In this document: piece by piece, positions 1-37,532 of the stretch
How the letters are laid out: every line of letters begins with the position of its first letter
Position numbering within the stretch: the stretch's first letter is position 1
IMG/VR virus record: IMGVR_UViG_3300034066_000615
Location: 1-37,532 of that record
Length of the DNA: 37,532 nt
Reading direction: 5' to 3' (one strand)
Source: a virus
Notes under the pieces: generated by a model
The model's input: only the letters and a program-made list of their open reading frames with translations
What the model was told of the DNA's origin: nothing
Databases searched by the model: none
Translations under genes and position numbers: made by a program

Positions 1-127
1 TCGGATAGCTCCTCGTGAATGTCTCCGGAGAGCATATCGCCGCCCAGGATGAAGACACACCCCGGATACTTGCCGCCCTGGATGTGCTTCCGCAGGAGCT
101 CGATCGCGACCGTGATGAAGGTGCGCG
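1..127. repeat. Direct terminal repeat, left copy (circular overlap)
   Basis: The first 127 bases are identical to the last 127 bases of the window (37406-37532). A 127-base exact overlap is the size of a common maximum assembly k-mer, so this is best read as the overlap of a circular assembly rather than a biological terminal repeat. An open reading frame continues across the join without interruption, which supports a real circle or a circularly permuted molecule. Confidence 0.95.
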
Positions 128-557
128 CTCGATCCTTTGCGATGTTGACGTTGTACTCGTTCACGCCTCCGATCTCGGCAGGACGGACGACCTCGCCGAA
201 GTGCCAGTCGGACGCGAACAGCGTCGGAACGCCCGCGAACTCGGAGACCGCCCTCGAGGGTTTGGTCAGCCATGACGGCGGGTCGACCGTAGCGCGCGAG
301 AGCTTGAAGATCTCATCGCGAACGACCGCGTCGTTGAGCATCTTGCCCTCGAGCTCTTTGATGTGAGCTCGAGCTGCGCGAAGCTGCTCCTCGAGGGTGT
401 GCGGACGTTGCTCCGCTCCCTCGATGCGATCGACGTGCAGACGGATCGTCCCGGAGTTCACTCCGAGCGCAAGCGCCGTCTGTCGCAAGTTTCGACCGTG
501 TTTTATCCAAGCTGCGTGAACAGCCGCCGAGTCGAGGTTTTTCTTTGCTGTGCTCAT
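1..557 (-). CDS. HTH-metallophosphoesterase, N-terminal part (crosses the circle join)
   Basis: The gene starts at ATG 557, runs off the left edge and continues in frame at 37405 down to the stop at 36766, giving 398 residues. Translated by hand, the N-terminus has a helix-turn-helix (about residues 21-45, with LRQTALALGV and TIRLHV), then a helical linker, then the start of a calcineurin-like phosphoesterase: S-D117-W-H119 (motif I) and GG-D174 (motif II). Such enzymes bind two metals and cut phosphoester bonds. The substrate cannot be read from sequence. The HTH suggests DNA binding, which is inference. The start overlaps the stop of the preceding metallopeptidase gene (ATGA), so the two are translationally coupled. 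Confidence 0.9.
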   Translation of the reverse strand, partial: MSTAKKNLDSAAVHAAWIKHGRNLRQTALALGVNSGTIRLHVDRIEGAEQRPHTLEEQLRAARAHIKELEGKMLNDAVVRDEIFKLSRATVDPPSWLTKPSRAVSEFAGVPTLFASDWHFGEVVRPAEIGGVNEYNVNIAKDRARTFITVAIELLRKHIQGGKYPGCVFILGGDMLSGDIHEELS

Positions 558-850
558 TCTGTTTTGAACGTCGTCAGCGCTTGCTGCAAGAGCGCGCCGA
601 GGTTGTCGACGAACACCTCATCGTGCGAGAGGTCGTGGTTCATCATGTCCAGGAGTGCGTGACACAGCTCGTGGCAGAAGGTCGCCTGGAGCTGTGTCTC
701 GATCGGATCTGCTAGGAGGTCGATGCGGAGCTTGTCCGGAATCCACATTCCGACGACGCTCTTGCCGTGGCGCCATTTCGAGCGCGGGATGACGCGGACC
801 TTGATCGTGTGTCCTAGGAGTTGGAACTCCTTCGGGATGCCGGTCGCCAC
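554..850 (-). CDS. Small HEXXH zinc metallopeptidase-like protein
   Basis: 98 residues starting at GTG 850, four bases after the holin-like stop. It contains the zinc-protease signature HELCH (about residues 60-64) followed by an acidic residue in the next helix (SHDEVFVDN), the gluzincin-like arrangement of a family of short phage metallopeptidase-like proteins. The N-terminal half (IPKEFQLLGHTIKVRVI) resembles the start of that family. No signal peptide is visible. The target is unknown. It lies between the holin-like and phosphoesterase genes in the late operon and overlaps the latter by ATGA. Confidence 0.75.
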   Translation of the reverse strand: MATGIPKEFQLLGHTIKVRVIPRSKWRHGKSVVGMWIPDKLRIDLLADPIETQLQATFCHELCHALLDMMNHDLSHDEVFVDNLGALLQQALTTFKTE

Positions 851-854
851 CGGC

Positions 855-1082
855 TCACCGATGCGGGAGCGGCGTCGTCGTGATCGCCCGCAGGACCAGA
901 TTCGCGATCGAGCCGACCAGGAGAATTCCTGCGGCGACTTCTGCGCCGAGGAGCGTCGTCAGGTGCGCGCCGGAGAGCTCGAGGCCTCCGAGGACGGCGA
1001 GTAAGACGTTGATCCAGACTGTCCGCGAGCGCAGAGCGCCTCGCATCCAGTCACGCGACGAGATCGGCGACTCTTCCGTCAT
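855..1082 (-). CDS. Putative holin, two membrane segments
   Basis: 75 residues from ATG 1082, preceded by a good ribosome site (GGAGA, seven bases upstream). It overlaps the 3' end of the amidase gene by 32 bases. Two hydrophobic segments (about residues 23-40 and 47-66) with short charged ends fit a class II-like holin, which would make the membrane holes that release the endolysin. The assignment rests on size, topology and position next to the amidase, not on a recognised family motif. A longer in-frame start at 1109 lacks a ribosome site. Confidence 0.65.
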   Translation of the reverse strand: MTEESPISSRDWMRGALRSRTVWINVLLAVLGGLELSGAHLTTLLGAEVAAGILLVGSIANLVLRAITTTPLPHR

Positions 1083-1593
1083 GTGCGGTTCTCCGTAGTA
1101 GGTTGGCAAGTGCAGCGCAACAGCTCGAGCGCTTCGCTCGGATGTCCGCGGCGTGATAGATGAACTCCGGCTCGAGAATCAGCGACGTGCAGCGCGTCGC
1201 CTTGAGGAAGTAGAGCGGCCCCTTTGTCCTGTCGGCCTGGTAGAACCCAGGCTTGATTCCACGATCGGGAGCGAAGAACTGCGCGAGGATCGGCTGAATT
1301 CTTCGCGCCACCAGGAGCCCGGTCGTACTGCCTGGCATATAGAGCGTCTCCGCGCCCTGCCCTCGGTTACCTGGTGCAGCGTTGAAGTGAATCTCGAGCG
1401 CAAGATCCGAGAGGCTTGCTCGAGCATTGATCCACCGAACCTTCGCGCCGAGCTCGCCGGTCGGGACGACCTTCGCCTCCGGCATGAGCCGCGCGAGCTC
1501 CGACACCCAGGCCTGCGCTTCGGTATGTTCGACGAAGCCCTGCCAGGCCGCGCCCGGTGCGCGCGGATGGTGTCCGGCCGATAGGAAAAGCAT
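1051..1593 (-). CDS. Endolysin, N-acetylmuramoyl-L-alanine amidase (Amidase_3 type)
   Basis: 180 residues. It would cleave the bond between N-acetylmuramic acid and L-alanine in peptidoglycan to lyse the host. Amidase_3 signatures are visible: SAGHHP at the very start (His8), a Glu in VEHTEA, EIHFNA (His69) and LEPEF (about residues 140-144), supplying the zinc ligands and catalytic glutamate. It begins directly with the catalytic domain, with no signal peptide or cell-wall-binding domain, so it depends on a holin for export. The start at 1593 overlaps the stop of the upstream gene (TGATG). Confidence 0.9.
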   Translation of the reverse strand: MLFLSAGHHPRAPGAAWQGFVEHTEAQAWVSELARLMPEAKVVPTGELGAKVRWINARASLSDLALEIHFNAAPGNRGQGAETLYMPGSTTGLLVARRIQPILAQFFAPDRGIKPGFYQADRTKGPLYFLKATRCTSLILEPEFIYHAADIRAKRSSCCAALANLLRRTAHDGRVADLVA

Positions 1594-1853
1594 CAGCGCC
1601 GAACGAGCGCTCGGTCGAGCTTGTCTTCGATCGACTTCAGACGCTCGGTCTGGTTTGCAAGTTGCGCCTCGATGACCGCGATCCGCCGATCGGCCTCCGG
1701 TTGGATTTTGATCTGCTCGACGACCTCGAGACGCTTCGCCATGTTCTCGAGGCGCTCCGTCATTTGACCGCCCCAGTACACGAGCGCGATCACGAGGGAA
1801 ATATCGACCAGGAGAGAACCCGGCGGCACTTTGAGCTTTGATGCGTCAATCAT
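1593..1853 (-). CDS. Small membrane protein with coiled-coil tail (lysis-associated?)
   Basis: 86 residues from ATG 1853, which has a GAGGAA ribosome site eight bases upstream. One membrane segment (about residues 16-34) is followed by a long charged heptad-rich helix. The shape recalls holin or antiholin partners and other lysis-cassette membrane proteins, and it lies between the tail-tip gene and the amidase. I recognise no specific family, so a lysis role is inference from context. Confidence 0.6.
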   Translation of the reverse strand: MIDASKLKVPPGSLLVDISLVIALVYWGGQMTERLENMAKRLEVVEQIKIQPEADRRIAVIEAQLANQTERLKSIEDKLDRALVRR

Positions 1854-1857
1854 TGAA

Positions 1858-4800
1858 CTATTCCTCGACACTCACAATGGACACCCTCTGGCTGTTGTCG
1901 CCAGTACCGAAAGCTGTGGAGCGCGCAGTAATCGCTGCGCGGTAGGTGCGATCCGAGAGGCTTGCGTCGCTGTCGGTATAGGTCGCGGAGCCGCTCATGT
2001 TTTGCGTCCAGTACCGCGCGTACACTCCGCCCGGATACGGCTCGCCGTCCGTTTCGTAAGACCAGGTTCCGCTGACGTTGAGCGTCGCGACTTCGGTCTC
2101 CGAGCCCGAGCCGATCTTCCGGTAGAGCTTGACTGTCGCCGAGATCGAGCCGCTCGAGCTGCCGGTCGAGGAGCCTTGGAACTCGGTCCAGTTGCCGCTG
2201 TAGGCATAGCTGACCGTGACGACCTTCGGGTCTCCGTTGGTGCCGAACGGTCCGATGACGATCTGCGCTGTAGCCGATAGGTCGCTCGTTTCTCCGCGAT
2301 TCGTGAGGGTGCCCGCCGAGAGTGTTCCGCCGAAATAGGCGGAGCCGTTCGTCTTGAGGTAATAGACCGCGTTCGCTTCGGTGCAGCTCGAGAGGCTTGC
2401 GAAGTACGGCCCGTACCATTCGATGAACTGCGAGGAGCTTCCGAACGGCGCGCCGGTGACCTTCATATAGGAGCCGGTCGTCGTGATCGTGCGGCCGTTA
2501 GTGACATCGACGCGGAAGCTGTCCGCGGAGTTGCGGATCGTGCCTGCGGTGAGCGTTCCGATGTTTGCCGTGATGCTCGAGAGATTGGAGACGTCGATCT
2601 TTCCGGCGGTGACTGCTCCCGCGAAGATCTTGTCTGTCGTGACGGCGCCCGCGTACAGCTTGGCCGTCGTGATCGCCTCGTCGCTGATCTGCGTCGAGAT
2701 GATCTGCCCGGTGAGATCGTCGGTCGGAACTGCGGTCGTCCAGGCGGAGCCGGTGTAGCGGTACAGTTTCGAGTTCGTCGTAAGGAAAACCATCCGACCG
2801 GCGAAAAGGTTCGTCGACGGGAGGGAGCTGACGATCTCGTAGCCGATTTTATTCTTTGAGACCGTAAAGACTGCGCTGTAGGTGACGCCACCGTAGACCG
2901 CAGAGAGCGTCAGGGTGCCGACGTCGGCCGATAGTGCCGTGATGCGGTAGTAGCCCTTCGGCTGTCCAGAGACCGGCGAGTTCGTCGCTGTGTTGATCGT
3001 GCCGGTGACGCCAGAGCCCGCAGTCGCCGAAAGGGTTGCGGATGCGGTGACGTCTGTCGCGCCCTGGTAAACCTTCAGGATACCGTCGGCGCCAGAGAAG
3101 CTCGGGACGGAGCCGTCCGCATAGGCGAGAATCTGGAACGCGCTCTTCGAGATCTGAATGTTGACCGCGTCGGTGCCGTTTGTGCCGTTGGTGCCGTTGG
3201 TGCCATTCGCCCCAGGAGCGCCGTCCTGCGCGATCAGCGCCGGAGAGCTCCATTCCGAATTCGCGATCGAGTCGGTGCTCGAGGTTGAGGCCGCGGTCGC
3301 CTGGATTGACCATAGATAGCCGCCGCCAGAGGTCGGCACCTCGCGCGTCCATCCGCTCGGCTGTCCGGAAACGGCGCCGGTGGAAAAGGTGTAAGTCGTT
3401 GAGCCCACGCTCGAGACACTTGGCGTCGAGCTGCTCGAGGTTCTCTGATAGAGAAAAACGGTAGCGGAGTTGATGCCGTTTGTGCCGTTGACACCGTTAG
3501 CACCGTTAGCGCCGTTTTGCGCCAGAAGTACCGGCCCGCCCCATTCGTTCGATGCGATCGTATCAGTCGAGGATGCGGAAACGGCCGACGCGATGATGAC
3601 GTAGAGCGGGTCGGTGCCGCTCGGTATCGTCTTTGACCATCCGTTCGCAAGCGATGCAGTCGAGATAGTGCCGGTCGTAAAGTCGAACGTCACCGTCCCT
3701 GGATTGTCGCCAGGCGCCGATGAGCTGCGCTTGTAGGCATAGACCTGGGCGACGTTGTTTCCGCTTGTGCCATTGATGCCGTTCGTGCCGTTGATGCCGT
3801 TCGTGCCCGCGTTGCCCTGGCGCGCCTTCGTGACAGAGAACACCTTGTCGACCGAGTAGCTGCCCGCATACGTCGCTCGGAAGGCGACCGAGCCGGTATC
3901 GGCGGACATCGCGCTCACCGAGTACGCGCCGGTCGAGGCGTTGATCGAGGCGGTGACGTTGGTCTGCCCCAGGATCGAGAACGTGCAGGAGCTCGAGACG
4001 TCGGTCGTGCCGACGAAGACCTTGAAGTCGCCGACCGCTGTCGCGAACGAGCTGACGACGCCCTCGGAGTTCGCCGGGACGGTGACCGCTTCGTTCGTGA
4101 GGTAGCCGATCAGGGTCGGCGGTTTCGCGGCGATCGTCACCGAGCTCGAGGTCGAGTTCGGATACCAGTCCGACCGGACGCGCCCGCTGCGAGTCCTGAT
4201 CCAGTAGTAGCGCGCGGAGGTGTCGTTCGTAACGTGCTGAAAGTCCGACGCGCGGCCGTCGAAGATCTTTGTCGCGGTGCCGCGATCGTTTGCGGTCGAT
4301 GCAAATAGCTCGATCGAGTCGTAGGAGGCGGGATCGTTCGGAAGCGTCCAGGCGATGAGCGCGAAGCCATCCTGGGCGCTCGCGGTGAGCGAGCTGATCG
4401 CGGGAGGCTTGGCGTCCTGGTCGGCCGTTGCGGTCTCTGGCGCCGGGATGAACTGGATGCGAAGAGCCGATCCTGCGAGCGAGCGTCCGGAGATCACGGC
4501 CGGGTCGGGATAGCCCGCCCAGGGGTCTTCGTTGTCGCTGTAGCGGTGCGCGCCTTCGTTGTCGAGGAAGGTCTTCGCAGGAGGAGTCGGGACCGAGCCG
4601 GTGCTCGCCAGGAAGCGATTCGTCAGATCCGGCGCGCTGACGTTCGAGCCATCGAGTAGCAAGAGGAACGAACCAGGGCCGCCCGCGCCACCTGGGCCCG
4701 GATAGTATTGATTCCCGCCGCCGGTCGTATGCTTTGGAGTCTCGCTCGAGCTGTTGCCATCGAGGCGAATCGTCGCGGAGACGCCCGTCGTGAAGCCGCG

Positions 4801-6963
4801 CGAGATCGTGAGGAGCCCTGCTCCGCCTGCTGCACCCGAGCCACCGTTCGCGCGCTTGTCGGCCTTGCCGCCCGAGGTGATCTTGCCGCCAGGACCGCCG
4901 CCGGTGCCGCGCAAGTCGGTCGGGAGGCCGGTGATCGAGTTCCCGCTGACAGCGATCTCGAGGTACGGGAAGCTCGCGTGTTTGCCCTGGGTAACCGGGA
5001 CAGGCGTCGTGACGAGGCGCGCGTTGCCGTCGCTGTAGTCCTGTTGCGCGTCAATGCCATCCCATCCGCGCGAGTTGCCGACCCATCCGGGGTTCCCGTA
5101 GATGATCGCCTTCGGGTCGTTGTTGTCGGCGACGCCTGCCAGGCCTCCGCCGGTGCCGTTGATCACTCCGTTGATCGTGAGGTAGCCCTTCACGCGGAGC
5201 TGTACGTTGCCGGAGATGTTGAGCGTCGTTCCCTGCGGGATCGTGAGGTCGCCGTTGTGATACCAGATCGAGCCCGAGGCCGTGATGTCCGAGCCGCCTG
5301 CGAGCGTATAGGTGCCGGTCGCCATCACGCCCGCGGTGATCGTTGCGACGCTCGAGAGCGCCGTTCCGGTTGCGGTGTAGAAGGCGTCCGGGAGCGCGGT
5401 CGTCGCTGTCGTCGGCGAGAGCGCGGAGGCCGGGGACGTCGAGCCGAAGAGCTCGAGGTTGACCTGTCCGGTGCGGTGGTTGACGGAGATATTCTGGATC
5501 TCGAACGCGCGGTCAATGCTCGAGCCGGTGCCCGCGTAGTCGCGGACGCTCGCGTATTTGACGCGAACGACATCGCCGACCTCGAGCTTGTTCAAAGAAT
5601 GGACGACGGTGACGGACATCCGCTCCGGCGGTGAGGCGTAGCGATCGCGCAGGGAATCGACGAGCTGAAAGAGGAGCGAGTCGGTCGCGCGTCCGCCGTA
5701 GAGTCCCTTGAACTTCAGATCGAGAGGGTCCGCGCGGCCGTGAATAGCGACGGATGTCGCGTCGATCAGCGAGGTCGTGCGGGAGTAGTCGGAGCCGGTC
5801 CAGTTCCAGGAAATCCGGAAGACGTTGTGGACATCTTCCATGTCGTGCGTGAGTTCGCCGATCTGGATCGAGTTCGACTCGTCGAGCGTTGCGACGGTTG
5901 CCGAGTCCGAGAGAACGCGCGCGGCTCGCTTGAGACCGAGAGCGCCGTCGGCGTAAACCGGCATAAACATACCGAGGAGACGACAGATCTCCTCCTCGAG
6001 GAACTTCTTCCCGTCGGTTTTTTTGATGCCCTCGAATCGGATGACGACGCCACCGTTCGCACCGTCCCACATATCGGAGCCGATGCCCGTGAAGTCGGCG
6101 AGACGGATCAAAGAGGAACTGATCCCGAGGTGCCAGGTTGACGGGAGGGAGGCGGAATCGCCGTAGAGAGTGCCGGTGAGGATGGCATAGGCGAGCTTGA
6201 CGGCCGGGAGCTCGAGATAAACGTGCTCCGTCACCTTTTCGCGACGCGCGGCCGGTGTTGCAGCGTCGACGTCATACTTGCTCGCGATCGTTCCTAGGAC
6301 GCCACGAGTGCATCCGGTGAAGGTTGTCGCGGTCTTGCCGGTGTAGCGGATGACCTCGTCGCGGATCTTGATGTAGCCGACGGTCGAGTTCGCGGCGTCC
6401 GAGTAGCTCGAGCCGTGATAGACGGTCGAGAAGCCGCTCGTCGAGGTGACGTAGACGGTCGTGTCCGTCGCGCTCAAAGACTGCGCGAGGTTTGTCTCGG
6501 CGAGATCAAAGATGTCCTTCTTCGCGGAGCGTTGAACGTCCGCGCAGGAGATCGAGTAGCGCCCGCGGTCGTAGGTCGCCTGCGTGACTTGTTGCGTCCC
6601 GACCATGACGAAGTCGGAGAACGCGAGCCCGGCGTAGCCCAGGTAAAAGCGAACCTGGCGCTGACGAAGTCCGACGTCGTCGTTCAGTCGTTCGCGGATC
6701 TCGGTCGTGAAGTCGGCGCCGACATCGACGACGGAGAACGAGGCGGAGCCGATCTCGCTGCGCCCTTCGATCGGGTTCAATCGTTGCGAGACGATCGACG
6801 GCTCCTGGAGCGCGCCATCGAGGACCGTCCCAGGGATGCCCGCGATCCCGGTGTGCGAGGTGATGTAGATCGAGTCGACCGGATATTCGATTTTAACGAC
6901 GAACCTCGGCTCCTTGACCGAGGAAGTATTGAGAACGTCGAAGACTTCGCCGTCGGTACGCAT
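1858..6963 (-). CDS. Tail-tip / central fibre protein (host-recognition hub)
   Basis: 1701 residues, the largest gene. The N-terminal third or so looks like a tail-tip hub protein (YIKIRDEVIRYTG, NVFRISWNWTGSDY, VNLELFG) of the kind that closes the tail tube. A Gly-rich beta-rich stretch (about 590-790), a fibronectin type III-like domain (about 850-940), and three collagen-like Gly-X-Y stretches rich in GTNG and GANG follow, separating two related modules of about 90 residues. The C-terminal part (SDEAITTAKLYAGAVTTDKI) resembles the trimerising region of lambda J-like tip proteins (DUF1983-like), followed by a beta-rich end. It sits after the tape measure and a minor tail gene as expected, and its start overlaps the upstream stop (TGATG). 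It probably forms the trimeric tip that touches the host surface. Confidence 0.8.
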   Translation of the reverse strand: MRTDGEVFDVLNTSSVKEPRFVVKIEYPVDSIYITSHTGIAGIPGTVLDGALQEPSIVSQRLNPIEGRSEIGSASFSVVDVGADFTTEIRERLNDDVGLRQRQVRFYLGYAGLAFSDFVMVGTQQVTQATYDRGRYSISCADVQRSAKKDIFDLAETNLAQSLSATDTTVYVTSTSGFSTVYHGSSYSDAANSTVGYIKIRDEVIRYTGKTATTFTGCTRGVLGTIASKYDVDAATPAARREKVTEHVYLELPAVKLAYAILTGTLYGDSASLPSTWHLGISSSLIRLADFTGIGSDMWDGANGGVVIRFEGIKKTDGKKFLEEEICRLLGMFMPVYADGALGLKRAARVLSDSATVATLDESNSIQIGELTHDMEDVHNVFRISWNWTGSDYSRTTSLIDATSVAIHGRADPLDLKFKGLYGGRATDSLLFQLVDSLRDRYASPPERMSVTVVHSLNKLEVGDVVRVKYASVRDYAGTGSSIDRAFEIQNISVNHRTGQVNLELFGSTSPASALSPTTATTALPDAFYTATGTALSSVATITAGVMATGTYTLAGGSDITASGSIWYHNGDLTIPQGTTLNISGNVQLRVKGYLTINGVINGTGGGLAGVADNNDPKAIIYGNPGWVGNSRGWDGIDAQQDYSDGNARLVTTPVPVTQGKHASFPYLEIAVSGNSITGLPTDLRGTGGGPGGKITSGGKADKRANGGSGAAGGAGLLTISRGFTTGVSATIRLDGNSSSETPKHTTGGGNQYYPGPGGAGGPGSFLLLLDGSNVSAPDLTNRFLASTGSVPTPPAKTFLDNEGAHRYSDNEDPWAGYPDPAVISGRSLAGSALRIQFIPAPETATADQDAKPPAISSLTASAQDGFALIAWTLPNDPASYDSIELFASTANDRGTATKIFDGRASDFQHVTNDTSARYYWIRTRSGRVRSDWYPNSTSSSVTIAAKPPTLIGYLTNEAVTVPANSEGVVSSFATAVGDFKVFVGTTDVSSSCTFSILGQTNVTASINASTGAYSVSAMSADTGSVAFRATYAGSYSVDKVFSVTKARQGNAGTNGINGTNGINGTSGNNVAQVYAYKRSSSAPGDNPGTVTFDFTTGTISTASLANGWSKTIPSGTDPLYVIIASAVSASSTDTIASNEWGGPVLLAQNGANGANGVNGTNGINSATVFLYQRTSSSSTPSVSSVGSTTYTFSTGAVSGQPSGWTREVPTSGGGYLWSIQATAASTSSTDSIANSEWSSPALIAQDGAPGANGTNGTNGTNGTDAVNIQISKSAFQILAYADGSVPSFSGADGILKVYQGATDVTASATLSATAGSGVTGTINTATNSPVSGQPKGYYRITALSADVGTLTLSAVYGGVTYSAVFTVSKNKIGYEIVSSLPSTNLFAGRMVFLTTNSKLYRYTGSAWTTAVPTDDLTGQIISTQISDEAITTAKLYAGAVTTDKIFAGAVTAGKIDVSNLSSITANIGTLTAGTIRNSADSFRVDVTNGRTITTTGSYMKVTGAPFGSSSQFIEWYGPYFASLSSCTEANAVYYLKTNGSAYFGGTLSAGTLTNRGETSDLSATAQIVIGPFGTNGDPKVVTVSYAYSGNWTEFQGSSTGSSSGSISATVKLYRKIGSGSETEVATLNVSGTWSYETDGEPYPGGVYARYWTQNMSGSATYTDSDASLSDRTYRAAITARSTAFGTGDNSQRVSIVSVEE

Positions 6964-7385
6964 CAGGCCTCCTCGAGATCAAAGGTGACGCGCATCGCAT
7001 CCTCGCTCGGCGAGCTGCCGGTTCCGTCCAGGCGCTCGAGCGTGTAGGTCGGTTGAACTCGGCGCGCGGTGTAGGCCGTTCCCAGGGACGCGACGGTTCC
7101 GTAAGGCGAGAACGTGAAGCTCTCCTGGGCCTCGCATGAGTGCAGGAACTCGAGGAGCGCAGAGAGCTCGCTCGAGCCCGCTACCAGGACGGACACCGAC
7201 CAGGTCGTCTTCCCGTAGAAGTAGAGCGTCTCCGTCTTGTCGGACAGCGTCCGCTGCACCTCGGAGCCGACCTTGCGGCCGATCGTGAGACCGGCCTCGA
7301 CGACGCGGAGGTTCAGCGAATACTGCGAGCCGGACGTATGCCCGGCGATGACGGAACGCTTTGCGGTGTAGACGACTGCTGTCAT
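6963..7385 (-). CDS. Minor tail protein between tape measure and tail tip
   Basis: 140 residues. I do not recognise the exact family. The sequence is beta-rich with no membrane segment. Its place directly between the tape measure and the tip fibre, with an ATGA overlap upstream and a TGATG overlap downstream, matches the position of lambda M / distal-tail-type proteins that link the tube to the tip. The short strand SFTFSPYG and the C-terminal RVTFDLEE are typical of tail-tube-fold proteins, which is suggestive only. Confidence 0.6.
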   Translation of the reverse strand: MTAVVYTAKRSVIAGHTSGSQYSLNLRVVEAGLTIGRKVGSEVQRTLSDKTETLYFYGKTTWSVSVLVAGSSELSALLEFLHSCEAQESFTFSPYGTVASLGTAYTARRVQPTYTLERLDGTGSSPSEDAMRVTFDLEEA

Positions 7386-9142
7386 GCGGCCCCCGAGATC
7401 ATTCCGGCTTGTCGGCTGTTGCCGTTGATGAAGACGACGTCGCGGTCATTGATCGCCTCGGAGAGCTGACCGATTAACCAGTCGGCGGTCTCGCGGCTCG
7501 AGAAGACGCTTCCCTGGATGACGACCTGGGCGATCTTTGCCTGCGGCTCCTGCGCCTGCTGCGCGTTGCCTGCGGGAGCGGCTCGATTCGAGAGACTGTT
7601 CGAGCCTCCGGAGAGACCGCTCTGCGTGACGCTTGCAGCGCCGCCAGGGTTTGTCGCTTTGATCTTTGCGATCTGGATTGCGCCCGCGACGGCGACCTTC
7701 GCTGCTGCGGCGAGGTTGGCCGGGAACGGTAGAGTCAGCGCGCGAGTGACGCCCTCGGCGGTGTTGATGACAGCGTTCGCGATCGCGAATGCCTGTTGAA
7801 CTTTGAAGAGCGTCGAATTCTGCGCGGCGAGTGTCGTGAAGAGCTCACCGGCGAGCGAGATCATCGACTGATTTTTGATCTGCTCGAAGTCGAGGAGCTG
7901 TAAACCGAACGCTTGCGCGACATCCATGCGGAAGAACTCGAGGTCGCTCGCGACTTGGATGCGCTGCGCCGCGGCCGACATATCCATCGAGATCAGATTG
8001 TCGAGGTGCTGCCTTTGCAGCATTTCGACCATCTGTTGATGCGACATCTGAAGCTGTAGCTCTTGCTCGAAGGCGGTCGCGGCCTTCTCGCGCTTCTGCT
8101 GCGGTGAGAGCTCCGGCTTTTTTGAAAAGTCCGGGATCTTCGGCTCCGGGATGTCGATCGGGATGTCGACCATCACCGGCTCGAACTGCGACTTTGTCTT
8201 GAGGAGGTCGATCTCGCGGCCGACGTTCGCGATCGCCTGCTCGAGCGCGCGCGGCCCCATGATCACTTTTCCGTTTTCGACGTAGCCCAGGTTCAAAAAG
8301 AACGGAAGCATCGAGTCGCGAGATTCGCGCAGGATCTCGAGCTTGCGCTCGAGTCGCTCGAGCTCACCGCCTCCGCCGACCAGGATGCGGAGCGAGCTGA
8401 TCCAGGAGTTCGTCGCCTGGAGCACCGGACCGAGAACGACCGAGGCGAGCGCTGCGAGCTCGATCGCGGTGTTCTTTCCGGCGGTCTTCAGAATGTCGAG
8501 CTGATCTCCCAGGGTGTCGACCTTTGCGATCGCCTCCTCGGAGACCGGCCCGCCGATCGAGGAGAGCTGCGCGTTGATCTCCTCGGCGTTCGTCCCGATC
8601 GCGACCAGGGTCGGCACGAGCTCGGCGCCCGACTTGCCGAACAGATCCATCGCGGCAGTCGTGCGAGCGGCCGGGTCTTCGATCGAGGCAATGGCGACAG
8701 CGACGGCCTCGAACTGTTTGTCCGGCGACATCGCGAGGATCTGGTTCGCGGATAGACCGAGACGATCGAGCGCTTCCTTCGCCTGCTTCGAGCCCTCGCC
8801 CGCCTCGATCAGCGCCTTCTGCATACGGCCGACAGCGCCGGAGACATTCTCGAGCGAGCCGCCCGAAAGTCCGGCGGCGAACTGGAGCCGCTGTAGCGCG
8901 TCGATCGAGATCCCGGTCTTGACGGCGGTATCGTTCAGAGCGCTCGCGGCCTGTAGCGCCTGGTTGATCAGCGCACCGAACGAGATACCCGCCGCGATGC
9001 CGCCGAGGAGCTTGAAATTGCCCGTCAGTTGGGAGAGGACGCTGTCCGTCCCTTTGACGTCCTTCTTTACTCGCTCGAGCTCCGCGCGCATTTGCGCGGA
9101 GTCCGCCGCCATTTTGACGACTAGGGTTCCTATGTCAGCCAT
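7382..9142 (-). CDS. Tape measure protein
   Basis: 586 residues. The N-terminus (IGTLVVKMAADSAQMRAEL) is the typical start of phage tape measures. Long helical stretches follow, with an Ala-rich hydrophobic segment near residues 440-490 (NAVINTAEGVTRAL) of the kind thought to enter the host membrane. It lies after the G/GT chaperones and before the minor tail and tip genes. At the usual 0.15 nm per residue the tail would be roughly 88 nm, a shortish siphovirus tail. It overlaps the GT extension by eight bases and the next gene by ATGA. Confidence 0.9.
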   Translation of the reverse strand: MADIGTLVVKMAADSAQMRAELERVKKDVKGTDSVLSQLTGNFKLLGGIAAGISFGALINQALQAASALNDTAVKTGISIDALQRLQFAAGLSGGSLENVSGAVGRMQKALIEAGEGSKQAKEALDRLGLSANQILAMSPDKQFEAVAVAIASIEDPAARTTAAMDLFGKSGAELVPTLVAIGTNAEEINAQLSSIGGPVSEEAIAKVDTLGDQLDILKTAGKNTAIELAALASVVLGPVLQATNSWISSLRILVGGGGELERLERKLEILRESRDSMLPFFLNLGYVENGKVIMGPRALEQAIANVGREIDLLKTKSQFEPVMVDIPIDIPEPKIPDFSKKPELSPQQKREKAATAFEQELQLQMSHQQMVEMLQRQHLDNLISMDMSAAAQRIQVASDLEFFRMDVAQAFGLQLLDFEQIKNQSMISLAGELFTTLAAQNSTLFKVQQAFAIANAVINTAEGVTRALTLPFPANLAAAAKVAVAGAIQIAKIKATNPGGAASVTQSGLSGGSNSLSNRAAPAGNAQQAQEPQAKIAQVVIQGSVFSSRETADWLIGQLSEAINDRDVVFINGNSRQAGMISGAA

Positions 9143-9455
9143 GCTTCACCATTGCTTGCAGAATCGCTCGCTGTTCGGCGACCGATTGCGACTTCGGAGT
9201 CGCGTCTTTTTTCGGGATGAAGTCGTCCGGGGTCCAGGCCTTGCCGCCCTTCTTCGGCCCTGCGGCGTTCGCCGTCGTGGATGCGAGCATTCCCATGCGC
9301 CACATATCGACGTCGTATCCGAAAGGCTCGAGCCCGTAGAACGCGATCCAGTAGGTGAACTCCACGGAGCTCATTCGCTCCTGGAGCTCACCCACCGTCG
9401 CGCCGAGTTGCGCTGCGAGGCGGAACCACATCTGTAGTTCCGGCTCGCCCGCTAT
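9135..9455 (-). CDS. Tail assembly chaperone, T extension made by -1 frameshift
   Basis: This frame has no convincing start of its own. After a one-base backward slip on the A8 run at 9462-9455 the ribosome leaves the G frame before its stop and reads IAGEPELQMWFRLA, adding 106 residues and giving a 219-residue G-T fusion. The sequence MSSVEFTYWIAFYGLEPFG matches the DUF4035 / lambda gpT-like domain. In lambda the rare GT product recruits tail-tube protein to the tape measure. The stop lies eight bases inside the tape measure gene. Confidence 0.85.
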   Translation of the reverse strand: MAGEPELQMWFRLAAQLGATVGELQERMSSVEFTYWIAFYGLEPFGYDVDMWRMGMLASTTANAAGPKKGGKAWTPDDFIPKKDATPKSQSVAEQRAILQAMVKHG

Positions 9456-9793
9456 TTTTTTTCAGCGTCTCCGACCGCGTTGTCGGTGAGGAGCGACGCC
9501 TCGAGGATCGCCTTCGACAGTTGCGAGAGGACCGCGCCGTCGAGCTTCGCGACCTCGAGCGGATCGTCGAATAGACGAACGCCCTCGGCATCGCAGAGAC
9601 CGAGCGAGACGACCTTGTAGTCTGCGAGCGGCTCGCCCCCTTTGGAGGCCTCCGACGCCCATTGCTGCAAGGTCACGCGCTCGCCGCCCGAGAGCCCGCG
9701 GATGTAGAGCTTCACGCCCTGCACCTCGAGCTCACGGACGGAGGCCTTCGAGAACGCGCTGCTGATCGTTGCCTTTAGCAGCTCGCGACTCAT
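9452..9793 (-). CDS. Tail assembly chaperone, G-like
   Basis: 113 residues from ATG 9793, which overlaps the tail-tube stop (TAATG). The sequence (VRELEVQGVKLYIRGLSGGE, then helices) fits the short acidic tail assembly chaperones found just before tape measure genes. It ends DAEKK-stop, with the two lysines encoded by the A8 slippery run, so most ribosomes stop here and a minority shift into the T frame. It assists polymerisation of the tube around the tape measure and is not normally found in the virion. Confidence 0.85.
   Translation of the reverse strand: MSRELLKATISSAFSKASVRELEVQGVKLYIRGLSGGERVTLQQWASEASKGGEPLADYKVVSLGLCDAEGVRLFDDPLEVAKLDGAVLSQLSKAILEASLLTDNAVGDAEKK
9455..9462 (-). promoter_or_regulatory. 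Programmed -1 ribosomal frameshift site (A8 run)
   Basis: On the minus strand the G gene ends GAA AAA AAA TAG, eight adenines directly before the stop. A AAA AAA is a classical slippery heptamer. Slipping back one base reads ATA GCG GGC, which is open and in frame with the downstream DUF4035-like part. The arrangement matches the known G/GT frameshift of lambda-like phages. Confidence 0.85.
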
Positions 9794-10215
9794 TACGGGG
9801 TCACCGTCGGAGCGGCCGTGATCTCGATCGTCACGTTGGCGACGATCTCGGCACCTTCGGCGGTGAGAGCGTCGATCTCGAACTTCGTGACGTAGCCTGC
9901 GAACTGCACCTGATAGGCGCTCGCGTCCGGCAGGATGATCTGATAGTTCGAGGAGGTGCCCGCGATCAGCTTCGTCCGCATCGCTTCGTGCGCGTTGTCG
10001 GAAGGATCGAACAGGAGCTTCAGCTCCACATTCTGCGGATCTTGCGAGCCGACCATGCGGGTCGGATAGGTCGAGCCCATCGTGTAGGTGTCGACGATCT
10101 TGCGAGCGTAGCCGCTCCACTTGATCTCCTGCACCTGGGCGACGGTCGAGAAGGTCTCCGGCGAAGACCCGTTGCCGACCTTGAACAGAGTGCCGGTCGA
10201 AATGTTTGCAGGCAT
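9793..10215 (-). CDS. Major tail protein (tail tube)
   Basis: 140 residues starting at ATG 10215 with a GGAG ribosome site just upstream. The sequence is beta-rich with no membrane segments and has the shape of tail-tube proteins (TGTLFKVGNGSSPETFSTVAQ, VELKLLFDPSD, VTKFEIDALTAEGAE). It stands between the tail terminator-like gene and the tail chaperones, the standard place for the tube protein. Two strong terminator-like hairpins lie directly in front of it. Confidence 0.85.
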   Translation of the reverse strand: MPANISTGTLFKVGNGSSPETFSTVAQVQEIKWSGYARKIVDTYTMGSTYPTRMVGSQDPQNVELKLLFDPSDNAHEAMRTKLIAGTSSNYQIILPDASAYQVQFAGYVTKFEIDALTAEGAEIVANVTIEITAAPTVTP

Positions 10216-10227
10216 TGTCTTAACTCC

Positions 10228-10252
10228 AAAAAAAAGACCGCTCGAGGCGGTC
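10228..10252 (-). terminator. Intrinsic terminator-like hairpin, proximal to tail-tube gene
   Basis: On the minus strand a 6-bp stem (GACCGC / GCGGTC, 10236-10252) with a 5-base loop is followed by eight Ts (10235-10228). The T run ends 12 bases before the tail-tube ATG. Confidence 0.8.
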
Positions 10253-10263
10253 GTTGTTGAAAG

Positions 10264-10288
10264 AAAAAAAAGGCGCCCGAAGGCGCCT
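10264..10288 (-). terminator. Intrinsic terminator, distal of a tandem pair
   Basis: On the minus strand a 7-bp GC stem (AGGCGCC / GGCGCCT) capped by a TTCG tetraloop is followed by a run of Ts (10271-10264). This is a textbook intrinsic terminator. It lies between the tail terminator-like gene (stop at 10312) and the hairpin at 10236-10252. Confidence 0.9.
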
Positions 10289-10311
10289 AGAGGTCTGCGG
10301 TAGCTAACCCG

Positions 10312-10698
10312 TTACCGATAAACAAACTCGAAATCTTGCTGCACGATTCGCATCGTTCGATCGCCGAGCGCGTCGGCTTGCTCTTGCTGTTGCGAGAGGC
10401 GCGACATCAGGACCGTCACTCCACTCTGCGTTCCGGACCATCCATCGAGACCGACGCGAATCGCTTCGACGACTGGCGCGACCTGGGACATCGTCTCGCC
10501 GACTGTCTCGATGCGTAGCACCGCGCGATGTAGGAGCGGGTTGTTTCCCAGGGTGCGAGCCATGCCCTGTCCGCTGGTGCGGCTGACAGCGACCGCCGGG
10601 AGCGTCGGCTCCTGGACAATGATCTCGCGGTAGACGCGAGACCCGGCGCCGGTGTTCAGCGCGGAGATCTTCGCGATGATTGCGTTCTCGATACTCAC
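10312..10698 (-). CDS. Tail terminator / tail completion protein (DUF3168-like)
   Basis: 128 residues. The beginning IENAIIAKISAL and the pattern PAVAVSRTSG followed by VLRIETVGET fit the DUF3168 / gpU-like proteins that cap the top of the tail tube and join it to the head. It follows the HK97 gp10-like gene with an ATGA overlap. Downstream is the tandem terminator pair before the tail-tube gene. Confidence 0.75.
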   Translation of the reverse strand: MSIENAIIAKISALNTGAGSRVYREIIVQEPTLPAVAVSRTSGQGMARTLGNNPLLHRAVLRIETVGETMSQVAPVVEAIRVGLDGWSGTQSGVTVLMSRLSQQQEQADALGDRTMRIVQQDFEFVYR

Positions 10699-11216
10699 GG
10701 ATCGACGAGCCCCTCTGTTTCGGCTGCGCGAGCGCGCAGTCTTTTCTCGATGCGGGTGATGCCCTGGCGCAAGATGCGCTGAAACTCTGGAAGGATGCCG
10801 CTGCGGGTTGCGTCCCAGGCGGGACCGAACCAGGGTTTCGCGTTGACGCGACGCCCGCTCGGACCGCGGACGCGGTGACCGAACTCGGCGAGGTGTCCGT
10901 AAAAGATCCCGCGACGCTTGCGGCTGTAGTAGACGTTGTGCAGAGCTACAGCTCGGCGGTCCTTTTTCTTTGGTCCGACCTGGACGGCGACGGTCTCGCT
11001 GCCCTTTGGTCGCACCGTCACGATTCGCACCGACTCGGCGAGAGCTCCGGATCGCGCGAAGCTCTCCGCGTTCGCGGTAGCCTGGCGCTCGAGCTTGATC
11101 AGCGAGCGACGAGTTGCTCGAGTAAGGAGCCGCTTCGCTGCCAGAGCGTCGAGCTCGAGAAGTCGCGCCTCGAGCTCCTTCAGTCCCTCGACTTTGATGT
11201 CGGTGACGATCGGCAC
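10695..11216 (-). CDS. HK97 gp10-like neck / tail-joining protein
   Basis: 173 residues from GTG 11216, which overlaps the TAG stop of the previous gene (TAGTG). The sequence begins VTDIKVEGLKELEARLLELD, continues with a helical region, then AVALHNVYYSRKRRGIFYGHLAEFGHRVRGPSGR and a PWFGPAWDA turn, the typical layout of the HK97-gp10_like family found between head closure and tail terminator proteins. A longer frame reaching 11438 is an extension through the upstream gene and is not real. Confidence 0.8.
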   Translation of the reverse strand: MPIVTDIKVEGLKELEARLLELDALAAKRLLTRATRRSLIKLERQATANAESFARSGALAESVRIVTVRPKGSETVAVQVGPKKKDRRAVALHNVYYSRKRRGIFYGHLAEFGHRVRGPSGRRVNAKPWFGPAWDATRSGILPEFQRILRQGITRIEKRLRARAAETEGLVDP

Positions 11217-11542
11217 TAGACGAACCTCTCGACGCAGAGGAGCTGAAGCTCGCGGTTCCGCTCGTCGCGATTGATGACCGATTGGATGTCGAAATAGCGA
11301 GAGCCGAACTTGACGCGATCCTTTGGAGTCAGCGTCACGCCCGAGATCGGACGGATGACGATCCGCGTCGACACCTCGCTTTGCATCTGCGCGGCTGCAA
11401 AGTATTCGCGGCCGTTGAGCGGTTCGACGGACGCCCACACCGTACCGAGCGACGCCCAGGTCGGCGTCTGGTCTCCGTACTGGTCGATCGCGTCGGTCGC
11501 CCGCTGAACGGTGACCCGATGTCGAAGACGCCCGGCCTGCAT
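11216..11542 (-). CDS. Head closure / head-tail adaptor protein
   Basis: 108 residues. The opening MQAGRLRHRVTVQR and the pattern TWASVEPLNGREYF, then IRPISGVTLTPKDRV, are hallmarks of the phage head-tail adaptor (SPP1 gp16-like) family, a small beta-barrel that closes the connector. The ATG at 11542 overlaps the upstream stop (TGATG). An in-frame TTG one codon earlier is not needed. Confidence 0.85.
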   Translation of the reverse strand: MQAGRLRHRVTVQRATDAIDQYGDQTPTWASLGTVWASVEPLNGREYFAAAQMQSEVSTRIVIRPISGVTLTPKDRVKFGSRYFDIQSVINRDERNRELQLLCVERFV

Positions 11543-12117
11543 CAAAACACCTTGAACGGCGACAGGAGTGCGGTGAACCCGAGCGGGAACTCGGTGACGA
11601 TCGTCCCGGTGAGAGTCGCTTCGCGGTTCTCGTAGAGGTGCGCGATCATCAGTTTGATCGCCGCCTTGATCGCAGGAGGAACGTCGGTCGGCGCGCCGTA
11701 GCCCGCGACGTAGCGGATGCGGACGTCGTTGATGTAGCCGCGCGAGCTCGGCCAGGTCTCGTTATAGGCTTGGAAGATCTTCCCCGGCTGCGCGAACGGG
11801 CCCGCGTCGTTGACGACCTGGTAGGTGTTCGCCGGTAACGTTTGCGTGTTGCCCTGAATGTCGATGTAGGTGATCGAGGTCACGCTCACGAGCGGCGCCT
11901 TCGGGAGCTGAAAGTAGAGCGGGAACTGGTCGACCTTGAGCTCCCAGGTCGTATTCACGAACGAGCGCCCGGTGTAGGCCTCGGCGTATTCGCGCGCGGC
12001 CTTCGAGAGCGCGAAGAGGATCTCGTCGTCCTGGTTGCCGTCGATGCGGCAATGCGAGCGCGCCTCTTCGACCGTTACCGGCTCACCCGCCGGAGCCGTG
12101 ATCAGGGTGTGGTTCAT
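11542..12117 (-). CDS. Head-tail connector (gp6-like)
   Basis: 191 residues. PVTVEEARSHCRIDGNQDDE followed by AREYAEAYTGRSF is the signature of the phage gp6-like / Phage_connect_1 head-tail connector, a helical adaptor that binds the portal. The C-terminus (AIKLMIAHLYENREA) is also typical. Unusually, it is separated from the capsid gene by about 8 kb of fibre genes. The ATGA overlap with the upstream small protein shows it is in the same operon. Confidence 0.9.
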   Translation of the reverse strand: MNHTLITAPAGEPVTVEEARSHCRIDGNQDDEILFALSKAAREYAEAYTGRSFVNTTWELKVDQFPLYFQLPKAPLVSVTSITYIDIQGNTQTLPANTYQVVNDAGPFAQPGKIFQAYNETWPSSRGYINDVRIRYVAGYGAPTDVPPAIKAAIKLMIAHLYENREATLTGTIVTEFPLGFTALLSPFKVF

Positions 12118-12389
12118 AGCTGTCGCACCTGTACCAGGACCGAGCGGTCCTCGATGCGTCCGCCCGGAGTCGTGACGCGGTTCGTGATGAGATAGTCAGC
12201 TCCGGCCACTCCGCCGGAGAGGAACGCGCGCGTCACGTTCGACGTCACGCCTTCAGAGACGATCGTCAGCGCCGCGGGAACTTCCCAGGCGGAGGTCGTG
12301 ACCGTGTCCCCGTTTAACCAGGGATTCCAGTCGACCTCGAAGTCGATCGTCGAATTCGGGTCTTTCGTGAATGCCGCGATGATCGTCAT
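12114..12389 (-). CDS. Small beta-sandwich structural protein (fibre-tail-adaptor-like)
   Basis: 91 residues. DPNSTIDFEVDWNPWLNGDTVTTSAWEVP followed by ITNRVTTPGGRIEDRS is the pattern of small Ig-like phage structural proteins that often sit just upstream of gp6-like connectors and are sometimes named fibre-tail adaptors. It has no membrane segment. ATGA overlaps on both sides put it between the 20-residue-repeat protein and the connector, so it may attach that fibre to the particle. That role is inference. Confidence 0.6.
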   Translation of the reverse strand: MTIIAAFTKDPNSTIDFEVDWNPWLNGDTVTTSAWEVPAALTIVSEGVTSNVTRAFLSGGVAGADYLITNRVTTPGGRIEDRSVLVQVRQL

Positions 12390-13927
12390 GCAGCGATTCT
12401 CCTGTTGTTGCGTGAGACCTTGATCGCGCGGTTGTCCGCCTCGACCTCGATCGAACTGTCAGCGCTGACCGTGAGCGTCGAGCGCTGCGGAATAACTTCG
12501 CGGCGATCCTGGAACGGAACCTTCAGCTCTCGAGAGTCCGGCGTGAAGGTGCGATTCCGTATCCTTCCGGATACAGTCGCATCGCCCTGCGCGTCGCCAT
12601 CGACGACACCGAACCCGCGCGCCTGTCCGCTGATCTCGGCGCTGCCGTAGACCAGACCCAGGATCGGCCCGCGTCCGTAGATCGTGACGATCGAGCTCGC
12701 CTCGCCCGCCGCGTCGCCGACCTGGCGACCGTAGGCCAGGATTGACGCGGTCGCGCTCGAGGTGCCGCTCTCGTTGCCGTCGACCGCGCCGCGCCCATAG
12801 GCCGGGACATTCGCGACGGTGCTCTCGCCCGAGATCGCGCCCTGGACAATCGAGCGACCGTCGATCGAGGCTGCGACCGTGGCGTCGCCTGCGATCGAGC
12901 CGGAGCCCATCGCGAAGGCGCGCGCCTCGGCGGTTGCCGTCGCCTCCCCTGCGATCGAGCCGTTCGTCCGGCCGAATGCCAGGATGACCGCGCTCGAGCT
13001 CGAGGAGCCGATCGCCGCGCCAGGTGCGGAGATCTTCCGCTGCCCGGAGCCCTCGACCGTTGCCAGGCCTTCGGCGGAGCCGTTGCCGTGGGCGGTCGCC
13101 CGGATCTCGGCGGACACCGAGCTCGAGGAGCTCGAGGAGCCCTCGACCGTAGCGGTCGCCAGGATGTCGCCGGTAGCCGCCGCAGAGCCCGCAGAGGCGG
13201 CGTCCGCCCGACCATAGGCCAGGACATCCCCCGCGATCGTGCTCGCGCCCTGCGCCGCCCCATTTGCGGGGAAGACGCCCTGGATCGCTCCGTCGACCGT
13301 CGAGGTGCCGGACGTTTCGCCGCGGCTCGAGTACCTTGCGGTCCCCGAGGCCGTCGCTGTTGCCGAACCTTCGGCGGAGCCGGAGGCGTTGCCGGTTGCG
13401 AACGCATCGCCCGAGACGGACGAGCTGCCCGCGATCGAAGCGTCGAGTCCGGTGCGCGCCTGGACGTCGGCCGCGACCGTTGCCGTACCCGCCGCCGCGC
13501 CCGCTCCCTCGAGGAGCCCGGAGCCGTCGGCGGTTGCCGTCGAGCTCGAGCTCGAGGAGGCGGAGATCTGTCCCGACGCGAAGACCGCGCCGTTGACAGT
13601 TGCAGATCCCGACGAGCTGCCGCTCGCCGAGCCTGCTGCGATAACTGAACCAGAGACCGCCCCGGTCCCGGCTGCGGAGCCAGTCGCCGGAGCGATTGCT
13701 CGAGAGGTTGCCGACGTCGTCGACGAACCCGTGGAGCTTGCGATCGGACGACCGATCGCGTCGATGTCACCTTCGACCGTTGCCGAGCCGACACTCGCAC
13801 CAGGCGAGGCGATCTTCGGAACGAGCGCGCCGGTGACGGTCGCGGACCCTGCGGCTGTGCCGTACAGCGTATCGCCGACGGCATAGCCGAAGAGCCAGTA
13901 GTCGCTCTGGACGTATAGGCCGCTCAT
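12386..13927 (-). CDS. 513-residue protein of tandem 20-residue Ala/Gly/Ser repeats
   Basis: Starts at ATG 13927 with GGAGG five bases upstream. After about 20 N-terminal residues with aromatics (YWLFGY) almost the whole chain is about 20 copies of a 20-residue unit with the pattern S-A-T-V-x-G-x-I-x-A-x-G-R-x-x-G-x-A-x-G, some units losing or gaining one or two residues. The last 55 residues (RELKVPFQDRREVIPQRSTL) are polar and form shorter RxLxV-like repeats seen near fibre adaptors. Composition is dominated by Ala, Gly, Ser, Thr, with no Cys. The regular spacing of Gly and beta-branched residues suggests a beta-solenoid rod. I know no family that fits. The next gene is fibre-adaptor-like, so a particle-attached spike is the best guess. 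Confidence 0.8.
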   Translation of the reverse strand: MSGLYVQSDYWLFGYAVGDTLYGTAAGSATVTGALVPKIASPGASVGSATVEGDIDAIGRPIASSTGSSTTSATSRAIAPATGSAAGTGAVSGSVIAAGSASGSSSGSATVNGAVFASGQISASSSSSSTATADGSGLLEGAGAAAGTATVAADVQARTGLDASIAGSSSVSGDAFATGNASGSAEGSATATASGTARYSSRGETSGTSTVDGAIQGVFPANGAAQGASTIAGDVLAYGRADAASAGSAAATGDILATATVEGSSSSSSSVSAEIRATAHGNGSAEGLATVEGSGQRKISAPGAAIGSSSSSAVILAFGRTNGSIAGEATATAEARAFAMGSGSIAGDATVAASIDGRSIVQGAISGESTVANVPAYGRGAVDGNESGTSSATASILAYGRQVGDAAGEASSIVTIYGRGPILGLVYGSAEISGQARGFGVVDGDAQGDATVSGRIRNRTFTPDSRELKVPFQDRREVIPQRSTLTVSADSSIEVEADNRAIKVSRNNRRIAA

Positions 13928-13971
13928 CTAACCTCCGAGCCGGTCTCGAAGTCGGACGCGGCCTGATTCAT
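13924..13971 (-). CDS. Possible 15-residue coupled ORF
   Basis: ATG 13971 overlaps the stop of the 53-residue gene (TGATG) and its own stop overlaps the ATG of the repeat protein (ATGA). It would encode MNQAASDFETGSEVR. Perfect coupling at both ends is suggestive, but so short a frame may be chance or may serve only to carry ribosomes to the next start. Confidence 0.3.
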   Translation of the reverse strand: MNQAASDFETGSEVR

Positions 13972-14132
13972 CACGGAGCCTGTTCAGCTCCTTCCACCTT
14001 CTGCGCGAGCTGCGGCTGCGCCTGGCGTTGCAGTTTGTCGATCAGTCCGGCGACGACCTCGAAGGGTTGCTTCGCGAGCGATGCCAGGACGACGTTTGCC
14101 TCTTCGGCGGTAAGTTCAAACTTCAGATTCAC
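13971..14132 (-). CDS. Small helical protein, 53 residues
   Basis: Starts at GTG 14132 with GAGGAG six bases upstream. It reads MNLKFELTAEEANVVLASL and continues to KQPFEVVAGLIDKLQRQ, a short two-helix protein. I have seen this kind of sequence near phage fibre genes, but its function is unknown. It precedes the repeat protein and is part of the same transcript. Confidence 0.7.
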   Translation of the reverse strand: MNLKFELTAEEANVVLASLAKQPFEVVAGLIDKLQRQAQPQLAQKVEGAEQAP

Positions 14133-14150
14133 AAGAGCTCCTCGTCGTTG

Positions 14151-14357
14151 TTAAAGCTGCACCATGCAATTCACAGCGAGCGACTCGACTCCGGCGTTGT
14201 GTGGCGTTCCCTTTGGGATTGGCTCGTTCTCGAGCCAGTTCAGATTCCCGTGAACTACCACTCCTCCGGCATTCGCCGCGGAGACTGCTGTGTTGAATTG
14301 CTCGACCGCTGACATAACCGCGGCTGCGAGCTCGTTGCGTTGTTCTAGTGTGTTCAT
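14151..14357 (-). CDS. Small hypothetical protein, 68 residues
   Basis: ATG 14357 has an AGAGG ribosome site five bases upstream. The N-terminal half is a helix (NTLEQRNELAAAVMSAVEQF), the C-terminal half is polar with several Asn and Gly. It lies in the fibre block between the Ig-like protein and the 53-residue protein. I do not recognise a family. Confidence 0.55.
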   Translation of the reverse strand: MNTLEQRNELAAAVMSAVEQFNTAVSAANAGGVVVHGNLNWLENEPIPKGTPHNAGVESLAVNCMVQL

Positions 14358-14373
14358 CTGCACCTCTTCAAAA

Positions 14374-14835
14374 TTACGGCGCTGTACCGACCTCGAGCTC
14401 GACCGTCCAGTATTTCGTCACACCGTTCGCTGTGACGCTGACCGACCAGTAGGTGAGTCGATAAACAGCCGTACTACGCGACAAGCTGAAAGTAATCGAG
14501 CTCGCCGATCCGCCGTTTGCGACGCTCGCGCTTCCGGCGCTGCCGTTTCGCGTCCAGTTCCAGGTAACCGCAGAGCTCGCCGTGATCGTCGCCGATGTGT
14601 TTGACGAGCCGTAGTTGTAGATCCCGGTCGGATTGCCCGAGTTGGTGCTCCCGTCCGGACTAAACGTCAGCGACGATTTGCCGCGGAGGTTGTCCATTGT
14701 GATGATCGTTCCGCTGCCGCCGACACCCGCAAGGGTTCGGACCGCGGCGTCGTTCATGCTAATCGTCGCCGTCGACGATAGTCCGAGCTCGATGTTGACG
14801 TCCGACAGCGAGATCGTGCCGGTAGGTGTAGGCAT
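14374..14835 (-). CDS. Fibre-associated structural protein with Ig-like domain
   Basis: 153 residues. The start (ISLSDVNIELGLSST, then MNDAAVRTLAGVGGSGTI and MDNLRGKS) is a recurrent N-terminal module of phage virion proteins. The rest is a Ser/Thr/Gly-rich beta-sandwich-like domain (WNWTRNGSAGSASV, YWSVSVTANGVTKYWTVELE). Such proteins are usually surface-exposed and may bind sugars. The start overlaps the upstream stop (TAATG). Confidence 0.6.
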   Translation of the reverse strand: MPTPTGTISLSDVNIELGLSSTATISMNDAAVRTLAGVGGSGTIITMDNLRGKSSLTFSPDGSTNSGNPTGIYNYGSSNTSATITASSAVTWNWTRNGSAGSASVANGGSASSITFSLSRSTAVYRLTYWSVSVTANGVTKYWTVELEVGTAP

Positions 14836-15197
14836 TAGGCCGCGGCGTTAGCCGGTGCTGCGGGAGCTTCCGGCTCCGGCGCCCAGGGAAGAGGCTTCTG
14901 CTCGAGCGCGGCCTTCTCGACTTCCTTCGCGACGACGTAGGCGATGTGCGCCTGGTACGGAGCGAGCTGATCCTCCTGCGACCACACCCAGGCCTCGACC
15001 TCCGCCGCGGTGAGCTGCGAGAAGTCGACGAAATTCTCGGGAGCCGGATCGCCGACGTTGACCGAGAACGGAAGCTCGAAGCTGCACCCGCTATCGGTGC
15101 CCTTCATTGTGACGTCGACTTCTTTGACGACGTTCTGCAATTCGCCGACGTTGTGAACTCGGACCGCGTTGATCTTCAGCGTGTACTCGATAGCCAT
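14835..15197 (-). CDS. Conserved phage structural protein downstream of fibre
   Basis: 120 residues with a clear ribosome site (AGGAGA) before ATG 15197. The first 70 residues (IEYTLKINAVRVHNVGELQNVV, then FELPFSVNVGDP) form a beta-rich domain seen beside fibre genes in many environmental phages. The C-terminus is helical with an Ala/Pro tail. Function unknown. It may help fold or attach the fibre encoded just upstream. Confidence 0.55.
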   Translation of the reverse strand: MAIEYTLKINAVRVHNVGELQNVVKEVDVTMKGTDSGCSFELPFSVNVGDPAPENFVDFSQLTAAEVEAWVWSQEDQLAPYQAHIAYVVAKEVEKAALEQKPLPWAPEPEAPAAPANAAA

Positions 15198-15209
15198 GAC
15201 AAATGTCTC

Positions 15210-18200
15210 CTAGTGAATCCGAGCCTCGAGCTCGGCGACTTTGTTCTGTAGTGCGACGACCTTCTTCGCGAGCTCGATCGCCGACACCATCGCGGCGTTG
15301 CCGTAAGCGACCGAGAGGTCGCCATCGTGCGACTCGATGACCGCCTCGGGTAACACCTCGCGGAGCGACTGCGCCGAGACGCCCGCCTGGGTGATCTCGA
15401 CATCGGTGCGGTCGTATATGCCGCTCTTCACGTTGGCGAGATTGACGAGGAAGCCATCGTCTAGCTTTCGCCAGTTGGCCTTTACTCGTTCGTCAGAGTA
15501 AGCGGTGACGTTGCCGTTAAACACCGCGGTTCCGCTGTTGTTGATCGACGCAACATTGCCAGAATCTACGTTTCGGAATATCCACCCACGGCCCGCGGTG
15601 CTATTCATTGTGAAGTACGTCGCCCAATCGGCGGTTACAGATCCATGTGTGCCGAAATTAGATGTCTGTGCAAAAAAGATTCCGTAGGTTGGCTGATATG
15701 ACGAGCCGCTATAAAGATTGATTCCATATCCGGCGGCGGATGCGTTGTTTACCGTGATACCCGTATTTGCGGTGAGCGACGTCGTGAAAACTGTATTTCC
15801 GGTGACCGTCCCGCCAGAGAGCGGGAGCGCGTAGCTGCTGTAGTTGCTTGAGTTGAGGAAGCGCACCCAGCTCAACCATGTGCCGTCGTACCGCCCTCGC
15901 ATATACAGCTCGTTGCCAGGCGAGCCGTAGGCGATTGCAAGCTGCGTAACGTTCCCGGCTCCCGAGATGCCCGAGTATTCAAAATTAACCGGATGAAAAT
16001 ATAGTGACGCGCCGGGGCCGTTGCTATGCGTTCCGTAGAGCAGCGTGTATCCGGTGCCTGGTCTAGTGTTGGAAACGTGGTTCCAGTCGGCGGTGCCGCC
16101 AGTCTCGACCGTTGAGAAGAGCCACTTCGCAAATGCTGTCGAGGCGGGCACAGTTGTTGCGCTCGACTTATCTGCGGTTGTAGCCGATCCCGCGTTGCCG
16201 GTTATGTTGATGCCCCACGTTCCGCTCGCGCCGCTGCCGGTGAGCGATGGCGAATAGCTCGTGTAGTTACCGGCGTGTAGAACTTGGTTTCCGCTTTGCT
16301 GCAAGGCAACCGAGAAATTTGCCGAGCTTGTGGTAAGCGTGAAACGAGTAACATCACCAGTCGCGTCGTATATTGAAATACCGCCACTAGCGCTTGAAAA
16401 GAGCGTCCACTTCCTGCCGGAGCCGCCTGTCGCGTGTAAATACAACGCGGCGGCATTGCTGTTTGCAATGTAAAGCGTTCGCTCTGTTCCCGAGATGCTG
16501 TTAAACCCGGTAAAGCCGGAGCCGATACCGACATCGCCAGTTATCGTGCCACCGCTTAAGGGTAGCGCGTAGCTTGTGTAGTTTCCGCTGTGTAGCATTC
16601 GCCATCGAGACGAACCTACCGACCAACCAGTCCAGACTAAATCGTTCTCTGCGCCGCCAAGGCCGAAATATCCCGCGTAGTCATTAGAGATGTGGAACGT
16701 CATCATCGCATCGCCTGCCGATGCGTTGAAAACTGTCAGGCCGATATTTCCCGAAGCGCCGTTGTATGTTTGCCCGCTTGGCGTGTTGAATACTTTGGTT
16801 CCCGAAATATCGGAGCTGCCAGACGTATAAACGCCATTGGAAACGGTTGCGGCGTTCCCGGTGATGTTGATACCCCAGGTGCCTGACGCGCCGCTCCCTG
16901 TGAGCGTCGGCGCGTATGTGGTGAAATTTTCGCTGTGCAGCGATTGCCGAATTACCGAGGAGATATTTACCTGCTTCGCGGTTGTCGGCTTTGCTTCGTT
17001 CGTAATGCTCGTGACGCGGTTTGTCTCGTCGCCGTAGGCCGCGTATACCTTGACGGTGAAGCCGTTCCAATAGGATTGATACGGCCACCAGAAACAAAGA
17101 TTGCCGCCGTTATTTATCGCGACGAGGCCGGAGATGTTTGATCCGTTCGATATGCCGCCATGATTGATGATCGTGTCGTTGTAGATGTATCCCTGCACCT
17201 GGATGTCCCAGGGGATAAGCTGCCCGTAACTGTTGCCGGTAATTTCCAAGACGAACGGATCGCCGTTAGTCGCGGCATAGTTGATATTAGTCGTCACGAG
17301 CGTTCCGTTAGGAAAGTCTCTCATCGACTGAATAGGATCAGTTGATGCCGAGGCGGCGTTGCCCGTGATGTTGATCGCCCATGTCCCGGTCGCGTTTGCG
17401 CCAGTCAAAGATGGCGCATAGCTGTTGTAGTTGCCCGCGTGGATGGCGACATTTCCGCCCTTAATGTAAACCTCGCTCGTACCTCTTACGCCTAGGTATA
17501 AAGCTCCGGTAACACCGAGAGCGCCTGCGTTTATTTCATTTCCGTAGAAGGAAACACCGCCGCTGTAGTTGGCTTGGAGTCCACCGTTTGCGCCCGAGAA
17601 GTACGTCGTGCCGCTTAACGTGCCGCCGCTCAATGGGAGCGCGTAGCTGCTGTAGTTAGCGCTATCAAGTAATGCGCGCCACGAAGACCAACTGCTGTTA
17701 TATGCGCGAGCGTAGCTCTGGCCGGTCTGAAAATGGGTTGCAAACTGCCCAACTACATTTGACTCGTTGCCGTAAGTTAAGACCGCGTAGTAAGTATCGG
17801 TTGGGTTGTTCGCGTTAGGCTCTAACCGATACGCGCTGCTTGTGAATAGGGAGTTCGGATTTGAGATTCCCGTCGTGCTGCGGAGCATGAACCCGGAAAA
17901 AGACGAGGTGATATACCCGCTCGGATTCGTCGCGTTGTACGGCGTAAACCCGAGCGCAGTGGTGACGTTGCTCGAAGTGATCTCGCCGCGGATCGTCGCG
18001 GAGCTTTTGTTCTCGACGTTGCCGAGGCCGACGTCGCTCGAGGTGAGCGTGACGGCGCCGGTGCGACCGGCGACGGAGGTGACCGCGTCGGTGAAGGACA
18101 TCACGCCCGTCGAGCTGTTGTAGCTCAACGAACCCGAGGCGGAGATAGAGGCGCGAGCTCGAGCCTGGGTGAAGTAGAGATTCGTCGATCCTTCGGCGAG

Positions 18201-18539
18201 CGAGTCGGTCGAACCCGGCGAGGCGCTGATCTCGATATAGCTCGAGCCCGCCCATCGGTAGGTTTTATTCGTGTCGACCGTGACGTAGATCTTGCCCGTC
18301 TCGCCCGTACCAGGGAGCGACGCAAAGTTCGCGACCTCGACAACATCGTCCACATAGGACGGAAGCTGCGCGGACGGAACCTTCCCGGCGGCATCGAGCG
18401 AGGCGTAGCCATTGGCGATGCCCTTGTTCGATGCGACCTCCTTCTGCCCGAGCTCCGTATTGAGCCCGGTGAAGTTGTCGTCGACTTCCTGGTGAGTAAG
18501 AGCGGAGCCCTTACCGGCGCGAGTCGTGATCGTTGCCAC
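15210..18539 (-). CDS. Long fibre with C-terminal S74 intramolecular chaperone
   Basis: 1109 residues from GTG 18539 (GAGGAA ten bases upstream). The N-terminus (ITTRAGKGSALTHQEVDDNF) is a common virion-attachment module. The middle is built of repeated beta-rich segments, with units such as SYALPLSGGT and SGASGTWGINITGNA recurring four or more times. The last 100 residues (DERVKANWRKLDDGFL, ending in a helix KKVVALQNKVAELEARI) are a peptidase S74 / endosialidase-type chaperone that trimerises the fibre and then cuts itself off. It is probably the main receptor-binding protein. The central DNA (about 15500-18000) has lower GC than its surroundings and no CTCGAG sites, a sign of separate origin. 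Confidence 0.85.
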   Translation of the reverse strand: MATITTRAGKGSALTHQEVDDNFTGLNTELGQKEVASNKGIANGYASLDAAGKVPSAQLPSYVDDVVEVANFASLPGTGETGKIYVTVDTNKTYRWAGSSYIEISASPGSTDSLAEGSTNLYFTQARARASISASGSLSYNSSTGVMSFTDAVTSVAGRTGAVTLTSSDVGLGNVENKSSATIRGEITSSNVTTALGFTPYNATNPSGYITSSFSGFMLRSTTGISNPNSLFTSSAYRLEPNANNPTDTYYAVLTYGNESNVVGQFATHFQTGQSYARAYNSSWSSWRALLDSANYSSYALPLSGGTLSGTTYFSGANGGLQANYSGGVSFYGNEINAGALGVTGALYLGVRGTSEVYIKGGNVAIHAGNYNSYAPSLTGANATGTWAINITGNAASASTDPIQSMRDFPNGTLVTTNINYAATNGDPFVLEITGNSYGQLIPWDIQVQGYIYNDTIINHGGISNGSNISGLVAINNGGNLCFWWPYQSYWNGFTVKVYAAYGDETNRVTSITNEAKPTTAKQVNISSVIRQSLHSENFTTYAPTLTGSGASGTWGINITGNAATVSNGVYTSGSSDISGTKVFNTPSGQTYNGASGNIGLTVFNASAGDAMMTFHISNDYAGYFGLGGAENDLVWTGWSVGSSRWRMLHSGNYTSYALPLSGGTITGDVGIGSGFTGFNSISGTERTLYIANSNAAALYLHATGGSGRKWTLFSSASGGISIYDATGDVTRFTLTTSSANFSVALQQSGNQVLHAGNYTSYSPSLTGSGASGTWGINITGNAGSATTADKSSATTVPASTAFAKWLFSTVETGGTADWNHVSNTRPGTGYTLLYGTHSNGPGASLYFHPVNFEYSGISGAGNVTQLAIAYGSPGNELYMRGRYDGTWLSWVRFLNSSNYSSYALPLSGGTVTGNTVFTTSLTANTGITVNNASAAGYGINLYSGSSYQPTYGIFFAQTSNFGTHGSVTADWATYFTMNSTAGRGWIFRNVDSGNVASINNSGTAVFNGNVTAYSDERVKANWRKLDDGFLVNLANVKSGIYDRTDVEITQAGVSAQSLREVLPEAVIESHDGDLSVAYGNAAMVSAIELAKKVVALQNKVAELEARIH

Positions 18540-18545
18540 GTTCGA

Positions 18546-18977
18546 TTATTCCTCGGAGATCGTCAGGGTGCTCGAGGCGAATTCCGGGATGATCAAGTTC
18601 GACACAGCGAGCGACGCGGTGAGCTCGCCCTTGTAGAGGATCTTCCCTGCGCCGCTCGAGGCGGTGCCGACCGCGAAATGGGAGATCGTGTTCGAGCCCC
18701 CGGTGCATTGCGGGAAGGTGATCGCGGAGGCGTTCGTGACGGAGTTGTTCGTCACGGTCCATCCGCTAGAGGTGCGCGCGACGGCGACGCGAGCGTAGCC
18801 GGTGTAGCTCGCCTCGCTCGTCGTCTGATCGCCTGCTTCGCCAGGATCGGCGGTGTGCAGCGAGACGTAGAGGTTCGTGTTCGGCGAGCTCGCCGCGTTG
18901 TCTGCCAGGTTAGCGATCGCCGTACCCTGGAAGAACAGTTTCATCAGGTCATTTTCGAATGTGTTGCCCTTTGACAT
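18546..18977 (-). CDS. Virion protein preceding the fibre (fibre-attachment family)
   Basis: 143 residues with AGGAGA before ATG 18977. The sequence (GNTFENDLMKLFFQGTAIANL, SLHTADPGEAGDQTTSEASYTGYARVAV, a GGSNTISHFAVG turn) belongs to a widespread family of small phage proteins found beside fibre genes and usually annotated as tail-fibre or head-decoration proteins. It is soluble and beta-rich. Its exact place on the particle is not clear, and here it lies on the capsid side of the connectors. Confidence 0.65.
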   Translation of the reverse strand: MSKGNTFENDLMKLFFQGTAIANLADNAASSPNTNLYVSLHTADPGEAGDQTTSEASYTGYARVAVARTSSGWTVTNNSVTNASAITFPQCTGGSNTISHFAVGTASSGAGKILYKGELTASLAVSNLIIPEFASSTLTISEE

Positions 18978-18988
18978 TTTTCAGTCTC

Positions 18989-19573
18989 CTAGACTGTCCA
19001 GTTGACATCCCGCGGCCTCGGGACACCGTGAAAACAAACGACGCGCTCTTCGCCAGGCCATCGAGCGCCAAACTTTCGCGAGACGATCTGTCTCGGGAAT
19101 AACTCCTGGAGGCGGTCCGGCTCGAGGCCGACCGTCTCCGAGATCCAGGCCTGGTCGCCCCATCGGGTCGGCTCCAGGTAATCCGCAGCGCGCTCCTCGC
19201 TGAACTCGAGCGCGATGTGTGAGAAGTCTCCGCACCAGGCCATCACGCCCGACGCGCAGCTCGACGGCCGACCGAAGTCGGAGAGCATCGAGAACTTGTG
19301 CGGGTAGTCCGCGATGTCGTCGATCGAGCCGACGATCACCGTGTCGAGGTCGAAGTACAGCGTCGGCCCGGTGAACCACTCGAAAAGCTCGAGCTTGGAC
19401 CACCATCCCGACCAGGACCGCAGAATCGGAACCCGCTCGCAGGGAACCTCGACGTCCGCGAGACACACGAATCGGTGCGGAAGCGAGAGATGCTTTGCCA
19501 CACCATCGCGCAGGCGCTCGACGTAGTCGACACCGTAGTCGCCGCCGCTCTTGAGCACACAGGCGACCGTCAG
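18989..19573 (-). CDS. Glycosyltransferase-like protein (DxD type)
   Basis: About 194 residues. A DxD motif in LYFDLDTVIVG, WSGWWSKLELFEW, SGVMAWCGD, WGDQAWI and a final VCFHGVPRPRDV are the hallmarks of a phage-borne nucleotide-sugar glycosyltransferase family resembling GT8. The likely start is CTG at 19573, which overlaps the upstream TGA (CTGA) exactly like the ATGA and GTGA overlaps elsewhere, and puts TVACVLKSGG at the N-terminus where the first beta strand belongs. GTG codons at 19606 or 19561 are alternatives, with no good ribosome site. A 331-residue upstream extension is a shadow. It may glycosylate virion proteins or alter host surface sugar. Confidence 0.75.
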   Translation of the reverse strand: MTVACVLKSGGDYGVDYVERLRDGVAKHLSLPHRFVCLADVEVPCERVPILRSWSGWWSKLELFEWFTGPTLYFDLDTVIVGSIDDIADYPHKFSMLSDFGRPSSCASGVMAWCGDFSHIALEFSEERAADYLEPTRWGDQAWISETVGLEPDRLQELFPRQIVSRKFGARWPGEERVVCFHGVPRPRDVNWTV

Positions 19574-20160
19574 AGCACCGCGCGCAGCTCGACTCTCGGA
19601 TAACACTCGAGCGCCGTGTCGCGCGTCGCGTTCAAGATCTCGAGGTTCGGATGTCGTTGCGAGGCCTCGTTGAAGGCCGACGCGAAGAGCTGATAAGGCG
19701 ACGCTTTGTTCAGCGCGCCCGGATGATCCCCGAACCAATGTCTCTTCGCTCCCATCTTCATATCGAAACCGAGGAGAACGATCGGCGAACAGTTCGCCAG
19801 GACGGCAAGGTTCACCGCCTGGAATCCCGAGTTGTCGCCGCGATGTATTCGGCCAGGCTCGAGCGAGAAGCCCTGCCGGTCGACGCTGTCGATGTAGTGC
19901 AGTCGCCACCGCCTTGCGGCTCCGGCGTCCTGCGTTACTCGTAAACCTTTGAAGCTCGGCGCGCCCTGGTGGAGATCCCACCATTCCGGGTCCGCGGCAT
20001 AGAGCACATCGGCCCAGGGTGCGAGCTTGTAGTTGTCGTTGACGACGATCACCGCCGCGCGTTCGCGACAGTAGTCGACGTCCTCTGCGGTAAGACTAGG
20101 CCCGCTCGCGACGACGACGCATGGGCGCCGATACAGTCTCGCGAAAGGGTTCCGGCGCAC
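19570..20160 (-). CDS. MptE / DUF115-like Rossmann protein, possible sugar transferase
   Basis: 196 residues from GTG 20160, just after an in-frame TAG. CVVVASGPSLTAEDVDYC followed by AAVIVVNDNYKLAPWADVLYAADPEWW and IVLLGFDM are the pattern of a Rossmann-like family related to MptE/DUF115 and to some sialyltransferase-like proteins, which use a nucleotide-sugar or nucleotide donor. It overlaps the previous gene by 65 bases and the glycosyltransferase gene by four, so the two enzymes are coupled and probably act in the same sugar modification. The exact reaction cannot be read from sequence. Confidence 0.65.
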   Translation of the reverse strand: MRRNPFARLYRRPCVVVASGPSLTAEDVDYCRERAAVIVVNDNYKLAPWADVLYAADPEWWDLHQGAPSFKGLRVTQDAGAARRWRLHYIDSVDRQGFSLEPGRIHRGDNSGFQAVNLAVLANCSPIVLLGFDMKMGAKRHWFGDHPGALNKASPYQLFASAFNEASQRHPNLEILNATRDTALECYPRVELRAVL

Positions 20161-20332
20161 CGCCTAGCGCCTGGTTTTCTTTGGGACCGGGAGCTCCGTC
20201 TCGAGCTGCCCATCCGTTGATCACCGCCACCTCGGCGAGCTCGCCCTCGAGCTCGTCGCCGACGTTGAAGGATCGAACCTGGTGTTCCCCGTCAGGGACA
20301 CCGCGGAAGGGAATCTTGCAAATTGCTTTCAT
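20096..20332 (-). CDS. Small protein downstream of major capsid
   Basis: 78 residues. The first part (KAICKIPFRGVPDGEHQVRSFNVGDELEGELAEVAV) is a small beta domain seen after capsid genes in several phages. The C-terminal 25 residues are polar and end in Arg-rich RRRRERA. It lies directly after the terminator-like hairpin that follows the capsid gene. Function unknown. A head-completion or decoration role is only possible. Confidence 0.55.
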   Translation of the reverse strand: MKAICKIPFRGVPDGEHQVRSFNVGDELEGELAEVAVINGWAARDGAPGPKENQALGGAPEPFRETVSAPMRRRRERA

Positions 20333-20334
20333 TC

Positions 20335-20365
20335 AAAGAAACGGAGCGGGAGGTTGCCCTCCCGC
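20335..20365 (-). terminator. Terminator-like hairpin after the major capsid gene
   Basis: On the minus strand an 8-bp GC stem (GCGGGAGG / CCTCCCGC, 20365-20346) with a GCAA loop is followed by TCCGTTTCTTT. The T tract is imperfect, so termination may be partial. It would keep capsid mRNA more abundant than the genes that follow, or protect its 3' end. Confidence 0.65.
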
Positions 20366-20390
20366 CCCGCTCTCCTGGTCTTTAGTCAGA

Positions 20391-21629
20391 TCAGGTCGTG
20401 GCGCACTTGATGACCTTGACCGCCTGGTTGTCGGCGAGCTTGCCACCGACGCGCTTGCGGAAGATCCACTTTACCTGGCCCGGAGTTGTAACTTCGTCGA
20501 GCGTCACACGAAGGCCGACGAGGTCGACGATCGTGTAGGCCGCGCGGAAGTCACCGAAGGCGATCGGGAAGGCGTTCGCACCGATGTCCGCCATGTCCTC
20601 GTTCTCGACCACAGCGTAGCCGAGGAGGCTTGACGGCATTCCGGCGGCGATGCCCGGCTGCCACAGGTAGTTCGCGTCCGAGTCCTTGAACTTGCGAACG
20701 ACGGCGAGCGTCGCCTTGTTCATCATCCATCGAGCGTTCGCGCGGTAGCCCGCCTTCAGCTTATGGACGAGGTCGACGAGCTTGTCGGCCGGGTAGGCCA
20801 CAGGCGACGTCAGCGACAGAGCCGGGAAGCCCGCAGCAGCGCCGGTCGGGACGTACTGCACCGAGCCGAACGCCAGGGAGGCGTCGTCGCTCGAGCTCTT
20901 CGTCGCGGCCATGATGCCGGTCGGCTTGTTGCTGCCGTTGCCAGTCGTGAAGGCGACGCCCTCTGCCGCGGCGAAAGCCACCGAGACCGAGTTCGTCAAC
21001 CAGGCGCCGACGTCGAAGAACATATCGTTCAGCGACTCTTCCGAGGCCTTCGGGTAGGCGTAGAGGGTGCCGAACGTCGGAGCCACTTCGCCGAGCTGCG
21101 GCGTGTTGCTCTCCGAGCGCGTACCGTTCTCACCCGCCCAGGCGGTGCCGGTGCCGAGCGTGTCGACCAGGATCTTGTAATCCGGGCTCGACGCGGTCAC
21201 CACGTTCGCGACCTGGCGCATCGGCGAAATGTTGGTGAGCTGCGTGATGATGGCGCGCGAGAGCTCCTCGGGGACAGCGTAGCCGCCCGCCGCCGAGCCG
21301 CCGGTGCCGGTCGTGTAGACGGCCTTGCGCTCGGCATCCTGGAGAGCCGCGATCGCCTTCTGGTCGCGCGGGCTGCGGATGTAGTTCACGAAGGCCGACT
21401 TGTGTTCGTCGTTCTTCGGAGCGTCGCCTGCGCCCGCGATCGTGATGCGGCCGAGCTTGACGTTCACTTCCTCGAGCGACTTCTGCACCTTGGCGAACTC
21501 TGCGTCAGCCTTGGCCTCGAACTCCTTGCGCTCGCTGTCCGAACGCTTCTCGAACACCTCGCGAGCCGAACGCTCGTCGGTGACTACTTTCGCGAGCGCA
21601 TCGACGGCGCTCTTCACTTCGATAGACAT
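20391..21629 (-). CDS. Major capsid protein, HK97 family
   Basis: 412 residues. The N-terminal 100 or so residues are a charged coiled-coil delta domain (KVVTDERSAREVFEKRSD, ending near YIRSPRDQKA) that acts as built-in scaffold and is removed by the prohead protease. The rest shows the HK97 fold features: GGYAVPEELSRAIITQL, then SPMRQVANVV, DYKILVDTLGTGTAW, and the C-terminal LVGLRVTLDEVTTPGQVKW. It follows the protease and portal genes in the standard order. Confidence 0.95.
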   Translation of the reverse strand: MSIEVKSAVDALAKVVTDERSAREVFEKRSDSERKEFEAKADAEFAKVQKSLEEVNVKLGRITIAGAGDAPKNDEHKSAFVNYIRSPRDQKAIAALQDAERKAVYTTGTGGSAAGGYAVPEELSRAIITQLTNISPMRQVANVVTASSPDYKILVDTLGTGTAWAGENGTRSESNTPQLGEVAPTFGTLYAYPKASEESLNDMFFDVGAWLTNSVSVAFAAAEGVAFTTGNGSNKPTGIMAATKSSSDDASLAFGSVQYVPTGAAAGFPALSLTSPVAYPADKLVDLVHKLKAGYRANARWMMNKATLAVVRKFKDSDANYLWQPGIAAGMPSSLLGYAVVENEDMADIGANAFPIAFGDFRAAYTIVDLVGLRVTLDEVTTPGQVKWIFRKRVGGKLADNQAVKVIKCATT

Positions 21630-21668
21630 TTTGGTTTACCTCAAAGAATGATGACTAGATGGTTCCGC

Positions 21669-22325
21669 TCACTTTGCGGTGAGCTCCTCGACCGTTCGCT
21701 TGATGTGATCGGCGAGGTCGTTCTCTGCTGTGTCCTCGATCTCTGCGTCACACAGAGCCGAGTCACCGAAGCCATGCGCGGTTATCTGCTTGGCTTCTTT
21801 GCGAGAGAATCCGGCGTCACGCAGGAACCTCTCGAAATCTTTGGGCGAGCTAATGTCGCTCGCTTTGACGCCCGTTATCCGGGCCTCGGAATTAGCCGGG
21901 AATGTCACCGGCGACACTTCCCATAGCTGAACGTCGGTAAGGATTCGCGAGTCTTGCTCGCGGTCGACCTGGTATGAGCGCGTCGTGTATCCGATCGAGA
22001 GCCCGGTCAGAGCGCCGAGCTTGATCAGCTCGCGCGCCTCGTTGCCGCGCTGCGTGTCGGCGAGCTTGCCCTTCACAAAGAGACCGCGATCGTCTTCGCG
22101 CATTTCGGTCCAGACACCGATCGGCTCTTCGGGGTTGTGCTGCCAGAGCATCGCGGGCATTCGGCCGGAGGCCTTCGCCTCCTCGAGCGACTTCGCGAAC
22201 GCGCCAGGCGCGACGATGTCGCTGTAGCTGTCGAGGTTTCCGAAGACCGAGCCGTAGCCCTCGATCACCCCGGAGTCGTCGACCGCCTTAATTTCGGCGA
22301 CGACCTTCAATCGTTTCGTTTCCAT
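21669..22325 (-). CDS. Prohead protease, HK97 family
   Basis: 218 residues. A serine protease of the herpesvirus-assemblin-like fold that trims the capsid delta domain. Visible features: YGSVFGNLDSYSDIVAPGAF, the catalytic His in LWQHNPEEPIG, the catalytic Ser in LTGLSIGY and LWEVSPVTFPANSEA. The start at ATG 22325 is chosen because a GAGGA ribosome site lies eight bases upstream. An in-frame ATG at 22340 overlaps the portal stop but has no ribosome site. The C-terminal 50 residues are an extra helical tail (DFERFLRDAGFSRKEAKQI). Confidence 0.9.
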   Translation of the reverse strand: METKRLKVVAEIKAVDDSGVIEGYGSVFGNLDSYSDIVAPGAFAKSLEEAKASGRMPAMLWQHNPEEPIGVWTEMREDDRGLFVKGKLADTQRGNEARELIKLGALTGLSIGYTTRSYQVDREQDSRILTDVQLWEVSPVTFPANSEARITGVKASDISSPKDFERFLRDAGFSRKEAKQITAHGFGDSALCDAEIEDTAENDLADHIKRTVEELTAK

Positions 22326-22336
22326 TTCTTTGATCC

Positions 22337-23560
22337 TCATGCCGCGCCGGTCGGCGCGACGTCTGAATTCGGCGGCATTCCTGCCGCGGTCATGTTGAGC
22401 GGTTGCAGATACACCTCGCCCTCGTCGATCGGGTTCATGTCCTCGAGACGACGGACGTCGTTCACCGAGAGCCATCCCCAGTTCCGGCCGATCGCGTAGG
22501 CGTCGTAGCGCGACTTCAGATCGCCGCGCAGAAGCGCCTCGGGTGAGAGCTTCGAGAAGTAGGTATTCGGCGCCGTGATCAGATCGCGCGAGATCGACTG
22601 CTCCCATCGCGTCATCCAGGGACCGATGCAATGTCCGAGGAAGTCGAGCGATTGGTGCTCAATGTTTGAGAACGTCGCGCGCGAGAGATCGCCGATCAGG
22701 TGAGGCGGAACGCGGAACAGGCCCGCGATCTCGGATCGTTGGAATTCGCGCGTCTGCAAAAACTGCGAGTCGTCGTTCGAGAGCGAGAGCCGCTCGATCG
22801 ACATCCCCTCCTCGAGGAGAGCCGTCCGGCGAGCGTTACCGCTTCCGGCGTAGGCAGAGTTCCAGGTGTCCTTCAGTCGTCCGGCCGCTTCGGCGGAGAG
22901 CTTCTGCGGATGCTTCAAGACGACGCCAGGCGTCGCGTCGTTGCGGTAAAACCGGCCCGCGTACTCCTGCGTCGCGTAAGCGACACCGATCGAGTCGCGT
23001 CCGGATTCGATCACACCGACCGGCTGCACACCGTCGCGCGTTCGATAGCGGAGCGTGAACACCTCGTCGGCGCGCAGGGTGATCCGGTCGCCCTGCTCAC
23101 GTTGAAGCTCGTAGACGAGCTGCATATCCGGGAGCTGCTTGATAGTGATGCGATCCGGGTGAATCGGAATCAGCTCGTCTACGATGTTCGAGGCGCGCGA
23201 GCGCCAGTTGATGTACGCGAACCCGGCCCCGCGTAGGAGCGCGTGTTCGGTCAACATTTCGCGGAACTCCTGCGAGGTCTGCCAGGAGTTCGGTCGGTCG
23301 TGCAGGAGAATCTGTAGCGGATGCTCGGCGGCGCGCTCGCGACCGCCATCGGTGCGGCGCCGGTACATATTCAACGGCATCGAGCCGATCGTCTCGGCGA
23401 TCACGCGGACGCAAGCGTAGACCGCAGCGACGCGCATCGCGGTCTGTTCGTTTACATGGACACCCGAGGCGGAATTCGTGCCCTCGAGGCGCATGATCAA
23501 ACGGTCGAGCGCGGTCTGTCCTGCGCTCTTCCGTCGCATGATTCGATCTATCCAGGACAC
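22337..23560 (-). CDS. Portal protein, HK97 family
   Basis: 407 residues. It forms the 12-fold ring at one vertex through which DNA is pumped. Typical features: AVYACVRVIAETIGSMPLNM, HPLQILLHDRPN, EFREMLTEHALLRGAGFAYI, FRVPPHLIGDLSRATFSNIE and LRGDLKSRYDAYAIGRNWGW. Length and order (after the large terminase, before the protease) match HK97-like phages. Confidence 0.95.
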   Translation of the reverse strand: MSWIDRIMRRKSAGQTALDRLIMRLEGTNSASGVHVNEQTAMRVAAVYACVRVIAETIGSMPLNMYRRRTDGGRERAAEHPLQILLHDRPNSWQTSQEFREMLTEHALLRGAGFAYINWRSRASNIVDELIPIHPDRITIKQLPDMQLVYELQREQGDRITLRADEVFTLRYRTRDGVQPVGVIESGRDSIGVAYATQEYAGRFYRNDATPGVVLKHPQKLSAEAAGRLKDTWNSAYAGSGNARRTALLEEGMSIERLSLSNDDSQFLQTREFQRSEIAGLFRVPPHLIGDLSRATFSNIEHQSLDFLGHCIGPWMTRWEQSISRDLITAPNTYFSKLSPEALLRGDLKSRYDAYAIGRNWGWLSVNDVRRLEDMNPIDEGEVYLQPLNMTAAGMPPNSDVAPTGAA

Positions 23561-23571
23561 AGGAAACCTCG

Positions 23572-25104
23572 TTAGATGGTCAGGATGCCGCGCTCTTCGT
23601 AGACACTTGGCCCGTCGAGCTTCGGTGCGGCCTTCGCGTAGGCGCCGATCGCCATCGCGAGCGCGACCATGCCGTCGATACGGCCGGTCGCCTTTGCTTT
23701 GTCCAGTTTGCGATTACCGGCGGCGTCTCGAGTTGCGACTGCGTTCGCAGCGCACCAGGTCAGGACGGGGTGTCCGCCGTGACAGATACGCTCGGCCATC
23801 AGTTCGCCCTCGAGCGCGTCAAGCGCCGGAGCCATGTCGCGGTAGCCTTGGCCGAACTCCACCAGGGGGAGCTCGCGACCGAGCCGCGACAGCTCGGTCT
23901 TGAAGACATCCATCCGCCACCGATCGAAGGCGATCGCGGCGACGTCGTAGTCGTCGCAGAGCTGACAGAGCTGTTCGGCGACGACTGCGTAGTCGACGGA
24001 CGCGCCCGGCGTCGCGACCAGGTATCCGCGATCTCGCCATACGTCATACGGTGCCCGGTCCCTCGAGGCCCGGTCGGTCAGTCCCAGGCTCGGCGCGAAG
24101 AAGGTCGGCTTTGTGTGCCAGTAGCCGCGGCCGTCCCTGGTGACAGCGACGAGCGCGGTCAGGTCGTTACGCGCCGAAAGGTCGAGCCCGATATAGACCG
24201 AGTTCTCGTAGAACGCGGCCTCGTCCGGATCGGCGCCGTTGCGTAACCAGATCGCTCGAGGGACGAACGGCGAGGTCTGATCGACGCGCTGATTCAAGAC
24301 CAGGTTCCGATAGGAGCTCTCACGCGACGGCATTCGCTTCGCCGCTGCGGCCTGCTCTCGGACCTCCGTCGGGTTCAAAAAATCACCGAAGGCGGGATTC
24401 GCCGCCCTCATCGCTTCGTCGGAGAACGGGTCCATCGACTCGTCCGCCGAAAACATGAAGAGCTTCGTCTTCGGATCAGCGCCGCTCTTCGCGTCGTCGA
24501 TCAGGACCGACAGGAGATCCGCGTCGGTCGGTGCCTGCGTCGAGATCACTATCGAGAGCGGCTCCGCCTGGGCGCCGCTCGCGGTCTCGAGCGCTTCGTA
24601 TAACTCGCTCCGCGGCCCTTTCACCTGTCCGAGCTCGTCGTGTACGGTAAACACCGGCGAGAGGCCGTAGGCCGTCGAGGCTTCGGCAGAGAGCGCTCTG
24701 TAGAGCGTCCCGAGCTCCTGGCAATAGAGCTGCTTCGCTGTGTCTCTTACCGCGACGACCGCGTTCAGATCCGGCGACATCCGGACGATCTTCGCGGCAA
24801 GCGCGAACAGAATCGCCGCCTGGTCGCGCGACTGCGCCGCCGAGAAGAGCTGCGAGTTCGCTCGAGCTTCCGGTCCGCAGAGGTGCAGAAGTAGCAGGAA
24901 CGCGGAGATCGAGGTCTTGCCGTTCTTGCGGCCGAAGCTGACGATCGCTCGTCGCGTCGGCGAGTCGTAGATCCCGCGGATGATGTCTCGCTGCCATTCG
25001 CGCAGCTTGACCGGCTGACCGACCAGAGCGCCTTCTGGCACCCGACAGGTCGCCTCGATCCAGGCGACGTTCCGATCGCCTCGACCTAGGTTCCGAACTC
25101 CCAC
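23572..25104 (-). CDS. Terminase large subunit
   Basis: 510 residues from GTG 25104, inside the 3' end of the small-subunit gene. The ATPase has a Walker A-like GRKNGKT (residues 58-64) and a Walker B VFTVHDE (D156, E157). The C-terminal nuclease shows YIGLDLSARNDLTALV and AFDRWRMD. It packages and cuts DNA into the portal. The family resembles HK97-type cos terminases. A longer frame to 25257 reads through the small-subunit gene in another frame and is not likely real. GTG 25104 places NVAWIE-like residues close to the start as in relatives. Confidence 0.9.
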   Translation of the reverse strand: MGVRNLGRGDRNVAWIEATCRVPEGALVGQPVKLREWQRDIIRGIYDSPTRRAIVSFGRKNGKTSISAFLLLLHLCGPEARANSQLFSAAQSRDQAAILFALAAKIVRMSPDLNAVVAVRDTAKQLYCQELGTLYRALSAEASTAYGLSPVFTVHDELGQVKGPRSELYEALETASGAQAEPLSIVISTQAPTDADLLSVLIDDAKSGADPKTKLFMFSADESMDPFSDEAMRAANPAFGDFLNPTEVREQAAAAKRMPSRESSYRNLVLNQRVDQTSPFVPRAIWLRNGADPDEAAFYENSVYIGLDLSARNDLTALVAVTRDGRGYWHTKPTFFAPSLGLTDRASRDRAPYDVWRDRGYLVATPGASVDYAVVAEQLCQLCDDYDVAAIAFDRWRMDVFKTELSRLGRELPLVEFGQGYRDMAPALDALEGELMAERICHGGHPVLTWCAANAVATRDAAGNRKLDKAKATGRIDGMVALAMAIGAYAKAAPKLDGPSVYEERGILTI

Positions 25105-25496
25105 GGTTTCTTCGGAGCCGCGCGATCGCTTGCGGTTGCCGCGGCTCGAGCGCCGTAGCGACTCTGCTGCGTCAGGCGCATTTTCGTCGCCAGGCTCGCC
25201 AGTTGTCCGCCGATCTTCGTCTGTAGGTTGATCAGGCGGTCGTAATCGTCGAGGCATTCCGGGCTTACCTCGCGCAGCTTGCGCGATACGCGCCGGGATT
25301 CCGCGGCCATCGTGCAGTAGTGCTCGAGGAGCGGAAGGTTGTCGGGACCGAACCAGTCCGCAGGCTTCGAGGCGACGATCTCGCGCCAGATCGCGCTCTC
25401 GTCGTCCGTAAGGCGATCAGGAGGTGCGACCCTCTCATGGGGTGCGACCCGTACCACCGAGAGCCCCTCGGAGCTCTTCCGGCCTCGCTGTAGCAT
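25086..25496 (-). CDS. Terminase small subunit
   Basis: 136 residues. LTDDESAIWREIVASKPADWF, DNLPLLEHYCTMAAE and a C-terminal helix LINLQTKIGGQLASLATKMRLTQQSR are the pattern of the P27-like small terminase family, which recognises the packaging site and recruits the large subunit. It ends PKKPWEFGT, also typical. It lies between the HNH nuclease and the large subunit, which it overlaps by 19 bases. Confidence 0.88.
   Translation of the reverse strand: MLQRGRKSSEGLSVVRVAPHERVAPPDRLTDDESAIWREIVASKPADWFGPDNLPLLEHYCTMAAESRRVSRKLREVSPECLDDYDRLINLQTKIGGQLASLATKMRLTQQSRYGARAAATASDRAAPKKPWEFGT
25423..25450. repeat. Two copies of GGTGCGACCC inside the small terminase gene
   Basis: GGTGCGACCC occurs at 25423-25432 and again at 25441-25450, 18 bases apart. 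Each contains the interrupted palindrome GGT-GCG-ACC. In the protein this gives the repeated RVAPHERVAPP. Packaging signals can lie in small terminase genes, so these could be recognition sites. They may equally be a by-product of the peptide repeat. Confidence 0.35.
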
Positions 25497-25581
25497 TTCA
25501 GGAATCCTTGCCGATTAGCACAGAACAGGCTCGCGCTCGGTGTCCGAGCCTCGAGCTGTAGAGATTCGACCCTCCCCTCCC
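25497..25581. other. Intergenic gap between HNH and small terminase; hairpin, possible cos region
   Basis: This 85-base gap is one of the larger non-coding stretches of the late operon. It holds a hairpin GCTCGG-TGT-CCGAGC (25535-25549), which can alternatively pair as AGGCTCG with CGAGCCT over a wider loop. No T tract follows. Placement just upstream of a small terminase with an adjacent HNH gene is where cos sites of HK97-like phages usually lie. The cos assignment is inference only. Confidence 0.35.
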
Positions 25582-25923
25582 TCATCGCGAAAAATTCCAG
25601 GGATGGCCGGGGTCTAGGGGAGTGCCCGAGGTGTCGCATCCCCGGAGCGTTCCGGTCTGCTCGAGCTCGGCCTTCGCGCCGTTGTGGCAAGCCTCACAGA
25701 GCGGCTGCCAGTTCGTCGCGTCCCAGAAGAGCTTCTCGTCGCCTCGATGTGGCGTGATGTGATCGACGACCGATGCCGCCGTCACCCTGCCGAGCTGCTC
25801 ACAGAACACACAGAGCGGATGCGCTGCTAGGTATGCCTGGCGGGCTGCCTTCCACTTGCGACCGTAAAGACGATCGCGATGTGTTTCCCTCGACCACAGT
25901 CGAGGTTTCGATAGTTTCGTCAT
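25582..25923 (-). CDS. HNH endonuclease
   Basis: 113 residues. A zinc-binding HNH fold: CVFCEQLG, VVDHITPHRGDEKLFWD, NWQPLCEACHNGAK. The two CxxC pairs and the DHI...N...H core are intact. HNH proteins encoded next to terminase work with it in genome packaging and cos cutting in HK97-like phages, and this one lies in that position. Confidence 0.9.
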   Translation of the reverse strand: MTKLSKPRLWSRETHRDRLYGRKWKAARQAYLAAHPLCVFCEQLGRVTAASVVDHITPHRGDEKLFWDATNWQPLCEACHNGAKAELEQTGTLRGCDTSGTPLDPGHPWNFSR

Positions 25924-25936
25924 GCAAAAGACGTCT

Positions 25937-26386
25937 TCAAGCTATTTTTCTCTGGGTGCCGTCTTCCATGATCAGCGCACCGAACATCGCGTTCCGGAAT
26001 CGAGCGAGGAGCTCTTTGTAGCGGCGCTCGCTGACTCGCATCCGTCTAGCTCGAGCCTCGTTCGGTTCGTCTCTCGGCGTGAGGTAGGTGACCTCGACGA
26101 GCTGCGCCCAGGCGTGACGTCCTCGGCATAGGTTCGTTAGACATCGCTCGACGACGGCGACGTCCGGAGGCCAGTTCTCGTCCGGACAATATCCGGACGG
26201 TGAATTGATCCCGAGCACGATCTCGCGCAAGAGCTTCGTGCTGATCGACTCGCGCGGATACCCGAGCTCGCCCAGGCGATCTCGAGCGAACCTCGCCCAT
26301 TGATACATTCGCCAATCGACGAACGCGGTCGCGTCGGTCGCGTTCCTGGGTTTTCTCTCGTATGCGTCGGCTGCTGCGGTGTTCAC
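25937..26386 (-). CDS. Possible late-gene regulator (Q / ArpU-like helical protein)
   Basis: 149 residues, all helical. FVDWRMYQWARFARDRLGELGYP followed by CPDENWPPDVAVVERCLTNL and a C-terminal ARRMRVSERRYKELLARFRNAMFGAL resemble phage late regulators of the antiterminator Q / ArpU class, whose C-terminus is like sigma region 4. It is the last gene before the packaging genes, the usual place for a late activator. The family match is by eye and could be wrong. The ATGA overlap couples it to RusA. Confidence 0.5.
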   Translation of the reverse strand: MNTAAADAYERKPRNATDATAFVDWRMYQWARFARDRLGELGYPRESISTKLLREIVLGINSPSGYCPDENWPPDVAVVERCLTNLCRGRHAWAQLVEVTYLTPRDEPNEARARRMRVSERRYKELLARFRNAMFGALIMEDGTQRKIA

Positions 26387-26781
26387 GGTTCAGATCCCCT
26401 GCGTGTCGTGAAGTTGGTCTCCGAGGTGTACGGTCGAATGACGACCTCGACCTTCCCGCCAGGGAAGACCGGACCGCGGATCACGCGGAGGTCGTCGATA
26501 TTGCTGTCATCCTCGATCACGCCTGCGGCGACGACGGCATCGAGGAGCGCCTTCTGTAGGTTGTCGAGATCTCGCCTGCGTCGATCCGGCGGATGCGCCA
26601 GGAGCTCGACCTTGAGCGGTCCGCCGATGCCCTCGATCGGGACGCCCTGGTCGCTGATCGCCTCGATCGCGGCCTTTCGATACGCGCGACCTCGAGCACC
26701 GATCACCATGCGCCCGCGGAAGTTGCGCCAGTAGTGATTCACCGAAGGCGGGAAAGGAAGCGTAAACTCCAAGGGGATCAC
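26383..26781 (-). CDS. rusA: RusA-like Holliday junction resolvase
   Basis: 132 residues from GTG 26781, which overlaps the upstream stop (GTGA). LPFPPSVNHYWR at the start, then D71-L-D73-NLQKALLDAV and D91-D92, match the catalytic Asp pattern of Escherichia coli RusA (D70, D72, D91). It cuts four-way junctions produced in replication and recombination so that DNA can be packaged. A 329-residue frame upstream is a shadow through the neighbouring gene. Confidence 0.9.
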   Translation of the reverse strand: MIPLEFTLPFPPSVNHYWRNFRGRMVIGARGRAYRKAAIEAISDQGVPIEGIGGPLKVELLAHPPDRRRRDLDNLQKALLDAVVAAGVIEDDSNIDDLRVIRGPVFPGGKVEVVIRPYTSETNFTTRRGSEP

Positions 26782-27365
26782 CTCGTTCCCGTCCTGCGCG
26801 TTAATTGTCGAAATTGCGCGTAGGTTGAAATCTGCACAAAGAGCTCGGGCCACGAGGTCGCGGTGCTGTAGAGCTCCGCGTTCGGGATCTCGAAGGTGTC
26901 CGCTTTCATCTCGAACGATGTCCCGTCGTCCCGGTGCCTGGCCTGGCCTGCGGCGTACAGCTTCGCTCGAGCTAGGAACTCGTCCTTCGGTAGCCACCCG
27001 CAGACGGTGATCCGGTTGGTCGTTCGGTTGAACGAGAGGAAAAGGTAGGCGTCGACGTCGAAGGCGACCTGGCTCGCGATCAGGTTGTTGACGTACTCGA
27101 GCTTCGGATCGACCGCGCGTGTCATTGTCTTGACGTCGAACGTCAGGCCGAAGAGCTCGAAGTCCACTCCGCCGTCGTGTCGGTTGCTCGGTCGCATGAG
27201 CTTCCGACCGATCGCGAAGTTGATCGTGTTTTGACCGAGAATCCCGACGAGCTGCTGCTCGGGTGTTCCGTCGCTTCCGTCGCCGCGACGACCGAGGTTC
27301 ACGCTCGACGCTAACGTCTGCGACTCCTCGAGCACCCTCGGATGTACGTCGACGGTGAATGCCAT
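26778..27365 (-). CDS. PD-(D/E)XK-fold protein, possible nuclease
   Basis: 195 residues. GILGQNTINFAIGRKLM followed by HDGGVDFELFGLTFDVKT gives D68 and D77-V-K79, the core of the PD-(D/E)XK nuclease fold, with E37 as a possible further metal ligand. I do not recognise the family beyond the fold. It sits in the early operon directly before RusA, three genes after several very small ORFs and downstream of the DNA methyltransferase. It could be a restriction-like nuclease, a host-DNA nuclease or a recombination enzyme. Confidence 0.65.
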   Translation of the reverse strand: MAFTVDVHPRVLEESQTLASSVNLGRRGDGSDGTPEQQLVGILGQNTINFAIGRKLMRPSNRHDGGVDFELFGLTFDVKTMTRAVDPKLEYVNNLIASQVAFDVDAYLFLSFNRTTNRITVCGWLPKDEFLARAKLYAAGQARHRDDGTSFEMKADTFEIPNAELYSTATSWPELFVQISTYAQFRQLTRRTGTR

Positions 27366-27368
27366 GCG

Positions 27369-27491
27369 TCAAGTCAGCGCTCGCACGATCCAGATTGCGA
27401 CGACCGCGAGAGAGCCCGCACCGATTCCCATGATCGCCCCGACGATCGCGACTGCGACAAGTCCATCGAGGAGCGTTTTCGTTTTATTCAT
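27369..27491 (-). CDS. 40-residue single-pass membrane protein
   Basis: Starts at ATG 27491, overlapping the upstream stop (ATGA). Translated by hand it begins MNKTKTLLDGLVAVAIVGAI and ends WIVRALT, a charged N-terminus and one long hydrophobic segment. Coupling and clean composition support a real gene. Function unknown. Small early phage membrane proteins sometimes block superinfection. Confidence 0.6.
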   Translation of the reverse strand: MNKTKTLLDGLVAVAIVGAIMGIGAGSLAVVAIWIVRALT

Positions 27492-27625
27492 GCCGCCACC
27501 CTTCCGAGTCGTGCTGCGATCAGTCGCGCCAGGCGCTCGAGCTGCTCGAGCGTCAGCGTGTACTCGTCATCGACCTCGAGCGCGCCGACCCATCGAGCGA
27601 GCGCTGCGATCTCCTCCGGCGTCAT
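27488..27625 (-). CDS. 45-residue helical protein
   Basis: Starts at ATG 27625, overlapping the upstream stop, and ends in an ATGA overlap with the membrane protein gene. It begins MTPEEIAALARWVGALEVDD and continues as a Leu/Arg-rich helix. No family recognised. Coupling at both ends supports it. Confidence 0.6.
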   Translation of the reverse strand: MTPEEIAALARWVGALEVDDEYTLTLEQLERLARLIAARLGRVAA

Positions 27626-27900
27626 AGCTCGACCTCGGTGTTCTCGTAGCCGGTAAGCGTCACGGATCGCTCGGCGAGGAGAACGTCAGCGAGAAGTCGC
27701 GCAGACTCCTCCGTTCGCTCGCGTCGATAGGTTTGCCAGTTCCACCACCACCGAGACTTCCCGACCGGGAGGTATTGAACGTGCCATCCGTTGTTCATAC
27801 CGCTCACTCGATCCAGGTGATGAACGATCCGAACGCGCGAGATCGGGACGACCGTCGTCGTGACGCGCGAGAACGGTGTCTGTCGGTGTTTGAGGTTCAT
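27622..27900 (-). CDS. Hypothetical early protein, 92 residues
   Basis: A basic protein with SGMNNGWHVQYLPVGKSRWWWNWQTYRRE in the middle, a Trp-rich basic patch, and a C-terminal helix (TEESARLLADVLLAER). I do not recognise it. ATGA overlaps on both sides place it in the early operon. The basic, aromatic-rich middle could bind nucleic acid or protein, which is speculation. Confidence 0.65.
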   Translation of the reverse strand: MNLKHRQTPFSRVTTTVVPISRVRIVHHLDRVSGMNNGWHVQYLPVGKSRWWWNWQTYRRERTEESARLLADVLLAERSVTLTGYENTEVEL

Positions 27901-28115
27901 GTTTCCTCCGCGCTGTAGTAACGGCGCACGAGCTCAAAGGCCTCGATGTGTCGCTTGATCTCTGCGCGATCTGCTTGCGCGTTGTTGTGGAAGATGCGAT
28001 TCCCGTCGCGAAGATCCTGTCGGAACATCGCGATCATTCGCTTCGCCTCCGTTGCGACGATCTTGTCGACGAGCTCGCCGTCGACCTTCATCACGAGCGC
28101 TCCGTTCTTTGCCAT
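27897..28115 (-). CDS. Hypothetical early protein, 72 residues
   Basis: ATG 28115 lies one base after the SSB-like stop. A helical protein (VDKIVATEAKRMIAMFRQDLR, KRHIEAFELVRRYYSAEE). It is not recognised. A longer frame from 28145 reaches into the upstream gene and is not needed. Confidence 0.6.
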   Translation of the reverse strand: MAKNGALVMKVDGELVDKIVATEAKRMIAMFRQDLRDGNRIFHNNAQADRAEIKRHIEAFELVRRYYSAEET

Positions 28116-28116
28116 G

Positions 28117-28386
28117 TCAGAACGGGATGTCGTCGTTGAAGTCATCCGCCGGAGCGTGAGCCGGTGCCGGAGCCGGTGCGCGCTGCTCGTCCTTCGGTCG
28201 AACGGAGAGCGAGAAAAACTTTTCGCCTGCGAGCTTCGATCCTTCCTTGCCGGTCTTTAGCCATCCGGAGAGCCAATACTCGACGCCTCCGACGTTGATC
28301 GAGCCGGAGTAGTCCGGGTGCGTGTCCTTCTCCTTGCGTTTGTTTTTCGCGAGGAGTCCGCTGTTCGTGTTGTCGTATTGAGGCAT
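28117..28386 (-). CDS. SSB-like protein with acidic C-terminal tip
   Basis: 89 residues. A small beta domain (KDTHPDYSGSINVGGVEYWLSGWLKTG, then EKFFSLSVRPK) of OB-fold size is followed by a flexible Ala/Pro linker and ends DDFNDDIPF. An acidic tail closing in an Ile-Pro-Phe tip is the mark of bacterial single-strand-binding proteins, which use it to recruit replication proteins. It sits among replication genes. The tail is clear, the OB fold is inferred. Confidence 0.7.
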   Translation of the reverse strand: MPQYDNTNSGLLAKNKRKEKDTHPDYSGSINVGGVEYWLSGWLKTGKEGSKLAGEKFFSLSVRPKDEQRAPAPAPAHAPADDFNDDIPF

Positions 28387-28389
28387 CGT

Positions 28390-28626
28390 CTAGGTCTCCG
28401 GGTTGTTTAACGGTGTGCGATACAGACGCTCGAAGAGCGCCTTCCATGTTTCGGCGGGTTGGCCTTTGCGCTTGCCTGCGATCGAGAGCGCGCGCTGCTG
28501 CTCGAGAATCGAGGTGCGGATCTTTTCGCGACGTTGCTCGGCGGTCGTGATTCCCGCATCCCAATCGAGCGGGAGCCCGAGGCGTCGCGCCATCCAGGCT
28601 TCGTTCATCGCGTCCACGAGCCTCAC
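28390..28626 (-). CDS. Hypothetical early protein, 78 residues
   Basis: Starts at GTG 28626 overlapping the upstream stop (GTGA). An internal ATG at 28608 (MNEAWMARRLGLPL) is an alternative start. It is a helical, basic protein (TTAEQRREKIRTSILEQQRAL, TWKALFERLYRTPL). Its place between the helicase-loader-like and SSB-like genes suggests a replication accessory role. The family is unknown. Confidence 0.6.
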   Translation of the reverse strand: MRLVDAMNEAWMARRLGLPLDWDAGITTAEQRREKIRTSILEQQRALSIAGKRKGQPAETWKALFERLYRTPLNNPET

Positions 28627-29117
28627 TTACCGATCGCTCCGATCAGTCCGCGGACCGGGTTGTCGTGCGCGAGCTGCGGGAGTTCCTGGCGCGTCTCGGC
28701 GACGTCGGCCAGTTGGTCGTAGTGCGAGGCGAATCGTTTCTCGAGAAACGGGAGCGCATCGACGCTCGACCAGGCGATGACCTTCCATCCGCCGAGCGCC
28801 TGGACCGCGCGCTCGACCTCTGGGATCGCCGGGCCTGCGTGATAGGAGCCGGAGCGGACGTGCTGTAGCGCGATCGCCCAGGCCTCGCCTGGCGTCATTC
28901 GCTGCGCCTTGCGAAGCTGTTGGAAATGCCAAGGGTTCGGGAAGTATTCCTCGTGCAACATCAGGTGTTGAGCTGCCGCGCGAAACTCCTCGATCGACCA
29001 GGAGCTCATCGCCGAGTACCAGAGCTCGAGCGACTCCGGCGTGATTTTCCCGCCCGGCTTCATCTCGGCGAGCGAGACCAGGATGCGCGCCATCTCGGCG
29101 CGGTCGTTCGGTGTCAT
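28623..29117 (-). CDS. Helicase-loader-like replication protein (G39P / DUF6475-like)
   Basis: 164 residues. The N-terminal helical domain (DRAEMARILVSLAEMKPGG, LELWYSAMSSWSIEEFRAAA, EEYFPNPWHFQQL) fits the phage G39P-like loader domain, which brings the host replicative helicase to the phage origin. The C-terminal part (GEAWAIALQHVR, PEVERAVQALGGW) is also typical. As the phage has no helicase, primase or polymerase of its own, this protein together with the DUF1376 protein would recruit the host replisome. Confidence 0.7.
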   Translation of the reverse strand: MTPNDRAEMARILVSLAEMKPGGKITPESLELWYSAMSSWSIEEFRAAAQHLMLHEEYFPNPWHFQQLRKAQRMTPGEAWAIALQHVRSGSYHAGPAIPEVERAVQALGGWKVIAWSSVDALPFLEKRFASHYDQLADVAETRQELPQLAHDNPVRGLIGAIGK

Positions 29118-29863
29118 GCGAATAACCTCCCCTGCGCTTGAGCGGCGGCGATTCGCTCGCAGGCGATGTCGAAATACTTCCGCTCGATCTCAATCCCTAC
29201 GAAAGATCTGCCGAGGTTCATGCAAGCGACGCCCGTCGTCCCGCTCCCCATGAACGGATCGACGATGAGCCCCGCGTCGGTTCCCTTGAGAATCTCCTCG
29301 ATCAGCGCGACGGGTTTCTGGGTCGGGTGATCCTGGTTGCCGCTCCGCGAGAGGCTGATCACGTTGCCCTTGCCCGCCGTCCCTGTTTTCGCTGCGCCGC
29401 GTAGGCCGTAGCAGATGAGCTCGTGCTGTGCCCTCCAGCCGACGCCCATTCCAGGCCGTCCTTTGTTCCAGACGATCATCGAGCGCGGGCGAAAGAATCC
29501 GTCCTCGAGCGCGTCACAGGTATAGGTCCACATCCGCCAATCGCAAAAGACGTACATCTCTCGCGCTCTTGTCCCGCGACAGATCGCCTTGATGAGCCGG
29601 AGGTAGCCGCGGGTGCTCAAATTGTCCGCAGCGATCGTCGGTCTCGCTCCGCCCCACTTCTCGCTCGCATCGCTGCCGATAGAGCCCTTCGCCTTGCCCG
29701 ACTCCTGGTAGCCGCCGCTGCTGTACGGCGGATCGGTGACGACTGCGTCGACGCCCTCGAGCATTGGAAGGATCTCGAGACAGTCGCCGAGGTATAGCGT
29801 CGCGTTGCCGATGACGACGCGCTCGGAAAAGCCCGCCGGAGTGAGTTCGCTATCCGGCCGCAT
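29114..29863 (-). CDS. DNA methyltransferase, beta class (N6-adenine or N4-cytosine)
   Basis: 249 residues. DPPY (44-47) comes before the S-adenosylmethionine-binding DPFMGSG (202-208), the motif order of beta-class amino-methyltransferases. HPTQKP (179-184) is also typical. It adds a methyl group to A or C in a short target that cannot be predicted here. No matching restriction gene is adjacent, so it is probably a solitary enzyme protecting phage DNA or acting in regulation. It overlaps the replication gene by 14 bases and the loader gene by ATGA. Confidence 0.9.
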   Translation of the reverse strand: MRPDSELTPAGFSERVVIGNATLYLGDCLEILPMLEGVDAVVTDPPYSSGGYQESGKAKGSIGSDASEKWGGARPTIAADNLSTRGYLRLIKAICRGTRAREMYVFCDWRMWTYTCDALEDGFFRPRSMIVWNKGRPGMGVGWRAQHELICYGLRGAAKTGTAGKGNVISLSRSGNQDHPTQKPVALIEEILKGTDAGLIVDPFMGSGTTGVACMNLGRSFVGIEIERKYFDIACERIAAAQAQGRLFA

Positions 29864-30692
29864 TTGCTCTCTCGAGCCACGCCTGGGCCGCGGCGACGTT
29901 CGTGTCCTGGGCCTTCTTCGCCTTCGACGGCGGGATCGGCCAGGGTTGCGACCAGGGACGATCGGGATCGCCGAAGAACCTCGCCGGGTTCAAGACCATC
30001 CGGTTCGTCGCCTTAACGTGAGCGGCGTACCGCTCGACTCCGGCGCGCAGATCCTCCCAGGACGCCCCGAGCTCGAGGTGCCTGCGGATGTGATGCTCTG
30101 CGCTGATCCAGTCCGTCCGGCCTGCGTGAGGCGGGTATGTCGACTTGATCGCCTCGATGTGTGTGCGATCTTCCGCGTCCGACCGCTGCAATTTTTTTGC
30201 AGCGTCAAACGAAGAGATTACACATGAGGTATCTCTAGGGTTTGAGATAGTCTGGAGTCTGGAGTCTGGAGTCTGGATAGGTTCGCTGTTCGTTGAACGA
30301 TTCGTTGAACGATTCGTTGAACGATTCGTTGAACGATTCGTTCCCTCCTCCGCCGACGAAGCGTTCGCCTTTCGTCGAGCCTCTCGTTGTTCGGTGACGC
30401 GACGATTCGTTTCACGCTGCTCGTTCGCCGCCGCGATCTCTCTCTGCGCGCGCGCGTTGATCCATCCGCCGTCGGTGAGTTGCCAGAATTGCTCGAGCAC
30501 CGATGCAACGGCGTCACGTTCTTCCGGATTGATGGCTCCAACAAGCCTACAAAGTTGGGAGCTATCGGTCGGTAATGGCCGCTCCGTGGCGTAATGAGCA
30601 TCTAAAAGCGAACGATAAGCGCCCCTCTCCGTCAGAGATAAGTGACCTGTGTCACGCTGAAAGTCACCGATGTAGTGCTTGTAAAAGTTCAC
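29850..30692 (-). CDS. Replication initiator-like protein (DUF1376) containing the putative origin
   Basis: 280 residues from GTG 30692, overlapping the Cro-like stop (GTGA). The N-terminal DUF1376 domain (NFYKHYIGDFQRDTGHLSLT, ERGAYRSLLDAHY) is found in phage proteins that start replication. A low-complexity linker with NRST repeated four times separates it from a C-terminal helical domain (ADRNT-type region followed by WEDLRAGVERYAAHVK). The linker is encoded by tandem DNA repeats that look like origin iterons, so the gene would carry its own origin, as lambda O does. Confidence 0.8.
   Translation of the reverse strand: MNFYKHYIGDFQRDTGHLSLTERGAYRSLLDAHYATERPLPTDSSQLCRLVGAINPEERDAVASVLEQFWQLTDGGWINARAQREIAAANEQRETNRRVTEQREARRKANASSAEEGTNRSTNRSTNRSTNRSTNSEPIQTPDSRLQTISNPRDTSCVISSFDAAKKLQRSDAEDRTHIEAIKSTYPPHAGRTDWISAEHHIRRHLELGASWEDLRAGVERYAAHVKATNRMVLNPARFFGDPDRPWSQPWPIPPSKAKKAQDTNVAAAQAWLERANAAG
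30185..30342. repeat. Putative replication origin: iterons, 7-bp repeats, AT-rich stretch and hairpin
   Basis: Four perfect tandem copies of TTCGTTGAACGA plus a half copy (30289-30342), each containing the palindrome TCGTT-G-AACGA. Next to them lie four tandem 7-mers TCTGGAG (30251-30278, last one TCTGGAT), then about 64 bases of roughly 39% GC in an otherwise GC-rich genome, ending in a perfect inverted repeat GCTGCAA-TTTTT-TTGCAGC (30185-30203). Iterons plus an AT-rich region inside an initiator gene is the layout of lambdoid origins. Confidence 0.7.
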
Positions 30693-30940
30693 GCTCGACG
30701 CGCCTCCGGGATATGTACGCGAGGCCTGCCGCGGAGAACGGACCAGTCGACATCGGGCCGGAGCTCCTCACAGGTAACGGCTCCGCCGCTCTCGCGCTCG
30801 AGCGCGATGGCGAGCGACTCGCCGCAGGATCGGTACCCGTAGGAGATGTTCCGGAGGTGTCCGGCGCTTGTGCCGCAGCGATCCGCCAGGTGGTCGCGTT
30901 GCTTTAGGGTCAGGGTTGAAAGGTAGGTTTTGAGCTCCAT
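30689..30940 (-). CDS. Cro / YdaS-like repressor
   Basis: 83 residues. A small HTH protein (ELKTYLSTLTLKQRDHLADR, CGTSAGHLRNISYG) with the CEELRPDVDW pattern of YdaS-family Cro-like regulators. It is divergent from the CI-like gene and heads the leftward early operon. The ATG at 30940 coincides with the predicted transcription start of the leftward promoter and there is no ribosome site, so the mRNA may be leaderless. It would repress cI and its own promoter during lytic growth. Confidence 0.8.
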   Translation of the reverse strand: MELKTYLSTLTLKQRDHLADRCGTSAGHLRNISYGYRSCGESLAIALERESGGAVTCEELRPDVDWSVLRGRPRVHIPEARRA

Positions 30941-30946
30941 TCGGGA

Positions 30947-30976
30947 AGTATCACCGAAAGGTTATGTGTGTTTCAA
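30947..30976 (-). promoter_or_regulatory. Leftward early promoter (lambda pR equivalent)
   Basis: On the minus strand TTGAAA (30976-30971) and GATACT (30952-30947) are separated by 18 bases. The start would fall near 30940, the first base of the cro-like ATG. The -10 box lies over operator O1 and the -35 box touches O2, so a bound repressor blocks it. Confidence 0.65.
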
Positions 30977-31005
30977 CACCGACGGGTGATTCACCAGACG
31001 GTGAA
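30950..31005. promoter_or_regulatory. Three repressor operators between cro and cI
   Basis: Three 16-bp sites with a TCACC-N4-GGTGA core: O1 ATCACCGAAAGGTTAT (30950-30965), O2 AACACCGACGGGTGAT (30975-30990) and O3 TTCACCAGACGGTGAA (30990-31005), the last a perfect palindrome. Centres are 25 and 15 bases apart. The same consensus occurs twice more at 31763-31803. Confidence 0.8.
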
Positions 31006-31018
31006 AACGGGGTAAAGT
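30990..31018 (+). promoter_or_regulatory. Promoter for cI (lambda pRM equivalent)
   Basis: TTCACC (30990-30995) and TAAAGT (31013-31018) with a 17-base spacer. Each box matches the consensus at four of six bases. The start would be near 31025, about three bases before the cI ATG, so the message would be nearly leaderless as lambda cI from pRM is. O3 covers the -35 box. Confidence 0.55.
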
Positions 31019-31027
31019 GACCGCACT

Positions 31028-31687
31028 ATGGACGTGCAACAAATTCGCCGCGAAAGGCTGCGACAGTTCATCGACGATCGGTATGCGGGAAATGTTTCTC
31101 GCTTCGCTGCGTTCGTCGGAAAGTCACAGCCGCAGATCGCCGATATGCTGATCGGACGCAAGTCGTTCGGAGAGCGTGTCGCTCGATCCCTCGAGGAATC
31201 GCTTGGATTGCCGAGCGGCTTCTTTGATCGCGCATCCGAAACCGACGAACGCACCGAATCTGTGCCGGGGGAGTTCGTCGCAGTTCGGAGGGTGCGGATC
31301 AAAATGTCAGGGGGAGTGATCGGCTGGGCCGTCGAGTGTCACGAGGAGGACGCCCCGCCGCTATTTTTCCGGCGCGAATGGTTCGAGCGCCGGGGATTCA
31401 AACCGGAACACCTGGTCGCCGTTAAGGTGACCGGCGCCTCGATGGAACCAGGCCTCTATGACGGCGACACGATCGTCGTGAATAGAGCGGACACACAGCT
31501 CGTCGACGGCGAGGTCTTCGCCGTGAGTTACGAAGGCGAGCTTGTAATCAAGCGAATGCGCCGCGATGCCGGGGAATGGTTCCTGGCGTCCGATAACCAG
31601 GACAAACGTCGCTACGGTGACAAACATTGCACCGAGAACGTCGTCGTCCTGGGTCGCGTCGTTTACAAAAACTCCGAGCGGATCTAA
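31028..31687 (+). CDS. CI-like repressor with S24 (LexA-like) C-terminal domain
   Basis: 219 residues. An N-terminal HTH (SRFAAFVGKSQPQIADMLIG) is followed by a linker and a S24 peptidase domain with the Ser-Lys dyad S138 (TGASMEPG) and K175 (LVIKRM). It represses the lytic promoters to keep lysogeny. I see no clear Ala-Gly or Cys-Gly cleavage site in the linker (only MSGG near 93-96), so RecA-stimulated self-cleavage is uncertain. It is the first gene of the plus-strand arm, followed by a strong hairpin. Confidence 0.9.
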   Translation: MDVQQIRRERLRQFIDDRYAGNVSRFAAFVGKSQPQIADMLIGRKSFGERVARSLEESLGLPSGFFDRASETDERTESVPGEFVAVRRVRIKMSGGVIGWAVECHEEDAPPLFFRREWFERRGFKPEHLVAVKVTGASMEPGLYDGDTIVVNRADTQLVDGEVFAVSYEGELVIKRMRRDAGEWFLASDNQDKRRYGDKHCTENVVVLGRVVYKNSERI

Positions 31688-31700
31688 TCCCGTACCTGGG

Positions 31701-31733
31701 CTCCGGCTCACCAGATGAGCCGGAGAATGTTTC
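31701..31733 (+). terminator. Terminator after cI
   Basis: A perfect 10-bp stem CTCCGGCTCA / TGAGCCGGAG with a 5-base loop (31701-31725), followed by AATGTTTC. The stem is strong, the T tract weak. It would separate cI from the recombination arm. Confidence 0.7.
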
Positions 31734-31762
31734 GCTCCGAATGTTCACTAGGCGGTTATATC

Positions 31763-31803
31763 ATCACCGCTTGGTGTTGACCTGTGCATCACCTTCTGGT
31801 GTA
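31763..31803. promoter_or_regulatory. Two repressor operators in front of the recombination arm
   Basis: ATCACCGCTTGGTGTT (31763-31778) and ATCACCTTCTGGTGTA (31788-31803), centres 25 bases apart, share the consensus of the three cro/cI operators. This is the lambda OL counterpart. Confidence 0.8.
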
Positions 31804-31805
31804 GT
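31777..31805 (+). promoter_or_regulatory. Rightward early promoter (lambda pL equivalent)
   Basis: TTGACC (31777-31782) and TGTAGT (31800-31805) with a 17-base spacer. One operator touches the -35 box and the other covers the -10 box. It would start the message for the small membrane protein, exonuclease, RecT and integrase. Confidence 0.65.
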
Positions 31806-31849
31806 TCCTGCACCCCGCATCCGCGGGCCGGGAGCTACCAGGAGGTTAT

Positions 31850-32050
31850 ATGGACACAGTCATCGAGGGAATCGTCGCGTTCTCGGCGATTTTTGTCGTC
31901 TTCGGAATTCTCGCCGCAGTCGGCGGTGCGATCGAGTACATCCTCAATCTTCGCGAGCTGCGCCGACGTAACAGTCGCCGACGCGAACTCCTCCCCGATC
32001 CGAACCCGCGCTCGATCGTCCGTCGTCGCGGATGGAATGTGCCGCTGTGA
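31850..32050 (+). CDS. Small membrane protein, first gene of the recombination arm
   Basis: 66 residues with a perfect AGGAGG ribosome site five bases before the ATG. One membrane segment (about residues 8-30) is followed by a very basic tail (LRELRRRNSRRRELL). As the first gene after the CI-controlled promoter it will be strongly expressed early after infection. A superinfection-exclusion or host-membrane role is possible. No family is recognised. Confidence 0.65.
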   Translation: MDTVIEGIVAFSAIFVVFGILAAVGGAIEYILNLRELRRRNSRRRELLPDPNPRSIVRRRGWNVPL

Positions 32051-32295
32051 GCGCGCGCGATCTTGACGGTGTGATGGTCACCGCAGGCGATCGGAATCAT
32101 CTGCGATGGGTGCGCCAGGCGGAGGCCGACCCAGATCCGGCACCGACCGCTCGCATCCGTAAGGCGGAACTTTCCTCGAGCGTGACCGCTGACGAGCTCG
32201 CCGCAGCTCTTCGCTTCTCTGGTCTGTCCGTTCGCGTCGAATTCGATCGCGATGTCCTGGTCATCGAGCGCCTGCCGCGTCCGGAGGCCGCATGA
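32047..32295 (+). CDS. Hypothetical protein, 82 residues
   Basis: GTG 32047 overlaps the previous stop (GTGA), the same coupling used elsewhere. ATG 32032 is an alternative start. It is an acidic-basic mixed protein with a C-terminal alpha-beta pattern (TADELAAALRFSGLSVRVEFDRDVLVIERL). Not recognised. It overlaps the exonuclease gene by ATGA. Confidence 0.6.
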   Translation: MSARDLDGVMVTAGDRNHLRWVRQAEADPDPAPTARIRKAELSSSVTADELAAALRFSGLSVRVEFDRDVLVIERLPRPEAA

Positions 32296-32903
32296 TGGAA
32301 CAGCGATCGGCGGAATGGTTCGCGGCTCGTCTGGGCTGCGCGACCGCGTCAAAGTTTCGCGCGGTTGTCTCGAAGCTAAAGAGCGGCAAGCCCGCCCAGG
32401 CTCGCATCGACTACGCGATCGAGCTCGTGACCGAGCGCTTGAGCGGACAGCCGACTCCTCATTTCACCACCGCGGCGATGCAATGGGGGATCGACCAGGA
32501 GCCCGGCGCGCGCATCGAGTACGAATTCAAGAGCGGCGTCGAGGTGCTAGAGACCGGGTTCGTGCGTCATCCGTCGCTGCTGACCGGCGCATCGCCCGAC
32601 GGTCTCGTCGGTGCTGACGGTCTCATCGAGATCAAGTGTCCCTCGAGCGTGACCCATGTCGAGACGTGGCTCCAGGGAATGCCGGACGACCACATCGCCC
32701 AGGTACAGGGTCAGCTCTGGATCACCGGCCGCGCCTGGTGCGACTTCGTGTCGTTCGATCCGCGAATGCCAAAAGAGCTTCAGCTCTACGTTCAGCGCGT
32801 CGAGCGCGACGACGTCTTCATCTCGAACCTGGACCTCGAGGTTCGACAGTTTCTCGCCGAGGTCGACGACCTCGAGCGTCAATTAAGGGAGAAAGCCGCA
32901 TGA
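32292..32903 (+). CDS. YqaJ / lambda-exonuclease-like recombinase
   Basis: 203 residues. RSAEWFAARLGCATASKF at the start, then AMQWGIDQEPGAR (E70), LTGASPDG (D103) and LIEIKCPSS (E113, K115) match the catalytic E85-D119-E129-K131 pattern of lambda exonuclease. It degrades the 5' strand of duplex DNA to leave 3' tails for the annealing protein made by the next gene. The start overlaps the upstream stop (ATGA). Confidence 0.9.
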   Translation: MMEQRSAEWFAARLGCATASKFRAVVSKLKSGKPAQARIDYAIELVTERLSGQPTPHFTTAAMQWGIDQEPGARIEYEFKSGVEVLETGFVRHPSLLTGASPDGLVGADGLIEIKCPSSVTHVETWLQGMPDDHIAQVQGQLWITGRAWCDFVSFDPRMPKELQLYVQRVERDDVFISNLDLEVRQFLAEVDDLERQLREKAA

Positions 32904-33616
32904 CGACGACAGCGATTCAATCCGTCAGCGTGACGGACATTGAGAAAATGGCGACGGCCGTCGCTAAATCTGGGCTCTTTGGAGTTCGTACACCCGACCA
33001 GGCGATGAGCTTGATGCTGATCGCCCAGGCGGAAGGTCTGCACCCTGCGATAGCCGCGCGCGACTATCACATCATCCAGGGTCGGCCATCCTTGAAAAGC
33101 GACGCTCTGCTCGCCAGATTTCAAGCGAACGGCGGAAAGATCGAATGGATCGAATACACCGACCAGGCGGTCGCCGCGAAGGTGTCGCACCAGGCCGGAG
33201 GCGTCGTCGAGATCCGATGGACGTTCCAGATGGCCGAGCGCGCCGGGCTCACGAAGAACCCGACCTGGCGTCAGTACCCGCGGCAGATGCTCCGCGCTCG
33301 CGTGATCTCTGAAGGCGTTCGCGCCGTGTTCCCTGGTGTCGCGGTCGGCGTCTACACCTCGGAGGAGGTCCAGGACATGACGATCTCGAGCTCGAGCGCG
33401 ACGGTCGTCGCCGCGGAGCCGCAGCTCGCCGATCCCGTCTCCCTGGTACGCGATGCGCCGGATCTCGAGACGTTGAAGACTCGGTTCCGCGATGCCGTCG
33501 TTCTCGCCCGTAAGTCGAAGGACCGCGAGCTCGAGGAGTCGCTGAACTACGCGAAGGACGCGCGGAAGGCGGAGCTCGAGGCGATCGTCGTCGAGCCGCA
33601 GGAGGTTGCAGCATGA
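32900..33616 (+). CDS. RecT-like single-strand annealing protein
   Basis: 238 residues from ATG 32900, overlapping the exonuclease stop. IEKMATAVAKSGLFGVRTPD, AMSLMLIAQAEGLHPAIAAR and DYHIIQGRPSLKSDALLARF are the RecT-family signature. With the exonuclease it forms a two-part recombination pair. The acidic C-terminus (LETLKTRFRDAVVLARKSKD) is helical. A 326-residue frame extending upstream is a shadow. Confidence 0.88.
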   Translation: MTTTAIQSVSVTDIEKMATAVAKSGLFGVRTPDQAMSLMLIAQAEGLHPAIAARDYHIIQGRPSLKSDALLARFQANGGKIEWIEYTDQAVAAKVSHQAGGVVEIRWTFQMAERAGLTKNPTWRQYPRQMLRARVISEGVRAVFPGVAVGVYTSEEVQDMTISSSSATVVAAEPQLADPVSLVRDAPDLETLKTRFRDAVVLARKSKDRELEESLNYAKDARKAELEAIVVEPQEVAA

Positions 33617-33795
33617 GCGACGCCCTCGAGAACCTCGTCAAGATGGCCGACCAGGCGAGCTCTCGTCAGCTCGTGTCCGAGGTCGTTCGCACCGCCTACG
33701 CGCTTGGCAAGTTCGACGCGATCATCGAGTCGACGTTGACCGAGGTCAATGCGCGACGCCAGGAGCTCGATCGTCGACGGGAGGCGCTGTCGTGA
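33613..33795 (+). CDS. Hypothetical helical protein, 60 residues
   Basis: ATGA overlap with RecT. All-helical (ENLVKMADQASSRQLVSEVV, LTEVNARRQELDRRREAL). Possibly a partner of the recombination pair. No family recognised. Confidence 0.6.
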   Translation: MSDALENLVKMADQASSRQLVSEVVRTAYALGKFDAIIESTLTEVNARRQELDRRREALS

Positions 33796-34022
33796 GCCGC
33801 TCGCAGACAGATCAGATCCGCGCCGCTCTTCTCTCCGGCCTCGAGCTGACACCGCTCGATGCGCTCGAGAGGTTCGGATGTTTCCGTCTCGCCGCTCGAG
33901 TCGCAGATCTTCGCGCCGAAGGCCTGGACATCGAGACCGTCACCGAGACCAGGAACGGGAAAAAGTTCGCGCGGTATCGCGTCGCACAGCCGGTCCTGCC
34001 TGGGTTCGAGCTCGCCATTTAA
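33792..34022 (+). CDS. Helix-turn-helix protein (HTH_39-like)
   Basis: 76 residues from GTG 33792 (GTGA overlap). QTDQIRAALLSGLELTPLDA followed by RFGCFRLAARVADLRAEGLD and a beta turn (KKFARYRV) is a winged-HTH pattern common in small phage proteins. It may bind DNA near the integrase or recombination genes. Target unknown. Confidence 0.7.
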   Translation: MSRSQTDQIRAALLSGLELTPLDALERFGCFRLAARVADLRAEGLDIETVTETRNGKKFARYRVAQPVLPGFELAI

Positions 34023-34106
34023 CCATCGACGATGCGCGCGTTACCTCCCTCGGAGCCCGGCCCCGTCGCGCAAGCCGGAACCTCTATGCCTGGATTTTAT
34101 TCTTTG

Positions 34107-34322
34107 ATGTCCGACCTCGAAATTGTCGGTCACGTTTCCGCGATCCCGGATGCGAGCGAGCTCTCGCAGGCGTTAGCCTCTCGAGTGAAGCTGCTCGTCG
34201 AGGAGCGCGACGAATTGCAGAAGGCCGTCGGCGAGCTACAGAAAAAACTCCTTTCGTTGCAGCTTGGGATCGCCGAAGACAAGCTCGACGCTTATGTCGA
34301 GATCGCGGAGAAGGCCGCGTGA
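34107..34322 (+). CDS. Coiled-coil protein, 71 residues, start uncertain
   Basis: The frame is open from 34032, with ATGs at 34032, 34086 and 34107, none with a good ribosome site. ATG 34107 (MSDLEIVGHVSAIPD) begins the part with protein-like composition. The rest is a coiled coil (LVEERDELQKAVGELQKKLL). Not recognised. The stop overlaps the next start (GTGA). Confidence 0.5.
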   Translation: MSDLEIVGHVSAIPDASELSQALASRVKLLVEERDELQKAVGELQKKLLSLQLGIAEDKLDAYVEIAEKAA

Positions 34323-34441
34323 ATCCGGCGCTTCGAGAGCTTGTCGAACTCCTCGCTCGAGCTGCTTACCATGAGCTCCGGGACGCTCCGCCGCCGCCTC
34401 CGGACGCTCAAAAGTTGATTGAGAGCCGCCTGTCATCATAA
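34319..34441 (+). CDS. 40-residue protein upstream of integrase
   Basis: GTG 34319 overlaps the previous stop (GTGA). A helix (NPALRELVELLARAAYHEL) is followed by a run of five prolines and a short helix. Short proteins with this shape sit beside phage recombinase genes. A helper role such as a directionality factor is only a guess. Confidence 0.6.
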   Translation: MNPALRELVELLARAAYHELRDAPPPPPDAQKLIESRLSS

Positions 34442-34450
34442 GGTGACGCA

Positions 34451-36046
34451 ATGCGCGCCATAATTTACGCCCGTTACTCGACCGAACATCAGACGGAATC
34501 GACGATCCTCGATCAGCTCCGTCGATGCCGCGACTACGCTAAAAATCACGGATTGAAGGTTGCCGCGGAGTACACCGACGAGGGTATCTCCGGCGCTGCG
34601 ATCGGGAATCGACCAGGCGTTCAGAAGGCGCTCGCCGAGCTCGAGCGAGGGGATGTTCTCCTGGTCGTCGACACTACGCGCCTCTCGAGGTCGCAGGATC
34701 TCGCGCCGCTGCTGACCAGGTTGCGCCACCGAGGCATCCGCGTCGTCGGCGTCCTGGACGGTTTTGACTCCGAGAGCCGGACCGCGCGAATGCAGGCGGG
34801 TCTGTCTGGAATTATGAGCGAAGAGTTCCGCGCGCAGATCGCCTCGAGGACACACTCGGCGCTCGATATGAGAGCGCGCCAGGGAAAGGCGACCGGCGGG
34901 AAGTGTTACGGATACTCGAAGGCGGGAGAGATCATCGAGGCGGAGGCCGCGATCGTCCGCGAGGTGTTCGAGCGCGCAGCTCGAGGTGAAGCGATGAAGG
35001 CGATCGCGTCGGATCTGAATCGACGCGGAGTGCCGTCGCCGGGTTCGACCTGGGAGCGGAAGGCGCGCCGATCGGACGGGATGTGGCTCGTCTCGGGGAT
35101 TCACTCGATGCTCGGGAACGATCGCTATATTGGCCGGGTCGTATGGAATCGCTCGATCTGGAGGCGAGATCCGGACACCGGCAAGCGTCAGCGCGTCGAG
35201 CGGCCGGAGTCGGAATGGATCGTCAGCGAAGGCCCGGAGATCATCGAGCTCGAGACCTGGGAGAAAGTTCGCGCCCTGGCACAGCCGAGAAAGTTTCACG
35301 GCGGCACGAAAGGCCGCGGTCCGAAGTACATCCTCTCCGGGATTTTGGTCTGCGGTGAATGTGGCGGGAAGTTGGTCGCGACTGGCGCGAACGGCTCCTG
35401 GTACTACTGCGGAACCCGTCACCAGGGAGGCGACGCGGCTTGCTCGATGGCGATCGGTGCCAGGCGGGACGTCGCGGAGGAGAAGCTCCTCGAGCCGATC
35501 TCGAAACAGCTCCTCTCGAGCGAGGCGGTCGAGTTGGCCGTCGAGATGATCCGGCAATGGCGACGGGATGAACGCACCGAGGCGACGCGCCCGGCGGAGC
35601 TCGAGGAGCTCGATCACCGGATCGCCAGGCTCGAGGCGCAAGTATCCCAGGGGATACTCGATCGGGAAGACATCGCGCCCTCGGTCGCTGCCCTGCTCGA
35701 GCGTCGTCGATCGCTGCTGTCGAAGTCCTGGCGGAAGGCGAGCTCGAGGTCGAACGTCGACCAGGTAGCCGCCGAGGAGGCCTATCGGAAGGCGGTCGCG
35801 AATATGCGGGAGGCTTTGCGGGGTCCGGCGGCTCGTGCTCGAGCTGCGGTTCACGAGCTGCTCGGTGACGTCGTATGTCGTCCCGAGGATGGAGTCCTGG
35901 TAGCCGCTGTGAGTGTGAATACCGCGCCGCTCCTGCGAGCGGCGGGTGTTTCACAAAATGGTAGCGGGGGCACGCTTTGGCATTATGAAAGGGTACCACT
36001 CGCGAAGGGTAGCCCGCCGCTATTTACGAAGCGACTCGCGGCCTAG
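34451..36046 (+). CDS. int: Large serine integrase
   Basis: 531 residues. The catalytic domain has Ser10 in IIYARYSTEHQ and the DTTRLSRSQ region, followed by a recombinase domain (GKCYGYSKAGEI, IASDLNRRGVPSPGSTW), a zinc ribbon (C301, C304, C320, C331) and a long coiled coil (about 380-455) that controls synapsis. It integrates and, with a directionality factor, excises the genome. The last 29 residues after SQN (503-531) look unlike a conserved end and coincide with a possible att core, so integration may replace them. Its 3' end overlaps the convergent Rz1 gene by 27 bases. Confidence 0.93.
   Translation: MRAIIYARYSTEHQTESTILDQLRRCRDYAKNHGLKVAAEYTDEGISGAAIGNRPGVQKALAELERGDVLLVVDTTRLSRSQDLAPLLTRLRHRGIRVVGVLDGFDSESRTARMQAGLSGIMSEEFRAQIASRTHSALDMRARQGKATGGKCYGYSKAGEIIEAEAAIVREVFERAARGEAMKAIASDLNRRGVPSPGSTWERKARRSDGMWLVSGIHSMLGNDRYIGRVVWNRSIWRRDPDTGKRQRVERPESEWIVSEGPEIIELETWEKVRALAQPRKFHGGTKGRGPKYILSGILVCGECGGKLVATGANGSWYYCGTRHQGGDAACSMAIGARRDVAEEKLLEPISKQLLSSEAVELAVEMIRQWRRDERTEATRPAELEELDHRIARLEAQVSQGILDREDIAPSVAALLERRRSLLSKSWRKASSRSNVDQVAAEEAYRKAVANMREALRGPAARARAAVHELLGDVVCRPEDGVLVAAVSVNTAPLLRAAGVSQNGSGGTLWHYERVPLAKGSPPLFTKRLAA
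35959..35972. other. Candidate attP core at the integrase 3' end
   Basis: TGGTAGCGGGGGCA read on the opposite strand is TGCCCCCGCTACCA, whose last 12 bases resemble the 3' acceptor end plus CCA of elongator tRNA-Met genes as I recall them from Alphaproteobacteria. It lies at the codon for residue 503 of the integrase, between the integrase and the end of the late operon, where a prophage map would be expected to open. The match is short and from memory. Confidence 0.4.
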
Positions 36047-36295
36047 GCGACAGCTCGCCAGGGAGCGCACAGCGCGGAGCTTGAGGTTCGCCTCCCCGAG
36101 ACACTCGGTCGCGTCGAGGTAAGCCCTGGCGAGGTCTCCGTTCGCCTGGAGGGGTCGCTCCGGGACGACACACTCCTCCGTCAGGAAGTCAGGGATCGGA
36201 GGACAGGTCTCGACGATCACCGAGCGCCCACCGCACCCGGTCAGGGATAGGAGCGAGAGCCCAATCGCGGCTCGCAGGGTCGGTCGTCGTAGCAT
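36020..36295 (-). CDS. Rz1: Outer-membrane spanin lipoprotein (Rz1-like)
   Basis: 91 residues with a lipoprotein signal (basic start, hydrophobic core, lipobox LTGC with Cys21), then a Pro-containing chain (CPPIPDF, CVVPERP). It starts inside the Rz gene in another frame and extends beyond it, the overlapping Rz/Rz1 layout. With Rz it fuses inner and outer membranes at the last step of lysis. Presence of an o-spanin implies a Gram-negative host. Confidence 0.85.
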   Translation of the reverse strand: MLRRPTLRAAIGLSLLSLTGCGGRSVIVETCPPIPDFLTEECVVPERPLQANGDLARAYLDATECLGEANLKLRAVRSLASCRLGRESLRK

Positions 36296-36554
36296 TGGAC
36301 AGATCCTCTCGTTTCATGTTGGCGGAGCGACGTATCGCTACCAGATCACGCTCGAGGCCGGTCAGGACGAGCTGCTGATCGGCGAGCGCCTCGGCGAAGC
36401 GTTCGCCCGCTTCCGCCGTCGCGGCCTCCCATCGAGCCCGCTCGGCCTCGACACCGTTCCCGTAGGCCCATCGGTAGGAGCCGACCAGGAGCGCCAGGAC
36501 CGCCAGGACGGCGACCAGGTGAGGGAGGTATCGCAGGAGGATCGGCGGGATCAC
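36189..36554 (-). CDS. Rz: Inner-membrane spanin (Rz-like)
   Basis: 121 residues from GTG 36554, overlapping the DUF3310 stop (GTGA). One N-terminal membrane anchor (LPHLVAVLAVLALLVGSYRW) is followed by a periplasmic helix rich in Ala, Glu and Arg (EAERARWEAATAEAGERFAE). This is the i-spanin shape, and the o-spanin gene begins within its 3' third. The pair sits far from the amidase, separated by the metallopeptidase, phosphoesterase and DUF3310 genes. Confidence 0.85.
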   Translation of the reverse strand: MIPPILLRYLPHLVAVLAVLALLVGSYRWAYGNGVEAERARWEAATAEAGERFAEALADQQLVLTGLERDLVAIRRSANMKREDLSNATTTDPASRDWALAPIPDRVRWALGDRRDLSSDP

Positions 36555-36769
36555 GGCGAATCCTTCGCCCGCTCGAGCTCGATCAGTAGGTCGATCGTGT
36601 GCTTTGCCTTCTCGAGGTCGGCGATACCGCCCTTGTCCCGGAATCGGGTGACGTACTTGATGATCGTGTGCTGACAAGGGTCGAGCCCGTTCGCCATCGA
36701 GTATTCCATCGGCTGAATCTTGAGCTTGCGGTAATGGTCGCCGCCGACCTGCTTCGATAACGCGCTCAT
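36551..36769 (-). CDS. DUF3310 protein
   Basis: 72 residues from ATG 36769 (ATGA overlap with the phosphoesterase stop). KQVGGDHYRKLKIQPMEYSM, then PCQHTIIKYVTRFRDKGGIADLEKAKHTIDLL, is the clear signature of the DUF3310 family found in many phages. Its function is not established. It resembles small nucleotide-metabolism-associated helical proteins. The frame reaches 36793, but the added residues lie within the preceding gene. Confidence 0.88.
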   Translation of the reverse strand: MSALSKQVGGDHYRKLKIQPMEYSMANGLDPCQHTIIKYVTRFRDKGGIADLEKAKHTIDLLIELERAKDSP

Positions 36770-37532
36770 GCCGCCCTCGGGATGCTGATCCATTCCGTCT
36801 TCGATGTAGTTGTTCCGCGCTGAACGTAGACCGGCATCCGGAACGTGATCCCATGCTCGGGATGTGTAATCCAGAGCGCTTGTTGCGCGGGTTCGACGTC
36901 GAAATTATTCGCGTCGGCGTACTCGTCGTAGCCCTTCAGCGTCCCGTTCACAATGAATCGGTTCATGTGGATGTATTGGTGCCAATGTCCGAGGAGCATG
37001 ACGTCGAAGCTCTTATCGGTCTGGACGTTGCGCGCGCGTTTCTTTTTGTCGCCTCGAGCGATCGGACCGAGCGCGCCGATCATGCCGTCGCCGCCCCGGA
37101 ACTGGTCGCCATGCGTGAGGAGGTATCGCGTCCCGAAGATCTTGTAGTAGGCGTCCGGGCCTTCTGGGATCAGGAACGTCACGCGGCGATCGGCCTCGAA
37201 TACCTTCGCGAGCATCTGGTACAAAAGCCAATCGAAGTTCGTATGGTTGCGTCGCTTCGCTCGAGGTTTGCGACTGGTGCGGCCGTGGTTGCCGGTGACG
37301 CAGGGAACGAACACCGCACCGAACTCGTCCGCCAGGGTGCGAACGCACCAGGACAAGACACCGACGAGCTCGATCAGAGCGGGCATCGTCGGCATTTCGT
37401 TCGTTTCGGATAGCTCCTCGTGAATGTCTCCGGAGAGCATATCGCCGCCCAGGATGAAGACACACCCCGGATACTTGCCGCCCTGGATGTGCTTCCGCAG
37501 GAGCTCGATCGCGACCGTGATGAAGGTGCGCG
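36766..37532 (-). CDS. HTH-metallophosphoesterase, C-terminal part
   Basis: Continuation of the gene that starts at 557 on the other side of the circle join. The reading frame is open to the window edge. This part carries the remaining calcineurin-like motifs: GG-D174, G-N225-H226, the H284 of LTHGD and the final G-H326-W-H328. All metal-binding motifs of the family are therefore present and the enzyme looks intact. Its stop overlaps the start of the DUF3310 gene (ATGA). A start at 37440, which a linear reading would give, would cut away the HTH and the first catalytic motifs and is wrong. Confidence 0.9.
   Translation of the reverse strand, partial: RTFITVAIELLRKHIQGGKYPGCVFILGGDMLSGDIHEELSETNEMPTMPALIELVGVLSWCVRTLADEFGAVFVPCVTGNHGRTSRKPRAKRRNHTNFDWLLYQMLAKVFEADRRVTFLIPEGPDAYYKIFGTRYLLTHGDQFRGGDGMIGALGPIARGDKKKRARNVQTDKSFDVMLLGHWHQYIHMNRFIVNGTLKGYDEYADANNFDVEPAQQALWITHPEHGITFRMPVYVQRGTTTSKTEWISIPRAA
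37406..37532. repeat. Direct terminal repeat, right copy (circular overlap)
   Basis: Second copy of the 127-base terminal overlap, identical to positions 1-127. Removing it leaves a unique circle of 37,405 bp. Confidence 0.95.

Follow-up and report, generated by a model that had tools for sequence, protein, structure and literature searches.

The minus-strand gene at positions 12386..13927 of the window (the whole stretch of viral DNA that was analysed, 37,532 nucleotides) probably encodes the rope in a neck fibre of the beads-on-a-rope type, borne by a temperate siphophage. The 513-residue protein would carry beads of the gp80 type, would be anchored by its C-terminus to a gp77-type ring, and would set the length of the fibre by its number of repeats. 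This role of the repeat gene is explained by its neighbours, as the gene cluster also encodes members of the bead and the adaptor families, and the reading comes close to the "decorated filament on the head or neck" that was suggested by the original prediction.

An open reading frame occupies exactly these positions, begins with ATG and encodes a protein with a 20-residue period. Autocorrelation of residues 26–450 with BLOSUM scores, compared with shuffled sequences, gave z scores of 10.3, 9.4, 12.0 and 9.9 at lags of 20, 40, 60 and 80 residues, and an even/odd alternation of the kind expected of beta strands was seen in the same region. By automatic segmentation, residues 40–439 were divided into 20 consecutive units with a spacing of exactly 20 and no gaps, with a total score of 407 compared to a maximum of 254 for shuffled sequences. 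A further unit at residues 21–39 and a last one at 441–460, the latter preceded by a one-residue slip near residue 378, were recognized by eye and bring the count to 21–22 units. The consensus of the unit is x-A-x-G-S-A-S-G-S-A-T-V-x-G-D-I-x-A-x-G. At the DNA level the predicted 60-base period was also detected (lag 60, z = 6.7 against codon shuffles); Tandem Repeats Finder reported nothing of period 60 in this gene because the repeat copies are too diverged. No comparable period was present in the other large genes of the window (best z 3.6). The repeat, which had been described from the outset as about 20 tandem units of 20 residues, is real and informative.

Three parts can be distinguished in the protein, all encoded on the minus strand. 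The N-terminal cap (13868..13927; residues 1–20, MSGLYVQSDYWLFGYAVGDT) is almost unchanged even where overall identity falls to 36%. It is followed by the repeat array (12548..13867; residues 21–460), with two predicted strands in each unit. The C-terminal anchor (12389..12547; residues 461–513, TPDSRELKVPFQDRREVIP...NNRRIAA) contains the motifs RELKV, STLTV, SIEVE and RAIKV, which correspond to the short RxLxV-type repeats noted earlier at the protein end.

The rope protein is carried by 20 viral contigs at 75–100% identity, over its full 513 residues except in one truncated contig, and by two further viral contigs at 35–37% identity. Both ends are conserved among these relatives, with DYWLFGYAVGDT at the start and NNRRxAA at the end. 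The rope of locus L022 has exactly one 20-residue deletion and one 20-residue insertion, and the rope of locus L023, with 373 residues, is shorter than the 513-residue protein by 140 residues (7 x 20). In all 22 viral loci the rope gene lies directly before a gp77-like gene, and in every relative covering the region it is found between the head and the connector genes. A gp80-like gene is present in close relatives wherever the locus extends far enough upstream; in searches of whole records, gp80 was found in that of L023 and was absent from that of L022, which is a fragment.

The rope gene overlaps the next minus-strand gene (12114..12389) by ATGA, as had been predicted. The 91-residue product of the latter belongs to the fibre-tail adaptor family of GP4 gp77 (PF23148; Pfam E = 1.1e-25, PDB 8jou_D E = 2.3e-6), in agreement with the earlier view of a virion-fibre component encoded beside a fibre-adaptor gene. 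Directly after it lies a head-tail connector gene (Phage_connect_1 / head-tail adaptor Ad1; 11542..12117, minus strand), the product of which is likely the ring near which gp77 sits. The bead gene (18546..18977, minus strand), 4.6 kb upstream of the rope gene, encodes a member of the gp80 family of GP4 fibre I (PF23140; Pfam E = 1e-22, PDB 8jou_a E = 4e-9). In a structural model of modest confidence (pLDDT 52), its top and single significant structural match was again 8jou_a (Foldseek, E = 9e-4).

In fibre I of GP4, an elongated rope protein reportedly carries five gp80 dimers and is bound to a 15-fold adaptor ring; in this type of system the bead dimers are said to be threaded by the rope, with five fibres on the ring. 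The window cluster resembles that of GP4, a Ralstonia phage (PDB 8jou), in encoding a PF23140 bead, a PF23148 adaptor beside the rope, and an elongated repeat protein, here with a terminal RxLxV anchor. However, GP4 is a podophage and the window phage a siphophage, and in the window the bead and rope genes are kept apart by the gene of a long S74 fibre and by two others. If one unit holds one bead, the 21–22 units would give a chain much longer than the five beads of GP4, and the rope of the window is most likely longer and differently built than the one seen in the solved phage structure. The original statement that no described phage spike is of this type is only partly right, as the cluster encodes the gp80 and gp77 families of a fibre whose structure reportedly has a rope.

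In the fibre that we propose, each of about 21 units would be a two-strand segment unable to fold alone, which would supply its strands to a bead of the gp80-family protein, probably a dimer, so that a flexible chain of gp80 copies would form along the rope. The gp77-family adaptor would grip the C-terminal RxLxV segment and, by analogy to GP4, would form a ring that encircles the neck under the capsid, beside the connector. The conserved N-terminus would then be at the far end of the fibre, the cap being a candidate for the distal end itself or for a tip-binding segment. Since the window rope has only a 20-residue conserved cap distally, a separately encoded tip protein is likely in the window phage at the place where relatives have an adhesin domain. 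The length of the fibre would be set by the number of units and would change in steps of exactly one unit. A ratio of one unit to one bead is our guess, and a rather doubtful one; it is loosely supported by BcepMigl gp57, in which seven units were counted, as the adaptors of BcepMigl and GP4 share 66% identity and GP4 has five bead dimers.

No significant match to the rope protein was found in Pfam, PHROGs, NCBIfam or the PDB or by tblastn against cultured phages, and the profile of phrog_19041 was likewise unmatched (no PHROG match at E 0.1). One weak match, to Bflower_3 (E = 0.09, 13 of 34 bits), was dropped. The AF2 model of the monomer, for which 13 sequences were used as input, with rows from viral loci, has two strands in each unit, a mean pLDDT of 49.9 and a pTM of 0.39, and Foldseek returned no PDB match below E 0.8. 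Such a low-confidence model fits, but does not prove, a chain that becomes ordered only when bound. The regular free-standing beta-solenoid rod of the original prediction is not supported by this monomer model. A beta-solenoid or trimeric beta-helical rod, with one 20-residue coil per unit, could serve as the shaft of a neck or tail fibre, in which case gp77 would be the socket and gp80 would have another task, and the exact period, the fixed places of Gly and beta-branched residues, and the two modeled strands per unit are what such a rod would have. We nevertheless consider it unlikely, given the low scores and missing structural matches of a model that is of the monomer only, a composition of Ala, Ser and Gly with few large hydrophobic residues to fill a core, and the co-occurrence of gp80 with the repeats.

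The plan of bead, rope and adaptor was also found in cultured phages. Nearest to the window is Microcystis phage Mae-JY04, in which the three genes are contiguous (WWT39679-WWT39677). Its gp80 is 57% identical to the bead of the window, and its 625-residue rope-like protein has an N-terminal non-repeat domain, about 15–17 units of the 20-residue pattern of the window, and the anchor. The unit profiles of the two ropes correlate at 0.68 in one rotation compared with 0.31–0.55 in the others, so the register is shared; BLASTP aligned the two at 42% identity over 85 residues (E = 1e-5 for the pair), a value to be read with the low complexity of both in mind. Mae-JY04 also shares with the window the gene order and the ATGA overlap with the adaptor, and differs from it in the contiguity of the genes and in the extra domain of about 230 residues. 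Sphingobium phage Lacusarx has an isolated three-gene cassette just after a tRNA array, encoding a bead, a protein with a LamG-like domain followed by repeats and anchor, and an adaptor.

In Bcep22-like podophages the gene that lies between those of bead and adaptor belongs to phrog_19041, "virion structural protein" (BcepIL02 gp56, BcepMigl gp57). Its products resemble the window rope in their position, in their units of 18–24 residues and in their C-terminal RxLxV array, and differ from it in having 7–11 units of other sequence. When the window rope was compared with these ropes by hhalign, the anchor was the sole segment aligned, over only 17 columns, with an E value of 0.013 but a probability of 3.4%; a PDB search with the profile of the Bcep22-like ropes gave no credible chain match. 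The plan is repeated, with different unit sequences, in Sinorhizobium PBC5, Agrobacterium Atu_ph08, Pseudomonas Itty13, Mycobacterium Archie, Rhodococcus Madraxi and REQ1, and Microcystis JY22. The repeats of different phages could not be aligned beyond the Mae-JY04 type. Inspected by eye, the ropes of many relatives end distally in a domain that looks LamG-like, lyase-like or rich in glycine. Gordonia phage Moosehead gp28 (L032:5273-6781) appears as an inverted rope, with an N-terminal RxLxV anchor, 24-residue repeats and then a C-terminal domain. In Pseudanabaena PA-SR01, Citromicrobium RXM and a Manatee Spring phage, gp80 is present with no clear gp77 beside it, and these phages perhaps use other adaptors. 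The bead and rope-like genes of RXM (L112:1179-3547) are followed by one for a small protein unlike gp77, which may serve the same fibre as an alternative adaptor.

The low model confidence and the Ala/Ser/Gly-rich composition would also suit a disordered low-complexity spacer that tethers a tip to the gp77 ring and binds no beads, its period being a mere trace of duplication. This is improbable, as the phase is held over 20 gap-free units with insertions and deletions in whole units only, the alternation is strand-like, some positions are invariant across relatives, and the other ropes beside gp80 and gp77 keep a similar unit length (18–28 residues) despite their different sequences.

The association of ropes with gp77 and gp80, on which the bead-carrying fibre in part depends, was also evaluated statistically. 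In 32 gp77 clusters, open reading frames with a period of 17–30 residues numbered 14 of the 240 within 2.5 kb of gp77 and 4 of the 774 elsewhere (p = 1.5e-6), and at least two of these four are antisense shadows of ropes. A plain count of RxhxV motifs near gp77 showed no significant enrichment (10 of 240 vs 19 of 774, p = 0.12), and a profile of the anchor was therefore needed. Trained on nine ropes of cultured phages only, with the window family left out, this profile ranked gp77-adjacent open reading frames of environmental contigs near the top of all open reading frames and matched the window family at residues 462–480. The collection was scanned for gp77 with a narrower alignment, a broad one being too diverse. 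Among 53 gp77 records, an automatic rule identified a rope in 8 of the 10 with gp80 and in 9 of the 43 lacking it (p = 8e-4, an optimistic value because the rope-negative gp77 records are largely one related group). Anchor arrays were seen by eye in the two gp80-positive records missed by the rule (L057 and L075).

It is highly improbable that the protein is foreign to the virion, such as a repeat protein of the surface or biofilm type whose gene lies by chance in the structural operon, in view of its constant place between head and connector genes, its ATGA overlap with the adaptor and the annotation of its Bcep22-like equivalent, BcepIL02 gp56, as virion-associated, even though mass spectrometry of the Bcep22-like phage JC1 lists the bead and adaptor homologues and not that of the rope (PMC9144972). 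This JC1 result, the 4.6 kb between the bead and rope genes of the window and the failure of repeats from different phages to align also count against the rope reading.

It is quite possible, if short of probable, that modular ropes of this kind are widespread among the podo- and siphophages of Proteobacteria, Actinobacteria and Cyanobacteria and make up a class of their own. Each would consist of a distal adhesin or cap, units of 18–28 residues that each bind a single gp80-type bead, and an RxLxV anchor in the gp77 ring, and the array would serve as a ruler with one unit per bead. Most of the proteins in question are annotated as hypothetical. No paper naming the class was found in the literature searched, which excludes most subscription papers, and within that literature the class appears to be undescribed. 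The long repeat proteins of low complexity that phage structural clusters encode usually remain annotated as hypothetical, and structure prediction fails for them; one case of such a failure was reported by the authors of the study of Alishewanella phage LSH1 (PMC13243795). If ropes fold only when beaded, the combination of a bead gene, a repeat gene with terminal RxLxV motifs and a gp77-like adaptor gene would name three proteins in many phages. Fibre length would then be predictable from the repeat number, and the place of the variable neck-fibre adhesin would be revealed, if the proposal is true.

The LSH1 proteins can be compared with those of the window by description. LSH1 gp35 matches 8JOU gp80 by HHpred, and 8JOU_g was described as a fibril linking the adhesin to the collar, the protein being dimeric (PMC13243795). 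In the same report the end of gp34 is a long beta-helix-like stretch, predicted with low confidence, that runs out into disorder and was left unexplained by the authors; gp36 is Ig-like, and gp34–36 always occur together (PMC13243795). From the published description, we suggest that the gp34 stretch may be a rope. The relevant genes for LSH1-like proteins were not found in the first 50 kb of Slicko01. In Anabaena myophage A-1(L), the pentadecameric neck ring carries five neck fibres built as bead chains; as described, its trimers of gp82, gp81 and gp80 are joined directly and no rope is mentioned, unlike in our model (PMC10966104).

Between the rope and bead genes lie three further minus-strand genes. 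The first (14374..14835) encodes a 153-residue protein with a conserved N-terminal part of about 55 residues and an exchanged C-terminal part, and its product is a candidate for the separate tip adhesin of the rope. It is followed by the genes of a DUF7936 protein (14835..15197) and of the long fibre with a C-terminal S74 chaperone (15210..18539), the middle of which is hypervariable among relatives. Across 14374-18539, the middle of the S74 fibre and the C-terminal part of the 153-residue protein are swapped between otherwise near-identical relatives and the N-termini are kept; the exchanged parts are likely host-range modules. Between the capsid and bead genes (18989-20160) are genes for a glycosyltransferase and a sialyltransferase-like (MptE-like) protein, the products of which might modify virion or fibre proteins; the sialyltransferase-like gene is retained in relatives, and that of the glycosyltransferase is missing from several.

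Elsewhere in the window, a serine-type integrase gene (34451-36046; phrog_95, E = 5e-88, also with a match to DNA invertase) indicates that the phage is probably temperate. Two adjacent perfect short tandem arrays at 30249-30342, AGTCTGG repeated 4 times and TTCGTTGAACGA repeated 4.5 times, the latter with the palindrome GAACGATTCGTTC inside it, may be iterons or operator repeats. A 1701-residue tail protein (1858-6963) has collagen-like GTNGINGTNG stretches, which show up at about 3168-3816 of the DNA as short tandem arrays.
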